A program made the position numbers and the translations under genes. The notes under the pieces are model-generated. The model was not told the DNA's origin and did not search any database. It saw only the letters and a program-made list of their open reading frames with translations. A stretch of DNA of 64,000 bases, taken from positions 744,001 through 808,000 of the forward strand of contig NZ_CP022242.1 of assembly GCF_003351865.1 (NCBI RefSeq), written 5' to 3'. Of this stretch, positions 1-64,000 are shown piece after piece; position 1 is the stretch's first letter, and the number at the start of each line of letters is the position of its first letter. The DNA is from Methanofervidicoccus sp. A16 (GTDB lineage: Archaea > AGJL01 > Methanococci > Methanococcales > Methanococcaceae).

Positions 1-1
1 A

Positions 2-244
2 AATCCCTTTATGGGAGGTAGGTACCATTCCCTGGCAGTGCTCGAGGTGCCCAAGGACTTTGAGATCAGTGCTACTACTGTAGGTGAGGAGAGAATAGTG
101 ATGGGAATAAGGCACAGATATAAACCTATTGAAGGGGTGCAGTTTCACCCTGAGAGTGTCCTTACAGAGTGGGAGAGTAAGGAGGGTTTGAAGATAATTA
201 AGAACTTTGTGGATATTGCTAAGGAGTGGAGGGAGAGGAGATAA
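2..244 (+). CDS. trpG: Anthranilate synthase component II (glutamine amidotransferase), C-terminal part
   Basis: This is the 3' end of a gene that begins before the window; the frame is open from base 2. The visible 80 residues carry the end of a class I glutamine amidotransferase: RYHSLAV, then GVQFHPES with the His and Glu of the catalytic triad. The Cys nucleophile lies outside the window. In the family this subunit releases ammonia from glutamine for the TrpE subunit, which makes anthranilate in tryptophan synthesis. The HSLAV and HPESVLTE segments favour TrpG over PabA-like or carbamoyl-phosphate relatives, but a dual-use PabA cannot be excluded without the upstream gene. Confidence 0.85.
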   Translation, partial: NPFMGGRYHSLAVLEVPKDFEISATTVGEERIVMGIRHRYKPIEGVQFHPESVLTEWESKEGLKIIKNFVDIAKEWRERR

Positions 245-409
245 ATAAAATTAAGTAATTAAAAAAGATTTTGAAAACAAAAACTTCTATAACAGATATA
301 TAAAATTTTAAAAGTATAAACAGATATACCTCGATATATCTACTTCTGAATGTTAAAGGAAGGATGATCCTCTGGAATATCGTTTCATTTTCACTGATTA
401 TTTTATATT

Positions 410-976
410 AACCCTAGTTCCTATCAAGATTGTGATTAAAAAATAATAAAAATGATTATCATAAAAAAAATAATAAAAATCTTAAGAGGAATAATAATAA
501 AATTAATAAAATTCTGATAGATGTAAAAAATAAAATAACCCTTTCTTCCTATATGGGATACTGGATAAACAAGTAAGATTTCTTTTTAATTTTTTAGATA
601 TTATTATTTTATTTTTATAACCTTAGTTCCCATCAAAGTGATAATTAAAAGAATAATAAAAAGATAATTATTATATTTAAAAATCATAATGAAAATAATT
701 AATATAAAAACCATATAAATATCCTTAGGATCTTTCTGAACACTTAGGTAAGATAGGAGATCTTATTCTGGTATCCACTATATTAAAAGGTATTTAGAGG
801 ATCATTCCCCTCCAATCTTCTTTTTAAAATGTTATATCTGAGATATTTTTCTTTATTATTTTTATAATTATTTTTATTATTCTTAAAACTACCCTTTTGA
901 TAGGAAGTAGGGTTTTTATTAATAAATAATTATTATTTTTATTTTCTTTTAATTACAAGTGATGGGGACTAAGGTT
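410..976 (+). repeat. Family B inverted-repeat element (copy B1), split by a family A copy
   Basis: The left end at 410 reads AACCCTAGTTCCTATCAAG and the right end at 957-976 reads as the complement of a matching terminus (GATGGGGACTAAGGTT). The inner mark ATACTGGATAAACAAGTA lies at 558-575. Removing the family A copy at 619-912 leaves about 265 bp, close to the uninterrupted family B copy at 62671-62926, which has the same order of blocks in the opposite orientation. The element has no credible coding capacity. I infer an older B insertion into which an A element later jumped. Confidence 0.7.
619..912 (+). repeat. Family A MITE-like element (copy A1)
   Basis: The left terminus is AACCTTAGTTCCCATCAAAG and the right terminus is GATAGGAAGTAGGG, an imperfect inverted repeat of the left. 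The conserved core (about 727-845) contains AGGATCTTTCTGAACACTTA and a GAGGATCATT/CCTCCAATC block. TTTTTAT flanks the element at 612-618 and 913-919 and fits a 7-bp target duplication, although the T run makes the exact border uncertain. No coding capacity is seen. Confidence 0.75.
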
Positions 977-1094
977 TTAATAATAAGAATATAATTTTTT
1001 TTTAAGAAATAATATAAAAATCAAAGAATGATAAAAATGATTCTTATTTTTAAGAGTTAAATCATATCCTATATAAATTAACAGGTGAATAAAA

Positions 1095-1898
1095 ATGGAA
1101 GATAATAAAATAGAATCTCCTGAAAATAATAAAAAAATGGAAGATGGAAAAAAGACGGAGTATAAGAGAAAGAGGTACTCCTTTGAGGATCTTATAGCCT
1201 TGGCGGAGGAGATAAAAGATAAAGATCTAAGGGAAAAGGTTATAGAATTTCTAAAGAACCCCCTTCCAACACATAAAGATATTGAAAATACTAACATTCC
1301 CATTGAGGATTCACCTGCCAGTATTAGATGGCATCATAAGTATAAGGGGGGTTTAGTTGAACATACCATAGCTACAACGAAGATAGCGTTGAAGATAGCA
1401 GAGGCTCTTGAGGAGGTTTATGGTTTAAACATTAACAAAGATGTGCTGATAGCAGGGGGGCTACTTCATGACATTATGAAGCCCTTTAACTATATAGAGG
1501 ATAGTGAAGGTGAAGGGTACGATCATATCCCAAAGTTTCATTTAGAGCATCTTACATTAGCAGTTGCAGAACTCTACAAGAGGGATTTTCCGATAGAGGT
1601 TATAAAGGTGGTAGCCTCCCACCATGGGGAGTATGGCTCTATGAAACCAGATTCCATTGAGGGGTGGATACTTCACTATGCAGATACTATAGATGCATCT
1701 TTAAATGATATCGCCATCAGGATATGTCAGGCGAGGGCTAGGGATATAGGGGTAGATGAGGGTGAGATATACAACCTATTTACACCTTTAAAGATATACG
1801 AGATGAGGGTTAAAGAAGGTAAAGATAGATTAAAAGAGAAATTAAATGAGATATTCAATGTAGAGGGTGAAAAAGAGGAGGAAAATAGTTCCGAATAA
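1095..1898 (+). CDS. mptB: HD-domain metal-dependent phosphohydrolase, probably dihydroneopterin cyclic phosphate phosphodiesterase
   Basis: The 267-residue protein has a full HD-domain signature: His90 (GGLVEH), His125-Asp126 (LLHD), His176/His177 (ASHH) and Asp197 (YADT). The first 28 residues are charged and low in complexity. The stretch PASIRWHHKYKGGLVEH and the overall length resemble the methanogen MptB family, an Fe(II) enzyme that opens 7,8-dihydroneopterin 2',3'-cyclic phosphate in tetrahydromethanopterin synthesis. This assignment comes from memory of the family and a generic HD phosphohydrolase remains possible. The start is supported by AGGTGA at 1083-1088. The gene stands alone between repeats and a convergent neighbour. 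Confidence 0.65.
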   Translation: MEDNKIESPENNKKMEDGKKTEYKRKRYSFEDLIALAEEIKDKDLREKVIEFLKNPLPTHKDIENTNIPIEDSPASIRWHHKYKGGLVEHTIATTKIALKIAEALEEVYGLNINKDVLIAGGLLHDIMKPFNYIEDSEGEGYDHIPKFHLEHLTLAVAELYKRDFPIEVIKVVASHHGEYGSMKPDSIEGWILHYADTIDASLNDIAIRICQARARDIGVDEGEIYNLFTPLKIYEMRVKEGKDRLKEKLNEIFNVEGEKEEENSSE

Positions 1899-1985
1899 TT
1901 ATTAAATAATCATTATTATTTATTTTTTAATTTAACCTTAAATTTTTGCTCTTTTTATAAATATTATTTTTCTTATTTATTTGAT

Positions 1986-2432
1986 CTAACTACCAAGAAA
2001 GGAGTCATCACTTCTATTAATATTATCTTCTAAGATCTCTTCCTCCTCAACTATTTTTCCATCCTTCGTTCTCGGTGCAATATCCTTAACTATGGCTCTT
2101 ATATCTTCACCTTCCTCTGCAATAATCTTTACGTCTATACCTCCATGAACATCCCTGTCAAAATTTACAACTCCGCAGTAGGCAGCCTGTTTATTCAATA
2201 CGAACCTTGTAGAATTCCCTGAAATACCTTTCTCTAAAACCATTCTCGCAGCATCTAATATAGCCTGTCTTCTAATAAGTTCTTTAAGTTTCTTTAAACT
2301 CTTAGCCTCTGCAGTTAGTATGTTATTTTCATCGATGAGGATCTCAGCATCCCTGAATATATTTCGAACGGCCTTAATAACCTTCTCCCTATCCTCTGTT
2401 GGTTTAATTCTGGTTTTAATCTTTATAATCAT
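1986..2432 (-). CDS. UPF0201 family protein
   Basis: This 148-residue protein matches the archaeal UPF0201 family: an N-terminal ferredoxin-like half (MIIKIKTRIKPTEDREKV), then ELIRRQAILDAARMVL and a region with FVLNKQAAYCGVVNF and HGGIDVKI. The last 20 residues are acidic and variable. The family is conserved in archaea; its biochemical role is not established to my knowledge, although its fold has suggested nucleic-acid binding. Its start directly abuts the stop of the upstream aminotransferase gene, so the two are surely co-transcribed. Confidence 0.8.
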   Translation of the reverse strand: MIIKIKTRIKPTEDREKVIKAVRNIFRDAEILIDENNILTAEAKSLKKLKELIRRQAILDAARMVLEKGISGNSTRFVLNKQAAYCGVVNFDRDVHGGIDVKIIAEEGEDIRAIVKDIAPRTKDGKIVEEEEILEDNINRSDDSFLGS

Positions 2433-3569
2433 TTACATCCCTCCTAGGAGTGTCTCTCTTATTATCTCTACAGCCCTCTCGAGATACTCGTACTTAGTGG
2501 CGTAGGAGAGTCTAATATAATATTTACTACCCTCTCCAAAGGCCACTCCAGGGACTGCTAATACTCCTCTCTCCATCAACCTTTTAACAATCTCCTTTCC
2601 AGTTCCGTACTCCTCGGTGTTGGGAAATACATAGAAGGCTCCCTCGGGAGGATATAACTTAAATACATCCCTTAACCCCTTAACCATCAGATCCCTTCTC
2701 CCCCTGAATTCTTTAACCATCTCATATACACAACTCTGGTCCCCCCTCAATGCAGCAAGTGCTCCGTACTGGGCAAAGGATGTTGCACATGCAAAGGAGT
2801 ACTGGTGTATCTTCGTCATGTGATCTATAATCCTAAAATCACTGTTTAAATTTTCACTTACATAGAGATAGCCTATCCTCCACCCTGTCATAGCGTAGGT
2901 TTTAGAGAAACTGTTGACAACTATACAGTTGTCGGTGTATCTTATAGGAGAGTAGTGTTTTCTATCGTAGATGATCTTGTCATATACCTCATCTGAGATA
3001 ATTATTAGGTTGTAGTCCTCTGCAATATCGGAGATTCCCTTTACTTCCTCCTTACTCATTACCTTTCCAGTGGGATTTCCAGGAGTATTTACAACGATAC
3101 ATTTGGTTTTATCAGTTATGCTCTCCTTTACCTTTTCGATATCGAGGGAGAAATCCTCCTCAAGTTTTACAGGCACAGGTCTACCTTCACATAACTGGAT
3201 GAGGTTCCTGTAGGATAGAAAGGCTGGATCTGTGATTATTACTTCGTCTCCTCTATCCACAAGAGACATAAAGGATAACATCAAACCTTCTGAGGCTCCA
3301 CAGGTGATTATTATATTTTCTGGGGATATATCTAAGTTGTAGTCCATCTTTAACCTGTTGCTTATCTCTTTCCTAAGTTCGTATATTCCATTGTTGGGGG
3401 TGTAGTGGGTTTTTCCTTCGTCAAGGGCTCTTTTTGCAGCCTCTACTATATGTTTAGGTGTGGTAAAATCTGGTTCTCCAATGCCTAAGTTTATAGTATC
3501 TTTGGAAGAGGTGCTAAATATCTTTCTTATATCAGAGGAAGTTATAGCGAAACATCTCTTAGAGATCAA
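2433..3569 (-). CDS. aspC: Class I/II PLP-dependent aminotransferase (aspartate aminotransferase-like)
   Basis: This is a fold-type I aminotransferase of normal length (about 378 residues). Visible marks are LGIGEPDF near the N-terminus, CGASEG, NTPGNPTG, ISDEVYD, the PLP lysine in SFSKTYAMTGWRIGY and the carboxylate-binding Arg in YYIRLSYA. The family transfers amino groups between aspartate or aromatic amino acids and 2-oxoglutarate; the exact substrate cannot be read here. I place the start at the TTG at 3569 because AGGTGAT (3574-3580) lies five bases before it. The upstream in-frame GTG at 3578 is part of that ribosome-binding site. The product then begins LISKRC, as relatives do. Confidence 0.8.
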   Translation of the reverse strand: MISKRCFAITSSDIRKIFSTSSKDTINLGIGEPDFTTPKHIVEAAKRALDEGKTHYTPNNGIYELRKEISNRLKMDYNLDISPENIIITCGASEGLMLSFMSLVDRGDEVIITDPAFLSYRNLIQLCEGRPVPVKLEEDFSLDIEKVKESITDKTKCIVVNTPGNPTGKVMSKEEVKGISDIAEDYNLIIISDEVYDKIIYDRKHYSPIRYTDNCIVVNSFSKTYAMTGWRIGYLYVSENLNSDFRIIDHMTKIHQYSFACATSFAQYGALAALRGDQSCVYEMVKEFRGRRDLMVKGLRDVFKLYPPEGAFYVFPNTEEYGTGKEIVKRLMERGVLAVPGVAFGEGSKYYIRLSYATKYEYLERAVEIIRETLLGGM

Positions 3570-3637
3570 GGTTATCACCTATTTTAACCAGCAGAGTAAT
3601 GATAATAAAATTAATAAATAGTAAAAATAGTATTTAT

Positions 3638-3690
3638 AACCCTAGTCCTCATTAAGTGGTTATTAATAAAGAAATGATAAGAGTAATATT
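3638..3690 (+). repeat. Solitary end of an A/B-type inverted-repeat element
   Basis: AACCCTAGTCCTCATTAAG at 3638 matches the termini of the window's MITE-like repeats, but no partner end or conserved core follows before the next gene. It is best read as a decayed remnant. The rest of the 3570-3868 spacer is AT-rich with no further signal. Confidence 0.45.
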
Positions 3691-3868
3691 ATCTTTTTCC
3701 TTTAATGTTTAGTAATTAGGAAAGAAAAAAATTATTTGAGGATGAAATAGGAGTTTTTTATTTTAAATATTTTTTATTTTTTATTGTTTGATTATTTTAT
3801 TAAAAATTTTAAAATGGATATTATGTTCTAATAATATTTATTCTCTCTCCCCTCAAATCAAACTACAA

Positions 3869-4390
3869 CTATAAAGAGTTCAGCAAACTTATAAGAGATA
3901 GATATCTATCCTCTACTCTCTCAAGAGTGGTTAAATCGTACCTGTGAGTTTTCAACACGAGTATATTTTTATTATCTTTATATTTATCTACCATATAATC
4001 TGGTACCACAGGAATACCATTCTTAGATATAGGCATACCTAGATCTAACACTACCTTCTTTACAAAATCAGATACAGGATTTACCTCCACATCCCTGTTA
4101 AACTTGAGAGATTTAATATATTTCTTCCTCTCCTCTATATCTAAAAGATACTTCTCTATCTTTTCAGGAGAACCAATATTTAACTTACTCAATCCCTTTA
4201 CACTTTCAATTAGATCGTCAAAGGTCGCAGAGGAGATCTCAAAGATAGGAAAAGGGTTCAACTTCTTAACTCTATCCCTATATCCCTTAGAGATAATAAG
4301 CAATGAATACCTACCCTTCAATTTAGTGTTGTAGGGATCTACCACTGAATAATCCTCTATCCCTATATTTTTAGCAACATCCCTATACAT
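3869..4390 (-). CDS. Conserved protein of unknown function, translationally coupled to hmdB
   Basis: I do not recognise this family with certainty. The product is about 173 residues, soluble and cysteine-free, with a mixed alpha/beta composition. Two segments stand out: YSLLIISKGYRDRVKKLNPF and a C-terminal part with GIPVVPDYMV and LVLKTHRYDLTTLE. The preferred start is the ATG at 4390, which overlaps the hmdB stop as ATGTATAG and has AAGGTGGGAG just upstream. In-frame starts at 4417 and 4426 would lengthen the overlap to 35-44 bases. The coupling to hmdB suggests a role in the same pathway (FeGP cofactor of Hmd), but that is inference only. Confidence 0.6.
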   Translation of the reverse strand: MYRDVAKNIGIEDYSVVDPYNTKLKGRYSLLIISKGYRDRVKKLNPFPIFEISSATFDDLIESVKGLSKLNIGSPEKIEKYLLDIEERKKYIKSLKFNRDVEVNPVSDFVKKVVLDLGMPISKNGIPVVPDYMVDKYKDNKNILVLKTHRYDLTTLERVEDRYLSLISLLNSL

Positions 4391-5456
4391 CTTTGTGACT
4401 CCCACCTTCAACCTCATAGGAACCACGATTATCTCTTAACTTCGGTTTCAACCCTAACTCCTTTATCATTCTAACCACTTCCCTGAGATTTCCAGTCTTA
4501 GGATTGCCCACACCCTTTACATCTAATGGATAGTTTTCAGGTATCACAGTTGCTATATTACTTGCCCCTGCCAATAGTGCAAACTTCACAAGTTCAGGTC
4601 CTATGGTAGGAGTTGGAGAGGTTATCCTGATGTGAGGAAACATCAACCTCGTTATCGCAATAGTCTTCCCCTGCTCCAAGGCAGAACACCTTGGATGATT
4701 CTCCATAGGAGTACCTGGATAGGGATTGAAACCCATAATAGGTATTTCATCTACATCTAACTCCTTTAAAAATAGTAAATGCTCCACCCTATCCCTATAA
4801 CTCTCACCTATCCCTATCAACAATCCAGAGGATAACTCTATATTATACCTTTTAACAAGTTTGCAGATCTCCATCCTTCTATCTAAACTCTCCCCAGGTT
4901 TCAACCTTTCAAAGAGTTCTCTGTTGATAGTCTCCAAATTACAACATATGGTATCTATTCCATATTTTTTCAACTTCCTAATACTCTCCTCAGTTAGATC
5001 CCCTCCAGCATTAACTAAAACCTTCAAGTTGGTATTCTCCTTAACTATCCTTAGAGCCCTGATAACCTCTTTTCCTTCATATCCATGTCCAGAGGAGCAA
5101 CTTACCCGGCATATTCCACTTTTCTCTATGGCAATAGCACATCTCTTTATATCCTCGTCTGACAATCTAAAGGGTTCATAATAACCTACCTTAGAGGTAC
5201 CTGCTGCGAAACCACAGTAGAAACACTTTGGAGATATTTCACAAATATTTGTTATATGTATTGTGGAGGTTATCTCGATCTCCTTTATAAAGTAGTCTCT
5301 TACCTGGGAGGCTAAGTAAAAGAGTTTTATATAGTCCTCCAACTTGGAAATTTTAAATAGATTTAAAGCATCCTCCTTAGATATTAAACCATCTTTAACT
5401 GTAATTTCTCCATCTTTTAACTTTTGAAAATTCTTTTTTATTTTAGAGAAATCCAT
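4383..5456 (-). CDS. hmdB: Radical SAM protein HmdB (HcgA), FeGP-cofactor biosynthesis of [Fe]-hydrogenase
   Basis: This 357-residue radical SAM protein carries the unusual CX5CX2C cluster motif (Cys72, Cys78, Cys81; CEISPKCFYC) in place of the normal CX3CX2C. That spacing is a known hallmark of HmdB/HcgA. Other family marks are SGHGYEGKE, NAGGDLTEES and GFNPYPGTPMENHP. The protein is thought to help build the guanylylpyridinol cofactor of the [Fe]-hydrogenase Hmd, which reduces methenyl-tetrahydromethanopterin with H2. Hmd itself is not in the window. The start at 5456 has GGTGAT a few bases upstream. The next gene overlaps its stop codon. Confidence 0.88.
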   Translation of the reverse strand: MDFSKIKKNFQKLKDGEITVKDGLISKEDALNLFKISKLEDYIKLFYLASQVRDYFIKEIEITSTIHITNICEISPKCFYCGFAAGTSKVGYYEPFRLSDEDIKRCAIAIEKSGICRVSCSSGHGYEGKEVIRALRIVKENTNLKVLVNAGGDLTEESIRKLKKYGIDTICCNLETINRELFERLKPGESLDRRMEICKLVKRYNIELSSGLLIGIGESYRDRVEHLLFLKELDVDEIPIMGFNPYPGTPMENHPRCSALEQGKTIAITRLMFPHIRITSPTPTIGPELVKFALLAGASNIATVIPENYPLDVKGVGNPKTGNLREVVRMIKELGLKPKLRDNRGSYEVEGGSHKDV

Positions 5457-5567
5457 TAAATCACCATCATAATGATATTAATTATTTTTAATTAAGGTTT
5501 TAATATTTTTATTATTATTAATTTTTCTATTAAATGATAATGATTGGTGTTATAAAAATAAAAATAA

Positions 5568-6473
5568 TTAATCCCTCTCTAATATCTGAACACCTGAACC
5601 TACCTTAGTGTGATATACAGGACATCCCCATACCTCATTAAGTATCTCCTTTATCTTAGACACCTCGCCCTCCTTAGGTACAATTATCACCCCAGGCCCA
5701 GATCCACTTATAGTTATACCATAAACTAGATCCCTTACCTCCTCCTTCACCTCTGAATATCCAGGTATTAACTGAGATCTATAAGGTTCAACAATCTTAT
5801 CCCCCATCATACACCTTCCAAAGAGTTCCACATCATCCTTAAAGAGACTGTAGATCATCCCACAGGCTTTCCCTACGTTATTCACCATAGATCTGAGAGG
5901 TACGCTATCTGGAAGTATCTCCCTCGCCTTCTTTGTAGACACCTCTATATCTGGGAGGGCTACCACTACCTCAAAATCCACAGGTATGTGTAAAACTTCT
6001 AAGGGATCGTAGTTGATCACCATTGTAAAACCGCCGTATATTGCAGGTGCAACGTTATCCGCATGGGGGAACCCTGCAGAGATAGACTCACCTAAGGATG
6101 CATATTTAACAAGTTCCAGTTTAGAGAGGTTCAAGTTGAACAGTTCATTCATGGCAAAGGCAACCCCCGCAGAGGAGGCTGCACTACTCCCTAAACCACT
6201 ACCAGGTCTGATTCCCTTCTCGATCTCTATCTTTACTCCTTCCTCGATGTTGAAATCCTTTATCATCTCCCTTGCAACAACACCAGCAGTGTTTCTATCA
6301 ACATCTGTAGGTATCTTCTCTGCCCCTTTTCCCTTTAGAGATATACTTATGCCTTCTTTAGATCTTGAGAGGGTTATTGTGTCGTATGGTTCAGAGAGTG
6401 CAAGTCCAAAGATGTCGTAACCAGGTCCTAAGTTTGCAGAGGTTGCAGGTGAGGTTACCTTTATTCTCTCCAT
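5568..6473 (-). CDS. thrB: Homoserine kinase (GHMP family)
   Basis: The protein has 301 residues, the usual ThrB length, and begins with the family's [15 protein letters not shown]. The ATP-binding glycine-rich loop is [14 protein letters not shown] at residues 90-103, and the third GHMP motif is [12 protein letters not shown] near the end. It phosphorylates homoserine for threonine synthesis. [13 protein letters not shown] fits ThrB better than other GHMP kinases such as mevalonate or shikimate kinase. An ATP-independent locus is formed: both flanking spacers are AT-rich. The start ATG at 6473 follows a weak AAGGTGAAAC-type site. Confidence 0.92.
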
Positions 6474-6687
6474 AGTTTCACCTTGATAATATTATAAAAG
6501 TTCCCATAATAAAAAATAATTATGATAAAAATTATAAAAAATAAAAGAATAAAAAACTAAAAAAAGGTATTAAAAAATTCTACGTTTCTCCAGTATCTAA
6601 TGTAGTCTAGAAAAAATGAGAGTTTATTTTACTTTTTTGCTGTATTAGATTTATTTAAAATATTTTTATTATTTACATTATAAAACA

Positions 6688-7056
6688 TCACTCCCTATGG
6701 AGATGGATCAAAAACACCCCACCGATAACATCTCCCTTTTTAACCTGTCCATCTTTAAAGGCGATAAATACTCCATGCTTACCCTTCCTTTCAGAGTCAA
6801 AAGGTGAGGATATCTCTTCCCCTATGGATACAGTTACTCCAATGGGATGTTTCTCATAACCGTCGATAATGGTAACAGTGCAGGAAGGTATATCTATAGG
6901 TTCTATCTTTACAGTTTTTACCTCTCCACTTTTAAAATTTACATCCTCATCTGCTATAATAGGTATCCTCTTACCACTTATCTCCAATTCGATCCTACCC
7001 TTCTTCTTTTTTATAGATTCTTCGATATCATGAATAATACCACTAACTTTGAACAT
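6688..7056 (-). CDS. Conserved small archaeal protein at the end of the ATP synthase operon (possibly DUF22 family)
   Basis: The 122-residue protein is soluble and predicted mostly beta, with IELEISGKRIPIIAD, a central TVTIIDGYEKHPIGVTVSIGE and a closing GDVIGGVFLIHLHRE. I recall related proteins beside atpD in Methanocaldococcus and think they belong to the small archaeal DUF22 family, but that name is uncertain. It starts three bases after atpD ends, with GAGGAGGGTT inside the atpD tail as its ribosome-binding site, so it is part of the same transcript. No catalytic motif is visible, and a direct role in the ATPase is not shown. Confidence 0.6.
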   Translation of the reverse strand: MFKVSGIIHDIEESIKKKKGRIELEISGKRIPIIADEDVNFKSGEVKTVKIEPIDIPSCTVTIIDGYEKHPIGVTVSIGEEISSPFDSERKGKHGVFIAFKDGQVKKGDVIGGVFLIHLHRE

Positions 7057-7058
7057 AC

Positions 7059-7697
7059 TTAACCCTCCTCCCTGGCACTTATTCTCGTTTTAATCAGTTT
7101 CAGTCTGAAGAAGTTCTCCCTCTCCATCTCGTCCAGTCTCATTGCTATATACTTCTTCATCTCCTCCAACTTAGGGATTATCACGTACTCTAAGGCATTA
7201 ACTCTCCTCTTTGTAGTAATTATCTCCTCTGCAAGTAGTTTTATAGAGGTTTCTATCTCCGCCAGTTCCACTATAAGTTCCAAAGATTCCTCAAATGCCC
7301 TTGCAGCATCATCTACCTTGGAGGATACACCGTAAGGCCCATAACCTCTCGAAGATATATCCCTCCTTACATTCTCCACTTCCATAACAGGTACAGTAAC
7401 GCCCATTATGTTCCTTGAGTCTATGTCCAAATTAATATTTGGGTTTTTTGATGCAAAGGAAACCTCTTTAACTGCTAATGTACCCATTACAGCCTCTGCC
7501 ATTATTAGATTTCTATAGGCTTCACTTAGGGCCTTATTTACCTTCTCTCTTATTCCTGAGGCCTGCTCAATTATATCGAAAAACTCCATTATAAGCGCAT
7601 CTCTCTTCTGTTTCAAGAGTTTATGCCCCTTCTGGGCAAGTTTAATTTTGTTCTTAAGTTTTAACAACTCCATCCTTGTAGGGTTGACCTCTGCCAT
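7059..7697 (-). CDS. atpD: A-type ATP synthase subunit D
   Basis: This 212-residue subunit forms the central rotor shaft of the A1 domain. The sequence begins [19 protein letters not shown] and is dominated by two long helical regions (about residues 8-60 and 125-205) that would pair as the shaft's coiled coil. The Gly-rich YGPYGVS segment lies between them. The start at 7697 has AAGGTG upstream, and about 60 bases separate it from atpB. It is the last canonical subunit of the operon; the small gene at 6688-7056 follows directly. Confidence 0.95.
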
Positions 7698-7756
7698 ACT
7701 TACACCTTTTAAAAATAGAATTATTATAAAAAATAATAATAAAAAAGTTAAAATAG

Positions 7757-9145
7757 TTATTTCTTAGGTAAGTACTTCTCTATTAACTCCTCAGGTATTC
7801 TCTTCAACTCCTCTTTTGGTAGTATAGTCAACAATTCCCAACCTATATCTAAAGTTTCCTCTATACTTCTATCTTCATCTTTACCCTGACTGACAAACCT
7901 CTTCTCAAATTCATCTGCGAATCTCAGGTAGGCCCTATCCCTCTCAGTAAGTGCCTCTTCTCCAACAACTGCAACAAGATCTCTTAAACTTCTACCCTCT
8001 GCATAGGCTGCGTAGATCTGACTGATAACCTTTGAATGATCTTCCCTAGTCTTACCTGCACCCTGTCCCTTTGAGGCAAGTCTTGAAAGGGATGGAAGTA
8101 TGTCTATTGGTGGATATATACCCTTCCTGTGCAACTCTCTTGAGAGCACTATCTGTCCCTCTGTAATATAACCTGTTAAGTCAGGTATTGGGTGGGTAAT
8201 ATCGTCATGGGGCATGGTAAGTATCGGTATCTGGGTGATAGTTCCCTTCTTACCTTTTACCCTACCTGCTCTCTCATATAAGGTAGCTAAGTCCGTATAC
8301 ATGTATCCTGGATAACCTCTTCTACCAGGTACCTCGTTCCTTGCTGCAGCGATCTCCCTTAGAGCCTCACAGTAGTTGGTCATGTCTGTAAGTATAACTA
8401 GGACGTGCATGTCCTTCTCGTATGCCAAGTACTCTGCAGTAGTTAGTGCAATTCTTGGAGTTAGAATCCTCTCAATAGCTGGATCGTCTGCAAGGTTTAT
8501 GAATACTACAGCCTTCTCAAGGGCTCCTGTTTTTTTGAACTCCTCCATAAAGAAGTTTGCCTCCTCGGAAGTAATACCCATAGCTGCAAATACTACTGCA
8601 AACTGCTCTCCTTCTCCCCTAACTTTTGCCTGCCTTGCAATCTGCACTGCCAACTCGTTGTGTGGAAGACCTGAACCTGAGAATATAGGTAGTTTTTGTC
8701 CTCTAACTAAGGTATTTGGACCATCTATTGTAGAGATACCAGTCTGAATAAAATCGTTAGGATTCCTTCTAGATACAGGATTTAGAGGATAGCCGTTGAT
8801 ATCCATTTTCTTCTCAGGTATGATCTCAGGTCCTCCATCTATAGGTTTCCCTGCTCCGTTAAATATTCTCCCTAACATCTCTAAGGATACTCCGATCTTA
8901 GCAGTTTCCCCAGTGAATCTTACCTTTGTTCTATCTGTACTTAGTCCAGAGGTACCTTCAAATACCTGTACAACAGCAATATCTTCCCTAGCCTCTAAAA
9001 CCTGTCCTGTTCTCTTCTCACCACTTGGAGTTATTACCTCAACAATTTCTCCGTATGCAACTCCTTTAACACCTTCTACTATCAACAGAGGACCTGCAAT
9101 ACTTGATACTGATGTGTATTCTACGTACTTGTCTAGGGCCTCCAT
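7757..9145 (-). CDS. atpB: A-type ATP synthase subunit B (regulatory nucleotide-binding subunit)
   Basis: The 462-residue protein is the B subunit of the A1 hexamer. In place of a Walker A motif it has the family's [19 protein letters not shown], so it binds but does not hydrolyse nucleotide. [20 protein letters not shown] and [20 protein letters not shown] are further signatures. It alternates with AtpA in the head. The start at 9145 follows AGGAGGGTT, and the gene is separated from atpA by about 50 bases of AT-rich spacer. Confidence 0.97.
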
Positions 9146-9197
9146 GGTTAACCCTCCTTTTTATTATTATAATAATTATAAAAAATTAAAAATTAAT

Positions 9198-10967
9198 TTA
9201 TAGGTTTTCTACAAGAGTCTCTAACTCCTTCTCGATCTTCTCCATAATACTTGGAGCGACTTCTTTGAGGAATTTATCTTCAGGTAGATACTTCATCTTT
9301 GCAATATCTCCTTTAACAGAAACCTTCGCTATCTCTCCTGGATCTACACCTTTCTCAACAGTTTCTAAAGATTTTCTGTAGAATGTCATTATTATCTTCA
9401 ACATGGTATACTGCTTCATTGGGGAACAGTAGGTATCTACCTCATCAAATGCATCCTGCTGTAAGAAATCCTCTCTTAGCATTCTTGCAACTTCTAGGAT
9501 TACCCTCTCCCTGTCTGGAAGAGCGTCAGGTCCTACAAGTTGGACAATCTCCTGGAGTTCTGCCTCCTTCTGGAGTAGCCTCATAGCCTCGTCTCTTAAC
9601 TCCCTCCAATCTGGACCTGTATTTTTATTCCACCATGGAGTTATGTCGTCTATATATAGGGAGTAACTCTGTAGCCAATTGATCGCTGGGAAGTGCCTCC
9701 TCCTTGCAAGGTTTGCATCAAGTGCCCAGAATACCTTAACTATCCTCAGTGTGTTAGATGTAACAGGTTCTGAGAAGTCTCCTCCTGGTGGAGAGACTGC
9801 ACCTACAATACATACGAATCCTTCCTTATCCTTGCTACCTAGACATTTTACCCTTCCTGCCCTCTCGTAGAATTGGGCAAGTCTAGAGGCAAGATAGGCT
9901 GGGTATCCTTCCTCTCCTGGCATCTCCTCCAATCTTCCTGATATCTCCCTCATAGCCTCTGCCCATCTGGAGGTTGAATCAGCAGTTAGCAGTACTCCAT
10001 AACCCATATCTCTGAAGTACTCCGCTATGGTTATCCCTGTATAAATGGATGCCTCCCTCGCCGCTACTGGCATGTTTGATGTGTTTGCTATTAGTATAGT
10101 TCTATCCATTAACTTGTTCCCTGTTCTCCTATCCTCAAGATGGGGGAACTCTTCAATAACCTCTGTCATCTCGTTTCCTCTCTCCCCACATCCTATGTAT
10201 ACTACTACATCTGCATCTGACCACTTTGCAAGTTGGTGCTGTGTTACCGTCTTACCACTTCCGAAGGGTCCTGGAATCGCTGCAGTTCCCCCCTTTGCAA
10301 GACCGAAGAAGGTATCTTCAACCCTCTGCCCAGTTATTAGTGGAATAACAGGAGGTAATTTCTCCTTGTAAGGCCTTGGTTTTCTTACAGGCCACTTCTG
10401 CATCATCTTGATCTCTTTCTCCTCTCCATCCTCTGTTTCTACTATTGCAATCGTCTCCTCCACTGTAAACTTTCCAGACTTTACCTCCTTTATTTTCCCC
10501 TTTATACCTATAGGGAGTAATATTCTATGTACGATGGATTTTGTTTCCTCAACTCTACCTATTATGTCTCCACCCTCTACGTAATCCCCCTCATTTACAG
10601 TAGGTACAAAGTCCCACTTTATATCTCTTGGTAGAGAGGGTACAGAAACTCCCCTTGGTATAAATATACTTCCAGTTTTAGTTTCTATTGCAGTTAGAGG
10701 TCTCTGAATACCGTCGTATATAGATTTTAACATACCTGGCCCCAACTCTACAGAGAGAGGTGCCCCAGTACCTTCTACAGGTTCTCCAGGTTTTATACCA
10801 GTAGTTTCCTCATACACCTGGATAACAGCCCTATCCTCCTTCAACTGGATGATCTCTCCAGTTAACTTTTCTTCACCTACTTTAACTACCTCATACATCT
10901 GAGATCCTTTCATCTCATCTGCTACTACAACAGGTCCTGCTATTTTAATTATTTTACCTACTACCAT
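9198..10967 (-). CDS. atpA: A-type ATP synthase catalytic subunit A
   Basis: The 589-residue catalytic subunit has the Walker A loop GPFGSGKT near residue 235, then GERGNEM, the Walker B-type [12 protein letters not shown], and [12 protein letters not shown]. The roughly 90-residue insertion typical of A/V-type catalytic subunits, absent from bacterial F-type beta, lies before the P-loop. It converts ADP and phosphate to ATP using the ion gradient set up by methanogenesis. No intein interrupts it. The start at 10967 has GGGGTGAG upstream and lies 15 bases past the atpF stop. Confidence 0.97.
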
Positions 10968-10982
10968 ATACTCACCCCTTAT

Positions 10983-11282
10983 TTATTTAAGTTCTATACC
11001 TACAGCCTTTCTCACAAGATCTTTTATTGGATCACGTTCTCTAACAATTGGTCCATTCTTATCAGGTATCTCTACAACGAAGGTATCTATCTTGGAGAGT
11101 TTATTCCTTAGAGCATCTCCAAGTTTTTCAGAGATTATTATTAAACCTATATCTTTCCTTCTGTCCAATTCTCCAATGATTTTTAGAGCTTCATCAGGAT
11201 TTTCAACCTCATAAACATCGGTAAGACCTGCCAACCTAAAACCTATAGCTATGTGGGAATCCCCAACTACTCCAATTTTCAT
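10983..11282 (-). CDS. atpF: A-type ATP synthase subunit F
   Basis: The 99-residue protein matches the small F subunit of the central stalk. It begins MKIGVVGDSHIAIGFRLAGL, a Rossmann-like first strand and loop typical of the family, with GLIIISEKLGDALR in the middle. In other A- and V-ATPases this subunit binds the D shaft and affects coupling. GGGATGAT precedes its start at 11282. Only short gaps of 13 and 15 bases separate it from atpC and atpA. Confidence 0.95.
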   Translation of the reverse strand: MKIGVVGDSHIAIGFRLAGLTDVYEVENPDEALKIIGELDRRKDIGLIIISEKLGDALRNKLSKIDTFVVEIPDKNGPIVRERDPIKDLVRKAVGIELK

Positions 11283-11295
11283 ACTATCATCCCAA

Positions 11296-12450
11296 TTATG
11301 TTGTAATCAACTCCCTTATATCCCTTGGTGATAATCCCTCCATTTTCCCCTTTATAATGACCTTCAACTTTTTTACTTCCATCTCTTTTGAGGTGATAAA
11401 GCCTATTATTGGCCCTACACCAAAGGGCTGTCTTAGGGACAACTTTTTACCTATCTCTACTAGATAGTTATCCAATGCTCTCTCAAATACATAGGCGCTC
11501 TTGCACTTTTCATACTCCTCTAAACAACCTGAGATTATATTACTGTACTCTGTACCTTCCAATGAACTTACTACACCCTCCATGGATTCTGCTTCTGCCA
11601 ATTCCTTCAACTTCCATGGAGGCAACTCGTAACCTACACCTAAGAGGTAGTTTAAGATAACCTCGGAAGATACACGTTCTCCTTTACATCTAAGTATTAT
11701 CTTCAGGTTTTCTATATCTATCATCCTTCCAATAAACTCTTTGAAAATATCCTCGTTAGTACCCTCGATACCTACAACCTTCCAGAGCCCCTCTAAGATA
11801 TACCTATCTAAGGCCAACTCTAGAGGTATTAGATTACCACTTTCCTCGTAGATTGAGAGATTCTCAGAGAGTATCTTTCCATATTCAGTGCCCTCCAACC
11901 CATTCACAACCTCTTCAACAGTTTTAGCCTCACAGAGTTCCCTTAACTTATTCTCAGGTATTCTACCTAAAGGTATCAGTATTTTAAAGATACTCTCCCC
12001 ATCTAACCCGGCGTACTTAGCCCTTAGAATAGTTTTAATATTTTTAACGTCGTACCTCTTTTCAAACAACTCTAGTATCTTCTTCGATCTATCTGGAGAT
12101 ATCTCTGCCAATGTTTTATAGATATGGGCTAGATGCATATCTAAACTTTTTTCTACGGAGTACACATCCTTAGAGGTTGTCGAAATATACTTACCGTAGT
12201 CGGTATCTTCCAGGAGACCTACAACCTCCACTAAACTTCCAGCCTCTATAAGTTCGTTTAACTTATGATCATCTAGGAGTCTAGATTCCATACTCCTAAC
12301 TCTTGCATTAACATACGCATAGGGGGCATTATCTATGAGATACTTTATTAGATACACTATTATTACTAAGAGAATCAATATTCCTGTTAGTATCAACAGT
12401 GCAACAAATATATTAGAAGACATCCATGTAATTATCTCCCCTACTCCCAT
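11296..12450 (-). CDS. atpC: A-type ATP synthase subunit C
   Basis: The 384-residue protein joins the A1 stalk to the membrane ring. After one N-terminal hydrophobic stretch (FVALLILTGILILLVIIVYL, about residues 14-34), three related helical repeats follow, each with a version of LNELIEAGSLVEVVGLLEDTDYGKYI, as expected for the three-domain funnel of the C/d subunit. The N-terminal membrane segment is an extra compared with the soluble Thermus homologue and may anchor the subunit. The start at 12450 has GGTGATTGA immediately upstream. Confidence 0.92.
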   Translation of the reverse strand: MGVGEIITWMSSNIFVALLILTGILILLVIIVYLIKYLIDNAPYAYVNARVRSMESRLLDDHKLNELIEAGSLVEVVGLLEDTDYGKYISTTSKDVYSVEKSLDMHLAHIYKTLAEISPDRSKKILELFEKRYDVKNIKTILRAKYAGLDGESIFKILIPLGRIPENKLRELCEAKTVEEVVNGLEGTEYGKILSENLSIYEESGNLIPLELALDRYILEGLWKVVGIEGTNEDIFKEFIGRMIDIENLKIILRCKGERVSSEVILNYLLGVGYELPPWKLKELAEAESMEGVVSSLEGTEYSNIISGCLEEYEKCKSAYVFERALDNYLVEIGKKLSLRQPFGVGPIIGFITSKEMEVKKLKVIIKGKMEGLSPRDIRELITT

Positions 12451-12478
12451 TCAATCACCTTTTATCTTTAACTCCCCC

Positions 12479-13090
12479 TTAGAACAGCAACTCTGCAATT
12501 TTCCCCTTAATATTCTCTAAGTTCCTTTCAAATACAGCCTCTAAACTGTTATTACAGATCTTAGAACCATCTTTATTCCTTACAATACATCCTCCTATTA
12601 TATCAACAATATTACCCTTTCTAACAATAACTGGTTTGTTCAGTAACTTCTCCATCTCACTCTCTATGGCCCACATTACTTTACTATCAAGAGTTTTATA
12701 GTCCTTCTCATTGAGATCTATAACTACCTCCTCCTCTCCAATAGCAATTATACCCTCAATTATTAATTTAAAGAGTAGAGTACTATATTCCTCTTTCTCT
12801 GGTAACTTTATTAGATCCCCCTTCAACTTTTTTACAGCCATTTCGATTAATTCCTCCCTTTTCATCAGTTTCTTTTTTCTAACTTCTAATTTAGCCTCTG
12901 CGATAATTCTGTTTTTTACCATTTCAGCCTCTTTCTCTCCCTTTTTAAGTATGTCATTTTTTCTCTTCTCTGCCTCCTTTTTAGCATCCTCTAATATCTT
13001 CTCGGCCTCTAGCCTAGCCTCCTTTGTAATCTTCTCTGCCTCTCTTTTAGCATCCTCCAGTATCTTAGAGACAATCTCCTCTGCTCCCAT
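12479..13090 (-). CDS. atpE: A-type ATP synthase subunit E (peripheral stalk)
   Basis: The 203-residue peripheral-stalk subunit has an N-terminal half (about residues 5-90) that is a long Glu/Lys/Ala-rich helix, forming a coiled coil with AtpH, and a C-terminal globular part with VIVRKGNIVDIIGGCIVRNKDGS that caps the A/B head. I choose the ATG at 13090 because AGGTGAAAAAG directly precedes it. The in-frame GTG at 13099 lies inside that ribosome-binding site. The acidic coiled coil resembles AtpH at the operon's start, which matches their pairing in the stator. Confidence 0.92.
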   Translation of the reverse strand: MGAEEIVSKILEDAKREAEKITKEARLEAEKILEDAKKEAEKRKNDILKKGEKEAEMVKNRIIAEAKLEVRKKKLMKREELIEMAVKKLKGDLIKLPEKEEYSTLLFKLIIEGIIAIGEEEVVIDLNEKDYKTLDSKVMWAIESEMEKLLNKPVIVRKGNIVDIIGGCIVRNKDGSKICNNSLEAVFERNLENIKGKIAELLF

Positions 13091-13142
13091 CTTTTTCACC
13101 TATTTATTGAAAAAATAATTTTAAAAACTAAAAAATTAAATT

Positions 13143-13814
13143 TTAAAACATTATTCCGAGCATTACCAGTATTGCTATCAATAGACCAAAGATAGCGAAG
13201 GTTTCTGGCATAACTGCTAATACAAGACCTTTACCCATGGCATCTGGATCTCTAGCAGTTGCTCCAATAGCACCTGCAGCTGTAATACCCTGCCCAATAC
13301 CAGAGAGACCTGCAAACCCTACTGCCAGACCTGCACCTAAGGCTGCTATTGTAGCTGCTCCAGGACTGTTTCCAAAGACCCCCACTAACAGAAGGATAGC
13401 CACTAACAAACCATAGATTGCCTGGGTCTCAGGGAGTACTGAGAAGACCATCGCCTTACCGAATATCTTATCATCTTCTGCCACTGCCCCCAATCCTGCT
13501 GAAGAGGCTATTCCCTGTCCAATTGCAGAAAGACCTGCTAAACCTGTAGCAACCCCTGCACCTACCATGGCCCACTCAGGGGCACTTTTAAATACGAAGA
13601 GTATAAGGATGGCAACGAGGAACCCGTACAGTCCCTGAGTCTGAGGTAGTGCCTGAAATACTATTGCTGTACCAAACTTTGAAGGATCCTCTGCAATTAC
13701 CCCTGCACCACTTGCTCCGGCAATACCTGCTCCAATACCTGAACCTAAACCTGCAATACCAACTGCTAGACCTGCACCTATAGCTCCAAGGAGTAAAGGA
13801 TTGTCAAATACCAT
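13143..13814 (-). CDS. atpK: A-type ATP synthase proteolipid subunit K, triplicated
   Basis: The 223-residue membrane protein contains three tandem copies of the two-helix c-subunit hairpin (about residues 5-76, 80-148 and 152-223), giving six membrane segments. The ion-binding carboxylate is present in the second and third hairpins (Glu129 and Glu204, both in PET) but is Gln58 in the first (LPQTQ). The same triplication with a lost first carboxylate is known from Methanocaldococcus jannaschii. It lowers the number of ions per turn and so affects the coupling ratio. Each hairpin keeps the Gly/Ala-rich ring-packing motif. GGTGAT precedes the start. Confidence 0.95.
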   Translation of the reverse strand: MVFDNPLLLGAIGAGLAVGIAGLGSGIGAGIAGASGAGVIAEDPSKFGTAIVFQALPQTQGLYGFLVAILILFVFKSAPEWAMVGAGVATGLAGLSAIGQGIASSAGLGAVAEDDKIFGKAMVFSVLPETQAIYGLLVAILLLVGVFGNSPGAATIAALGAGLAVGFAGLSGIGQGITAAGAIGATARDPDAMGKGLVLAVMPETFAIFGLLIAILVMLGIMF

Positions 13815-13835
13815 AGCCTATCACCCTTTTTATTT

Positions 13836-15899
13836 TTAATTAACTGTAGTATACTCCCTTCTAGCCTTGAAGGGACAGAATTTCTTACCTCCACCTTCGT
13901 AGAACTGTCCAAAGAACTCCACGTAGTGTAACCTCAGAGAGTGTATAAAGGCCCCAAGGCCGTTCATTACAAAGTTGAAAGTATGCCCTACTAGTAATAT
14001 TATTATTGCCAGTAGTATCCCAACCACTGGGACACTGTCGCCAATTAACTTGGCCATTATATTCACTGCCATTGCAAGACCTCCAGTAGCCAAACAGAGG
14101 GCCAGAAGCCTTGCATAGGAGAGTACGTTACCTAAGAATCCTGTAATATCCATGGCCCCTAAGGCCGCATCTAGTATTCCTCCACTCATATACCCCTTGA
14201 TCATACAGAGAAGTATTACAAGTACTACAGCACCACCTATAATATAAGGTGCATTGGCGATAATACCTACAGCCAGGGCTATTATCAAGAAGAGCCAGAT
14301 ACCCTGATTTAAAAAGGCTTCTTTGAATCCTTTTTTCTTAAGGTTCTCTTTAAATCCTATAGCCAATCCTATAAAGAGGTGTATTATCCCTACAACTATA
14401 GAGAACAGGAGTATTGCAATTGGACCGTTATTTACAGATATGTTCCCAAAGTTAAAGAGTGGGTTGGACTCACTAATATAGAAACTCTCTCCTAAAGGAT
14501 TCACTAGAGCAAGAGGAGTTTTGTATATGTCAAACCCTAGGAACTGTTTTAGGAAGTCTCCCAGATATCCTCCAGTTATAACACCTGCGATAACTGTTGC
14601 TATACCAGCCAAGGTTAGTATATATCCTATATTACGGGCTCCCTCACTTACCTTACCTAGTTTTTTCCAGACAAATAACCCAAGTATCGCCAATAACAAC
14701 CCGTATATAGCATCTGTAAGCATGATACCGTAGAACATTAAGAATCCAGGAACTATCAACATGGTGGGATCTACTTCGTTGTACTTTGGAGGTGCAAACA
14801 TCTCTGTGAGCATCTCAAAGGGCTTTACAGGTTTTGGGTTGTCCAGCATTACAGGTATCTTCTCCTCAGGTTCATCTGGTTCCCCTACCTCTACAACTGC
14901 ATAGCCTTGAGATGCTCTTTCTATAGTTCTTTTAACCCTATTTACATACTTCGCAGGTACCCAACCTTCCAACATGTAGGTTCTATTAGTTCTACCGTAG
15001 TATGTGTAGGATTCTGCCCTCTCCTTTTCAATCTCTAGTAATTCATGTAGTACTAAAAGTTCCTTGTACCACTTATTGGCCATCTCCCTTAACTTATTTA
15101 AAATATTCTCCTTCTCCTTTTCACATTCCTTTATCTCCCTGTCAATACTCTCCAGGTTTTCCCTTGGAGTTCCCTTTAAGTTAGAGACATCTATCCTCTC
15201 AAATCCACCTCTTCTTAACTCTCCACTAACACTATCTCTATACTCCTTCAATGTAATAACTATAACAGGAACTTTTCTCTCGTTTTCACTGGTGATGATA
15301 GATCTCCCTTCTATAACTTCAGAGAGGCCCTCTGTAATGGAAGATATCTTCTCCTTTAATTCAGTTATCTTATCTTCAGGTACTAGACCTACAACTATGT
15401 AGGTATAAGGTCCACTTTTAACATATTCAAGATCTACATCGAGATCTTTTAAATACTCCATATACTTTTTTAACTGTTGGAGGTAGTTAATTCTATTCTC
15501 CAATTCATTTAACCTATTTGCCAACTCCTTTACATCTCCTTCTACATCCTCCAACAGGGATTTACTGTAGGATATTACCTCATCTGCAGATGAAAATGTG
15601 ACCTTCTTTCTTGGTGGTAGAGTTGGATTTAACAACTCCTTTAATCCCTTTTCGTCCTCAGATCTAACACTGTCAAAGAGATCTAAAAACCTGTTAGTTT
15701 TAATTAACAATGCTGAAACGTCTCGTATATAAGGCGCAGGTGTAGAAGGAGATAGCAAATCTGCCCACTCTGGATCCTCCAACTTTGTAGTTAAATCACA
15801 GAGTTCTATTAACCCCTCTTCATGGAGTTCTCTTACCACATTATCCATCTTCTCATCTAAAATCACCGCTCTCAATTTCTTCATCCTTGCAGGCCTCAC
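13836..15899 (-). CDS. atpI: A-type ATP synthase subunit I (membrane stator)
   Basis: This is the large stator subunit (the a-subunit equivalent, 687 residues). The first half (to about residue 365) is soluble with coiled coils; the rest holds seven or eight membrane helices, from MLIVPGFLMFYGIMLTDAIY onward. The half-channel arginine lies in LSYARLLALCLATGG, and LRLHYVEFFGQFYEGGG closes the protein. It carries ions to and from the K ring. I place the start at the GTG at 15899, which has GAGGGTGG just upstream, giving MRPARMKK as in relatives; the GTG at 15908 is inside that site. Confidence 0.93.
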   Translation of the reverse strand: MRPARMKKLRAVILDEKMDNVVRELHEEGLIELCDLTTKLEDPEWADLLSPSTPAPYIRDVSALLIKTNRFLDLFDSVRSEDEKGLKELLNPTLPPRKKVTFSSADEVISYSKSLLEDVEGDVKELANRLNELENRINYLQQLKKYMEYLKDLDVDLEYVKSGPYTYIVVGLVPEDKITELKEKISSITEGLSEVIEGRSIITSENERKVPVIVITLKEYRDSVSGELRRGGFERIDVSNLKGTPRENLESIDREIKECEKEKENILNKLREMANKWYKELLVLHELLEIEKERAESYTYYGRTNRTYMLEGWVPAKYVNRVKRTIERASQGYAVVEVGEPDEPEEKIPVMLDNPKPVKPFEMLTEMFAPPKYNEVDPTMLIVPGFLMFYGIMLTDAIYGLLLAILGLFVWKKLGKVSEGARNIGYILTLAGIATVIAGVITGGYLGDFLKQFLGFDIYKTPLALVNPLGESFYISESNPLFNFGNISVNNGPIAILLFSIVVGIIHLFIGLAIGFKENLKKKGFKEAFLNQGIWLFLIIALAVGIIANAPYIIGGAVVLVILLCMIKGYMSGGILDAALGAMDITGFLGNVLSYARLLALCLATGGLAMAVNIMAKLIGDSVPVVGILLAIIILLVGHTFNFVMNGLGAFIHSLRLHYVEFFGQFYEGGGKKFCPFKARREYTTVN

Positions 15900-15929
15900 T
15901 AAAACCACCCTCTCTAATGTTAAACAATG

Positions 15930-16247
15930 TTAAACTTTAAAGATGTCTAGCACATCCTCCAACTTCAACGATCGTATTTTTATCTTAGCGACTGATTCCA
16001 TCTCATATATTTCACTCTCTCCAGTTTCGATAATATCCTGTGCCTCTTTTCTAGCCATCTCTTCACTTTTCTGAATTAACTCCTCTACTTTTTTACGAGC
16101 CTCTTTCTCAGTCTCTTCTATAATTTTTTTACCTTCTTCTATTGCGTCTAACTTTATTTTTTCTGCCTCTTTTTTAGCATTTTCTATTATCTCAACAGCC
16201 TCCTTTTCAGCCTCTTTTATTTTTTTAACAGATTCTATTGCGGACAC
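15930..16247 (-). CDS. atpH: A-type ATP synthase subunit H (peripheral stalk)
   Basis: The 105-residue protein is almost one continuous charged helix rich in Ala, Glu and Lys, the usual form of AtpH, the partner of AtpE in the peripheral stalk. It starts with GTG at 16247, directly behind GGGAGGTAAT. It is the first gene of the atpH-I-K-E-C-F-A-B-D operon and lies downstream of a strong TATA-type promoter at about 16301-16316. The family is poorly conserved in sequence, so the call rests on composition, size and position. Confidence 0.85.
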   Translation of the reverse strand: MSAIESVKKIKEAEKEAVEIIENAKKEAEKIKLDAIEEGKKIIEETEKEARKKVEELIQKSEEMARKEAQDIIETGESEIYEMESVAKIKIRSLKLEDVLDIFKV

Positions 16248-16300
16248 AGGATTACCTCCCTTATCTTTTAAACTTTATAACTCTTTTTAAAATTATCCCA

Positions 16301-16316
16301 TATATATAATTTTCTT
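16301..16316 (-). promoter_or_regulatory. BRE/TATA promoter of the ATP synthase operon
   Basis: On the minus strand an A-rich BRE (AGAAAAT) is followed by TTATATATA (16301-16309), about 55 bases upstream of the atpH GTG. The expected transcription start is near 16276. It is the only strong TATA signal before the operon. Confidence 0.6.
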
Positions 16317-16317
16317 T

Positions 16318-16815
16318 TTTATACTGTTAATATAGTAACAATATTGTTAATAACATAAAATGTAATTATAAATAATATAAAAAAGGGGAATTATATCTAA
16401 TTGTTCATAATGTTTTAATAATTGTAGTGTAAAATTATTAATTAGGTAGAAATTTTAAATAAAAATATAAAAATATTAAATAATAATGAACAATAAAAAA
16501 GGAAATAATAAAATAATAATTAAAATAATAAAGAGATATTAAAAATAAAACTCTATATTTAATTTAATTTTTTAAAATTTTAAAAGGTGGTATTCCCACT
16601 ACTCCTAAACATTGAAAAAAGAGGAGATTTTTCTTCGAATATTTTTTCTAACCACAACCCCAGGATGTCTTTAATATTATAGGAGAGGGTTCTCATATCT
16701 TATTTTGGTGTTTAGGAAACATCTGATAGTATAAATAATTATTTTTATTTTATAAACTATATAATATTTATTTGTATAATTTTATTATAGTTTTTAGCCT
16801 ATCATTTAAGTTAAA
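16318..16815. other. Spacer between the atp operon promoter and the DUF531 gene, with a GC-richer island
   Basis: No gene is visible. Most of the spacer is A/T-rich. Positions 16593-16735 are clearly richer in G and C and contain complementary segments CCTAAACA (16609) and TGTTTAGG (16710) about 100 bases apart, which could close a folded RNA. There is no covariation evidence. Confidence 0.35.
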
Positions 16816-17331
16816 TTATTGTCTATTAAATATTTCAATATATGTATTTATTACAGCAGGTATTATTCCTATGGCAGTACATGTCTCCAGGGAGATTCTT
16901 CTTTTAGTTATATCTAGGTGATATTTACAGAACTCAAATATCTCTTTAGGTAATCCATGTCTTCCAAGACCCACATACAATCCACAGGGTTTTTTAAATA
17001 GTAGTTGTGCTACCTCCTCAGGTGTTATGGACTTTTTATCATCTGGTTTCGATGTTGTTGCAATAGGTATTCCAAACTGGGGCTGATAACTATTCACTAT
17101 ACTGAATCTATTACTCTCTATTAACTTCCTCAGATACTTTCCAGAATCTCCAATAGTAGTTTCTATAGAACTTATATCTTCCTTAGTACAGGGGAAATCC
17201 ATAATTGCAAGGTTGCAGTTGAAGGCATAGCATACAGGTGCCGCTCTGGCTATGGCTCTTTTATGGGCTTCGTGCCATCTCCTCTTATCGTAAGAATTAT
17301 AGAGTATTAGAGTCATTCTCTTAATAACCAT
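16816..17331 (-). CDS. DUF531 family protein (SPOUT-like fold suspected)
   Basis: About 171 residues. The sequence starts MTLILYNSYDKRRWHEAHKRA after a few leader residues and ends with GLYVGLGRHGLPKEIFEF and SLETCTAIGIIPAVINTYIE. The Gly-rich turn followed by the ETCTAIGIIPA helix resembles the knotted SAM-binding region of SPOUT RNA methyltransferases, and I recall DUF531 being placed there. Activity and substrate are unknown. The start is uncertain: the ATG at 17331 sits close behind GTGGTGATT, while relatives seem to begin at the ATG equivalent to 17316. It is divergent from the rpsB operon. Confidence 0.7.
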   Translation of the reverse strand: MVIKRMTLILYNSYDKRRWHEAHKRAIARAAPVCYAFNCNLAIMDFPCTKEDISSIETTIGDSGKYLRKLIESNRFSIVNSYQPQFGIPIATTSKPDDKKSITPEEVAQLLFKKPCGLYVGLGRHGLPKEIFEFCKYHLDITKRRISLETCTAIGIIPAVINTYIEIFNRQ

Positions 17332-17400
17332 AATCACCACTCTAGAATATAGATAAGTTTCCTATGAATATTGTGAGACTTTAGTATCCCTATATTTCTA

Positions 17401-17416
17401 CCGAAAGGTTTAAATA
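17401..17416 (+). promoter_or_regulatory. BRE/TATA promoter of the rpsB operon
   Basis: CCGAAAGG followed by TTTAAATA (17409-17416) is a good archaeal BRE/TATA pair. The predicted start near 17440 leaves a leader of about 70 bases before the rpsB ATG, which has GGAGGTTG as its ribosome-binding site. The phrase 'aaaaccactctttt' occurs twice in this leader (around 17447 and 17487). Confidence 0.65.
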
Positions 17417-17512
17417 CTTTGGAATTTTATCCAAATAGCAACAGTAAAAACCACTCTTTTAATAAAAAAATTTTTAATAAAAATTAAAAACCACTCTTTT
17501 GGAGGTTGTAGT

Positions 17513-18178
17513 ATGACAGAGGAGAACATGCTGGTAACATTAGATACCTACTTGGCTGCAGGAGTACATATAGGTACCATGCAGAAAACAGAGGACATGA
17601 AGAGGTTTATCTATAGGGTAAGATCTGATGGCCTCTACGTGTTAGATGTTAGAAAGACGGATGAAAGAATAAGGTTGGCAAGTAAATTCTTAGCAAGGTA
17701 TGAACCTGAAGATATCTTGGCAGTCTCAAGGAGAATATACTCCATGGGCCCATTGAAGAAATTTGGAGAGGTAACAGGTATAACGACAGTTGCAGGAAGG
17801 TTTATACCAGGTTCCCTAACTAACCCTGTAACTAAGAGTTTTATGGAGCCTGAAGTTTTATTCCTCAGTGATCCAAGGGTAGATAGACAGGCACTGAAGG
17901 AGGCTATCGAGATAGGGATCCCTATTGTAGGTATGTGTGATACGGAACATTTAACCTCCTTTATAGACTTTGTAATTCCAACAAACAACAAGGGTAGAAA
18001 GGCAGTTGCTCTACTCTACTACCTAATGGCTAGGGAGTATCTAAAAAATAGAGGTGTAATTGGAGAGGAGGTACCTTTCACCTACGAGGAGTTCCTAGAG
18101 AGGGCTATGAATGTACAGGTAAGAATTATACCACAGCAGTTCCAGAAGGGTAGGAGAAGAAAGAAAAGGAAGAAATAA
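17513..18178 (+). CDS. rpsB: 30S ribosomal protein S2 (uS2)
   Basis: The 221-residue protein has the archaeal/eukaryotic S2 pattern: [17 protein letters not shown], then [34 protein letters not shown] and [22 protein letters not shown]. The C-terminal [10 protein letters not shown] tail is strongly basic. S2 binds the 16S rRNA at the head-body junction of the small subunit. The start follows GGAGGTTGT. It leads a unit with a zinc-finger gene (5-base gap) and rps3ae. Confidence 0.97.
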
Positions 18179-18182
18179 ATAG

Positions 18183-18812
18183 ATGGATGGGAAAATGGAA
18201 GATAAAGGTGAAGAAATCCTCTCCCTCCACTGTCCTCTATGTGATGATATTACTCCACATAGTGTTATAAAGAAACAGGAGTCTAAGAGACACATCAAGT
18301 TAAAGGTAAAATGTCTAGAATGTGGCCATATATGGGAGATGGAGAGGACTGTTAAGTTGAAGGATGTGAAAGTGATAATCAGTAGGTATGGAAAATCTGA
18401 GAAAAAGGTTATCCAGATACCTATCGGGGAAGTTATAAAAGTTGGAGATATGATTAATGTAGAGGGGGAGGATTTAGAGATAACTAGTATAGAAGGTGCC
18501 CAAAGAACCCTTTCTTCAAAGGTTGAAGATATTGAAACTATATGGACAAAATCTTTAAGTATTCCTAAAAAAGTAGGGATATCTATCAACGATGGAAGAA
18601 GGACGTACTCTGTAAATGTACTTGTTCCCCAAGATTATATATTTGATAGTGGATATATCTACCGTGTTGGAAATGGTTTCTTTAAGATAAAGATGATAAA
18701 AACGGAAAAAGGAACCTCTAAAAGGGAAGTTGCTAGGAATATAAAGAGAATATATGCCCAACCTACAAAACCCTTTAAAAACTACGTAGATCTAACAGAA
18801 TATCTGATATAA
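18183..18812 (+). CDS. HVO_0476-type zinc-finger protein
   Basis: The 209-residue protein carries an N-terminal zinc ribbon with Cys17, Cys20, Cys44 and Cys47 (CPLC and CLEC). A mostly beta region follows, with ITSIEGAQRTLSSKVEDIETIWTKSL. I match it to the euryarchaeal HVO_0476 family, whose function is not established. Its place between two small-subunit ribosomal protein genes suggests a link with translation or RNA, which is inference. A clear ribosome-binding site is lacking, so either the ATG at 18183 or the one at 18195 may be used. Confidence 0.75.
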   Translation: MDGKMEDKGEEILSLHCPLCDDITPHSVIKKQESKRHIKLKVKCLECGHIWEMERTVKLKDVKVIISRYGKSEKKVIQIPIGEVIKVGDMINVEGEDLEITSIEGAQRTLSSKVEDIETIWTKSLSIPKKVGISINDGRRTYSVNVLVPQDYIFDSGYIYRVGNGFFKIKMIKTEKGTSKREVARNIKRIYAQPTKPFKNYVDLTEYLI

Positions 18813-18833
18813 AATATAAGATGAGGTGTAAAT

Positions 18834-19508
18834 ATGGCAAAGATGAGGGCTAGAACCACTGGTAAGGGGAAAAAGGTTGCTAAGGATACCTGGAAAACAA
18901 AAGTATGGTATAATATATATACACCTCAAGCCTTTGGAGGTGTTTTAATAGGACAGACCCCTGCAAACGATCCTGCTAGGGTTATTGGAAGGGTAGCAGA
19001 GGTTAGTTTAAAAGACCTCATAAACGACCCTGCTAAACATATGATAAGGATGTACTTTAAGATAAATGGAGTTAGTGGTAACAACGCTACTACACAGTTC
19101 ATAGGCCATGATACAACAAGGGAGTATATAAAATCCCTGGTAAGAAGGAGAATGAGTAAGATAACAACAATTGTAGATGTGAGAACTAAGGACAACTATA
19201 AGATAAGAGTAAAGGCTATGGTACTAACTGCATATAGGGCAAGGGACTGTCATAAAACTGATATTAGGAAGAAAACAGAGGAGATCATTAGAGAAACTGC
19301 AAAGAACTCAACATTCCCAGAGTTTGTCCAGGCTATGCTCTTAGATGAGTTGAGTACAAAGATATACCAGGAATGTAAGAAGATGTTCCCACTTAAAAAA
19401 GTGGAAATCTATAAGTCTGAGGTTTTGGAGTTTGGTGAGCCATTGGAGACACCAGAGGAAGAGAGTAGAGAGTCAGAGGAAGCAAAAGAAGAAGGCAAGG
19501 AAGAATAA
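18834..19508 (+). CDS. rps3ae: 30S ribosomal protein S3Ae (eS1)
   Basis: The 224-residue protein is the archaeal eS1. It starts MAKMRARTTGKGKKVAKDTWKTKVWYNIY and keeps PAKHMIRMYFKINGVSGN, TTREYIKSLVRRRMSKI and FPEFVQAMLLDELSTKIY. The C-terminal 25 residues are acidic, a common archaeal tail. It belongs to the small-subunit platform near the mRNA exit. GAGGTG precedes the start. It ends the rpsB unit. Confidence 0.96.
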   Translation: MAKMRARTTGKGKKVAKDTWKTKVWYNIYTPQAFGGVLIGQTPANDPARVIGRVAEVSLKDLINDPAKHMIRMYFKINGVSGNNATTQFIGHDTTREYIKSLVRRRMSKITTIVDVRTKDNYKIRVKAMVLTAYRARDCHKTDIRKKTEEIIRETAKNSTFPEFVQAMLLDELSTKIYQECKKMFPLKKVEIYKSEVLEFGEPLETPEEESRESEEAKEEGKEE

Positions 19509-19814
19509 TTATAATTAATAAAAAAATTAAAATAAAGAAAAACAGAAATAAGAATGGGAAACTCCTAATTCTATATCTACTTTTTTCTTGAAATACTCTA
19601 AAATCTCGAAAAGGATGAATCCTTTTTCGTTAAGAGTTTACCTGTTCTCACAGTTATTTAGAGTCTTTAGGTGTGTATGGTAAGTTCTTACTCTCTTTTT
19701 ATGTGTCAGACATTTTCATAATTTTGAGTATATATTTGTAAAAATTATATTAAAAATAGTGGAGAATTACTATATTCTAATTAAAATATAATGAAAGTCT
19801 ATTAAGGGTTAGAT
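19509..19814. other. Spacer with a hairpin
   Basis: There is no gene. A short inverted repeat at 19607-19629 (CGAAAAGGAT / ATCCTTTTTCG) could act as a hairpin or transcript end downstream of rps3ae; a T-run precedes it at 19581. A moderately GC-richer stretch at 19620-19710 has no recognisable identity. Confidence 0.35.
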
Positions 19815-20045
19815 ATGAAAGAAAAATTTATAAATATTAAAGTCATTCCAAAGGCAAAGAAACAAAAAATAGTGCAGGAAGAAAAGAGATTAAAAGTATA
19901 TCTAAAATCACCTCCTGAAGATGGAAAAGCCAATGAAGAACTTATAAAAGTTTTATCAGAATATTTTAAAACTAGTAAGGGAAGTATTCAGATAATTAAA
20001 GGTAAATTTTCTCGAAATAAAACTATAAAGATAAATTTTGAGTAA
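19815..20045 (+). CDS. UPF0235 (DUF167, YggU-like) protein
   Basis: This small 76-residue protein has the UPF0235 core: IKVIPKAKKQKIV near the start, LKVYLKSPPEDGKANEELIKVL in the middle, and GSIQIIKGKFSRNKTIKI. The fold is a single alpha/beta domain found in all three domains of life; its role is not established. The ribosome-binding site is weak (AAGGGTTAGAT). It stands alone, with repeat-rich DNA behind it. Confidence 0.85.
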   Translation: MKEKFINIKVIPKAKKQKIVQEEKRLKVYLKSPPEDGKANEELIKVLSEYFKTSKGSIQIIKGKFSRNKTIKINFE

Positions 20046-20198
20046 ATTGGAAAATTTAGTTTTTAAGTTTTACAGATTCCGAAAGCTTCGATATATTTTA
20101 GGCTTTAAAGTTAATTTTATTTAAGAAGTAAATGAAGCTACCATAGAAAGGATAATAAGAAAGCCTAGAATATCTTTTAGAAATGTTATAAAAATATA

Positions 20199-20600
20199 AA
20201 CCCACTTCCCATCAAGACTGTGATTAGAAGAATAATAAAAAATATCATAATAAGAATAATAAAAATCTTAAGAGTAAATAACAATAAAATAATCCTGAAG
20301 GGATAGAAATAAAAAAGTAAATAACCTTAATTCCCATCAAAGTAATGATTTAAATAATAAAAAAGACTGAAAGAATATTAAAATATTATCTTATAATAAT
20401 ATAATATTAATAATAACCAGCCTATTAGAAAAGATCTGTTCTACTTCCATAGTATTTTAAAGCACCCTAGGAGAGATTATTTATCTCTTATTTTGATCTT
20501 TTTATACCTTATTATTTTTTTATAATTTATTATTTTTATCAGAATTTTTTGATGGGAATTAGAGCTTTATTAATATTATTCAGTTAAAAAATTAGATATT
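20199..20600 (+). repeat. Family B element remnant (copy B2), split by family C and followed by family A
   Basis: AACCCACTTCCCATCAAGAC at 20199 and AAAAATCTTAAGAG at 20264 match the left part of family B. A family C copy interrupts it at 20323. The stretch TTAAAAAATTAGATATTATT at 20583-20602 resembles the B block just before the A insertion in copy B1. The right B end is not found. Confidence 0.5.
20323..20567 (+). repeat. Family C inverted-repeat element (copy C1)
   Basis: The left end AACCTTAATTCCCATCAAAG and the right end GATGGGAATTAGAGCTT form imperfect inverted repeats about 245 bp apart. The core at about 20415-20500 (AGATCTGTTCTACTTCCATA, CACCCTAGGAGAGATTATTT) corresponds to the core of the copy at 48304-48521. 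It has no coding capacity. Confidence 0.55.
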
Positions 20601-20607
20601 ATTTATT

Positions 20608-20946
20608 ACCTTAGTTCCCACCAAGTAGTAATTAAAAGAATAATGAAAAAGATAATCATTATAATAAAAATCATGATTAAAATAATCAGTATAAAATCTA
20701 TATATAAAAACTATTAAACATTCTAGGATCTTTCTAATCACTTAGGTAAGATAGGAGATCTTATTTCTGAATCCCTGTATTAAAAGATATACAGAGGATC
20801 ATTCTCCTCCAATCTTATTTTTAAAATGCTATATCTAGGATAATAGAAGTCTTCTGTTTTTTTTTAAAACCTTTTTTTATTTTTATTATTTTTATAATAA
20901 TATTTTTATTATCCTTTAAATTATCATTTTGATGGGAACTAGGGTT
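20608..20946 (+). repeat. Family A MITE-like element (copy A2)
   Basis: ACCTTAGTTCCCACCAAG at the left and GATGGGAACTAGGGTT at the right are inverted repeats bounding 339 bp. ATTTATT flanks the element exactly on both sides (20601-20607 and 20947-20953), a 7-bp target duplication. The conserved core runs from about 20725 to 20841. The right end lies about 100 bp before the pscS start. Confidence 0.8.
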
Positions 20947-21047
20947 ATTTATTATATAATTTTTTATTGTACTATTAATCTATGATAACACCCTATAATA
21001 ACCATAAGATACTGATAATATTACTAAGATTTTCCCTAGGTGATTTA

Positions 21048-22187
21048 ATGGAGATAAACTTGGACAAATATAAAAATCTCAGTAGACACCTTGAGAGAGA
21101 ACTTATAAATCTAAATCCTATTCAGAGGGGAGGAGTTCTTCCTGTAGAAACTAAGAAGGCTATTTACGAGTTCTGGGATGGTTACAGTGTATGTGATTAC
21201 TGTGGGGGACGTTTAGATGAGATAAAGACACCTCCAGTCTGTGGGTTTTTAGAGGATATATCTAAGTTCTTGGATATGGATATCTCCAGGCCCACCCATG
21301 GAGCGAGAGAGAGTAAGTTTATAGTTATGCACTCCATATGTAAAGAGGGGGACTACGTAGTGTTAGATAAAAATGCCCATTATACCTCCTACGTGGCTAT
21401 AGAGAGGGCGAGGTTGAACTACGCCACAGTGAAGAACGACGGGTATCCCACCTATCGAATAAAACCTGAAAGATATAAGGAAGTTATCGATAAATTGGAG
21501 GATGAGGGGAAGAGTATAGGTTTAATACTACTTACCCATGTAGATGGATCCTATGGGAATCTAAGTGATGCCGAGAAGGTGGGAAAGATTGCCAAAAAAA
21601 AGGGATATCCATTCCTCCTAAACTGTGCCTATACAGTTGGGAGGATGCCAGTTAAGGGGAAAAAGTTGAAGGCAGATTTTTTAGCATGCTCTGGACATAA
21701 GAGTATGGCAGCATCTGGCCCAATAGGCATCCTCTCCATGAGGGAGGAGTTTGCAGAGGAGGTGCTGAGGAGATCTAAGAGTCATCCTAAGAAGGAGGTG
21801 GAACTCTTAGGATGTACAAGTAGAGGGGTGCCTCTCATCTCCCTTATGGCAAGTTTTCCATACGTTGTTGAGAGGGTTAAGAGATGGGATGAGGAGTTAA
21901 AGAAGACTAGGTACGTGGTAGATAGGTTGGAGGAGATAGGTTTTAAACAGTTAGGTGTGAAACCTAAGGAGCATGATCTCATTAAATTCGAGACGTCTGT
22001 ACTTGAGGAGATATCCAAGAGGGATAAGAGAAGGGGATATTTCTTTTACGAGGAGTTGAAGAAGAGAGGTATTGGAGGTATAGTGCCAGGGGTTACAAAG
22101 GAGATAAAGATGAGTGTATATGGATTAACCTGGGAGCAGGTGGAGTACGTAGTTGATGCTATTGTGGAGATAGTGGAGAGGTGTTAA
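21048..22187 (+). CDS. pscS: O-phospho-L-seryl-tRNA:Cys-tRNA synthase (SepCysS)
   Basis: This PLP enzyme converts Sep-tRNA(Cys), made by SepRS, into Cys-tRNA(Cys), the route methanogens use to charge tRNA(Cys) and make cysteine. The 379-residue protein has YSVCDYCGGRLDEI with Cys49 and Cys52, Cys65 in PPVCGFL (these match the family's essential cysteines), and the PLP lysine Lys218 in ACSGHKSMAASGP. I start it at the ATG at 21048, directly behind AGGTGATTTA. An ORF extension upstream to 20982 lacks a ribosome-binding site. aroE follows one base after its stop. Confidence 0.93.
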   Translation: MEINLDKYKNLSRHLERELINLNPIQRGGVLPVETKKAIYEFWDGYSVCDYCGGRLDEIKTPPVCGFLEDISKFLDMDISRPTHGARESKFIVMHSICKEGDYVVLDKNAHYTSYVAIERARLNYATVKNDGYPTYRIKPERYKEVIDKLEDEGKSIGLILLTHVDGSYGNLSDAEKVGKIAKKKGYPFLLNCAYTVGRMPVKGKKLKADFLACSGHKSMAASGPIGILSMREEFAEEVLRRSKSHPKKEVELLGCTSRGVPLISLMASFPYVVERVKRWDEELKKTRYVVDRLEEIGFKQLGVKPKEHDLIKFETSVLEEISKRDKRRGYFFYEELKKRGIGGIVPGVTKEIKMSVYGLTWEQVEYVVDAIVEIVERC

Positions 22188-22188
22188 T

Positions 22189-23028
22189 ATGATAGACTCT
22201 AAAACTAAACTTTTAGGTGTTATAGGACATCCTGTGGAGCACTCTCTGTCTCCTATTATGCACAATAGAGCCCTAAGGGATAAAGATCTAAACTACGTAT
22301 ATTTGGCCTTCGACGTCCATCCTGATAGGTTGAAGTACGTAGTAGATGGTGCAAAGGCACTTGGGACATTTAGAGGTTTTAACGTTACAGTACCTCATAA
22401 GGTGGAGATTATAAAGTATCTAGATGAGTTAGATAGGGAGGCTCAACTTATAGGGGCGGTTAATACTGTAAAGATCGAAGATGATAGGGCAATAGGATAC
22501 AATACAGATGGATTAGGTGCCCGTATGTCCCTTGAGGAGGAGGTAGGAAAGGTAAAGGGTAGGGATATCCTCATAGTAGGTGCAGGGGGTGCTGCAAGGG
22601 CTGTGGCATTTGAACTGGCTAAGGATAACAACATCACCATAGTGAATAGAACAGTTGAGAGGGCTAAACTTCTGGCAGAGGAGATCTCTAGAAAGTTAAA
22701 TAGAGAAGTAGGGTATGGAGATCTAAGTGTAGATATAGGAAATTACGAGATAGTTATCCACACTACACCAGTTGGTATGTATCCTCATATTAATGTAAAA
22801 CCTGTAATAGACGTAAATAATATACGTAGTGATATGGTAGTTATGGATCTCATATACAATCCAAGGGAGACTGTACTACTTAGAGAGGCTAAAAAGAGGG
22901 GGGCGAAGACTATCAACGGTATTGGGATGTTGGTATATCAGGGTGCATTAGCCTTTGAGATATGGACAGGTGTAAAACCAGATGTTGAGGTTATGAGGAG
23001 AAGTGTAGAGGACCATTTAGGATATTAA
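22189..23028 (+). CDS. aroE: Shikimate dehydrogenase
   Basis: The 279-residue protein has the shikimate site HPVEHSLSPIMHN, the catalytic lysine in FNVTVPHK (Lys71), and the Rossmann NADP-binding loop GAGGAARAVAFEL near residue 130, followed by VNRTVERA, where the Arg favours NADP. INGIGMLVYQGALAFEIWTG closes the domain. It reduces 3-dehydroshikimate to shikimate in aromatic amino-acid synthesis. It starts one base after pscS ends, so the two are translationally coupled. Confidence 0.95.
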   Translation: MIDSKTKLLGVIGHPVEHSLSPIMHNRALRDKDLNYVYLAFDVHPDRLKYVVDGAKALGTFRGFNVTVPHKVEIIKYLDELDREAQLIGAVNTVKIEDDRAIGYNTDGLGARMSLEEEVGKVKGRDILIVGAGGAARAVAFELAKDNNITIVNRTVERAKLLAEEISRKLNREVGYGDLSVDIGNYEIVIHTTPVGMYPHINVKPVIDVNNIRSDMVVMDLIYNPRETVLLREAKKRGAKTINGIGMLVYQGALAFEIWTGVKPDVEVMRRSVEDHLGY

Positions 23029-23297
23029 ATCAGTGGAATAATCAATAAATATCTTTCATAACTTTCATTTTAAACATAAATTATTTATACTAAACATATC
23101 ACTATTTTAATTCTAATAACTATAATTATAAATCATGAAAAATATGTCCTTTTTCCCCACTCTTGAGGGATTTCCGGAAATAAGAAATTCTTTCTACGTT
23201 TCCATTATATGGTTTTCTGAATAATTAGTAAGAAATAAAATCGGCAAGGTTGGGGTTATTACCACTGATATCTCGAGAGAAGGTAGATATTGGGAAC

Positions 23298-23798
23298 ATG
23301 AAATCCAGAGAATTAAATCTCGAGGAGATCAACTGTATAAAAAATATATTAAATTATTATCTCAATAAGGAGACTATAGAAAATTTTAAATTCGAGAATT
23401 TATACCTCCTATACGATAAGGATAGGTACGATGTTATCTACACCACCAAGGATGTCTTAAAAAATCTGAAGTTATTTAAAAATATTTACGGTGCAGGTTT
23501 AATATTTGGAAGTTTTAAAAAGAGTAAAGATAAGATTAAATTTACACTGTCCTTAGAGGGAATGACTCTCATTTCCAAGGATATCGTTAAAAACTACGCT
23601 GTAGTTAATAGAAAGGGAGAAATTCTCTTCTTGTACGGTAGGGATATATTCCTGTCTTCTGTTTTGGAGTTAAAGGGTGGAGGGAGGTTGGCCATATTTA
23701 ACATGGATAGGGAGTTTCTCGGGATCGGTAACTACGGAGGAGGGAAGATTATTAAGAACGTTATAGATAAGGGATGGTATTTGAGAGAAGGTGGATAA
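23298..23798 (+). CDS. PUA-domain protein of NIP7 type
   Basis: About 166 residues. The N-terminal half has short helices and strands (ELNLEEINCIKNILNYYL), and the C-terminal half is a PUA-like RNA-binding domain: EGMTLISKDIVKNYAVVNRKGEILFLYGRDIF, then LAIFNMDREFLGIGNYG. Eukaryotic NIP7, with the same two-part layout, acts in 60S ribosome assembly and pre-rRNA processing; an archaeal role in RNA binding is inferred. I prefer the ATG at 23298 over the TTG at 23250, which lacks a good ribosome-binding site. The next gene begins just after it. Confidence 0.7.
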   Translation: MKSRELNLEEINCIKNILNYYLNKETIENFKFENLYLLYDKDRYDVIYTTKDVLKNLKLFKNIYGAGLIFGSFKKSKDKIKFTLSLEGMTLISKDIVKNYAVVNRKGEILFLYGRDIFLSSVLELKGGGRLAIFNMDREFLGIGNYGGGKIIKNVIDKGWYLREGG

Positions 23799-23817
23799 AA
23801 AAATTTTCAGTGATACT

Positions 23818-24624
23818 ATGGAATCTAAGAGACTTATAAGTAAGATACTAAAGGATATCTATAGAAATTTAGACGAGTACTCCAAGGATCTAATAAGAGC
23901 CTGTAATTACAACGTAAAGTTCCAGGGCCTATTTTTAGTAGATAGAAATACTGGAAAGAGGAGAACTGTAGAATCCCTGGAGGACTGTGAGTCTCTACCA
24001 TCTTTTAAGGTGGAGAATAGGAGGTACATCCTTAAAGGAGTTAACTTAGAAGACATTCACAACGATACTCTGGAGATACTTCTGTCCTCGGAAACATCTA
24101 AAGGGTACTCTTTCAAGGTAGATGAGGACTACAAGGTTATTGGACCTAACAGGGATATCACATACGAACATCGAGAGAGGATATTAAAGTGGAACGAACT
24201 CTCTGAAGAGGAGTTGGATAAAAAACTTGATAGATTCTACGACATTGTAGAGAGGGTAAGCGAGGATCTAAAAAAGGTAGAGGGTATGGAGAATTACAAC
24301 TTTATAGTATACACAGATATATTTATGGATTTAGATATCATGGAGAACATTGTTGAAAAAGATGAAGATATGACTATAATCTGGATACATCCTCTATATC
24401 TCTTCTCCAGTGAGAATGTTTTAAAGGGCGTTGTTGCCTACGAGTTAGCCTCCTACAACAGGAAGATCTTAGAGGAGTTCTACAGGGACATTGTGGAGTA
24501 CTGTATGGAGTATAAGAAACTCTTTGGTAAGAACTTGAATATCCTTAGTAAGATAAAAGATATCGCCATAAAGAGAAAGGATAAAGAGGTTATGGATATT
24601 ATAAAGGAGATAGAGGAGATGTAG
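23818..24624 (+). CDS. Uncharacterised protein downstream of the NIP7-like gene
   Basis: I do not recognise this protein. About 268 residues, soluble, highly charged and mostly helical. A conserved-looking central part (about residues 110-200) contains TYEHRERILKWNELSEEELDKKLDRFYDIVERVSEDL and EDMTIIWIHPLYLFSSENVLKGVVAYELAS. The start at the ATG at 23818 has AGTGAT close by; the in-frame GTG at 23791 overlaps the previous gene's stop region. The two genes are clearly co-transcribed, so a function together with the PUA protein is possible but unproven. Codon use resembles that of its neighbours. Confidence 0.6.
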   Translation: MESKRLISKILKDIYRNLDEYSKDLIRACNYNVKFQGLFLVDRNTGKRRTVESLEDCESLPSFKVENRRYILKGVNLEDIHNDTLEILLSSETSKGYSFKVDEDYKVIGPNRDITYEHRERILKWNELSEEELDKKLDRFYDIVERVSEDLKKVEGMENYNFIVYTDIFMDLDIMENIVEKDEDMTIIWIHPLYLFSSENVLKGVVAYELASYNRKILEEFYRDIVEYCMEYKKLFGKNLNILSKIKDIAIKRKDKEVMDIIKEIEEM

Positions 24625-24775
24625 ATAAGGATAGATAAAGTTTTTTCCTCTTTTATTTAAAAAAGATTAATAATATTATATTTAATAAAAAAAATTATTA
24701 TTATTAAAATTAGAAGAAATTTTATAATATAATAAATTTATTAAACTACTTTAAAAAGAAATGGAAAAGAAACTG

Positions 24776-25481
24776 GGTCCTGTCCACATAAAACAAACAT
24801 CATATATAACAATGTACATAAGATACTATTATGCTAAGAGTAAAAGATATTATAAAGGAATTAAAAATCTTTAAGAGGAACAAAATACCTATAGAAATTA
24901 AAACACTCGCCATTGCAACCTACATTCAGACATCTTCAGTAAGAAGGACTGCCAGAATTCTTTCAGAGATTTATCCAGTCTCAAAAACATCAGTTTGGAA
25001 CTGGATAAATAAGTTTAAAGAAGAATTATCCATTACAACAGAGGAAAGAGAAAGAGATCTAATAGCGATAGATGAAACTGTTGTTAAAGGTGGCGGGAAG
25101 CACTATTACGTTTATTCAGCTGTAGATGTTGAGAGGAATGAATTAATTTTAATGAGAGTCTATACAATAAGGAATCATCTAATTACGAGGTCCTTTGTAA
25201 AGAAAGTACTGAAGTACTGTAGGGGTGAGCCTAAATTCCTTATAGATAAAGCCCCATGGCTAATTAGTGCTCTAAAAAGTCTTAATTTAAACTTTGAACA
25301 TCAGACTTTTGGGCGGGGGAGTTTGATAGAATCGGTGTTTTCTTCTCTGAAGCAGAGGGTAAAGATCTTTTTCTGCTCTATTAATGCTAAAAATCCTGTT
25401 AGAAACTGGAACTTCTTTTGTAGGTTATTTGTTCTGTATTATAATAAACTGAGGTGGTGTTTATGTTAAGTGGACAGGTCC
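24776..25481 (+). mobile_element. Complete IS6-type insertion sequence with 8-bp target duplication
   Basis: The 706-bp element has terminal inverted repeats GGTCCTGTCCAC (left) and GTGGACAGGTCC (right, one mismatch when inverted), followed inward by similar TAAAACAAAC / GTTTATGTTA sequence. AGAAACTG is present at 24768-24775 and again at 25482-25489, an exact 8-bp duplication as expected for the IS6 family. It contains one uninterrupted transposase gene and looks recently inserted and potentially active. Confidence 0.92.
24831..25469 (+). CDS. IS6-family transposase
   Basis: The 212-residue DDE transposase is of normal length for the family. An N-terminal helix-turn-helix region (about residues 28-60, SSVRRTARILSEIYPVSKTSVWNWINKF) is followed by the catalytic domain with Asp81 (IAIDET), Asp139 (LIDKAPW) and Glu167 (LIESVFSSLKQR). 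The Arg/Lys-rich stretch after Glu167 is typical. It catalyses cointegrate-type transposition of the surrounding element. No frameshift or stop interrupts it. Its ends do not resemble those of the MITE-like repeats in the same window, so it is not their obvious driver. Confidence 0.93.
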   Translation: MLRVKDIIKELKIFKRNKIPIEIKTLAIATYIQTSSVRRTARILSEIYPVSKTSVWNWINKFKEELSITTEERERDLIAIDETVVKGGGKHYYVYSAVDVERNELILMRVYTIRNHLITRSFVKKVLKYCRGEPKFLIDKAPWLISALKSLNLNFEHQTFGRGSLIESVFSSLKQRVKIFFCSINAKNPVRNWNFFCRLFVLYYNKLRWCLC

Positions 25482-25718
25482 AGAAACTGAAAACTTAAAT
25501 ACTGGAAGAAATAAATAAAGTTCCCTTAAATACTGCTCCTTGAGTTGTGATTTTACTATTATACTATATAGTTAGAGTTTATAATATCAATAAGGAACTG
25601 TTTTATTTTTTTATTGTGATTACTATCGTTAATTAATATTATCATTATTATTTTTTATTGTTTTTTTTAACTATTTCATAAAATAAGATACAAACACTAA
25701 ACAACAACAGGTGACTCC

Positions 25719-27686
25719 ATGTTCCAGATAAAATCGAGAGATGGACTAGGAAAAATCGGGAAATTGGAGATAAATGGAAAAATAATCGAAACACCAACGA
25801 TAATGCCAGTTATACATCCCAACCCAGATAAGCAACTTGTCCCAATGGAGACTGTTAAAAAACTTGCAGATGTGGTGATTACAAACTCCTATATTATATA
25901 CTCTAAACCAGAACTTAGAGAAATAGCAGAGGAGAAAGGCGTTCATAGGTTAATAGGGTTTGATAAGGTAGTGGTTACAGACAGTGGCTCCTTCCAACTT
26001 AGTGTATATGGAAATATAGATGTAGAACCATTAGAAATAGTGGAATTCCAGGAGAGGATAGGGGTAGATGTAGGGACTATATTGGATATACCTACACCGC
26101 CCTATGCAGATAGGGAAAGAGCAGAGAGAGATTTAGAGGAGACTATAAGGAGAGGTAGGAAATCCCTTGAGTTGAAAAGAAAGAACAACTATAAGATGCT
26201 CCTAAATGGGACTATTCAGGGATCTACATATATGGATCTCAGGAGAAGATGCGCAGAGATCATGGGAAGTATGGGTTTCGATATATATCCTATAGGTGCA
26301 GTTGTACCTCTTTTGGAAAAGTACGACTATAAAACCCTTGTAGATGTTATCCTCAACTCAAAGATGGGCCTACCTACCAACAAACCTGTTCATCTCTTTG
26401 GATGTGGACATCCCACCCTATTCGCCATCTCCGTCCTCCTTGGATGTGATCTATTTGACAGTGCAGCCTACGCCCTCTACGCCAAGGATGACAGGTATCT
26501 AACAGAGTATGGTACTTACTATTTAGAGGATTTAAAGGATCTTAAACAGTTCCCATGCTCCTGTCCAGTATGCAGTAAGTACTCTCCAAAGGAAGTATAT
26601 GACATGGATAAAAGGGAGAGGGAGAGGGTATTAGCAGAACATAACCTGTACGTTACCTTCGAGGAGATGAGTAGGGTAAAGGAGGCTATTAGGGAAGGTG
26701 CCCTCTGGGAGTTGGTGGAGTTGAGATGTAGAAGCCATCCAAGGTTGTTGGAGGCATACAGACAGGCCTTGAAGTACGTTGAATTTATAGAGAAGTTCGA
26801 TCCTGTCACTAAGAAGTCTGGGTTTTTCTACGGTGGATACGAGAGTTTATTTAGACCTGAAGTAATAAGACATAAGGAGAGGATTCATAGGATAAAATTT
26901 GAGAAGATATATATAACTACAGTGTCAAAGGATGTGGAGAAGCCCTACAGTGAGAACCTTAATATCCTTCCAAGTGATGTGGATATCCTTGTAAAGGATG
27001 ACGTATTTGGGTTGATACCACTGAATATAGATATTATCTATCCATTACTACAAAGTGAGATACCTGAACTCTACGATATTGAGAAGGAGTTCAATAAGAA
27101 GTTTGTAAAGGAGTTCGTTGAAAAATATAAAGATAAAATATTGGATATTGTTACCTACAACTACTATATCAGTTATTACAACTCCAAGGAGAATAAAAAT
27201 AAGATAGATAGTGATATCCTGAAAATAGACAGGATGCTCCAGTATCAGTACGGATTTAAGATATTAGACGAGGAGATTATGAAAAAGATAATAGTAAGGA
27301 GGAGTAAAAGGACAGGGTGGATAAGGAATGTACTTATAGTTAAAAACGGTGAAAAAAAGGTTTTATTTGCTTTAAGATCCTACGACAACTTCCTTATACC
27401 AACAGAGGAGGGAGCAAAACTCCTACATAGTAAGATACCATATCCAAAGTACAGGGTTGTTGTAGATAGATCTGTTGAGAGGTTTGCAAGGGAGGGGAGA
27501 TCTGTATATGCTAAGTTCGTTGTAGACTGTGATAGGGATCTTAGGCCCTATGAGGAGGTACTTGTTGTAAATGAGGATGATGAACTTTTGGGATACGGTA
27601 CTACTATACTCAACGGTAGGGAGTTGATGGAGTTTAACTACGGTGTTGCAGTTGATATGAGGGGAGGGATTGACGATAAAGAGTAA
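25719..27686 (+). CDS. tgtA: Archaeosine tRNA-guanine transglycosylase (ArcTGT)
   Basis: The 655-residue enzyme exchanges guanine 15 in the tRNA D-loop for preQ0, the first step to archaeosine, which stabilises tRNA. The TIM-barrel catalytic domain (about 1-350) has VTDSGSFQ with Asp88, ILDIPTPP, and LFDSAAYALYAKDDRY with the likely nucleophile Asp; CSCPVC supplies zinc ligands. A linker domain follows, and the last 80 residues form a PUA domain (YPKYRVVVDRSVERFAREGRSVYAKFV). The length equals that of the full-length euryarchaeal enzyme, not the split forms. AGGTGACTCC precedes the start. Confidence 0.95.
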   Translation: MFQIKSRDGLGKIGKLEINGKIIETPTIMPVIHPNPDKQLVPMETVKKLADVVITNSYIIYSKPELREIAEEKGVHRLIGFDKVVVTDSGSFQLSVYGNIDVEPLEIVEFQERIGVDVGTILDIPTPPYADRERAERDLEETIRRGRKSLELKRKNNYKMLLNGTIQGSTYMDLRRRCAEIMGSMGFDIYPIGAVVPLLEKYDYKTLVDVILNSKMGLPTNKPVHLFGCGHPTLFAISVLLGCDLFDSAAYALYAKDDRYLTEYGTYYLEDLKDLKQFPCSCPVCSKYSPKEVYDMDKRERERVLAEHNLYVTFEEMSRVKEAIREGALWELVELRCRSHPRLLEAYRQALKYVEFIEKFDPVTKKSGFFYGGYESLFRPEVIRHKERIHRIKFEKIYITTVSKDVEKPYSENLNILPSDVDILVKDDVFGLIPLNIDIIYPLLQSEIPELYDIEKEFNKKFVKEFVEKYKDKILDIVTYNYYISYYNSKENKNKIDSDILKIDRMLQYQYGFKILDEEIMKKIIVRRSKRTGWIRNVLIVKNGEKKVLFALRSYDNFLIPTEEGAKLLHSKIPYPKYRVVVDRSVERFAREGRSVYAKFVVDCDRDLRPYEEVLVVNEDDELLGYGTTILNGRELMEFNYGVAVDMRGGIDDKE

Positions 27687-28033
27687 TTAAACTAATACAT
27701 AAAAATAAAAAGAATAAAACCTAAAAAAGTAGAAGTGACAAAAATCTGTTTTCCTTCCCTAGTATTTGGCGTAGAGTAAAATAAACGGTGAAATTTTATT
27801 TTTATATTCTTTTATTATTATATTGTTATAAAATTATAAACTTTTTTAAACTAATAAAGCTCAATATTATTATAATAAATAAAGAAATGTAAAAACTCTT
27901 AAGAAGAAGAATTAACAGAAATTTTAAAAATGTTCCCTATCATTTTAAGGATATTTAGAAGATGGGATTTTATACTTCATTACATAGAGATTTTTTATTT
28001 TTAAAATTTTTAATAATTTTTATTTATTATGTA
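27687..28033. other. Spacer downstream of tgtA
   Basis: AT-rich DNA with no recognisable gene. Small islands around 27725-27790 and 27900-27985 are less AT-rich but show no known motif. The stretch runs into the repeat remnant at 28034. Confidence 0.4.
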
Positions 28034-28082
28034 TATCTTAGTTCCTATCAAGATTATAATTAGAAGAATAATAAGGACATTA
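28034..28082 (+). repeat. Solitary family B-type end within the DUF4013 pseudogene
   Basis: ATCTTAGTTCCTATCAAGAT at 28036 followed by TATAATTAGAAGAATAATAAG matches the left end of family B. The DUF4013 coding homology stops exactly here, so the element or a deletion starting in it removed the gene's last third. No partner end was found. Confidence 0.5.
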
Positions 28083-28875
28083 CAAAGAAATCCTTTTTTA
28101 ACGAAATTTACCGTTGCTAGTGGGATGTATATTGCAAGTGCTATCAGCACCACCAACATATATACAGAGATAACAGATAGGTCAAATAACCTGTAAGCCC
28201 TCCCAATGTACTAAATAATCCTACTGTTAAGAGTAAAGTAATAGGTAAATACACCACTAGATTTAATATTAACAGTGCAAAAATATACACAACTCCATTT
28301 TTTACGATCTCAGTAAAATTACTCCAATCAGGCAGGGTATCAAGTCTTTTAACAGTGTTTTTTATTACTTCTATACAACCTTAGTTCCCACCAAGTAGTG
28401 ATTAAAGGACAATGAAAACAATCAATATAAAAACTATTAAACATTCTAGGGTCTTTCTAATCACTTAGTTAAGATAGAATATCTCATTCTGAATTCCTGT
28501 ATTAGAAGGTATTCAGAGGACTATTCCTTTTCAATCTTCTTTTTAAAATGCTGTATCTGGGATAATAGAAGTTTTCTGTTTTTTAAATATTATTCTTTAT
28601 TTTTTATTTTTATTAATTTTTATAATTATTTTTATTATTCTTTAAACTATTCTTTTGATGGGAACTAGGGTTTCTATACAGTATCCTACTATGATTACAG
28701 TAAAAATTAGAGTTATTCCAGGAATAAGGATAAGTGAAAGCGGCCCTAAAAGTATTGACAATAGCCAATCTACGACTATATTAAAAAACAACAGTAATCC
28801 TCCAATAAGCACTTTTAACCGATCTGATGTAGCATATTTAAAGGGTTCTACTAAATATTTCTCTATGGAAGACAT
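28083..28875 (-). pseudogene. DUF4013 membrane protein gene, broken by a family A insertion, a frameshift and loss of its end
   Basis: The 5' part (28875 to about 28673) encodes MSSIEKYLVEPFKYATSDR and membrane helices up to GYCIE, matching the intact neighbour at 28933-29751. Reading then enters the inverted repeat of a MITE-like element. Homology resumes immediately beyond it at 28376 with VIKNTVKRLDTLPDWSNFTE and continues to about 28150, where a -1/+1 shift is needed before LAIYIPLATVNFVKKGFL. It ends at a second repeat remnant near 28083. The gene is a dead tandem paralogue; TCTATAC on both sides of the element marks the insertion. Confidence 0.88.
28377..28672 (+). repeat. Family A MITE-like element (copy A3) inserted in a gene
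   Basis: AACCTTAGTTCCCACCAAG and GATGGGAACTAGGGTT bound 296 bp containing the conserved family core (about 28448-28565). TCTATAC occurs directly outside both ends (28370-28376 and 28673-28679) as a 7-bp duplication; the flanking DNA joins in frame to restore a DUF4013 reading frame. This is the clearest evidence here that the family transposes. Confidence 0.9.
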
Positions 28876-28932
28876 TAATACTACCTCTTTAATCTATTTT
28901 GAAAAATTATAGATAAATTTAACAACAGTTTT

Positions 28933-29751
28933 TTACTGTTCCTTCTCTCTTTCTAGGTAGTACTTGGTTACTGCCCTGTATGACATTATTCCAAATATAA
29001 AAGACATGATAGTATTACACATTATGTAGATCGATATCACTATTATAGAGATAAATATATCCAACATAGGTACAATTATATTGGCAATAGTTTCCAAAAT
29101 AAAGTTAAAAATAAAGTTTATTACAAAATACAACAGTAGTATCAATATATACTCAAAAGATATCTTTTTTAGTACATCGGAAAATTTGAAGAATCCAGAA
29201 AATCCTTTTTTAGCAAAATTTACTGTTGCTAGTGGAACGTATATTTTAAGTGCTATAGACACTACTAACATATATAGGAGTAGTACCAATATATATGCTA
29301 ACAGGGATGTGATTATTGTCCAGAGATCACTATGTCTAAAACTATCTACCGTCGCAATCGCTCCTGTAAAAAATATCCCTATTATTAAAAGTAAAATAGC
29401 AGGTAAATAGGCTAACAATATCAATATAAACAGTGCAACAGTATACAAAACTCCATCTTTTAAGATTTCAATAAAGTTACTCCAGTCAGGTAGTGTATCA
29501 AGTCCTTTAAGGGTGTTTTTTACCACCCCTATGTAGTATCCTGTAATAGCCATAGAGGTTATTATAAAGAATAATAGGCCTATACCTAACGTTAAAATAA
29601 ATGTAGAGAAATTCAATTTTATATACGCTATTAATGATATAGAGATAATAACTATAGGGATACCTAACAATAAAATAACTATTAACACTTTTAACCGATC
29701 TGATGTAGCATATTTAAATGGCTCTATTAGATATTTTTCTAAAAAAGACAA
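28933..29751 (-). CDS. DUF4013 family integral membrane protein
   Basis: The 272-residue protein has about six hydrophobic segments (near residues 20-45, 50-75, 95-125, 140-165, 195-215 and 225-255). The family mark GYYIGVVKNTLKGLDTLPDWSNFIEILKDG follows the second. The family occurs in methanogens and other archaea with unknown function. I place the start at the TTG at 29751: GAGGTGAT lies just upstream, and the resulting MSFLEKYLIEPFKYATSDR aligns from its first residue with the ATG-started broken paralogue next door. The GTG at 29760 belongs to the ribosome-binding site. Tail: YYLEREKEQ. Confidence 0.85.
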   Translation of the reverse strand: MSFLEKYLIEPFKYATSDRLKVLIVILLLGIPIVIISISLIAYIKLNFSTFILTLGIGLLFFIITSMAITGYYIGVVKNTLKGLDTLPDWSNFIEILKDGVLYTVALFILILLAYLPAILLLIIGIFFTGAIATVDSFRHSDLWTIITSLLAYILVLLLYMLVVSIALKIYVPLATVNFAKKGFSGFFKFSDVLKKISFEYILILLLYFVINFIFNFILETIANIIVPMLDIFISIIVISIYIMCNTIMSFIFGIMSYRAVTKYYLEREKEQ

Positions 29752-29822
29752 AAATATCACCTCTTCAATCTTACCGGTTAATTTCTATCTTAACAATAAT
29801 GTGCATATAGTTATTCAAGAAT

Positions 29823-30986
29823 TCAATCCCTCTTACACTGGGCAAGGGCATCAATGAACCTATCTATATGTTCCTTGGTGATGTGAGGCATCACCACAAT
29901 CCTAAGGGCATCTACACACCTACAGATTGAAAGGTACCATCCTTTTTTCCTAAGTATTAGAGATGTATTTACAGGGTCCTCATCTTTTATCGCCACAATA
30001 TTTAAAACAGGATCTATTACCCTCTCGAAACTGTACTCCTTCATCCTCTTTACTAGGTAATAGGTATTTTCCATACACTGGGATACTATTTCTCTGTATC
30101 CATCTGGCCCTAAAACTTTCATTATACCCCAGGTTGCAGCCACTCCAATACCACTTCTCGTTCCAATAAGTGTAGCCTGGGAGTCCTCTGTTAGATAGGG
30201 AGTCTCCACATCTAAGTATCTTTTAAAGGAGAAGTCTCTAAATAATATACCCCCTGCAGGTATCGGTGCAAGGCCCATTTTATGAGGATCTACTGTAATG
30301 GAGAAGATATTATCTAGTGAAAAATCAAAATGATAGTTATATCCCTCTAATTTGTATCTCTCCTCTAAGAAGGGTATAACAAAACCTCCAAATGCAGCAT
30401 CTACATGGATATATATGTTGTACTCCTTAGCCACCTTGGAGATCTCTGGAATATTATCTATGGTACCAAGTTCAGTGGAACCTGCTATAGTTACTATCCC
30501 ATCTATGCCCTTCTCTATGTTATCCTCTATGTAGTCCTTTAGGTACTTCACATCCATGGTGTATTTTCTATCGAGAGGTACCACTGTATAGTTTAGGTCC
30601 ATCATTTCCCTAGCCTTCTCAAAGGAGAAATGTGCAGTCTCAGGTATAAGAATATTTGCCTCTCTTCTACCCTTCTCCTTCGCCATCTTTTTTACAACCC
30701 TCATAGCAGTTATATTGGCCTCTGTACCTCCAGATATGATATAACCGAAGGGATTATTGTTGTGGAGCATCTCCCCTATCATCTTAATAACTTCTTCTTC
30801 CAACCTCTTAGTCCCTGGGAATAAACCTGGATCTCCCAAGTTTGTCTCAAGAAACATCTCAACGATCTTCTTAGATATTGGATGAGGTTTAGTACACATA
30901 GATCCCAGTATCCTACCATCCTCGTACTTTAGATCCATTTCTCTGTATTTTTTTAATTTTTCTAGAATCTCCTTTTCTTTTTTCAT
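29823..30986 (-). CDS. mfnA: L-tyrosine decarboxylase (methanofuran biosynthesis)
   Basis: The 387-residue PLP-dependent group II decarboxylase has [28 protein letters not shown], and the PLP lysine in [15 protein letters not shown]. In methanogens MfnA makes tyramine from tyrosine, the first step to methanofuran, the carrier that accepts CO2 at the start of methanogenesis; some homologues decarboxylate aspartate to beta-alanine for CoA. I use the ATG at 30986, preceded by GAAGGGAAAG; an upstream in-frame TTG at 31028 has no site. The C-terminal part is typical and complete. Confidence 0.9.
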
Positions 30987-31379
30987 ACTTTCCCTTCGAT
31001 CCTTTAACTGATTTTGGTAGTTATTCAACTTTTAAATCATAAAAACTAATAAAATGAGAATAATGGGAATAATAAAAATAAATCTTCAAACTGTTAAACT
31101 CTGAAAATAAAAATAAATATCTTTCTCTAACTACTCTGGATAGTGGAGGAATAAAAGGGGGTCCCTTAAATAATAAGATAAGTACTATAAACTTCGTAAA
31201 CATATTGTTAGAACTAAAAGGTTTTTCTAAAATCTAATCTAAAATACCTATAATTAAAAAATAAAATAAAAAACTCCTTTATTTAAGATGTTCCAAGAGA
31301 TAACGATGAGATTTTACCTTTTAACTGTTTTGATTTTAGTTATTTTTTATTATTATTATTATTTTTATTATATTTTTTT
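30987..31379. other. Spacer upstream of mfnA
   Basis: No gene is supported. On the minus strand ACGAAGTTTATAGTA (about 31182-31200) looks like a BRE/TATA pair and may serve mfnA with a long leader of roughly 170 bases. The rest is AT-rich. Confidence 0.35.
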
Positions 31380-31420
31380 ACTCTAGTTCCTATTAATGAT
31401 GGTAATAAAATAATTAATAA
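31380..31420 (+). repeat. Solitary A/B-type terminal remnant beside copy A4
   Basis: ACTCTAGTTCCTATTAATGA at 31380 resembles the element termini and is cut off by the A4 copy that begins at 31421. It is probably an older element into which A4 inserted. Confidence 0.4.
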
Positions 31421-31783
31421 AACCCTAGTTTCCATCAAAAGAATAGTTTAAAGAATAATAAGGATAATTATAAAAATAATTATAAAAATAATAAAAATAA
31501 AGAAAAAAGGTTTTAAAAAAAAACAGAAAACTTCTATTATCCTAGATATAGCATTTTAAAAATAGGATTGGAGGAGAATGATCCTCTGTATATCTTTTAA
31601 TACGGGGATTCAGAATAAGATCTCCTATTTTATCTAAGTGTTCAGAAAGATCCTAGAATGTTTAATAGTTTTTATATATAGTTTTTATATTGGTTATTTT
31701 CATTATGATTTTTATTATAACAATTATTATTATTTTTCATTTTTTCATTATTCTTTTAATCACTACTGATGGGAACTAAGGTT
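31421..31783 (-). repeat. Family A MITE-like element (copy A4), reverse orientation
   Basis: AACCCTAGTTTCCATCAAAA at 31421 and GATGGGAACTAAGGTT at 31783 bound 363 bp, the longest copy seen. The core (about 31540-31660) is the reverse complement of that in A2 and includes GGAGAATGATCCTCTGTATA. Flanks are AT-rich, so a duplication cannot be fixed. Confidence 0.75.
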
Positions 31784-32141
31784 AATAAAATTCTTAAAAA
31801 ACCGAATACTCTATTGGGAAATAATAATAAATCCTAAATGTTTTCTAGTATCAAAAAGTAGGAATATTACTTAGAATTCTATAAATTGTACCATCAGTTA
31901 TAGTAGGCTAAACTGAGAACAAAATAATTAGAGTAAAAAAGTAAAAAATTAATAAATAAAAAAGAAAATAAAAAATAAAAAACTTTTCCAGCACACAGTA
32001 TGAACCAGAAGGATAAAGATTAGATTTACTTTGATTATATTCTTATTTGATGTTTAATAATTTTAAGGTTTATTATTCTTTAATTTTCCTTTTTATAAGT
32101 TATTATTAATTGTTATTTAGTTTAACAATCATTTATAACCC
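31784..32141. other. Spacer downstream of gatA
   Basis: AT-rich DNA without a recognisable gene or repeat. A less AT-rich stretch near 31985-32030 has no known motif. Confidence 0.4.
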
Positions 32142-33452
32142 TCAGAAATTCTTCTCAAATTGTATCATAATATTCAATATCTTCTCGTCATCAAAGGGCT
32201 TCCCCATTATCTGCAGTCCCACAGGTATCCCATTTATATCTCCACATCTAACTACACCTGCACATATACCACAGAGGTTCGCAGGCACAGTTAAGACATC
32301 GTAGGCGTACATCTCCATTGGAGTAAGTTCCTCTCCTATTTTATGAGGAAGTTTAGGCACTGTAGGAGATACTATAGCATCAACATCCTTGAAGAGTTTC
32401 AACATCTCCCTCTTCATCATCCTCCTAGCCTGTAGTGCCCTTTTGTAATACTTCCCACTGTACTCCTTTTCACTTATATGCCTACCTATCAATATCCTCC
32501 TAAGTACCTCCTCCCCACATACCTCCTCTATCGGATATCCGTACCTTCTACCGTCGTACCTCCTTGTTGCAGAGAAGAACTCAACGTAGTTTATAAGGTA
32601 GTATGTAGGAAGGGCTAGATCTACATACTTATAACTTAACTCCACAACCTCCCAGTTAAGATCCCTGAAAACCTCAATACCCTTTTCGATTCTCTCCCTT
32701 ATTTTCTCATCACTAACCTCCATAAACTCCTTAACAACCCCTATTTTATAATTTTTCATTTCCTCCCCATCCCATACCTTGAACTCTGGAGTGTCTACAG
32801 TTGTACTATCTGAGAAATCCTTCCCTTTAATTATATTAGTTAATAATAGGGCATCCCTGGCGTTCTTTGTCAGTGGCCCTATCTGATCGAAACTCATGGC
32901 TAGATCACAGAGCCCCTGCCTACTTACAACTCCATAAGACGGTTTAAATCCAACTACTCCACAGTGGGAGGCAGGGTTTCTTATACTTCCCCCTGTATCA
33001 CTCCCCAATGCCATATCACAGAGATCGGCAGATACTGCAGCTGCACTCCCTGAACTACTTCCCCCAGGTATTCTATCTTCAGCCATAGGGTTCTTCGTAG
33101 GCCCATAGTAAGATGTCTCCCCACTACTTCCACAGGCGAACTCATCCATATTTGTCATACCGATTATTAAACCCCCCTGGGACTTTATCTTTTTAATTAC
33201 AGTGGCATCGTAGGGACTTACATAGTTCTCAAGTGTCTTAGAGGCGCAGGATACTACGTATCCCTTGACGTTTATGTTGGACTTTACCCCAATGATTTTA
33301 CCGTATAATGGTTTCTTCTTTAACTTCTCATTTTTTTCTAAATCTTCAGCCTCTTTAAGTACCCTCTCTCTATCTATCTGTATGTACGCATTTATACCTG
33401 ATTTTTCTATCTTTTCAAGATACTCCTGAACCTTCTCTACAATATCGCCCAT
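32142..33452 (-). CDS. gatA: Glu-tRNA(Gln)/Asp-tRNA(Asn) amidotransferase subunit A
   Basis: The 436-residue amidase-signature protein releases ammonia from glutamine so that GatB can amidate misacylated tRNA. The catalytic Ser-cisSer-Lys set is visible as Lys57 (IIGVKSNINVKG), the serines of PGGSSSGSAAAVSADL (130-144), and Ser156 in GSDTGGSIRNPAS. GatB and GatC are not in the window. I start at the ATG at 33452, directly behind AGGTGAATAG; the GTG nine bases upstream is part of that site. A TTTATATA promoter lies about 70 bases upstream. Confidence 0.93.
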   Translation of the reverse strand: MGDIVEKVQEYLEKIEKSGINAYIQIDRERVLKEAEDLEKNEKLKKKPLYGKIIGVKSNINVKGYVVSCASKTLENYVSPYDATVIKKIKSQGGLIIGMTNMDEFACGSSGETSYYGPTKNPMAEDRIPGGSSSGSAAAVSADLCDMALGSDTGGSIRNPASHCGVVGFKPSYGVVSRQGLCDLAMSFDQIGPLTKNARDALLLTNIIKGKDFSDSTTVDTPEFKVWDGEEMKNYKIGVVKEFMEVSDEKIRERIEKGIEVFRDLNWEVVELSYKYVDLALPTYYLINYVEFFSATRRYDGRRYGYPIEEVCGEEVLRRILIGRHISEKEYSGKYYKRALQARRMMKREMLKLFKDVDAIVSPTVPKLPHKIGEELTPMEMYAYDVLTVPANLCGICAGVVRCGDINGIPVGLQIMGKPFDDEKILNIMIQFEKNF

Positions 33453-33521
33453 TCTATTCACCTTTTGATTATTTACAAAAAATAATTATCTCTCTTTTCT
33501 CTAAATCTACTCTATTTTTAA

Positions 33522-33537
33522 TATATAAACCTTTAAT
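33522..33537 (-). promoter_or_regulatory. BRE/TATA promoter of gatA
   Basis: On the minus strand ATTAAAGG (BRE) precedes TTTATATA (33522-33529), an exact methanogen TATA consensus. The predicted start is near 33498, about 45 bases before the gatA ATG. Confidence 0.6.
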
Positions 33538-34198
33538 TAGAATATGGAAAAATTTACTTTAAAATATTTGAAGATATTGATAAAAAATTAGATGTTTTTA
33601 AGATATTGGGTCATTTAAATTACCTATATATAACTTTTTGAACTCATAATAAAATAAAATATTTTGAGTCTTCCATATTAATATTAATAAACAAAACCTA
33701 TTAAATAAAAAGAATAATAATCTAATTCTCATATTAGGTGTTAAAAAAATAATGAAAATAAAATTATAATAATAATTACAAAAAATAAGAATTAAAAAAT
33801 AAGATAAGGTTTTATAAAATAAAAACTACAAAATTATAAATTTTTAAAAGGCATAAACAGATAATAGACTAAATGAGATCAAATAAGATAATAAAATGAT
33901 AATTATCATAATAACAATATTGCAATAATAACAATTTTGCCGTTTTAATATTAAAAGAACTATTTAACCTTTTTAGTGTTTTGACAGGAAGGGTAAAAAA
34001 CCCAACTTTTTTCCACTACTAAGGAACATTCCAAAGAGATAGGATAATGAATTATTATAATAATAACTATGAAATATTTTTTTATTTTAATTTATTAAAA
34101 CTATTATTTTAAAAATTATTACTTTTTTTGATTTTTATTTAAAAATTTTGAAACATTGGTATTCTATCTAAAAAGAGATTAATAAAACATCAATCCCT
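33538..34198. other. AT-rich spacer between gatA and pycA
   Basis: About 660 bases with no supported gene. Runs such as 33890-33950 are rich in TAATAATTATCATAA-like words without forming a full element. A small GGGTAAAAAACCC hairpin lies near 33987-33999. Confidence 0.4.
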
Positions 34199-35710
34199 CT
34201 ACTCCCCTGAATATTTATCATTTAACTTATTTCTATTTACAACACTTGTAATGTAGGCGTTTAAACCTCCTGCAAGTGCAACTATTTTCTTACTATCGTG
34301 GAATACTTTCTCTTCGAAGAGTTTTTCAAGATCCATGGCCTCTATAGCGTACTTAGTTACCTTTTCCTTCAGATACTTCTTGTGATCCTCTATATAATGG
34401 GTTGATATATTCCCTTTTCTGAAGTCTTCCTCCTCCATCACTGCCCTGTGGAAGGGTATGTTTGTGCTGACACCTAGTATTATATACTCCTTAAGTGCCC
34501 TTTTCATTCTTGCAATGGCCTCCTCCCTATCCCTTCCATAGGTTATCAACTTTGCTATCATAGAGTCATAGTAAGGAGGTATCTCTGCACCACTGTAGAC
34601 ACCACTGTCTATCCTAACTCCAGGCCCTCCTGGGGATCTGTAGTACTTTATCCTCCCTGGAGATGGTACAAACTCCCTTAGAGGATCCTCTGCGTTTATC
34701 CTACACTCTATGGCATGTCCCCTTATCTCTATATCCTCCTGTTTGAAAGGGAGTTTCTCCCCGTAGGCTATCTTTATCTGCTCCTTTACAATATCTATAC
34801 CTGTGACTATTTCAGTTATTGGATGTTCAACCTGGATCCTTGTATTCATCTCCAAGAAGTAGAACTCTCCATCGTAGTACAGGAACTCTACAGTCCCTGC
34901 ATTGCAGTAGTTTATAGCCTTTGCAGCCCTTACTGCAGCCTCTCCCATCCTCTTCCTTAACTCTTCAGTCATAATAGGTGAAGGTGCCTCCTCAATTAAC
35001 TTCTGGTGTCTCCTCTGTATGGAACACTCCCTCTCTCCAAGATATACCACATTTCCATACTTGTCTGCCAGTATCTGTATCTCTATATGTCTCGGTTTTT
35101 CAAGGTACTTCTCTATGAATATGGTAGGATCCCCAAAGGCACTCTTTGCTATGGATTGGGTAGACTCTATCGTTTCTATCAGTTCCTCCTTGTTATGGGC
35201 CACTGCCATCCCTATACCTCCCCCTCCAGCGGAGGCCTTTACTATCACAGGATAACCTATCTCCTCTGCAACTGCCACTGCTTCTTCTACATCCTCAACT
35301 GGCCCATCTGTACCAGGAAGTACTGGCACTCCAGCCTTTTTCATTATCTTTTTTGCGTTTATCTTACTACCCATGGCTTCTATAGCTTCGGCAGGAGGTC
35401 CTATAAATACTATCCCATTCTCCTCACAGGCTCTGGCAAAATTTGGATTCTCCGCGAGGAAACCATAACCAGGATGTATAGCCTCGGCACCACTCTTCTT
35501 TGCAACCTTTATTATCCTCTTTATATTTAGATAACTCTTAGATGCCTGTGGGGGCCCTATACAGTAACTCTCATCTGCCAAGGATGTAAATAGGGCATGT
35601 TCATCTGCCTGGGAGTATATTGCAACAGTCTTTATATCTAATTCCTGACATGCCCTTATAACCCTAACTGCAATCTCCCCCCTGTTGGCTATAAGTATCT
35701 TCTTGAACAT
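34199..35710 (-). CDS. pycA: Pyruvate carboxylase subunit A (biotin carboxylase)
   Basis: The 503-residue protein starts [21 protein letters not shown]. It has the ATP-grasp biotin carboxylase layout: [24 protein letters not shown], the Gly-rich lid [51 protein letters not shown] and the active-site [16 protein letters not shown]. It carboxylates the biotin on PycB using ATP and bicarbonate. Methanogens use two-subunit pyruvate carboxylase to supply oxaloacetate to their partial TCA cycle. It lies 36 bases downstream of pycB. The C-terminal 50 residues extend past the biotin carboxylase core. Confidence 0.94.
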
Positions 35711-35746
35711 AGTATCACTATTAAAAATTTTAATAATAATTATAAT

Positions 35747-37450
35747 TTATTTTATTATCATAAGGATATCCCCCACATTCACAGTCTGCCCTTCATGGAC
35801 GAGGATCTTCTCAACCTTTCCATCTACAGGACTTTCAACAGGGTTCTCCATCTTCATAGCCTCAAGTATAAGTATAACATCCCCCTTCTTTACAGTGTCT
35901 CCTTCTTTCACCTTTATCTTTGTGATCATACCTCTAAGAGGAGAGGTTACCGCCCCCTCTGTCTCTACAGTGATCTCCTCCTTTTTCTTCTTCATCTCAG
36001 TTCCATACCTAGGCTTTATCCTAACCTCGTATGCCTCCCCATCCACCTCAATTATATACTCAGTTGGTATCTCTAAGAACTTAGATACCTCCTTCTCCTC
36101 TGGTATTGGCTCAGGTTTCAACTCTCCTCTCAAGAACTTAAGGGCAATATGTGGATAGAGGGCATATGTTAGTATATCCTCCTCCTTTGATACTATCCCC
36201 TTCTCCTCAGCCTCCTTTTTAAACTTCTCGTACTCAGGTTCTAAGAGATCTGCAGGCCTACAGGTGATAGGTTTCTCACCCTCTCCCAGTGCCCTCTTCA
36301 TAAGTTCCTTACTTATTGGAGCAGGTGGCTTTCCATACAGTCCCTTTATATAGTTTATTACCTCGTTTGTAATGATCTTGTACCTTTCCCCTGTAAGTAC
36401 GTTCATTACAGCCTGAGTACCTACTATTTGAGATGTTGGCGTTACTAAAGGTGGATAACCTAGATCTGCCCTTACCCTTGGAATCTCTTCCAATACCTCC
36501 TGTAGTTTATCCAAGGCTCCCTGTTCCTTCAATTGGGATATAAGATTTGAGAGCATTCCCCCAGGTATCTGATATACAAGTATCCTTGTATCTATCCTCT
36601 CTGCTATTGGATCTATGAGATACTTGTACTTTTCCCTAACCTTGTCGAAGTACTCCCTAATCTCGTTTAAAAGTTCTAGATCTAACTTTGTATCGTAGGG
36701 AGTACCCTTAAGTGCAGCAACTACACTCTCTACAGGTGGATGAGAGGCACCCATTGACAGTGGGGACATGGCACAATCTACCACATCTACCCCTGCCTCA
36801 ATTGCAGTCATGAAGGTAAATGGGGCTATACCACTGGTACAGTGGCTGTGGAGGTGTATAGGTAAGGAAACCTCCTCCTTCAACCTCTTAATAAGTTCCT
36901 TAGCATCGTAAGGTAGAAGTAGTCCTGCCATATCCTTTATACCTATGGAATCGCAACCAAGTTCCTCAAGTTTCTTGGCGAGTTCTACAAACTGATCTAT
37001 AGTGTGTACTGGACTTACAGTATAACATATATCCCCCTGTACATGAGCCCCTAACCTCTTTGCAACCTTTATGGAGAACTCCATATTTCTAATATCGTTT
37101 AAGGCATCGAATATCCTGAATATGTCAATACCGTTCTCATAAGCCTTCTCTATAAACTTCTCTACAATATCATCTGGATAGTGTCTGTATCCCACAAGGT
37201 TTTGCCCCCTCAATAACATCTTAAGAGGTGTGTTCTGAACTCTCTTTCTTATAATTCTTAATCTCTCCCAGGGATCTTCATTGAGATACCTTATACAGGC
37301 GTCAAAAGTGGCTCCACCCCATACCTCTAGGGAGTGGAATCCTACCTCATCCATTTTCTCCAAAATAGGTACCATATCCTCCGTTCTCAGTCTTGTGGCC
37401 ATAAGAGATTGATGCCCATCCCTCAATGTAACGTCTGTTATCTTTACCAT
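35747..37450 (-). CDS. pycB: Pyruvate carboxylase subunit B (carboxyltransferase and biotin carrier)
   Basis: The 567-residue protein combines an N-terminal carboxyltransferase TIM barrel (VTLRDGHQSLMATRL, GGATFDACIRYLNEDPWERL, KDMAGLLLP, LHSHCTSG with its metal-binding His) and a C-terminal biotinyl domain, with the biotin lysine in EAMKMENPVESP near residue 535. It moves the carboxyl group from biotin to pyruvate. The gene order pycB-pycA is the reverse of some relatives. AAGGGGGAAAG precedes the ATG at 37450, and a clear promoter lies about 90 bases upstream. Confidence 0.94.
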   Translation of the reverse strand: MVKITDVTLRDGHQSLMATRLRTEDMVPILEKMDEVGFHSLEVWGGATFDACIRYLNEDPWERLRIIRKRVQNTPLKMLLRGQNLVGYRHYPDDIVEKFIEKAYENGIDIFRIFDALNDIRNMEFSIKVAKRLGAHVQGDICYTVSPVHTIDQFVELAKKLEELGCDSIGIKDMAGLLLPYDAKELIKRLKEEVSLPIHLHSHCTSGIAPFTFMTAIEAGVDVVDCAMSPLSMGASHPPVESVVAALKGTPYDTKLDLELLNEIREYFDKVREKYKYLIDPIAERIDTRILVYQIPGGMLSNLISQLKEQGALDKLQEVLEEIPRVRADLGYPPLVTPTSQIVGTQAVMNVLTGERYKIITNEVINYIKGLYGKPPAPISKELMKRALGEGEKPITCRPADLLEPEYEKFKKEAEEKGIVSKEEDILTYALYPHIALKFLRGELKPEPIPEEKEVSKFLEIPTEYIIEVDGEAYEVRIKPRYGTEMKKKKEEITVETEGAVTSPLRGMITKIKVKEGDTVKKGDVILILEAMKMENPVESPVDGKVEKILVHEGQTVNVGDILMIIK

Positions 37451-37539
37451 ACTTTCCCCCTTTAAAAATAGTTGAAATCAGTATTTCAAAATCTTAATAA
37501 AAATAGTTCTCTACCTTATATTACTATTCTATAAAGTGT

Positions 37540-37556
37540 TATTTATACTTTTTTCA
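37540..37556 (-). promoter_or_regulatory. BRE/TATA promoter of pycBA
   Basis: On the minus strand TGAAAAAAG (37548-37556) precedes TATAAATA (37540-37547). The predicted start near 37518 leaves a leader of about 65 bases. The divergent fucA gene begins at 37681. Confidence 0.55.
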
Positions 37557-37680
37557 CTTTAAAATAATAATTATAAAAAGTTGTTATAAATCTTATCTTT
37601 CTGAGATCATAATGACAAGATTATATATTATATCGATATCAACAATTTATTCAAAAATCAATCTAAAAAGGCGATATATT

Positions 37681-38235
37681 ATGGACTTAAAGGAGTTTGT
37701 GAACATCTGTCGTATGTTGTACCAGAGGAAGTACATCGTAGGTAGTGGAGGTAATGTAAGTATCAGGGAAGGCGACAGGGTATATATCACCCCTACAGGA
37801 TCTATACTGGGATGTTTAAGGGAAGAGGATATCTCCATTGTAGATATAGAGAGCAATATTATAAAGGGCAAACCATCCTCTGAGTTGAAGATGCACCTAG
37901 GAATATACAGAAGTAGAGAAGATGTGAATAGTATAATACATACCCACTCCCCCTATACTATTGCCTTCTCAGTGCTAGATAGAAAAATAGAGTTGATAAC
38001 CCCTGAATCTAAGGTTTTCATAAAAAAGATAGGTTATGTTCCCTATTTAGAGGCAGGTAGTGAGGAGTTGGCTAAAGAGGTATCTAAAAGGAAGGAGGAT
38101 GTAATTGTACTTAAAAACCATGGTGTTGTATGTCTAGGAAGGAATTTAAGGGATGCCTATATAAAAACAGAGGTTATTGAAGAGGTTGCAAAGTTAAACT
38201 TTATTATTCATCTTTTACAGTCTCCAAGGCACTAA
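37681..38235 (+). CDS. fucA: L-fuculose-1-phosphate aldolase-like class II aldolase
   Basis: The 184-residue protein matches the small class II aldolase family typified by M. jannaschii MJ1418. Metal and catalytic residues are visible: Glu68 (PSSELKMH), His87 and His89 (IHTHSPY), and His147 (LKNHGVV). The family cleaves fuculose 1-phosphate to DHAP and lactaldehyde; in methanogens such an enzyme supplies lactaldehyde for coenzyme F420. The start is the ATG at 37681 behind AAAGGCGAT; an in-frame upstream extension to 37612 is low-complexity. The last 32 bases overlap the convergent UPF0147 gene. Confidence 0.85.
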
Positions 38236-38482
38236 CTATACTCCAGATCTGAGTTCTTGTATGAAGGGGCATGTTTGGATCGTCACTAATGTCATCCAGG
38301 TACTGTATTGCAGTGGCACTTCTTACAATATACTCCTCCTTTTCATTTAGTATGGCATCCTTCGCATTCTGTGCTGCAGCCCTAATGTTTCTTGGAACTG
38401 TAGTGTCGTTTATAATGTCGTCTAACATCTGGGCTATCTGTTTTAACTTCTCCTCTGGACTAAGTTTTTTAGGTTTAAACAC
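38204..38482 (-). CDS. UPF0147 family protein
   Basis: The 92-residue all-helical protein has the family's [33 protein letters not shown] and [24 protein letters not shown]. The family is widespread in euryarchaea and lacks an assigned function. It starts with GTG at 38482, behind GGGGGTGAGAG. Its 3' end overlaps the fucA 3' end by 32 bases on opposite strands, so each end is constrained by two proteins. Confidence 0.88.
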
Positions 38483-38553
38483 CCTCTCACCCCCAGGATT
38501 TTTTAAGGATAGTTAAAAAACAGTGAAAAAAGTATAATTTAAAAAAATATAAC

Positions 38554-38925
38554 TTATCCCTGCCCTATCAACTCAGCTATAGGTTTCTCTCCATACTCTA
38601 CAACTTTTGTGTTTACCTGAACTATATCCTCAGAAATTGTATTACCTCTTACACTCTTTCTCTTCCTTATACCTCTTTCCTTAGGCCTGTATCCAGGACC
38701 CTTACTTAATAATACCCTTTTAACTCCAGTACCTGGGACGTCAGGCCTCATTGGAAATCCACATTTATCAGATCCTCCAGTGATCTTTAACTTGTATCCT
38801 TCCAAACCTATGAGGGAACCGTCTATAACATCCCCTATTTTTTTACCTATTAACGCAGATGTTTCAACTTCCAACTGGTAGGATTTTCCATCGTCATCAG
38901 ATACTACTACTTTAAACTTTGGCAA
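38554..38925 (-). CDS. rps6e: 30S ribosomal protein S6e (eS6)
   Basis: The 123-residue protein has the archaeal eS6 pattern: FKVVVSDDDGKSYQLEVE, IGLEGYKLKITGGSDKCGFPMRPDVPGTGVKRVLLSKGPGYRP, and KRKSVRGNTISEDIVQVN. It lacks the long C-terminal tail of eukaryotic S6, as is normal in archaea. The start is TTG at 38925, five bases behind AAGGTGATAAT; no ATG or GTG is available in frame at that spacing. The UPF0147 gene follows about 70 bases downstream. Confidence 0.94.
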   Translation of the reverse strand: MPKFKVVVSDDDGKSYQLEVETSALIGKKIGDVIDGSLIGLEGYKLKITGGSDKCGFPMRPDVPGTGVKRVLLSKGPGYRPKERGIRKRKSVRGNTISEDIVQVNTKVVEYGEKPIAELIGQG

Positions 38926-38943
38926 ATTATCACCTTAGTTAAT

Positions 38944-39660
38944 TTTTAAAATAAAATAAAAGAATTTGATAGAGATATTAAAAAAATTTAATTTAAAAAA
39001 TGCTCTCCAATATCTATCCTTATTATTTTTATAGTTTTCCACAACTTACTTTTATCTTTTTATCATAAATATTATATATAAAACTTTTGATATATGGTTT
39101 TAATATTTGTAGGGAGAGATTATAAAATATAAGTTACTCTCTATTTTACTGTTCCCTTTATAGTAATGCTCTATATAATTAACATAGGTAAAAATAATAG
39201 GGGATAGTTAAAACTTTTCTCTATATTACTTTTTTTAGAATATTTTATTCCTCCTTTTTCATTTCTTACAGGTGCTCAATACAATTTTAAAAGATTTTTA
39301 TTATTTTAATTTATTCATTTAATAAATATCAATTAAAATAATAATGAATATAAAAAACAAGAAATAATTAATAAAAAGGAAATTAAAATTGGAAATAAGT
39401 AATAATATTAATTTTATTTAATTTCATAAGTTTCTTAAACTCTGGAGGCGAGAGATGGGAAATTCGATTTTGAGAAAGATAGCCGACAGTTGTGGTTAAA
39501 ATGCATATAGAAGAAACACCCCCCCTCCAATCTTTTCAAGGAGGGAAAGATTGTATTTATGATTAGATAGATAGGAGTTTTTTATTTTTGAAACAACTTT
39601 TTTATTATTTTTTATCTTATTATTATCCGAATTAATATAAGATTTTTAATTAATTTTATT
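38944..39660. other. Spacer with a GC-richer island upstream of S6e
   Basis: There is no supported gene. Positions 39430-39555 stand out as GC-richer, with CTCTGGAGGCGAGAGATGGG early and, at 39523-39552, two complementary word pairs in crossed order: CCCTCC-AATCTTT then GGAGGG-AAAGATT. That could form either of two hairpins. The remainder is AT-rich. Confidence 0.35.
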
Positions 39661-39703
39661 AACTCCACTTCCCATCAAGATTGTGATTAAAAAAATAATA
39701 ATT
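39661..39703 (+). repeat. Family B left-end remnant interrupted by copy A5
   Basis: AACTCCACTTCCCATCAAGA followed by TTGTGATTAAAAAAATAATA matches the family B left end and stops where the A5 copy begins. The remaining B sequence is not found beyond A5. Confidence 0.5.
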
Positions 39704-39997
39704 AACCTTAGTTCCCATCAGTAGTGATTAAAAGAACAATGAAAATAACCAATATAAAAATTATTAAATACCATTAGGATCTTTCCGAATCTTTAGATAA
39801 TATTATGAGATCTTACTCTGAATTCCTGTATTAGAAGGTATTCAGAGGATCATTCACCTCCAATCTTCTTTTTAAAATTTTGTATCTAGGATAATAGAAG
39901 TTTTTTATTTTTAATTTCTTCTAATTTTTTTATCTTATTATTTTTAATAATTATTTTTATTATTTTTTAAACTATCCTTTTGATGGGAACTAGGGTT
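39704..39997 (+). repeat. Family A MITE-like element (copy A5)
   Basis: AACCTTAGTTCCCATCAGTA and GATGGGAACTAGGGTT bound 294 bp. The core (about 39776-39895) has AGGATCTTTCCGAATCTTTA and GAGGATCATTCACCTCCAAT. It sits inside a family B remnant about 140 bp from the end of the ABC transporter operon. Confidence 0.75.
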
Positions 39998-40137
39998 GAA
40001 TTAAAAATTAGATTAAAATCTTTGATTAACTAGTTAAATACTAATGGATAATATTAAAAAGTAAACTAGACCTCACTAACAAAAAAAGGTTATTACTAGA
40101 TATAGAATAAAAACTGTGGGCTTATAACACTCTTTTA

Positions 40138-40893
40138 CTATACCACAGGAACCACCACTGGATACCCCTTAACATGCTCAATATACACATCAACCCCATA
40201 TACACTCCTAATATTCTCCGGTGTTATAACCTCCCTACCTCCTACAGCGTATATCTTCCCATCCTTCATAAGGGCGAACTTATCAGAGTATCTAAGGGCT
40301 AAGTTTAGATCGTGCATCACCAGTACAGAGGTAATACCTTCAGACTTTGACACATTCCTTATAATCTCCATAACCTCAAGTTGATTCTTTATATCTAAGT
40401 TGTTTGTAGGTTCATCTAATAGTAAAACCTCAGGTTCCTGGACGAGGGCTCTACCTATCACTACTTTCTGTAGTTCTCCACCACTTAACTCGTTGGTGTA
40501 TTTCAACGTATGCTCCTCCAATCCTAAGAGTTCCAAAACCTTATATACTACCTCTATATCCTCTCTGGATACCTCCCATTTTATATAAGGTTTCCTTCCT
40601 AAAAGTAAGGTATCGAAAACTGTCATATAGTTTCCGTTGGATTTTTGAGGGACGTAGCCAATATATTTAGCCAACTGGGAGTTGTCCATCTCCCTTATAT
40701 CGAAGTTGTCTATCAGGACAGTGCCCTTCTTAGGTGTTAGTATCCTGTTTATACACTTAAGTAGGGTAGATTTACCTGCGCCGTTTGTTCCCAATATGGA
40801 AAATACCTCTCCCCTCTCTACCTCAAAGGAGACACCTTTTAGGATCTCCCTACTTCCGTAGGAGAATTTTACACCGTTAATGGAGAGTTTCAT
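40138..40893 (-). CDS. ABC transporter ATP-binding protein, iron/cobalamin (FepC/BtuD) type
   Basis: The 251-residue ATPase has Walker [10 protein letters not shown], the signature [15 protein letters not shown], Walker [14 protein letters not shown] and the switch His in VMHDLNLAL. It energises uptake through the permease encoded just upstream. I choose the ATG at 40893, preceded by AGGTGATCC that overlaps the permease stop; the GTG at 40902 lies in that site. The FepC/BtuD subclass is indicated by the partner genes. The substrate (ferric complex, cobalamin or another chelate) cannot be read from the ATPase. Confidence 0.9.
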
Positions 40894-40898
40894 ATGGA

Positions 40899-41921
40899 TC
40901 ACCTTTTACTGTACATCCTCAACAGTAGATAGAGAAACATAGGGGTACCGAGGAAGGAGGTAAGTATTCCCACTGGTAATACTATAGGAGATATTAAAGT
41001 TCTTGCCAGTATATCTGCAGATAACAACAGTACTGAACCGAAGAGAAAGGATAGAGGTATGAGAAACCTGTAATCTCCTCCAACTAAGATCCTAACAATA
41101 TGAGGAGATATCAACCCGATGAAACCTATTATACCTAAGAATGCAACATTTACAGCAGTTAGTAGGGAGGAGAGTAGCATACTCCACATTCTGATATCCT
41201 CTATATTCACCCCAAGGGATTTTGCCACCTCATCCCCTGCCTCCAATGCGTTGTAATCCCATCTCCTCCATATGAAGTATATCGAGGTAATTAGAAGGAT
41301 AATTAACATAATATAGATGTCACTCCAGGTAGCCCTGCCGAGATCCCCAAATGTCCAATAGACCATTGCAGCAAGTTCCAACTCGTCGGAGAAGTACTGT
41401 ATAAACATAGTTCCCGCCGTAAAGAGGGAACTTAGTGCAACCCCTGAGAGTATCATAGCCTCAGGTGTAAGGTTCCTTATTTTCGCCAGTGTTAGTACTG
41501 CCATAACACATCCTAGGGCCCCCAAGAATGCGAAGATGGTTATAACGTATGGACCTCCTATCCCTGTACTTAAACCGAAGAGGAGTATTGCTACACATGC
41601 ACCAAACATGGCACCATGGGATACTCCCATAGTAAATGGAGAGGCTAAGGGATTCCTAAGGACACACTGCATAACAGCACCTGCCACAGATAGGGAGGCA
41701 CCTGCAATAATCGCAGATAGGATCCTCGGAAGTCTCATATTCCATACTACCAACTGTTGGTATCTATTACCACCTCCAAGGAGGGTGTTGATAACCTCAT
41801 TAACTGATAACCTGTAATCCCCTATAGCGAGGGCGAAGAGGGAGAGTAAAAGTAGAGATAGTATTAAAATTCCCCCTAAGAAGATCTTTTTAAGTATGTA
41901 CCTCCTGTACTCCTCCCTCAT
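40899..41921 (-). CDS. ABC transporter permease, FecCD/BtuC type
   Basis: The 340-residue membrane protein has about nine or ten helices. Family marks are [53 protein letters not shown] and [10 protein letters not shown]; the last two flank the cytoplasmic loop that contacts the ATPase. One permease gene suggests a homodimer. Its start at 41921 lies within the end of the methyltransferase gene, a 32-base overlap, showing tight coupling. GGTAGGGGATAAAA precedes the ATG. Confidence 0.92.
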
Positions 41922-42978
41922 TTTTATCCCCTACCTTTTTAGCAACTACGATCTTAGTATCCCTGTTCAGATCGTAACCTAGTATATCCTCTAAACTGAC
42001 AACTTCGAGAACCTCAAAACCTATCTCCTCTAAGAACCTTATATAGTCCTGGAATTGGAGACTTCTCTCAAAGGAGTACCTAAATTTTTTCTTCTTATAT
42101 CCCTTAAATTCGAAGAAGTTCCACTCTATATTATCTAGGATGTCCCCAATATCTTCAGAGGTGGGAAAACTCTGTTTATTTACGAATAAACCTCCTACCT
42201 TTAGAGCCCTGTATATCTTCTCTATAATAACAGGATCCCTACCTCCAGGGTTGTAGGAGGAGAAAACTATATCGTAATCCCTCCCGATATCGTCCTTATA
42301 GAAATCCCCCTCAATTGTAAAGACATTCTTCCCATTGTACTTCCTTATGTAGTACTCCGTCACCTTTACAACCCCTGGAAGATCGAAAACGTAACACTTC
42401 AAGTCCTTATTTACCATGGAAAAACCTATACTGTAGAGGCCATGTCCCCCTCCAATATCCAAAAGTTTTTTAGCCCTTTTAAACTCCTCAAATTTTGACA
42501 GGTATTCAACAGTCTTCTGCAACTCCCAACATTTACACTCCTCCGCCATTACCTTAACAACCTCTGAAAAGAACTCCCTTTCATCAACTACCATCTTATT
42601 TCTTAGGACATCTCCATCTCTCCAATGTTCAAGTCTTTTAAACATACTCTTAATTGGAGTTAGATAGGAGTACTGAGAATCCCTTTTTAAGTACAGTTGA
42701 ACTATCTTGGAGTTTTTATATAGGGTATCTCCATCCTCCAATTTTTTATCAAGTAGGCCTATTTTATTCAGCGCCTCCAAGGTATGTTCAAGGAGTACCT
42801 CATCACATCCTATCTCCTTAGCAACCTCCTTAGGAGTTTTAAAGTCCTCAAGGTGTTCAAAGATCCCAAGATCTATGGCAGATCTTAGAAGGTAGAGTAA
42901 CCTTGTCTTTGTGTATAGATCCTGTAGTAGATGGTATAACTCCTTTGGACTAACTTCAGGAGGTTTAAGTAGTTCCAT
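41890..42978 (-). CDS. SAM-dependent methyltransferase of O-methyltransferase type, in a metal-uptake operon
   Basis: The 362-residue protein has an N-terminal winged-helix/dimerisation half (about 15-110, with LGIFEHLEDFKTPKEVAKEIGCDEVLLEHTLEALNKIGLL) and a C-terminal Rossmann methyltransferase domain: the SAM loop LLDIGGGHGLYSIGF near residue 172, FDLPGVV after strand 2, and FSSYNPGGRD. This is the layout of plant-type and bacterial family 2 O-methyltransferases. The position between a substrate-binding protein and a permease, with overlapping ends, suggests it modifies the transported ligand or a metallophore. That is inference and the substrate is unknown. Confidence 0.75.
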   Translation of the reverse strand: MELLKPPEVSPKELYHLLQDLYTKTRLLYLLRSAIDLGIFEHLEDFKTPKEVAKEIGCDEVLLEHTLEALNKIGLLDKKLEDGDTLYKNSKIVQLYLKRDSQYSYLTPIKSMFKRLEHWRDGDVLRNKMVVDEREFFSEVVKVMAEECKCWELQKTVEYLSKFEEFKRAKKLLDIGGGHGLYSIGFSMVNKDLKCYVFDLPGVVKVTEYYIRKYNGKNVFTIEGDFYKDDIGRDYDIVFSSYNPGGRDPVIIEKIYRALKVGGLFVNKQSFPTSEDIGDILDNIEWNFFEFKGYKKKKFRYSFERSLQFQDYIRFLEEIGFEVLEVVSLEDILGYDLNRDTKIVVAKKVGDKNEGGVQEVHT

Positions 42979-43067
42979 AATATCCCTGAATAATAATATT
43001 TTTTGTAATTATAATAAAAATTATTATTTTTATATTAATTTTATTACGAAGAAATAAAAAATGAAAT

Positions 43068-44180
43068 TTACTCCTCACTGAAGTTCAACCTCTTAAACCC
43101 TCCCCAGAAGTTCTTCATATCTTTATAAACCGGCTTACCTACTAAGAATGTATATATCTCGTCTGCCTTCTTCTCTGGATCTACATCCTTAAATCTATCT
43201 GGATAGAGGACCTTTCCAACGTAGTAGGCATCTGCAAGGGCGGTTCCAATGTTTGTAGTGTAGAAGTTGTAGGGCAATAAGCCATAAACCTCTCCATTCT
43301 GGAAGGCTTTCAATGAGTTGTAGAACTCTGGATTTTTCTTATAGTCCTGAAGGACTAATTTTAAACCTCCCTCGTCTATGAATATAACATCAGGATCCCA
43401 CTGTAATATCTGCTCCTTACTGACAAACACATGTCCCTCTTTGTTTAATTCATCAACAACATTTTTTGCATTCACTGCAACAAAGGGAGGATACTTACAC
43501 ATGGTACTGTCAATACCCCTCGCACCTTTGAAACCTACACCTCCCATATATACCCTGGGCTTCTCATCCTCAGGTATATCTTTAGTCCTCTCCTGTAGAT
43601 CCCTTAGAGTATCATTTATAAAGTTTATAACATCTTTAGCCCTCTTTTCCCTGTTCAGAATTTTCCCAGCAAGTTCTAAGGATCTAAATAGTTCCCTATC
43701 GTTAAACGTGGCCAACTTCCCATAACTTAGTACAACTACGGGAATCCCTGTTCTCTCCTGCAACTCCTCAACGTCCTCTTTAGGCATATAGGTTACAAAT
43801 ATAACATCTGGATTTACCTTGAGTATCGCCTCAGGGTTAGGCTTTGGAGAGGGTCCCCCCTGTCCAATGGTTGGTAGATCTGCAAGTTCAGGGTGGGCTA
43901 TCCTGTAGGGCCTTCCCCAAGGGATCCATTCTTTTTCCGCATTTTCAACTCCAACAACCTTATCTGTGGCATTTAGATAGACTATCAACCTTAGACATCC
44001 TGGGCCACAACAGACAATTCTCTCAACGTTCTTTGGAACCTCTACCTCCCTGTTGTAGAGATCTACTATTTTTACAGTGTTTGAATTCTCACTTACGTTG
44101 TTATTTATACATCCACAAATTCCCAATACTAGAATTACAGATATTATTCCCAGGAGTAGTCTTGGTATCTTAAATGCCAT
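43068..44180 (-). CDS. Iron-type ABC transporter substrate-binding lipoprotein
   Basis: The 370-residue protein begins with a signal peptide ([17 protein letters not shown]) ending in a lipobox-like cysteine, followed by an Asn/Ser linker. The mature part is a class III binding protein: [40 protein letters not shown] and [12 protein letters not shown]. Such proteins capture ferric chelates, haem or cobalamin outside the membrane. The CCGPGC cluster at the first strand is unusual and might bind metal directly. The gene leads the operon, about 90 bases before the methyltransferase. A TATA-like ATATTTATA lies near 44255-44270. Confidence 0.87.
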
Positions 44181-44424
44181 GATATCACCTATATTATAAA
44201 TTAAGTAATATTAATAATTAATATTAAAAATCTTGGATTGGATATTACAAAACATGTATAAATATTTTTTTGTTATTAAAAAAATGAAAAAATCTTTTTG
44301 AGAACCCTCCCTAATTGACCTTTTATAATTTAAAAATAAAATTAAACTTAAAATATGTGAAATAATACTCATAGAAACGCCTAAAATTAATGAAAGACTT
44401 TATTTGAACAGATCATTTAATATA
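44181..44424. other. Divergent intergenic region between the binding protein and rpoE
   Basis: AT-rich DNA. The minus-strand AATATTTATACATG near 44254-44270 is a plausible promoter for the transporter operon. No clear operator palindrome is evident. Confidence 0.35.
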
Positions 44425-44425
44425 A

Positions 44426-44441
44426 TAAAAAAGTATATATA
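44426..44441 (+). promoter_or_regulatory. BRE/TATA promoter of the rpoE operon
   Basis: TAAAAAAG (44426-44433) followed by TATATATA (44434-44441) is a strong archaeal promoter. The predicted start near 44465 leaves a leader of about 75 bases before rpoE. Confidence 0.65.
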
Positions 44442-44538
44442 TCTTAATTATAATATCTAACATCGTTGTAATTACTCTTTTTTAATTATATTTTTAAATC
44501 CAATTCCTCTTTTCTCTATAATTTTTTAAGGTGATAAA

Positions 44539-45108
44539 TTGTATAAAGTGGTGACTATCTCCGATATTGTTAGGGTACCTCCAAATATGTTTGGAAACCT
44601 CCTTGAGGAGAGCATACACAATATACTGGTAGAAAAATACGAAGGTATCTTAGATAAAGATATAGGTCTTATCCTCTCAATTGGGGACGTTAAGGAGATA
44701 GGTGAAGGTAAGGTAATATATGGGGACGGTGCAGCTTACCATCCTGTGGTTTTCGATGCTTTATGTTATATTCCTGAACTTTACGAGGTTGTAGAGGGAG
44801 AAGTTGTAGATGTTGTAGAATTTGGTATATTTGTAAGGTTAGGTCCCTTAGACGGTCTAGTCCATATATCTCAGATTATGGATGATTATGTCTCCTACGA
44901 CCCGAAAAACGAGAGGATGGTGGGAAGAGATACTGGAAAGGTTGTGAAGAAGGGGGATATAGTTAGGGCAAGGATTATAGCGGTAAGTTTGAGGGAGACT
45001 AAAAAGAGGGGAAGTAAGATAGCCCTAACGATGAGACAGCCAGGATTGGGAAAGTTAGAGTGGATAGAGGAAGAGAAGAAAAAGAAAAAATTGCAGGTGG
45101 TTAAGTAG
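44539..45108 (+). CDS. rpoE: DNA-directed RNA polymerase subunit Rpo7 (E')
   Basis: The 189-residue subunit forms the polymerase stalk with Rpo4. An N-terminal RNP-like domain ([18 protein letters not shown]) is followed by an S1 RNA-binding domain (about 82-165: [33 protein letters not shown]). It helps open DNA and binds nascent RNA. The start is TTG at 44539, five bases behind AAGGTGATAAA; the alternative ATGs downstream would remove conserved residues. The C-terminal EEEKKKKKL tail is short. It is followed by spt4 in the usual archaeal arrangement. Confidence 0.95.
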
Positions 45109-45116
45109 GTGATCCG

Positions 45117-45293
45117 ATGAAGGCCTGTTTGAAGTGTAAGTACTTAACAGATAAAGATAGGTGTCCTATATGCAACTCTGAGGTGTCGGAGAACTGGAGG
45201 GGTTTATTGATAGTATTAGATCCTCTCAAATCTGAAATAGCGAAAAAGGTTAAGATAGACATCAAGGGAAAGTATGCATTGAGTGTTAAATAG
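45117..45293 (+). CDS. spt4: Transcription elongation factor Spt4 (RpoE'')
   Basis: This short gene encodes 58 residues: a zinc-binding N-terminus with Cys4, Cys7, Cys16 and Cys19 ([18 protein letters not shown]), followed by [21 protein letters not shown], the usual Spt4 surface that pairs with Spt5. The Spt4-Spt5 clamp keeps RNA polymerase processive. AGGTGATCC precedes the ATG, and its site overlaps the rpoE stop. The length equals that of the archaeal family. Confidence 0.93.
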
Positions 45294-45306
45294 AGTAGGG
45301 AAACTC

Positions 45307-45783
45307 ATGTATGCAATTACCCAGGAGTTGAGGGAGATACTTAAAAGACCCTTTGGAAAAGTATATAAAGAATTACCTTATATAAATGGAAAGGTTATCT
45401 CCATTGGAGACATTACTACCAAGAATCTCTTATCTAAGAATATTGTACCTCATCTTTCCATTTTTGACTTAAAAACTAGGAGAAATATACCTGTCTCTAT
45501 AGAGCATAGATTTAAGAGGGTATTTAAAGTTAAAAATCCTCCAGGATGCATATCTGACGAGGCTATGGAGATGATCAGGTATCTCTCCAAGATAGAGGAA
45601 GGAAATATAGCCTTGAAAGTGGATGGTGAGGAGGATCTTTTAGCACTACCTGTTATAAAGTACTTTCCCTATGGTACCTATGTACTTTATGGACAACCTG
45701 ATATGGGTGTAGTGGTACTAAAGATAGATGAAGATTTAAAGGAGATGGTAAATAAAATATTTTCACTTATGATAAAGAAGTAA
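45307..45783 (+). CDS. GTP-dependent dephospho-CoA kinase (DUF359/UPF0218)
   Basis: The 158-residue protein matches the archaeal DUF359 family, shown in Thermococcus to phosphorylate dephospho-CoA with GTP, the last step of CoA synthesis. Marks are KPFGKVY-like [50 protein letters not shown] and [11 protein letters not shown], with DGEEDL as the likely catalytic acidic patch. I prefer the ATG at 45307, behind GTAGGGA; the GTG at 45283 overlaps spt4. The gene sits in a transcription/translation operon, as in relatives. Confidence 0.88.
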
Positions 45784-45795
45784 ATAGGTGATAAG

Positions 45796-46107
45796 ATGGA
45801 GATTGAAGTACTATCTGAGAGAGAAAACCCCCTGTTAAATAGGAAGGAAATCAGATTTTTAATAAGATATGAAGGTTCAACACCTACTATAAAAGATGTA
45901 AAGTTGAAAATAGCAGCGATGTACAATGTAGATAAAAACTTAGTGATTGTAGATAAGATAGACCAGGAATTTGGTAAGATGGAGTCCAAATGCTATGTAA
46001 AGATATACTCTGACGAGAATTCTATGAAAATGATAGAGAAAAAATCCACCTTGGAGAAAAATAAGATAGATGAGGAAAAAGAGGGTGAGGGTGAGAACAA
46101 TGGCTAA
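45796..46107 (+). CDS. rps24e: 30S ribosomal protein S24e (eS24)
   Basis: The 103-residue protein has the eS24 pattern: [59 protein letters not shown]. The C-terminal 20 residues are charged. It belongs to the small-subunit body. TAGGTGATAAG precedes the ATG. The last eight bases overlap the start of rps27ae. Confidence 0.95.
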
Positions 46108-46285
46108 ACACCAGAATGTCCAGAAGTACAAGTACTATAAAATTGAGGATGGTAAGGTAGTAAGGTTGAAGAAAACATGTCCAAGATGTGGCCCTGGAGT
46201 ATTTATGGCAGAACACTTAAATAGGTACGCCTGTGGAAGATGTGGATATACAGAGTGGAAAAAACCGGAGAAGAAGCAAAGTTAA
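46100..46285 (+). CDS. rps27ae: 30S ribosomal protein S27ae (eS31)
   Basis: The 61-residue protein starts [19 protein letters not shown] and has a zinc finger of the form CPRC-X14-CGRC ([25 protein letters not shown]). It is the archaeal counterpart of the ribosomal part of eukaryotic ubiquitin-S27a, without the ubiquitin fusion. The start is the ATG at 46100, preceded by AGGGTGAGAAC and overlapping rps24e; an in-frame upstream extension is not supported. Confidence 0.95.
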
Positions 46286-46352
46286 TTTTTTTAATTTTTT
46301 TAATAATAATTATTATAATAAGATAATTAATAAGATAATTAAGGATAATATT

Positions 46353-46862
46353 ATGGAAGGGAGTTTAGCCATCTACAGGGGACTTAAAGACAGTAATATA
46401 GATTTTATCACCGGTGTGCCCTGTGTCAATCTGAAGAACCTCATATCTCTTGTAGAAAAAGATAGCGATCTAACATACATACCTGCCACCAGGGAGGAGG
46501 AGGCGATTGGACTCTGTGCAGGGGCTCATCTTGCAGGTAGGGGATGTGCTATTCTTATGCAGAACTCAGGCCTTGGAAACTCTATAAACAGTATAGGCTC
46601 CCTATGTAAGGTTTATCAGATACCTATACTATTTATAATAAGTCATAGGGGCGATCTAAAGGAGAAGATACCTGCACAAGTTCCTATGGGGAGATGGACT
46701 AAGAAACTCCTTGATACTGTAGAGGTGCCCTACTACTGTCCAAAAACTCCAGAGGAGGCTTACAAGATCATCAAATATGGAGTAGATTATGCCCATGTTA
46801 TAGGATATCCTGTTGCAGTGCTCTTTGATGCTCTCTATTGGGAGTACGATTATAAAGAATAA
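46353..46862 (+). CDS. comD: Sulfopyruvate decarboxylase subunit alpha (coenzyme M biosynthesis)
   Basis: The 169-residue protein is a stand-alone pyrimidine-binding half of a TPP-dependent decarboxylase: YRGLKDSNIDFITGVPCVNLKNLI, then ATREEEAIGLCAGAHLAGRGCAILMQNSGLGNSINSIGSL with the catalytic Glu in EEE. ComD pairs with ComE, which carries the diphosphate-binding half, to convert sulfopyruvate to sulfoacetaldehyde on the way to coenzyme M. ComE is not adjacent. The start is the ATG at 46353, behind AAGGATAA; a longer AT-rich frame upstream is spurious. asd follows 18 bases later. Confidence 0.88.
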   Translation: MEGSLAIYRGLKDSNIDFITGVPCVNLKNLISLVEKDSDLTYIPATREEEAIGLCAGAHLAGRGCAILMQNSGLGNSINSIGSLCKVYQIPILFIISHRGDLKEKIPAQVPMGRWTKKLLDTVEVPYYCPKTPEEAYKIIKYGVDYAHVIGYPVAVLFDALYWEYDYKE

Positions 46863-46880
46863 AGTTAACGGTGAAATGTT

Positions 46881-47927
46881 ATGAAAATAAAGGTAGGTGT
46901 CCTAGGGGCCACTGGAAGTGTTGGACAGAGGTTTGTCCAACTACTTAAGGACCATCCCTTCTTTGAGTTGGAGGTACTTGCAGCCTCTGAGAGAAGTGCA
47001 GGTAAGAGATACTCTGAAGCATGTTATTGGTACCTCCCAGAACCTATACCTGAGGACATAGGTGAAAAGATAGTTATTCCTACAGATCCAGATCATGAGG
47101 CATTTGAGGATGTGGATATCGTTTTCTCAGCCCTACCTTCAGATCTGGCAAGGGAGTTAGAACCTGAATTTGCCAAAAGGGGCAAGTTGGTTTTTTCCAA
47201 CGCCTCTGCCATGAGGATGGAGGAGGACGTTCCCTTAGTAGTACCTGAGGTAAATCCTGAACATTTTGAGGTGTTGGAGATCCAGAGGGAGAATAGGGGA
47301 TGGGATGGAGGTATAATCACCAATCCTAACTGTTCCACAATCTGCGCTGTTATTACCTTGAAACCTATAATGGATAAATTTGGCGTAGAGATGGTGAATA
47401 TTACAACGATGCAGGCTGTCAGTGGAGCAGGGTATTGGGGAGTTCCATCTATGGCCATCTTGGATAACATAATCCCATATATTAAGAATGAAGAGGAGAA
47501 GATGGAGACTGAAAGTTTAAAGATACTTGGGGATTTAAAAGATGGTAAGTTCCACTACGCCAACTTCAAGATAGGGGTATCCTGTAATAGGGTTCCTGTA
47601 ATAGATGGCCATTTGGAGAGTATATTTGTTAAGACTGTAGAGGATGCAGAGCCTGAGGAGATAGTAGAGGTTATGGATAACTTCGATCCCTTAAAGGACT
47701 ACAACCTCCCAACCTATGCGAAACCTATTGTTATTAGAAGGGAGATAGATAGGCCTCAGCCAAGGTTGGACAGGGATAACGGTAGAGGTATGTCTATTAC
47801 AGTGGGAAGGGTTAGAAGGGATAACATATTTACAGTGAAGTATATGGCTTTGGAGCATAACACGATTAGAGGGGCTGCAGGGGCAAGTATATTGAATGCA
47901 GAACTTTATATAAAGAAGTATCTTTAA
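46881..47927 (+). CDS. asd: Aspartate-semialdehyde dehydrogenase
   Basis: The 348-residue enzyme has the NADP-binding [14 protein letters not shown] (9-22), the active-site Cys151 in [10 protein letters not shown], and the substrate His in [27 protein letters not shown] ends it. It reduces aspartyl phosphate to the semialdehyde, the branch point to threonine, methionine and lysine. It is the archaeal/fungal type, judged by the NPNCST variant and length. GGTGAAATG is the ribosome-binding region. It is co-transcribed with comD. Confidence 0.95.
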
Positions 47928-48207
47928 ATCATTTTTATAGAAGATAATCTATTTTTTCAGTGCTCATTGCAATTAACAGGTGTTTATTTCTTTGTTTTTA
48001 TCATAATTTTACACATATAATTTAAAATAATAATTAGAATAAAAATAATAAAAAAGAAAAAATTTGTATCCTGTTCTTCTAGTTCTAATGTATGGGGAAA
48101 GATATTGGCAAATTTTACTACTTTCTACTATTTCTTTATACCTAATTCTTTATTTAGTGCTTCAAGATTTCTATTTTTAAAATTTTAATTTATATTTATT
48201 ATTTAAT
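47928..48207. other. Spacer downstream of asd
   Basis: AT-rich DNA with a GC-richer segment at 48065-48130 that has no recognisable identity. No gene is supported. Confidence 0.35.
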
Positions 48208-48587
48208 ACCCCAGTTCCCATTAAGATTGTGATTAAAAAAATAATAATAAAAATAATTATTATAATAAAAAATAATAAAAATCTTAAGAGGAGTAATAAA
48301 ATAAACCTTCATTCCCACCAAAGTAAGATTTAGATAATAAAAAAGATAATAAAATTAATAATAGCAACCTGCTAAGAAGGATCTGCTCTATTTCCATATA
48401 TCTTATAGCATCCCAGAAGAAATATTATTTATTCTATTTTGATTTTAACACCTTCCTTTTATACTTTATTAATAATTATTATTGTTATTCTTATCAGAAT
48501 TTTTTTGATAGGAATAAAATTAATAAAATAAAAATAAAATAACTTTTTCTTTCTATATTGGACACTGGATAAACAAGTAGGATTGCT
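48208..48587 (+). repeat. Family B element remnant (copy B3), interrupted by family C and truncated by family A
   Basis: ACCCCAGTTCCCATTAAGAT at 48208 and AAAAATCTTAAGAGGAG at 48279 match the B left part. A C copy intervenes at 48304-48521. The B sequence resumes with ATTGGACACTGGATAAACAA (48558-48577) and is cut by copy A6 at 48588. The right B terminus is not seen after A6. Confidence 0.6.
48304..48521 (+). repeat. Family C inverted-repeat element (copy C2)
   Basis: AACCTTCATTCCCACCAAAG starts it and TTTGATAGGAATAAAATT, a decayed terminus, ends it. The core contains AAGGATCTGCTCTATTTCCA and GCATCCCAGAAGAAATATTA, aligned with copy C1. It lies inside a family B copy, so C transposed after B. 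Confidence 0.55.
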
Positions 48588-48879
48588 ACCTTAGATCCCA
48601 CCAAGTAGTGATTAAAAAAAAACAATGAAAATAATCAATATAAAACCCATATAAATACCCTTAGGATCTTTCTGAACACTTAGGTAAGATAGGAGATCTT
48701 ATTCTGGTATCCACTATATTAGAAGATATTCAGAGGACTATCTCCTCCAATCTTCATTTTAAAATTTTGTATCTAGGATAATAGAAGTTTTTTATTTTTA
48801 ATTTCTTCTAATTTTTTAATTATTATAATTTTATTGATCATTATTATTTTTAAACTATTTTTTTGATGGGAACTAGGTT
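48588..48879 (+). repeat. Family A MITE-like element (copy A6)
   Basis: ACCTTAGATCCCACCAAGTA and GATGGGAACTAGGTT bound 292 bp. The core (about 48662-48780) is close to that of A1, with AGGATCTTTCTGAACACTTA identical. The copy ends about 60 bp after the rpiA stop. Confidence 0.75.
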
Positions 48880-48942
48880 ATTTTATATTATAGTTTATCA
48901 TAATTATTATTTTATTTATAAAGGTAAAGAATAAAAAACACT

Positions 48943-49659
48943 TTACTTCTGCAATATCTCCACCTTATTTTTATGTCCAACGATCACCTTATCCACCTTT
49001 GTAAAGATACCGTTCTCCACAACCCCAGGTATAGTATTTAACTCCCTCTCCACCTTCTCAGGATCCTTTAGATCTATGAATACATCTATTATCATATTAC
49101 CGTTGTCTGTAATTACCGGACCCCTCTTCCTTTCAGCCATTCTTATAGAGGGAGCTGCATCCCTCTTAAGTAACTCCTTTAGAACAAAGGGATATGCGCA
49201 AGGTAGTACCTCCAAAGGTACAGGTGTCTTATCTCCCAATACCTCCACAACTTTACCACTATCTACTATAACCACAAACTCCTCTGCAAAGTAATCTACT
49301 ATCTTCTCCATCGTATGACAGCCCCCTCCTCCCTTTATGAGACTTAGAGATCTCCTTTCAACCTCGTCGGCACCATCTACTGCAATATCTATAACATCAC
49401 ACTGATCCAGGGACACTATCGGTATCCCATTTTTGATGGCTAACATACGGGACTCAAAGGATGTAGGTACTCCAAATACACTTAACTCCTCCTCTGCGAT
49501 CCTCCTACCTAACTCCTCTATAAATATATTTGCAGTTGTACCTGAACCTAAACCTACTATCATACCGTCTTTTATAAGGTTAAGGGCCTCCCTTGCTGCC
49601 ATGTACTTCTCCTGTTCAGAGTTTGTAGTTTTTGACTTCGATCTTCTACCCTTAGCCAT
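48943..49659 (-). CDS. rpiA: Ribose-5-phosphate isomerase A
   Basis: The 238-residue isomerase interconverts ribose 5-phosphate and ribulose 5-phosphate. Visible marks: VGLGSGTTANIFIEELG (phosphate loop), FGVPTSFESRMLA, DVIDIAVDGADEVERRSLSLIKGGGG with the catalytic acidic residues, and VDSGKVVEVLG with the active-site region. The first 18 residues (KGRRSKSKTTN) are basic and absent from typical relatives, so a later start at the ATG corresponding to residue 20 is possible, though GGGGGAT precedes the first ATG. It lies ten bases downstream of hisF. Confidence 0.94.
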   Translation of the reverse strand: MAKGRRSKSKTTNSEQEKYMAAREALNLIKDGMIVGLGSGTTANIFIEELGRRIAEEELSVFGVPTSFESRMLAIKNGIPIVSLDQCDVIDIAVDGADEVERRSLSLIKGGGGCHTMEKIVDYFAEEFVVIVDSGKVVEVLGDKTPVPLEVLPCAYPFVLKELLKRDAAPSIRMAERKRGPVITDNGNMIIDVFIDLKDPEKVERELNTIPGVVENGIFTKVDKVIVGHKNKVEILQK

Positions 49660-49669
49660 ACCTATCCCC

Positions 49670-50494
49670 CTATAATCTAACTGGAATTCCTTTATTTGAC
49701 AGATACTCTTTAATTTCTCTAATAGAGTACTCCCTGTAGTGGAGAATACTTGCCATCAATGCAGCGTCTGCCTTTCCATATTCAAAAGCCTCATATATAT
49801 GTTCCAGTGTTCCACAACCTCCACTTGCTATAACAGGTATCCCAACGTTCTCAGACATCAACCTCGTTAACTGGATATCGTAGCCCTTCTTAGTACCGTC
49901 TGCATCTATACTGGTAAGGAGTATCTCTCCAGCCCCTAACTTCCACACTCTCTTACCCCACTCTATGGCATCTATCCCTGTCTCTTTTCTACCTCCATAT
50001 ATATAAACCTCAAACCAACAGTACCTATCCCCAACCTTTACAATGTTTTTACCGCTCTCCCTGGCAGTATCTAATTCTTCTCCTTCTACGTATCTCCTCT
50101 TTGCATCTATGGCAACTACAACACACTGGGACCCAAATATCTCACTGGCCTCCTTAATTAATTCTGGATTCTTAACTGCAGCAGTATTGACAGATACCTT
50201 ATCTGCACCTGCCCTAAGTAGTCTCCTGAAGTCTTCAACTGTCCTAACACCTCCACCAACAGTTAGAGGTATAAATACCTGTTCTGCAGTCCTCTCAACG
50301 AGATCTATCAGTATATCCCTCTTCTCGTAGGATGCAGTAATATCTAGAAATACCAACTCATCTGCACCCTCTTCATCGTATACCTTAGATAACTCTACAG
50401 GATCTCCTGCATCCCTAAGATGGACGAATTTAGTTCCCTTTACCACTCTGCCCTCTTTTATATCTAGGCAGGGGATTATCCTCTTCGTTAAGAT
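49670..50494 (-). CDS. hisF: Imidazole glycerol phosphate synthase subunit HisF, apparent AUC start
   Basis: The (beta/alpha)8 cyclase makes imidazole glycerol phosphate and AICAR with HisH in histidine synthesis. The body is normal: [19 protein letters not shown] with the first catalytic Asp, [25 protein letters not shown] with the second Asp, and [13 protein letters not shown]. The start is unusual. AAGGTGATAAA is followed at 50494 by ATC, at the same spacing at which rpoE starts with TTG, and no ATG, GTG or TTG lies nearby in frame. A start at the ATG at 50602 would add a 36-residue AT-rich leader absent from the family. Confidence 0.88.
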
Positions 50495-50840
50495 TTTATC
50501 ACCTTCTGAGAATATATTTATACAAATTAATAGATATACACCATTTGTATACTCTAAATAAAAACATGTGAAAAAAGTATATTGCTCTTTTTTATTTTCC
50601 ATTTTTATTTTTTTAATTTTTATTATATTTATTATAAAAATATTAATTAGAATCATAAAAGAATTTTATAATGAAAAATTTTACTAAATACTACCTTAGT
50701 GCTCAAAGACACTCTATTGGTGATATTACTATTTATCTAATCTATTGTGAAATATTATTACTTCTTTTAAAGAGATTATTAAACATGTATTTATACTTTC
50801 ATTAAATAAGTGAAGTTATAACAACGTTAGCGGGATAAAA
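50495..50840. other. Divergent spacer between hisF and the ACS gene
   Basis: The spacer holds possible promoters in both directions: minus-strand GTATAAATA at about 50516-50524 near hisF, and plus-strand GTATTTATA at about 50784-50792 upstream of the ACS gene. No small gene is supported. Confidence 0.4.
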
Positions 50841-53081
50841 ATGTTAATAGAGAGCATCATTTCAGGGAGTAAAAAAGTACTGGAGACAACTAAAGATATC
50901 TTAAAAGACAAAGAAGATAATATAAAAGTAGGCTATCCAGGAACTAACTACAACCTCCCAATTATCTACGGTCTCTTAGGGAGAAAAATTGAGAGTGTTA
51001 AAGACCTAAAAGAGTTAATAAACTCCTTGGAAATTAAAGAGGAACCTACATTGGAGAACGCCCTCGAGGATGGAGTTATAACCCTAATATGTGCAGAGGC
51101 CATAGAGTCCCTTAAATACGCCTTGGAAAAGGAACCTTACAAGCCTCCTTACACAGGTTTTATCCCAGATGAGGTTTTAAGGGATTTGGGAGTGCCGTTG
51201 GTGGAGGGTAAGATTCCTGCCATCCTTGTGGTAGTTGGTAAGGTAGGTGATAAGGAGAAACTGAAGAAACTTATAGAGGATATCCAAAAGAGGAATATAT
51301 TGGGCCTCTTCATCGGCGAGATCGTCCAGGAAATGATATCCTTAGGTATAGAGTTTGGTTTAGATAAACTCCTTGTTCCTGTTGGAAAGGATATCACCTC
51401 TGCCATCCATGCTGCAAACCTTGCAATAAGGGCTCCTTTGATATATGGAGGTATAGAACCTGGTAAAAGTGAGGAGATCGTGGAATACATAAAAAATAGG
51501 GTACCTGCTATTGTAGTGGCTTTAGGACCTTTAGATGATATCGCCCTTGCAGTGGGAGGGGGATGTATTAAGGCAGGGGTTCCAGTGATCACCAACAACG
51601 AGGTACCTGAGATTAAAGGAACTTTAGAATCCTCAGATATTGAGAACATTGTAGAGAATGCCCTAAAGATGAAGGGAATTGAGGTGAAGGTTGCAGAGTA
51701 CGATGTTCCAGTATCTGTAGGTCCAATGAATGAAGGGGAGAGGATAAGGAAACCTGACATGTACGTAGAACTGGCAGGGCCTAAATCCTACGGTTGTGAG
51801 TTAGTTCTGATAAAGAAAGATGGAGAGGATGGAGTAGAGATAGTCGGAGAGGATATAGACAGTGTAGAGGAGGGCAGTACTATGCCCTTTGCCATAGTTG
51901 TAGAGGTGGCGGGAGAAGGCTTAGAGGAGGATATTGCAGGGGTATTGGAGAGGAGAATCCATGAGTTCTTCAACTACATAGAGGGAGTTATGCATCTAAA
52001 CCAAAGGGACAACGTTTGGATAAGGATCAGTAAGGATGCCTTTAACAAGGGACTGAGGTTAAAACACATAGGAGAGGTTATAAGAGTTCTCTTTAAGGAG
52101 CACTTCCCAATAATAGAGAAGTGTCATGTAAAAATAATAACAGATCCTGAGAAGGTTAAAGAGACTGTAGAGATGGCCAGGGAGGTATACAAAAAGAGGG
52201 ATGAGAGGGCGAGATCCCTATCTGAGGAGGATGTAGATGTCTTCTACGGATGTATCATGTGCCAGAGTTTCGCACCTACTCATGTATGTATCATAACTCC
52301 AGATAGGCCGTCCCTCTGTGGAAGTATAAACTACTTCGATGCAAGGGCTGCCGCCAAGATGGATCCAGAGGGCCCTATCTTCGCCGTTGAGAAGGGAAGA
52401 TGTCTAGATAAAAACTTAGGGATATACGAGGGGGTAAATGAGACGGTGCAAAATACCTCGGGAGGTGCTATAGAGGAGTTTGCCCTTCACAGTGCCCTAG
52501 TAAAACCATGTACCTCCTGTGGATGCTTCGAGGCTATAGTGTTCTACATCCCAGAGGTTGACGGTTTCGGTGTAGTACATAGGCACTTCAAGGGGGAGAC
52601 ACCTTATGGAATGAAGTTTTCCGCTATTGCAGGCCAGTGTAGTGGAGGGAAACAGGTGGAGGGGTTTGTAGGTATTGCAATAGAGTATATGAGGTCTCCA
52701 AAGTTTCTCCAGGGAGATGGTGGATGGAACAAGATAGTATGGCTCCCAGCGGAGTTGAAGGAGAGAGTAATAGACGCCATACCTGAGGATCTAAGGGATA
52801 AAATAGCGACAGAGAAGGATGTATCCTCTATAGAGGAACTTCAAAAGTTTTTAACTGAGAGGGGGCATCCTGTAGTGAAGGGTAAGGAGAAGGAAGATAC
52901 TTCTGATGATGTTGTAGAGGAGAGAGAGACAACCACAGAGGAACCTATTGCACCTACACCTTGTGGAATAACAGTTTCGCCGATAAGTCTTATACCACCT
53001 AATACAAAGGTGGTACTAAAGGGGATAGTTCTAAAGGCAAAGGAAATAGTAATACTCCCAGGTCTTAGGGGGCCTAAATAA
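50841..53081 (+). CDS. cdhC: CO dehydrogenase/acetyl-CoA synthase subunit beta (full-length form)
   Basis: The 746-residue protein makes acetyl-CoA from a methyl group, CO and CoA at the A-cluster. The cluster ligands are visible: Cys471, Cys474, Cys483 and Cys493 (GCIMC...VC...LC), and the Cys560-Gly-Cys562 pair (CTSCGC) for the Ni site. The protein has the N-terminal (about 1-300) and middle domains of bacterial AcsB as well, whereas most archaeal CdhC proteins lack the N-terminal domain and are about 460-480 residues. An acidic linker (about 680-705) precedes a C-terminal tail. No other cdh gene is adjacent. Confidence 0.93.
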   Translation: MLIESIISGSKKVLETTKDILKDKEDNIKVGYPGTNYNLPIIYGLLGRKIESVKDLKELINSLEIKEEPTLENALEDGVITLICAEAIESLKYALEKEPYKPPYTGFIPDEVLRDLGVPLVEGKIPAILVVVGKVGDKEKLKKLIEDIQKRNILGLFIGEIVQEMISLGIEFGLDKLLVPVGKDITSAIHAANLAIRAPLIYGGIEPGKSEEIVEYIKNRVPAIVVALGPLDDIALAVGGGCIKAGVPVITNNEVPEIKGTLESSDIENIVENALKMKGIEVKVAEYDVPVSVGPMNEGERIRKPDMYVELAGPKSYGCELVLIKKDGEDGVEIVGEDIDSVEEGSTMPFAIVVEVAGEGLEEDIAGVLERRIHEFFNYIEGVMHLNQRDNVWIRISKDAFNKGLRLKHIGEVIRVLFKEHFPIIEKCHVKIITDPEKVKETVEMAREVYKKRDERARSLSEEDVDVFYGCIMCQSFAPTHVCIITPDRPSLCGSINYFDARAAAKMDPEGPIFAVEKGRCLDKNLGIYEGVNETVQNTSGGAIEEFALHSALVKPCTSCGCFEAIVFYIPEVDGFGVVHRHFKGETPYGMKFSAIAGQCSGGKQVEGFVGIAIEYMRSPKFLQGDGGWNKIVWLPAELKERVIDAIPEDLRDKIATEKDVSSIEELQKFLTERGHPVVKGKEKEDTSDDVVEERETTTEEPIAPTPCGITVSPISLIPPNTKVVLKGIVLKAKEIVILPGLRGPK

Positions 53082-53580
53082 ATTTATTCTTTATTTTTCT
53101 TACATTAATGTTTCTTCTTATTTTTTTCTTATATTTGCTAGTTATAGATATTATAGAAATTAAAAAAATAATTAAAAATATAAATATAGAGATTATAAAA
53201 ATTGAAATAAATTAATGAAAAAAGGAAATAGAATATTAATCTATCTGTATCCCCAATGTTTCCAAAAAACTATAAATAGGGGTGGGGAGTTCTGTTGCAA
53301 TATAAGGAACGTCTAAGAGTTGTAATTAAATGAATATAAATATCAATCCCTGTTGCGAGAAATATTCAGAAAATATGTAGATATTGCATCTATTTTTGTT
53401 TAATACTCTATATTTAAGACAAATTAAGAGTTTTTATTTAACTTATTAATTTATTCGCTATTTTTTATAATTATTTTTATAATAATTATTTTTTATTAAA
53501 AAATTTTTTAATGAGAACTATACTAATATACCTTCTCTAAAAATTCCATTATCATCAAAATATAAAATTAGGTGAAATCT
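53082..53580. other. Spacer between the ACS gene and the PAPS reductase-like gene
   Basis: About 500 bases without a supported gene. A GC-richer part at 53240-53400 (CTATAAATAGGGGTGGGGAG, later AATCCCTGTTGCGAGAAA) contains a TATA-like word and no recognised RNA. TTTTTTAATGAGAACTATA near 53510 faintly recalls the repeat termini. Confidence 0.35.
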
Positions 53581-55035
53581 GTGAAACACTTTCTTGGAAA
53601 GATCCATCTAAGATGGTGTAAATACTGTAATCTCCCAGTGTTGGATAAAACCTGTAACGTATGTAAAAGAGAAACTGTCCAGGTAAAGATAACACCTCCA
53701 GGAGACGTTAGACCTGGGTTTCCAAAGGATATAGAGATGATAAACAACATCTTAAAGGATCAATTTAACGTTCAAGAAGATATATTCAAAAATAGGATAG
53801 TACTGCTGAATAAGACTCCTGGAGTAGACTATATGAAGGAGATTATCTTAGATGGTACAGTCTTCGCTATTCTGAAATATGATGTTGAAAAGAGTAATTG
53901 GACAATACTACCTACTGTAGAGGGGGCACGTAAAATAATAAATGCAGGAGGTTTTAAGAAAATAGTTGGAATTAGAAAAGACGTTGTACCTTACATATTA
54001 GAGAGACATGCCTCAGTTTTAAGGCCTGGAGTGGTGTATTTTTCCCAGGATATTAGGGAAGGAGACGAGGTTATAGTTCTAGTTATGGATGAAAATGAGG
54101 AGGACTTTAAAGACACCCAGGTTTTAGGTGTGGGGAAGGCGAGGATGGGTTATCAGGAGGTGATGAAGAGAGATAAGGGTATGGTAGTTAAAATAAGGCA
54201 TGCTGAAACTCCTAAGGAGGCTACTTATTTAAGAGAAACAGGAGATTTAAAAGAATCTATAGATAAGATGATTCAGGCCAATGAACATGTTATTGAAAAA
54301 TATGAGAAAGAGGCCATAGGGTTTATGAGAAACACTGTAGAGAGGATAAAAAAACCTGTAGTTATAGCATACTCCGGAGGTAAAGACAGTCTCACAGTAC
54401 TACTGTTATCTTTGAAGGCATTTAGAGACAGAGGAATTGAATTTGACGTGATATTTGTAGATACTGGGCTGGAATTACCTGAAACCTTGGAGAACGTAGA
54501 GGAGGTGGAGAAAAGGTACAACCTAGAGATGATCAAGATAGAGTCTGAAGACTTCTGGGAGAAACTTGAGGAGTATGGTCCTCCTGGAAGGGACTATAGG
54601 TGGTGCAGTAAGATATGTAAGATGAAACCTGTTGAGAGATTTATCAGAAGTAGATACAAAGACGGCTGTTTAACCTTTGTAGGTCTTAGAAAGTACGAAT
54701 CTATAAACCGTTCAAAAAAACCACGTATCTGGAAAAGTAAGCATATTAAGGGCCAAATACAGTGTGCTCCAATACTCCACTGGTCTGCTATGCACGTGTG
54801 GCTGTACCTTTTTAAAAATAAAGCACCTTACAATAAAGTTTACCAGTTAGGTTTTGACAGGGTGGGATGTTATATCTGTCCTGCCATGGAACTTGGAGAG
54901 ATAGAGTTGATTAAGAGGTACTACCCTCAACTTTGGGAGAGGTGGGAGAGATATTTAAGGGAGTATGCTAAGAAAAATAACCTAGATGAGGAGTGGGTTA
55001 AAGGAGGTTGGAGATGGAGATATAGGGAGCAGTAA
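53581..55035 (+). CDS. PAPS reductase-like ATP pyrophosphatase with zinc ribbon and PUA domain
   Basis: The 484-residue protein joins four parts: an N-terminal zinc ribbon (Cys13, Cys16, Cys25, Cys28), a middle region, a PUA-type RNA-binding domain (about 130-210: PYILERHASVLRPGVVYFSQDIREGDEVIVL), and a C-terminal PAPS reductase/ATP-PPase domain with the PP-loop SGGKDS at 265-270. Five further cysteines (342, 346, 395, 430, 433) could bind an Fe-S cluster. The layout suggests RNA modification, such as thiolation, more than sulfate assimilation; that is inference. The start is GTG at 53581, behind AGGTGAAATCT. Confidence 0.8.
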   Translation: MKHFLGKIHLRWCKYCNLPVLDKTCNVCKRETVQVKITPPGDVRPGFPKDIEMINNILKDQFNVQEDIFKNRIVLLNKTPGVDYMKEIILDGTVFAILKYDVEKSNWTILPTVEGARKIINAGGFKKIVGIRKDVVPYILERHASVLRPGVVYFSQDIREGDEVIVLVMDENEEDFKDTQVLGVGKARMGYQEVMKRDKGMVVKIRHAETPKEATYLRETGDLKESIDKMIQANEHVIEKYEKEAIGFMRNTVERIKKPVVIAYSGGKDSLTVLLLSLKAFRDRGIEFDVIFVDTGLELPETLENVEEVEKRYNLEMIKIESEDFWEKLEEYGPPGRDYRWCSKICKMKPVERFIRSRYKDGCLTFVGLRKYESINRSKKPRIWKSKHIKGQIQCAPILHWSAMHVWLYLFKNKAPYNKVYQLGFDRVGCYICPAMELGEIELIKRYYPQLWERWERYLREYAKKNNLDEEWVKGGWRWRYREQ

Positions 55036-55474
55036 ATTTTTAGTTTATACATGTGCATCTGTTTAATAAGGAACTTTGATTCATTTCTAATTCATTTCTA
55101 CCAGTATTATTTTATGGCAGATGTTTTTCAAAAGATAGAATTTCTACTTCTTTTAATTAACTTAGGGCTCCTCAAGTATTTAAAAAATTAAAATTAAAAT
55201 AATTATTATTTAAATAAGAATTAAAAGAAAAATCAAAACCTATACCCAATTTTTGTTTCCCAAGTACTGGGATAAACATTATAAGATCGTATCATTGATA
55301 ATTGGTATATGAAAGATAGGTAAATCACTTTTTACTGTAAAACTAAAGTCATTTTCCCTTCCACCGTTCAACAAATTCTTATAAATTACTTTTTTATTTC
55401 GTAACCATTTTTTACAGAATTTTTTAAATCTTATCTTTTTATTAAAGAGGATCAAAAATTTAAATTTTACCATA
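55036..55474. other. Spacer upstream of ehbP
   Basis: AT-rich with no supported gene. TCCCAAGTACTGGGA at 55258-55272 is a small inverted repeat. A minus-strand frame at 55279-55473 is rich in Lys, Asn and Phe and lacks a ribosome-binding site; I do not count it as a gene. Confidence 0.35.
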
Positions 55475-55482
55475 TTTATATA
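55475..55482 (+). promoter_or_regulatory. TATA box of the ehbP unit
   Basis: An exact TTTATATA lies about 90 bases before ehbP. The predicted start is near 55507. It is the best promoter for the ehbP-HAD-cobS-roadblock run. Confidence 0.5.
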
Positions 55483-55569
55483 TACAATTCCTTTTTAATA
55501 TAAGAGAACTAAATTATTAATAATATTAGAACAATAGTTATCATTAAAATTAATATAACAGGGGTCAGT

Positions 55570-55854
55570 ATGCCAAAGATGATACTACCTCCAAGGTTAA
55601 CTATGGCGTTAGGGGGGTATATAAGGGAGACTATAGTACCCTACAGTGAGGAGGAGGCAGAGGCTTTTCCCTACAGGAATGTAATAGTAGGGAATCCTAC
55701 AGATGAACCTATTAAGATAGAAGTTCCAGTTTACGACAAAGGATGGATAGAGAGGCATAGGAGATTGGGACTTATAGTTGTACCTGTTAAGGCTGAGGAT
55801 GACTTTGTAGGTCTCTTTAATATGGTGAGGGAGAAGGTAAGGAGATCTAAATAA
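55570..55854 (+). CDS. ehbP: Energy-converting hydrogenase B subunit P
   Basis: The 94-residue protein matches methanogen EhbP: LPPRLTMALGGYIRETIVPYSEEEAEAFPYRNVIVGNPTDEPIKIEVPVYD and GLIVVPVKAEDDFVGLF. Ehb is a membrane NiFe hydrogenase that reduces ferredoxin for carbon assimilation (acetyl-CoA and pyruvate synthesis). EhbP is a small soluble accessory subunit of unclear role. Methanococcales scatter ehb genes, so its isolation from the main cluster is normal. GGGGTCAGT precedes the ATG. Confidence 0.78.
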   Translation: MPKMILPPRLTMALGGYIRETIVPYSEEEAEAFPYRNVIVGNPTDEPIKIEVPVYDKGWIERHRRLGLIVVPVKAEDDFVGLFNMVREKVRRSK

Positions 55855-55874
55855 AAATATTAAAGGGTGCCTAA

Positions 55875-56555
55875 ATGACTATAAAGGGAGTACTATTCGA
55901 TTTAGATGATACCCTCTACGATTCTACCACCTTTGTAGATAGGGCCAGAAGAGAGGCCATAAAGATGATGATAGATGCTGGATTGAATGCCACAGAGGAG
56001 GAGGCCTATAATATCCTCCAGAGAATAATTAAACAGAAGGGCTCGAATTATGGTCACCATTTTGACGATCTAGTCAAGGCTATAGAGGGACAGTACAATC
56101 CTAAGATAGTTACCATGGGCATTATTACCTATCACAACGTTAAATTTGCCCTCTTGAGGCCCTATCCAGATACTATAAAAACTCTCATAGAGTTAAAAAA
56201 GATGGGACTAAAGTTAGGGGTGGTTACAGATGGTATTACTATAAAACAGTGGGAAAAACTTATAAGACTTGGGATTGCGGAATTCTTTGACGAGGTTATA
56301 ACTTCAGAGGAGTATGGACTTGGAAAACCTAACATAGAGTTCTACAGGTATGCCCTTAAGAAGATGAATTTAAAGGGGGAAGAGGTTGTATATGTGGGAG
56401 ATAGGATGGATAACGATATTATACCTGCCAGTAAGGTAGGTATGCACACCATAAGGATACTTAGAGGTAAATATAAAGATATGGAGGGTAAATGTAAATA
56501 TGAAGTTAAAAGTTTAAAGGAGGTTGTGAATATAGTAAAAAAGTTAATGAAATAA
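55875..56555 (+). CDS. HAD-superfamily hydrolase (phosphatase-like)
   Basis: The 226-residue protein has all HAD motifs: I LFDLDDTLYD (nucleophile Asp9 and Asp11), II VVTDG, III the Lys of EEYGLGKPN, and IV YVGDRMDNDI. A helical cap (about 18-85) makes it a C1-type member, close to archaeal 2-haloacid dehalogenase/phosphoglycolate phosphatase-like proteins. A phosphomonoesterase activity is likely; the substrate is unknown. It begins 20 bases after ehbP. Confidence 0.88.
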   Translation: MTIKGVLFDLDDTLYDSTTFVDRARREAIKMMIDAGLNATEEEAYNILQRIIKQKGSNYGHHFDDLVKAIEGQYNPKIVTMGIITYHNVKFALLRPYPDTIKTLIELKKMGLKLGVVTDGITIKQWEKLIRLGIAEFFDEVITSEEYGLGKPNIEFYRYALKKMNLKGEEVVYVGDRMDNDIIPASKVGMHTIRILRGKYKDMEGKCKYEVKSLKEVVNIVKKLMK

Positions 56556-56571
56556 GAAAAGAGTAGGTAGA

Positions 56572-57354
56572 ATGAAAAAACTAAGTGATGCTATAGATGG
56601 AATTAAAGGATTGATAGCCTTTATGACTAGGATACCTGTGGGGAATTTCCACAGTGATCTTGAGGAAATTTCTAAGTATCTACTGTTTATACTGTTTATA
56701 GGAATGTTTATAGGGTTTTTAGGATCCCTTGTAGCCTTCCCATTTTACTATATTAAGGTGGAGTCACCTATTTTAGTAGGCACCTTGGTACTCTTCACTA
56801 TGTTGTATATTCAGGGTTTTCACCATGTAGACGGGTTGGGAGATTATGGAGACGCCTGGATGGTAATGGGAGGTGCTAAGAGGAAGTTGGAGGTTATGAG
56901 AGATAAGTATATAGGTGTTGGTGCCCTTGTGTTTGTATTCTTTGTGGAGATGATCTCCTTGGCATCTATAGGCTACCTCTACTCTAAACTTCCATTTCTG
57001 ACATTTTTGAAGTTGATGGTACTAACAGAGGCTTCTTCCAGGTTAGGGCTTCTAACCTGTGCATGTTGTGGTATTCCCTCTAAGGAGGGTACAGGGAGAT
57101 ACTTTGTCAAGAATACCAACGAGTACCATCTATCCTTAGGTTATCTCATAATGATGATACTCTCGTTTATTTTAGATATACCAAAGATTGGAGTGTTATG
57201 TTCTACTGTTGCAGTGTTCTTCGCTATGGCTGTTGCAAAGAGATCTAACAGTGAGATCAACTGTGTAACTGGAGATGTATTAGGTGCCACCGTTGAGATG
57301 ACAAGGGCGGTGGTTTTATTAAGTGCATCCCTTGGTATAAATCTATATATATAA
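56572..57354 (+). CDS. cobS: Adenosylcobinamide-GDP ribazoletransferase (cobalamin-5'-phosphate synthase)
   Basis: The 260-residue membrane enzyme joins adenosylcobinamide-GDP to alpha-ribazole (or its phosphate), the last assembly step of adenosylcobalamin. The metal-binding signature FHHVDGLGDYGDAWMVMGG (about 81-99) and LGLLTCACCGIPSKEGTGRYF are visible, among six or so hydrophobic helices. Methanogens need corrinoids for methyl transfer. It begins 16 bases after the HAD gene, so the two are probably in one transcript; a phosphatase next to cobS could act in the same pathway (inference). Confidence 0.93.
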   Translation: MKKLSDAIDGIKGLIAFMTRIPVGNFHSDLEEISKYLLFILFIGMFIGFLGSLVAFPFYYIKVESPILVGTLVLFTMLYIQGFHHVDGLGDYGDAWMVMGGAKRKLEVMRDKYIGVGALVFVFFVEMISLASIGYLYSKLPFLTFLKLMVLTEASSRLGLLTCACCGIPSKEGTGRYFVKNTNEYHLSLGYLIMMILSFILDIPKIGVLCSTVAVFFAMAVAKRSNSEINCVTGDVLGATVEMTRAVVLLSASLGINLYI

Positions 57355-57402
57355 TATATTGTAAAAAAATAAGAAATTATAATAAATTTTTTGGTGAGAA
57401 TT

Positions 57403-57747
57403 ATGATCGATAGAATTTTGGCAGATCTGAACAAGGTAGAAGGTATAAAGGGCTCAATGGTTGTAGGAAAAGATGGACTTGTAATAGCAGCCCAGATGCC
57501 CTCTGGGATAGATGTAGAGTTAATAGGTGCAATGGCCTCTGCAGCCTATGGTTCCGCTGAGAGGACAGCATCTGAGATAAACCAGGGAGCACTACAACAG
57601 ATGATGATAGAAGGAGAACACGGTAAAACACTTATGACTGATGCAGGAGAGGGTATATTGGTGGTACTTACAGATGCCAATGTAAACCTAGGACTGATAA
57701 GATTGGCCATGAAGAGGAGTACAGAGAAGGTTAAGAATGCTCTGTAA
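57403..57747 (+). CDS. Roadblock/LC7-domain protein
   Basis: The 114-residue protein is a single roadblock domain: [32 protein letters not shown], then [16 protein letters not shown] and [17 protein letters not shown]. Such proteins form dimers that regulate small Ras-like GTPases (MglB type) in bacteria and archaea. No GTPase gene is nearby. I use the ATG at 57403, behind GGTGAGAATT; in-frame TTG and GTG codons just upstream belong to the ribosome-binding site. It converges on the next gene with six bases between them. Confidence 0.88.
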
Positions 57748-57753
57748 TGATTT

Positions 57754-58716
57754 TTACAGTATCTTTTTAAGTGTATCTATTATATCATAGACATCCTCGG
57801 TAGAGAGGGAGTGAATATCAACCTTCTTCATCTCAAGTACTATACCTTTTTTTAATATCCTTTCATATATGGGGCATTTGGTGATGAAGGATTTTCCGTT
57901 ATCCAACTTTATAACTTCATTTACTCTTTTTGACACTTCTCTTGGATCCTCATGTTCCACAAACACACAGACACCTTCTTTACCTCTAAAGTATGCTCCT
58001 TCTAACTCCTCCTTTAAAATATTACAGTATTCTACCAACCTCCTATAGGTCTTCCTCGCATTGAGGGCCTCCTCCTTCATAAGACCGTATATATTCATTA
58101 CCTTGAAGGCTTTTAAGAGACTCTTTAACTCATCTATCTTCCCATTATCCCTGAGAAGATCTCCTATTTTTTTATTTATCCCTATGAATCCTCCATACTC
58201 ACAGTTTATTATCTTGGGAGATCCTGTTGAGCAAACTACTATATCTCCATATCCGCAGGCTCCTCCTACACCTCCAGAGGCATCCTCTACAAGTATCACA
58301 TCCATATCTTCACATACCTTTTTTATCTCCTCCATAGGTTGGCGTACTAAGTAGCCTCCAAGGGTTGTTAAGAATAGGGCATAGATATCATTCTTCCTTA
58401 AGACATCCTCCAGTGTACTTGGATCCACCACACCTAAGTTAGTTTTAAGTTTAACAACGTTAAATTTAAACATTTTTGGATACTCTAAAAAACCTCTCCA
58501 TCCTCCCATATCAGGCACTAAAATATTTTCACATTTCTTTTTTTCAAAACTTTTCAGTATGTAGGATGCCATATATAATCCGGCGTTTCCAGAGGGTAGG
58601 ATAGAGATATCCATCTCGTATTTAAGGAAGTCGTTTATAACAGTTATCAACTCTTTAAGATTTCCTTTAGATTCAAACAAACCTCTTAGGGAGGGTTTTC
58701 TATGCGGAAGTATCAT
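57754..58716 (-). CDS. DegT/aspartate-aminotransferase-fold PLP-dependent protein
   Basis: The 320-residue protein looks like a compact fold-type I PLP enzyme of the DegT/DnrJ group: LPSGNAGLYMASYIL (phosphate loop), ALFLTTLGGYLVRQPMEEIKKVC, VILVEDASGGVGG with the conserved Asp, and CSTGSPKIINCEYGGFIG with the likely PLP Lys. It is shorter than most members (about 370-400). The substrate is unknown, and the neighbours (roadblock gene converging, repeats upstream) give no clue. A role as a sugar or amino-acid aminotransferase is only inferred. The start codon is followed by LPHRKPSLRGLFE. Confidence 0.7.
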   Translation of the reverse strand: MILPHRKPSLRGLFESKGNLKELITVINDFLKYEMDISILPSGNAGLYMASYILKSFEKKKCENILVPDMGGWRGFLEYPKMFKFNVVKLKTNLGVVDPSTLEDVLRKNDIYALFLTTLGGYLVRQPMEEIKKVCEDMDVILVEDASGGVGGACGYGDIVVCSTGSPKIINCEYGGFIGINKKIGDLLRDNGKIDELKSLLKAFKVMNIYGLMKEEALNARKTYRRLVEYCNILKEELEGAYFRGKEGVCVFVEHEDPREVSKRVNEVIKLDNGKSFITKCPIYERILKKGIVLEMKKVDIHSLSTEDVYDIIDTLKKIL

Positions 58717-59319
58717 GGAACCACCAGTTTTTATTATATTTATAATATTGTTAGGAATTATTATCCCAAATTAAAAATTAAGATTGTTAATGATCAAGAT
58801 TGGTTATATAATTAAAAAGAAGTTAATTTTATCTTGCTTTCTGGAAAATGTTTTTGTATATGTTGTTGTATATTATAAAAAATAAGATAAACTTTTCTTA
58901 ATCCTTCTCTATTATATGGATGGAGTCCTTTATACAGGAAAAGACAATCAGGAGTGTTTTTTTACTTTTATTTTGTTTTTTATCTCTTTAAAAGTGGTTA
59001 AATACCTTTTGGATAGAAATAAATATTATCTCTTTGATACTTCCTGAAACACTAAAAAATAGAGAATAATCATTCCAAAATTGTTATAATAAATTTATTA
59101 AAATTATTATTATAGACTAATATTTTTTAGTTATATTCTTAATTTTTTATTTTTCTTTTATTACTTTTACTTTTAAAATATTACTTTAATAAGAATAAAA
59201 TTTAATTAAATAGAAAAATCTTAAAAATTGGTAGGAAGGTAAAAATAAGTAAAAGTAAATCTCGTGGCTATTATCTTCTCATTATTTAGTATACCTAATA
59301 GTTTAGAATTATTTTAATT
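58717..59319. other. Spacer upstream of the PLP-enzyme gene
   Basis: AT-rich, without a supported gene. A GC-richer part at 58830-58960 contains ATGGATGGAGTCCTTTATAC; it matches nothing I recognise. Confidence 0.35.
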
Positions 59320-59663
59320 AACCCTAGTTCCCATCAAAAGGATAGTTTAAAGAATAATAAAAATAATTATAAAAATAATAAAAATAATAAAAAGAATTTA
59401 AAATAAAAACTTCTATCATCCCAGATATAAAATTTTAAAAATAATATTGAAGGAGAATGATCCTCTGTATACCTTCTAATACAGGGATTCAGAATAAGAA
59501 TCTCCTATCTTATCTAAGTGTTCAGAAAGATCCTAGAATGTTTAATAGTTTTTATATATAGATTTTATACTGATTATTTTCATTATGATTTTTATTATAA
59601 CAATTATTATTATTTTTCATTTTTTCATAGTTCTTTTAATCACTACTTGGTGGGAACTAAGGT
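59320..59663 (-). repeat. Family A MITE-like element (copy A7), reverse orientation
   Basis: AACCCTAGTTCCCATCAAAA and GGTGGGAACTAAGGT bound 344 bp. TTTAATT flanks it at 59313-59319 and 59664-59670, a 7-bp direct repeat. The core and arms are very close to copy A4 in the same orientation. An open frame of 76 codons inside it is low-complexity and not counted as a gene. Confidence 0.8.
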
Positions 59664-59789
59664 TTTAATTAATTATTATTTAATTTTAATAAAATTTTTA
59701 ATAATAATTCTTATTTTCATTAGGTTAGAAAATTTTTATAACCATTAAACCAATATATTCAAAAAATAATATATTATCCAACTAATCCC

Positions 59790-60149
59790 TTAGTGATACT
59801 TCTTAATCTCATCTATAATATACTGACAGGCTAAAAATGCCTCCTTTCTATGTCTTGCAAATACGTAGATAGAGGTTATTATATCTCCAACCTTTAAACA
59901 ACCTATATTGTGGTAAACTACTACATCTATAATATCAAATCTCTCAAGAGCGTCCTCTAATATATTCTCTATCTCTTTAGACATATCATTTACAACTATC
60001 CCCTCTGAGGGCACCTTTTTTCCATCTACTATATCGTAGTTTCTTACATAGCCTGTTATAGATACATAGCAACCCATTTCACCCTTATATTTATCTATAA
60101 GTCTCTCTACAGTATCTTTAAATTCCTGATAGTTACTATACACCTTCAT
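59790..60149 (-). CDS. moaE: MoaE-like molybdopterin synthase large subunit, shortened at the C-terminus
   Basis: The 119-residue protein matches MoaE: GCYVSITGYVRNYD, then DIIDVVVYHNIGCLKVGDIITSIYVFARHRKEAFLACQYIIDEIK. MoaE with thiocarboxylated MoaD inserts the dithiolene sulfurs into molybdopterin, needed for the Mo/W enzymes of methanogenesis. It ends with DEIKKYH just where the usual KxxxPIWKKE catalytic lysine segment should follow, and no frameshift restores it. So it is a short archaeal variant or an inactive form. tatD lies 11 bases upstream in the same direction. Confidence 0.8.
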   Translation of the reverse strand: MKVYSNYQEFKDTVERLIDKYKGEMGCYVSITGYVRNYDIVDGKKVPSEGIVVNDMSKEIENILEDALERFDIIDVVVYHNIGCLKVGDIITSIYVFARHRKEAFLACQYIIDEIKKYH

Positions 60150-60160
60150 TCTAACACCAC

Positions 60161-60913
60161 CTACAACCTATAGAAGTCCTTTGCATTTTTATATGTACTC
60201 TCTACTATCTTCTTACTCTCCAATCCTCTTTTCTTCATAAGTAATCTTGTTCTAGGAAGGGCATAGATATCTGATTTCAAACTCCCTAAATCACTACTTA
60301 GTATAAACTTCTTATCGTAGTTCTCTACAATTTCAACAGCCTCTTCTGGACTTATCTTCATAGGTTGTACTGTCAAACCAACATATACATCCATATCTAT
60401 GAGATCTACAGTATCCCTATTTATGTGGTCTATCATTACCAGATCTTCCTCAATCTCTACCTCTTTAAGTATCTTTAGTATCTCCTGTAGAACTTCTCCT
60501 TTGTTCTTCTCCGGTGTATGGATAACTATAGGCATACTGTACTCCATCGCCAATTTAAGTTGCTCCCTTAGGAGATCTTTCTCATCATCCCTTAGATAGT
60601 GAAGCCCAGTTTCACCTATGCCCACAACGTTTTTATCCTCTAGGTATCTTGGCATCTCCTCTATCAACCTGTGCCACTCCTTTGGATATCCCATCGGATG
60701 TACTCCTATAGTCACCTTAACATCTATCCCTGCCATTGAACCTCTCTTAGTCTCCATCTTGATCAGTCTCTCCCAGTGATCGAGGTACACCTCTGGAACA
60801 CTCATCCTATAGGGGTCGTGGGCACAGGTGATAACCATTTCCATACCACATAAGGCCATCTTCTCCAGATCTTCAAAACTTCTAACATCTAGGTGTGTAT
60901 GGGCATCGATCAT
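60161..60913 (-). CDS. TatD-family metal-dependent hydrolase
   Basis: The 250-residue amidohydrolase-fold protein has the metal ligands in order: DAHTHLD (His5, His7), GIGETGLHY (Glu), VIHTPEK (His), IDHINRD (His) and LSSDLGS (Asp). Members include TatD DNases and related phosphoesterases. Archaeal members near this type are poorly studied; a nuclease role is possible but unproven. The first strand carries CAHDPYRMSVPEVYLDHWERL, an archaeal-type variant. moaE follows 11 bases downstream. Confidence 0.85.
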   Translation of the reverse strand: MIDAHTHLDVRSFEDLEKMALCGMEMVITCAHDPYRMSVPEVYLDHWERLIKMETKRGSMAGIDVKVTIGVHPMGYPKEWHRLIEEMPRYLEDKNVVGIGETGLHYLRDDEKDLLREQLKLAMEYSMPIVIHTPEKNKGEVLQEILKILKEVEIEEDLVMIDHINRDTVDLIDMDVYVGLTVQPMKISPEEAVEIVENYDKKFILSSDLGSLKSDIYALPRTRLLMKKRGLESKKIVESTYKNAKDFYRL

Positions 60914-60977
60914 GGAAAATCACCAGTTGATTATAATTATCTCATTCCATTTTTAATCATAATTATAAAAATATTAA

Positions 60978-60985
60978 TTTATATA
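60978..60985 (+). promoter_or_regulatory. TATA box of pus10
   Basis: An exact TTTATATA (with TTTATATAAA almost palindromic) lies about 65 bases before pus10 and about 65 bases from the divergent tatD start, so it could serve either direction. Confidence 0.5.
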
Positions 60986-61048
60986 AATTCCATCGGTGTA
61001 TTATAAAATACTTTTTAACATCATCAAAGGAGTATTAAAGGGATCACT

Positions 61049-62362
61049 ATGGATACAGAGATACTTAAAAGTTATCCACTATGTCATAGATGTTTTGGGA
61101 GATTATACGCCAAATTACTCCATACTTCAAATTACGAGAGAGGAAGATCTATAAAGATGGCAAAGGCCATTGAATTGGAGTCTAAATTGCACAATCTAAA
61201 GGAAAAATCTAAATGTGAAGAAGTGGAGGAAGAAATAGAAAAAATAAAAGAAGAACTATCTTACCTTTACAGAAGTGGATTAACAGAGATAAGGGAGATC
61301 GAAAATGTAGAAGTGGTAGACAGTAGCAAATGTCCCTGGTGCAGAGGTATATTCCAGGAGGAAAACTTAGAAGAGATTCTGGAAAAAACTTTAAAGTTGT
61401 TAAGGGAGTACCAGTACGACACATTCCTAGTTGGTACTATACTCCCTAAATCTGTAAAAAAATTGGAGGAGAGTATAAAAACACCCTATATGGAGAGTAT
61501 AAAACAGGAGTTCAACAGAACTATGGGAAAGTTGCTAGTAGAAAAAACATCTAAAACCGTTGATAGAGAAAATCCCGACATTGTTATCCTCATAAACCCG
61601 TATAAGAAGAAGGTAAGATTACAAGTTACACCTGTATATATAAAAGGAAGGTATAGAAAGTTAGTAAGGGGCATTCCTCAAACTAGATGGCCCTGTGGCT
61701 ACTGTAAAGGAAAAGGATGTGAAAAATGCAACTACACTGGAAAGAAATACAGTACCTCTGTAGAGGAGATAATTGCAGAACCCTTCATGGAGGCCCTAAA
61801 AGGTAAAAGTGAGGCTTTCCATGGTGCTGGAAGGGAGGATATCGATGTAAGAATGCTAGGAGATGGGAGGCCCTTTGTCCTGGAGATAAGGAATCCTAAG
61901 ATTAGGAAAGTAAACTTGGAGGAGATAAAAGAGAAGATAAACAGAAGTGGAATGGTTGAAGTACTTAACTTGGAGTACGGTAGCAAGAAGGATGTAATAC
62001 TATTTAAAAATAAGCCCCATAAAAAGACATACTTGGCACTTGTGGAATGTGAGGAGGAAGTTTCCGATGAGGAACTTTCAGAGTTAGAGAAAAAATTGGA
62101 GAATTTAACCATCTACCAGAGGACTCCTCAACGTGTATCCCATAGAAGGGCTGATCTAGTGAGGATCCGTAAGGTATACAAGGTATGGGCGGAGAGGGTG
62201 GATCCTAAGAGGTTTAAACTCAAGATATACTGTGATGGAGGGTTGTATATAAAAGAATTAATCAGTGGAGACGAGGGAAGAACCACTCCTTCAGTTTCAG
62301 AGATTCTTAATAAAAAATGCGTATGTAAAGAGTTAGATGTTTTGAAGGTTCATGATGAATAA
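61049..62362 (+). CDS. pus10: tRNA pseudouridine synthase Pus10
   Basis: The 437-residue enzyme makes pseudouridine 54 and 55 in the T-loop of archaeal tRNA. The N-terminal zinc/THUMP-like part has Cys12 and Cys15 (YPLCHRCFGRLYAKLL), then SKCPWCRG; CGYCKGKGCEKCNYTGKKY lies in the middle. The catalytic domain has HGAGREDIDVRMLGDGRPFVLEI, with the catalytic Asp in the DIDVRMLG loop, followed by HRRADLVRIRKVY and SGDEGRTTPSVSEIL. Length and layout are complete. AAAGGGATCACT precedes the ATG. Confidence 0.95.
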   Translation: MDTEILKSYPLCHRCFGRLYAKLLHTSNYERGRSIKMAKAIELESKLHNLKEKSKCEEVEEEIEKIKEELSYLYRSGLTEIREIENVEVVDSSKCPWCRGIFQEENLEEILEKTLKLLREYQYDTFLVGTILPKSVKKLEESIKTPYMESIKQEFNRTMGKLLVEKTSKTVDRENPDIVILINPYKKKVRLQVTPVYIKGRYRKLVRGIPQTRWPCGYCKGKGCEKCNYTGKKYSTSVEEIIAEPFMEALKGKSEAFHGAGREDIDVRMLGDGRPFVLEIRNPKIRKVNLEEIKEKINRSGMVEVLNLEYGSKKDVILFKNKPHKKTYLALVECEEEVSDEELSELEKKLENLTIYQRTPQRVSHRRADLVRIRKVYKVWAERVDPKRFKLKIYCDGGLYIKELISGDEGRTTPSVSEILNKKCVCKELDVLKVHDE

Positions 62363-62670
62363 CATTATCTTTATTGCTAATATGTAGTAGTTATTCTAGT
62401 TGTTATCAAGACAAAAAATAATAATTAAAAAATAATTAATAAAAAAATAGAAAAAAGATTAATAAAAGAAATAAAAACTCTTCTTAAAGGATGGATTGAT
62501 AAAAATCTCCAGTTTTTCTAGTATGCAGAATAATTTAAGAGACAAAGATTATATTTTTTTATTTTTTTACCATATTTTGTCTTTTTTAGGTATTAACACT
62601 TTTTAAAACATTTTATTTTTTATAATATTTAATTTTATTACTCTTTTTTTATTATTATAATAATTTAAAT
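62363..62670. other. Spacer downstream of pus10
   Basis: AT-rich with TTCTAGTTGTTATCAAGACA at 62391-62410, a weak match to the repeat termini. No gene is supported. Confidence 0.35.
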
Positions 62671-62926
62671 AACCCTAGTCCCCACCAGTGATAATATAAA
62701 ATAATAATAAAATAAGAAATTAATAATAAAATACGAAATAAGGATAAAACTAAAAAATTAAAAAGTAACCCTACTTGTTCTTCAGTGTCCAAAAAAGGTT
62801 ATATTTTATTTTTTACCTCTATCGGAATTTTATTCCTTTTATTATCCCTCTTAAAACTTTTATAATTTTTATCATAATAATAATTATTATATTTTTAATC
62901 ACAATCTTGATGGGAATTGGGATTTT
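62671..62926 (-). repeat. Family B inverted-repeat element (copy B4), uninterrupted
   Basis: AACCCTAGTCCCCACCAGTG at 62671 and CTTGATGGGAATTGGGATT at the right end bound about 256 bp. The mark CCTACTTGTTCTTCAGTGTC at 62771-62790 is the reverse complement of the B inner block. It is the only unbroken B copy and serves as the reference for the nested ones. A 69-codon open frame inside is hydrophobic low-complexity sequence and is not called as a gene. Confidence 0.65.
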
Positions 62927-63018
62927 ATTTATTTTTATCATAAATTACAGTTATAAACAGAACACTATTTTAAAAATATCATAAATATCATATCTAAATA
63001 AAAAAATAAGAATTTATT

Positions 63019-63371
63019 AACCTTAGTTCCCACCAAGTAGTGATTAAAGGACAATGAAAAAATGAAAAATAATAATAATTGTTATAATAATAAAAATCAT
63101 GATTAAAATGATCAGTATAGAACTATATAAAAACTATTAAACATTCTAGGATCTTTCTGATCACTTAGATAAGATAGAAAATCCTATTCTGGTATTCACT
63201 ATACTAGAAGGTTTACAGAGGATCATTCTCCTTCAATATTATTTTTAAAATTTTGTATCTAGGATAATAGAAGTTTTTATTTTAAAAGTTTTTTCTTATT
63301 TTCTTATTTTTATTATTTTTATAATTATCCTTATTATTTTTTAAATTATCATTTTGATGGGAACTAGGGTT
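63019..63371 (+). repeat. Family A MITE-like element (copy A8)
   Basis: AACCTTAGTTCCCACCAAG and GATGGGAACTAGGGTT bound 353 bp with the conserved core (about 63148-63265; AGGATCTTTCTGATCACTTA). It lies about 90 bp beyond copy B4. Flanks are AT-rich; no certain duplication. Confidence 0.75.
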
Positions 63372-63826
63372 TTAAATTTTTATTTAATTTTAATTATTAT
63401 ATTTTTTTAAGATCCTTAATTAATTCTTATCCATAACTATAGAATAAAAATAAAAATATTTAAAAAATAAAAAACCTCTTATTATTATTTTAGGTGCAAA
63501 TTTTGAAAGTGAAAGAGATATAAAATATCTTTTCTACCCTAAACATTGGAAAACGTGAAACCTTTTCTCTTCTCTTTTGGTTATATCTACTAAATAATTT
63601 TTTATTATAACAGATTCTCTTACCTTATTTTTTAGTATTTAAAAATACCCTAAAATTAATAAAATAATAACTTCCACACACAATATAGATAGAGTTTCAT
63701 TTTCCTCTTTATTCAATACTATTTAATTAATTTTAACAAAAACTAAAATATACAATAATAATCTTTTTATAGTTGATTGGTAAATTATAATTTTCATTAT
63801 CAATATAGAAATAAGGAGGAGTGAGT
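63372..63826. other. Spacer upstream of rpl21e
   Basis: AT-rich with no gene. CTAAACATTGGAAAACGTGA at 63539-63558 faintly resembles a GC-richer island near 16608. A promoter for rpl21e may be CTTTTTATAG near 63763. Confidence 0.35.
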
Positions 63827-64000
63827 ATGGTACAGAGGAGTGAAGGTTTTAGGAGTAAAACAAGAAAAAAACTTAAGAAACACCCAAGAGAGAAGGGAAT
63901 ATATCCTATTACAAGGGCGTTAAAGGAGTACAAAGTAGGAGATATTGTTCACATTGTAATAGATCCTTCAGTACATAAGGGTATGCCCCATCCAAAGTTT
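63827..64000 (+). CDS. rpl21e: 50S ribosomal protein L21e (eL21), N-terminal part
   Basis: The gene runs off the window after 58 codons. The visible part, from [24 protein letters not shown] through [33 protein letters not shown], is the typical start of eL21, a large-subunit protein with an SH3-like fold. AAGGAGGAGTGAG precedes the ATG at 63827. The complete family is about 95-100 residues, so roughly 40 are missing. Confidence 0.95.

Follow-up and report, generated by a model that had tools for sequence, protein, structure and literature searches.

MITEs are short, non-autonomous transposons. A published family of this kind is MITECca01 of Cardinium cOegib, which is derived from IS982, measures about 240 bp, carries no transposase and is present in 169 copies making up 3.5% of the chromosome; these copies are mostly intergenic and rarely disrupt genes (PMC9769881). 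In the case of Sulfolobus, the MITEs SM1-SM4 occur in 25-44 copies per family (review PMC10969869). Regarding IS982 itself, its ends follow the pattern AC(N)6T, with TT at positions 15-16 as a consensus trait that is not absolute, and its direct repeats range from 2 to 10 bp; IS982-like elements are on record for Methanotorris formicicus and Methanocaldococcus bathoardescens (PMC7335449).

The repeat family described here, family A, is like MITECca01 in its IS982-family inverted repeats, its lack of a transposase and its similar copy number. In contrast to family A, whose parent is represented by a decayed remnant only, MITECca01 still has its parent, ISCca4, in intact copies, and the segment it came from can be traced; furthermore, the host of family A is an archaeon, and its copies are about 10% diverged from their consensus. 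By description, SM1-SM4 resemble family A in being archaeal, multicopy, non-autonomous and bounded by terminal inverted repeats. The IS982-like elements of Methanotorris and Methanocaldococcus have the end core TAGTTCCCATCA in common with family A, but they are about 1 kb long and carry a transposase gene, whereas the element studied here is 294 bp long and non-coding. The literature already contains IS982-derived MITEs with a comparable number of copies, and family A is an archaeal case without a surviving parent. No published description of this methanogen repeat family was found in a literature survey of incomplete coverage.

The window, that is, the whole stretch of 64,000 nucleotides that was analysed, covers bases 744001-808000 of a closed chromosome of 1,504,113 bp, and its gene content points to a methanogen. 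In this window, mfnA lies on the minus strand with two tandem DUF4013 genes, which encode membrane proteins, downstream of it. The upstream gene of the two, at 28933-29760 on the minus strand, is intact and matches DUF4013 (PF13197) with a Pfam E-value of 1.3e-17. The second gene is interrupted. Translation and alignment to the paralogue place its 5' part at 28672-28875 (minus strand, ATG start at 28875) and its 3' remnant at 28083-28377 (minus strand), the latter being in frame to about 28206 and frameshifted beyond. In the occupied gene, the frame from this ATG reaches GYCIE and then runs into a stop within the end of the intervening element (ORF 28642-28875).

The initial annotation had read this arrangement as transposition into a coding sequence, and the in silico deletion of the element together with one repeat had been set beforehand as a test. 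Excision of these 303 bp indeed produced a single continuous frame across the junction, 142 codons long from the ATG at 28875, which reads GYCIEVIKNTVKRLDTLPDWSNF with the junction at GYCIE|VIKNTVK. A random joint would keep the frame one third of the time and would not restore residue-exact homology. Here, the match of both gene parts to the paralogue, also part of the earlier description, was borne out with 56% identity over 132 residues and no gap at the junction.

The element itself is a non-coding family A MITE of 294 bp (28378-28671, plus strand, ACCTTAG...CTAGGGT) with full-length relatives genome-wide at 80-88% identity. Its left terminal inverted repeat, ACCTTAGTTCCCACCAA (28378-28394, plus strand), is an exact match to ACCYTARTTCCCAYCAA, and end comparison places the right one, with the reverse complement ACCCTAGTTCCCATCAA, at 28655-28671 on the minus strand. 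The inverted ends at 28377-28394 and 28655-28672 are complementary in 16 of 18 pairs, which confirms the earlier view of a family A element with inverted repeats splitting the gene. Compared with longer copies, the 5' (left) half of the window copy is shorter by about 40-60 bp. No ORF of at least 60 aa was detected inside the element, where only ORF ends enter from the gene flank. The whole-strand foldback of the element gave z=-2.56; a conserved RNA structure was not supported, as the analysis yielded a terminal foldback only, with a covariation term of -0.1 and two pairs with double changes. Promoter and terminator scans stayed at chance level, and in the window neither the tRNA nor the Rfam scan gave a match.

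An exact 9-bp direct repeat, TTCTATACA, flanks the element at 28369-28377 (left copy) and 28672-28680 (right copy). TCTATAC, the core of this repeat, lies on both sides as had been noted; the length of 7 bp assigned to the duplication did not hold. Symmetric ACC...GGT element ends lead to a repeat of 9 bp, while 7 bp needs ends of the form AACC...GGTT, and for the window copy alone the boundary can slide so that 7, 8 or 9 bp are all compatible. Across the family, statistics of inward-facing end pairs in loci chosen around element copies put the mode at 8 bp for ends of the form ACC...GGT, with 14 pairs observed versus 0.5 expected, and yielded five 9-bp duplications at the same boundary, for which 0.15 were expected. 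Because the family-wide 8- and 9-bp repeats are far above chance, the duplication is taken as 8-9 bp and not 7.

In the nearest named relative found, Methanothermococcus sp. SCGC AD-155-E23, the syntenic locus (L009) comprises gatA, mfnA and four DUF4013 genes, with order and orientation as in the window, and no family terminal repeat match was detected in it. In relatives, the reading frame of ten homologues passes the insertion site without interruption: the pattern GYYI[GE]V[IVA][KR]NT spans the junction in all four units of L009, in homologues from five other members of the genus and in G010. The presence of the element in the orthologue of all relatives, an outcome that the initial annotation had named as speaking against it, was looked at as well, and none of the relatives examined had the site interrupted. 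Transposition into a coding sequence is thus upheld both by the frame after excision and by the empty site in homologues including the syntenic array. One-to-one orthology of the pseudogene with unit 4 of L009 was also considered, as suggested by BLAST (58% over 93 aa), and was dropped when a tree singled out no unit. It could still be argued that the repeat is unrelated and lies between two distinct short genes or gene fragments, no single gene ever having been entered, since the locus is clearly decaying, with a frameshift and a truncation. We consider this hardly credible: the direct repeat is exact, the element ends are intact, and the joined sequence follows the paralogue and the ten homologues residue for residue, all of which speaks for one interrupted gene.

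Regarding the family as a whole, the 17-bp ACCYTARTTCCCAYCAA end at no more than one mismatch occurs 348 times in the genome (175 forward and 173 reverse), and a reversed control pattern 0 times. This corresponds to about 170 element-equivalents, which at about 300 bp each amount to an estimated 3% of the chromosome. Family A proper gave 40 long matches among those listed, at 74-89% identity. In statistics drawn from stretches chosen around copies, aligned copies measure 264-384 bp with a consensus of about 319 bp, are mostly 83-94% identical to this consensus, and have a median pairwise identity of 83%. The divergence of the copies from the consensus and from each other indicates that the burst is old. 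A related copy with 81% identity is present in another genus member. Altogether the window element is a MITE: it is short, has terminal inverted repeats and a target-site duplication, encodes no transposase, belongs to many dispersed copies and has ends common to autonomous elements.

Two further observations concern the arrangement of copies. At L053, L066, L069, L083, L087, L088 and L089, several element ends, facing inward and outward, lie no more than a few hundred bases apart, which suggests that new insertions took place in or next to older copies. Moreover, one tandem pair of family elements recurs at two distant places, around 903164-903692 (L064) and around 1495564-1496092 (L081), and since the match values are identical, a segmental duplication is suggested.

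A search of relatives with the end sequence led to elements of about 1 kb in a Methanocaldococcus-type genome and in another genome with many copies. The ends of these elements read ACC[CTGA]TAGTTCCCATCA, some copies have direct repeats of 7-8 bp, and one copy in the Methanocaldococcus-type genome has TAATTATC on either side. The transposase of these elements matches NF033520 (transpos_IS982) with E-values of 1.8e-35 and 3.7e-37; the scores of 122.7 and 128.2 bits are slightly below the curated 130, the ORFs being without the first ~20 model positions. In a related genome (G023), two near-identical IS982 copies of about 987 bp (C1:45002-45988 and 52997-53983; L090 and L091) lie about 8 kb apart, and in both the transposase reading frame is split in two. 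In the genome studied here, no intact IS982 transposase was found, and all that was seen of IS982 is one degenerate piece at 218135-218338, ending in GAGAACTAGGGT, which equals the family end.

The family ends ACCYTARTT start with 5'-AC and have T at position 9, as in the IS982 pattern, and the family duplications of 8-9 bp fall inside the IS982 range; CA stands at end positions 15-16, where the consensus TT of IS982 is absent. Judged by sequence, the family ends are IS982 ends, because they are common to the IS982 elements of relatives and to the decayed fragment, and from this we infer movement by an IS982 transposase in trans. As the genome keeps only this decayed fragment bearing the family end, the element population looks fossil. 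A simple origin of family A by internal deletion of IS982 was considered and not retained: BLAST showed no IS982-specific similarity inside family A to support it, internal matches being AT-rich stretches.

The mover could also have been a different transposase that is still in the genome, for instance that of an 11-copy IS6-like element nearby. One copy of this insertion sequence (DDE_Tnp_IS240) lies at 24776-25481; its ends are GGTCCTGTCCAC, and it has duplicated 8 bp of its target, AGAAACTG, now at 24768-24775 and 25482-25489. Such elements are at hand, are near-identical and make 8-bp duplications as the family does, but their ends, GGTCCTGTCCAC...GTGGACAGGTCC, are unrelated to ACCYTARTTCCCAYCAA, whereas the MITE ends match IS982 elements. 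Because its ends differ, the IS6-like element was rejected as the mobilising partner, and mobilisation by a resident transposase of another type appears very improbable. Since its copies are 98-100% identical, the IS6-like element appears, unlike the MITEs, to have been recently active. At the right flank of L046, an IS6-like copy directly abuts a MITE end fragment (GTTCCCACCAAAGTAGTAATTAAA); IS6-like elements have therefore landed in MITEs.

The insertion is not the only lesion of the DUF4013 pseudogene. A frameshift falls within 28165-28206 (minus strand), where the repeat register changes from 1158 to 1112 and the tblastn frame changes. It lies between paralogue residues ~132 and ~159, and the pseudogene is net 46 nt shorter there. 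Because unit 4 of the syntenic L009 array is likewise short in this region, the 46-nt difference may partly be paralogue-specific or ordinary divergence. Similarity stops at 28083-28088, about 88 codons before the end of the paralogue. Adjoining this point, at 28035-28074 (plus strand), lies what remains of a truncated element from a related subfamily, namely the first 40 bases of its left end, with 79-88% identity over 42 nt to the corresponding end elsewhere (e.g. L087:1338, L055:276, L085:1360). This fits a deletion that took the last ~88 codons of the gene together with the inner part of the neighbouring related element. Both the frameshift and the loss of the 3' end at a second repeat remnant were thus seen as first described; that they followed the insertion could not be retained, since one genome gives no order of insertion, frameshift and deletion.

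This bears on whether the insertion caused the loss of the gene. Three independent lesions with nothing ordering them would also agree with a gene that was already frameshifted or truncated when the element arrived. To judge how often genes are hit, 29 copies with exact target-site duplications, a non-random set biased to family A, were taken, their flanks joined and a long frame sought across the junction. A joined frame of more than 100 codons was obtained for two of the 29, the window copy and a copy at a GMP-synthase glutaminase-type gene. In the latter (L088:4777-5056), the element sits at the last codons, and since the stop codon is part of the 8-bp duplication, TTAATCTA, the gene is kept whole. 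Only the window copy therefore splits a gene among the copies tested, as would be expected if insertions into functional genes were selected against; to that extent, this also agrees with an earlier death of the DUF4013 copy. The other family A copies in the window sit between ORFs. Against such an earlier death, the 132 aligned residues flanking the element are open and 56% conserved with the paralogue, so that the frame had decayed little. Element divergence versus gene divergence does not separate the two orders. Overall, we consider prior loss of the gene unlikely, albeit a possibility of some weight.

Our preferred explanation, to which we assign a probability of roughly 0.88 as a whole, is that an IS982-type transposase, whose intact gene is now lost, acted in trans on a MITE which inserted at codon ~68 and probably inactivated the DUF4013 gene, since the frame ends within the element's end. 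In detail, such a transposase would act on the miniature element carrying its terminal repeats, and the element would enter codon ~68 of the second DUF4013 gene in the tandem array. Staggered cutting of the target would duplicate TTCTATACA (9 bp, in a family that usually shows 8 bp), and the frame, ending within the element's end, would leave the gene inactive. Besides the insertion, the locus has a frameshift and a probable deletion, which took away the 3' third of the gene and the inner part of the neighbouring related element. Loss of the gene would presumably be tolerated because the paralogue remains.

In conclusion, the element probably helped to kill the DUF4013 copy, in a clean but ordinary case of a known process. 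The locus is a case, dated by sequence and with a readable empty site, of a MITE that entered a gene of an archaeon, and it links IS982 with a methanogen repeat family that is very abundant and apparently undescribed. At genome scale, it is useful to set the many copies between genes against the only one that hit a gene, and a redundant gene at that. More tentatively, and at slightly less than even odds, the large population of IS982-type MITEs in this small archaeal genome may have persisted and diversified into several subfamilies after loss of the transposase, shaping gene loss and local deletions. Of more interest than the single DUF4013 insertion is the expansion across the genome, for which no intact parent is left.
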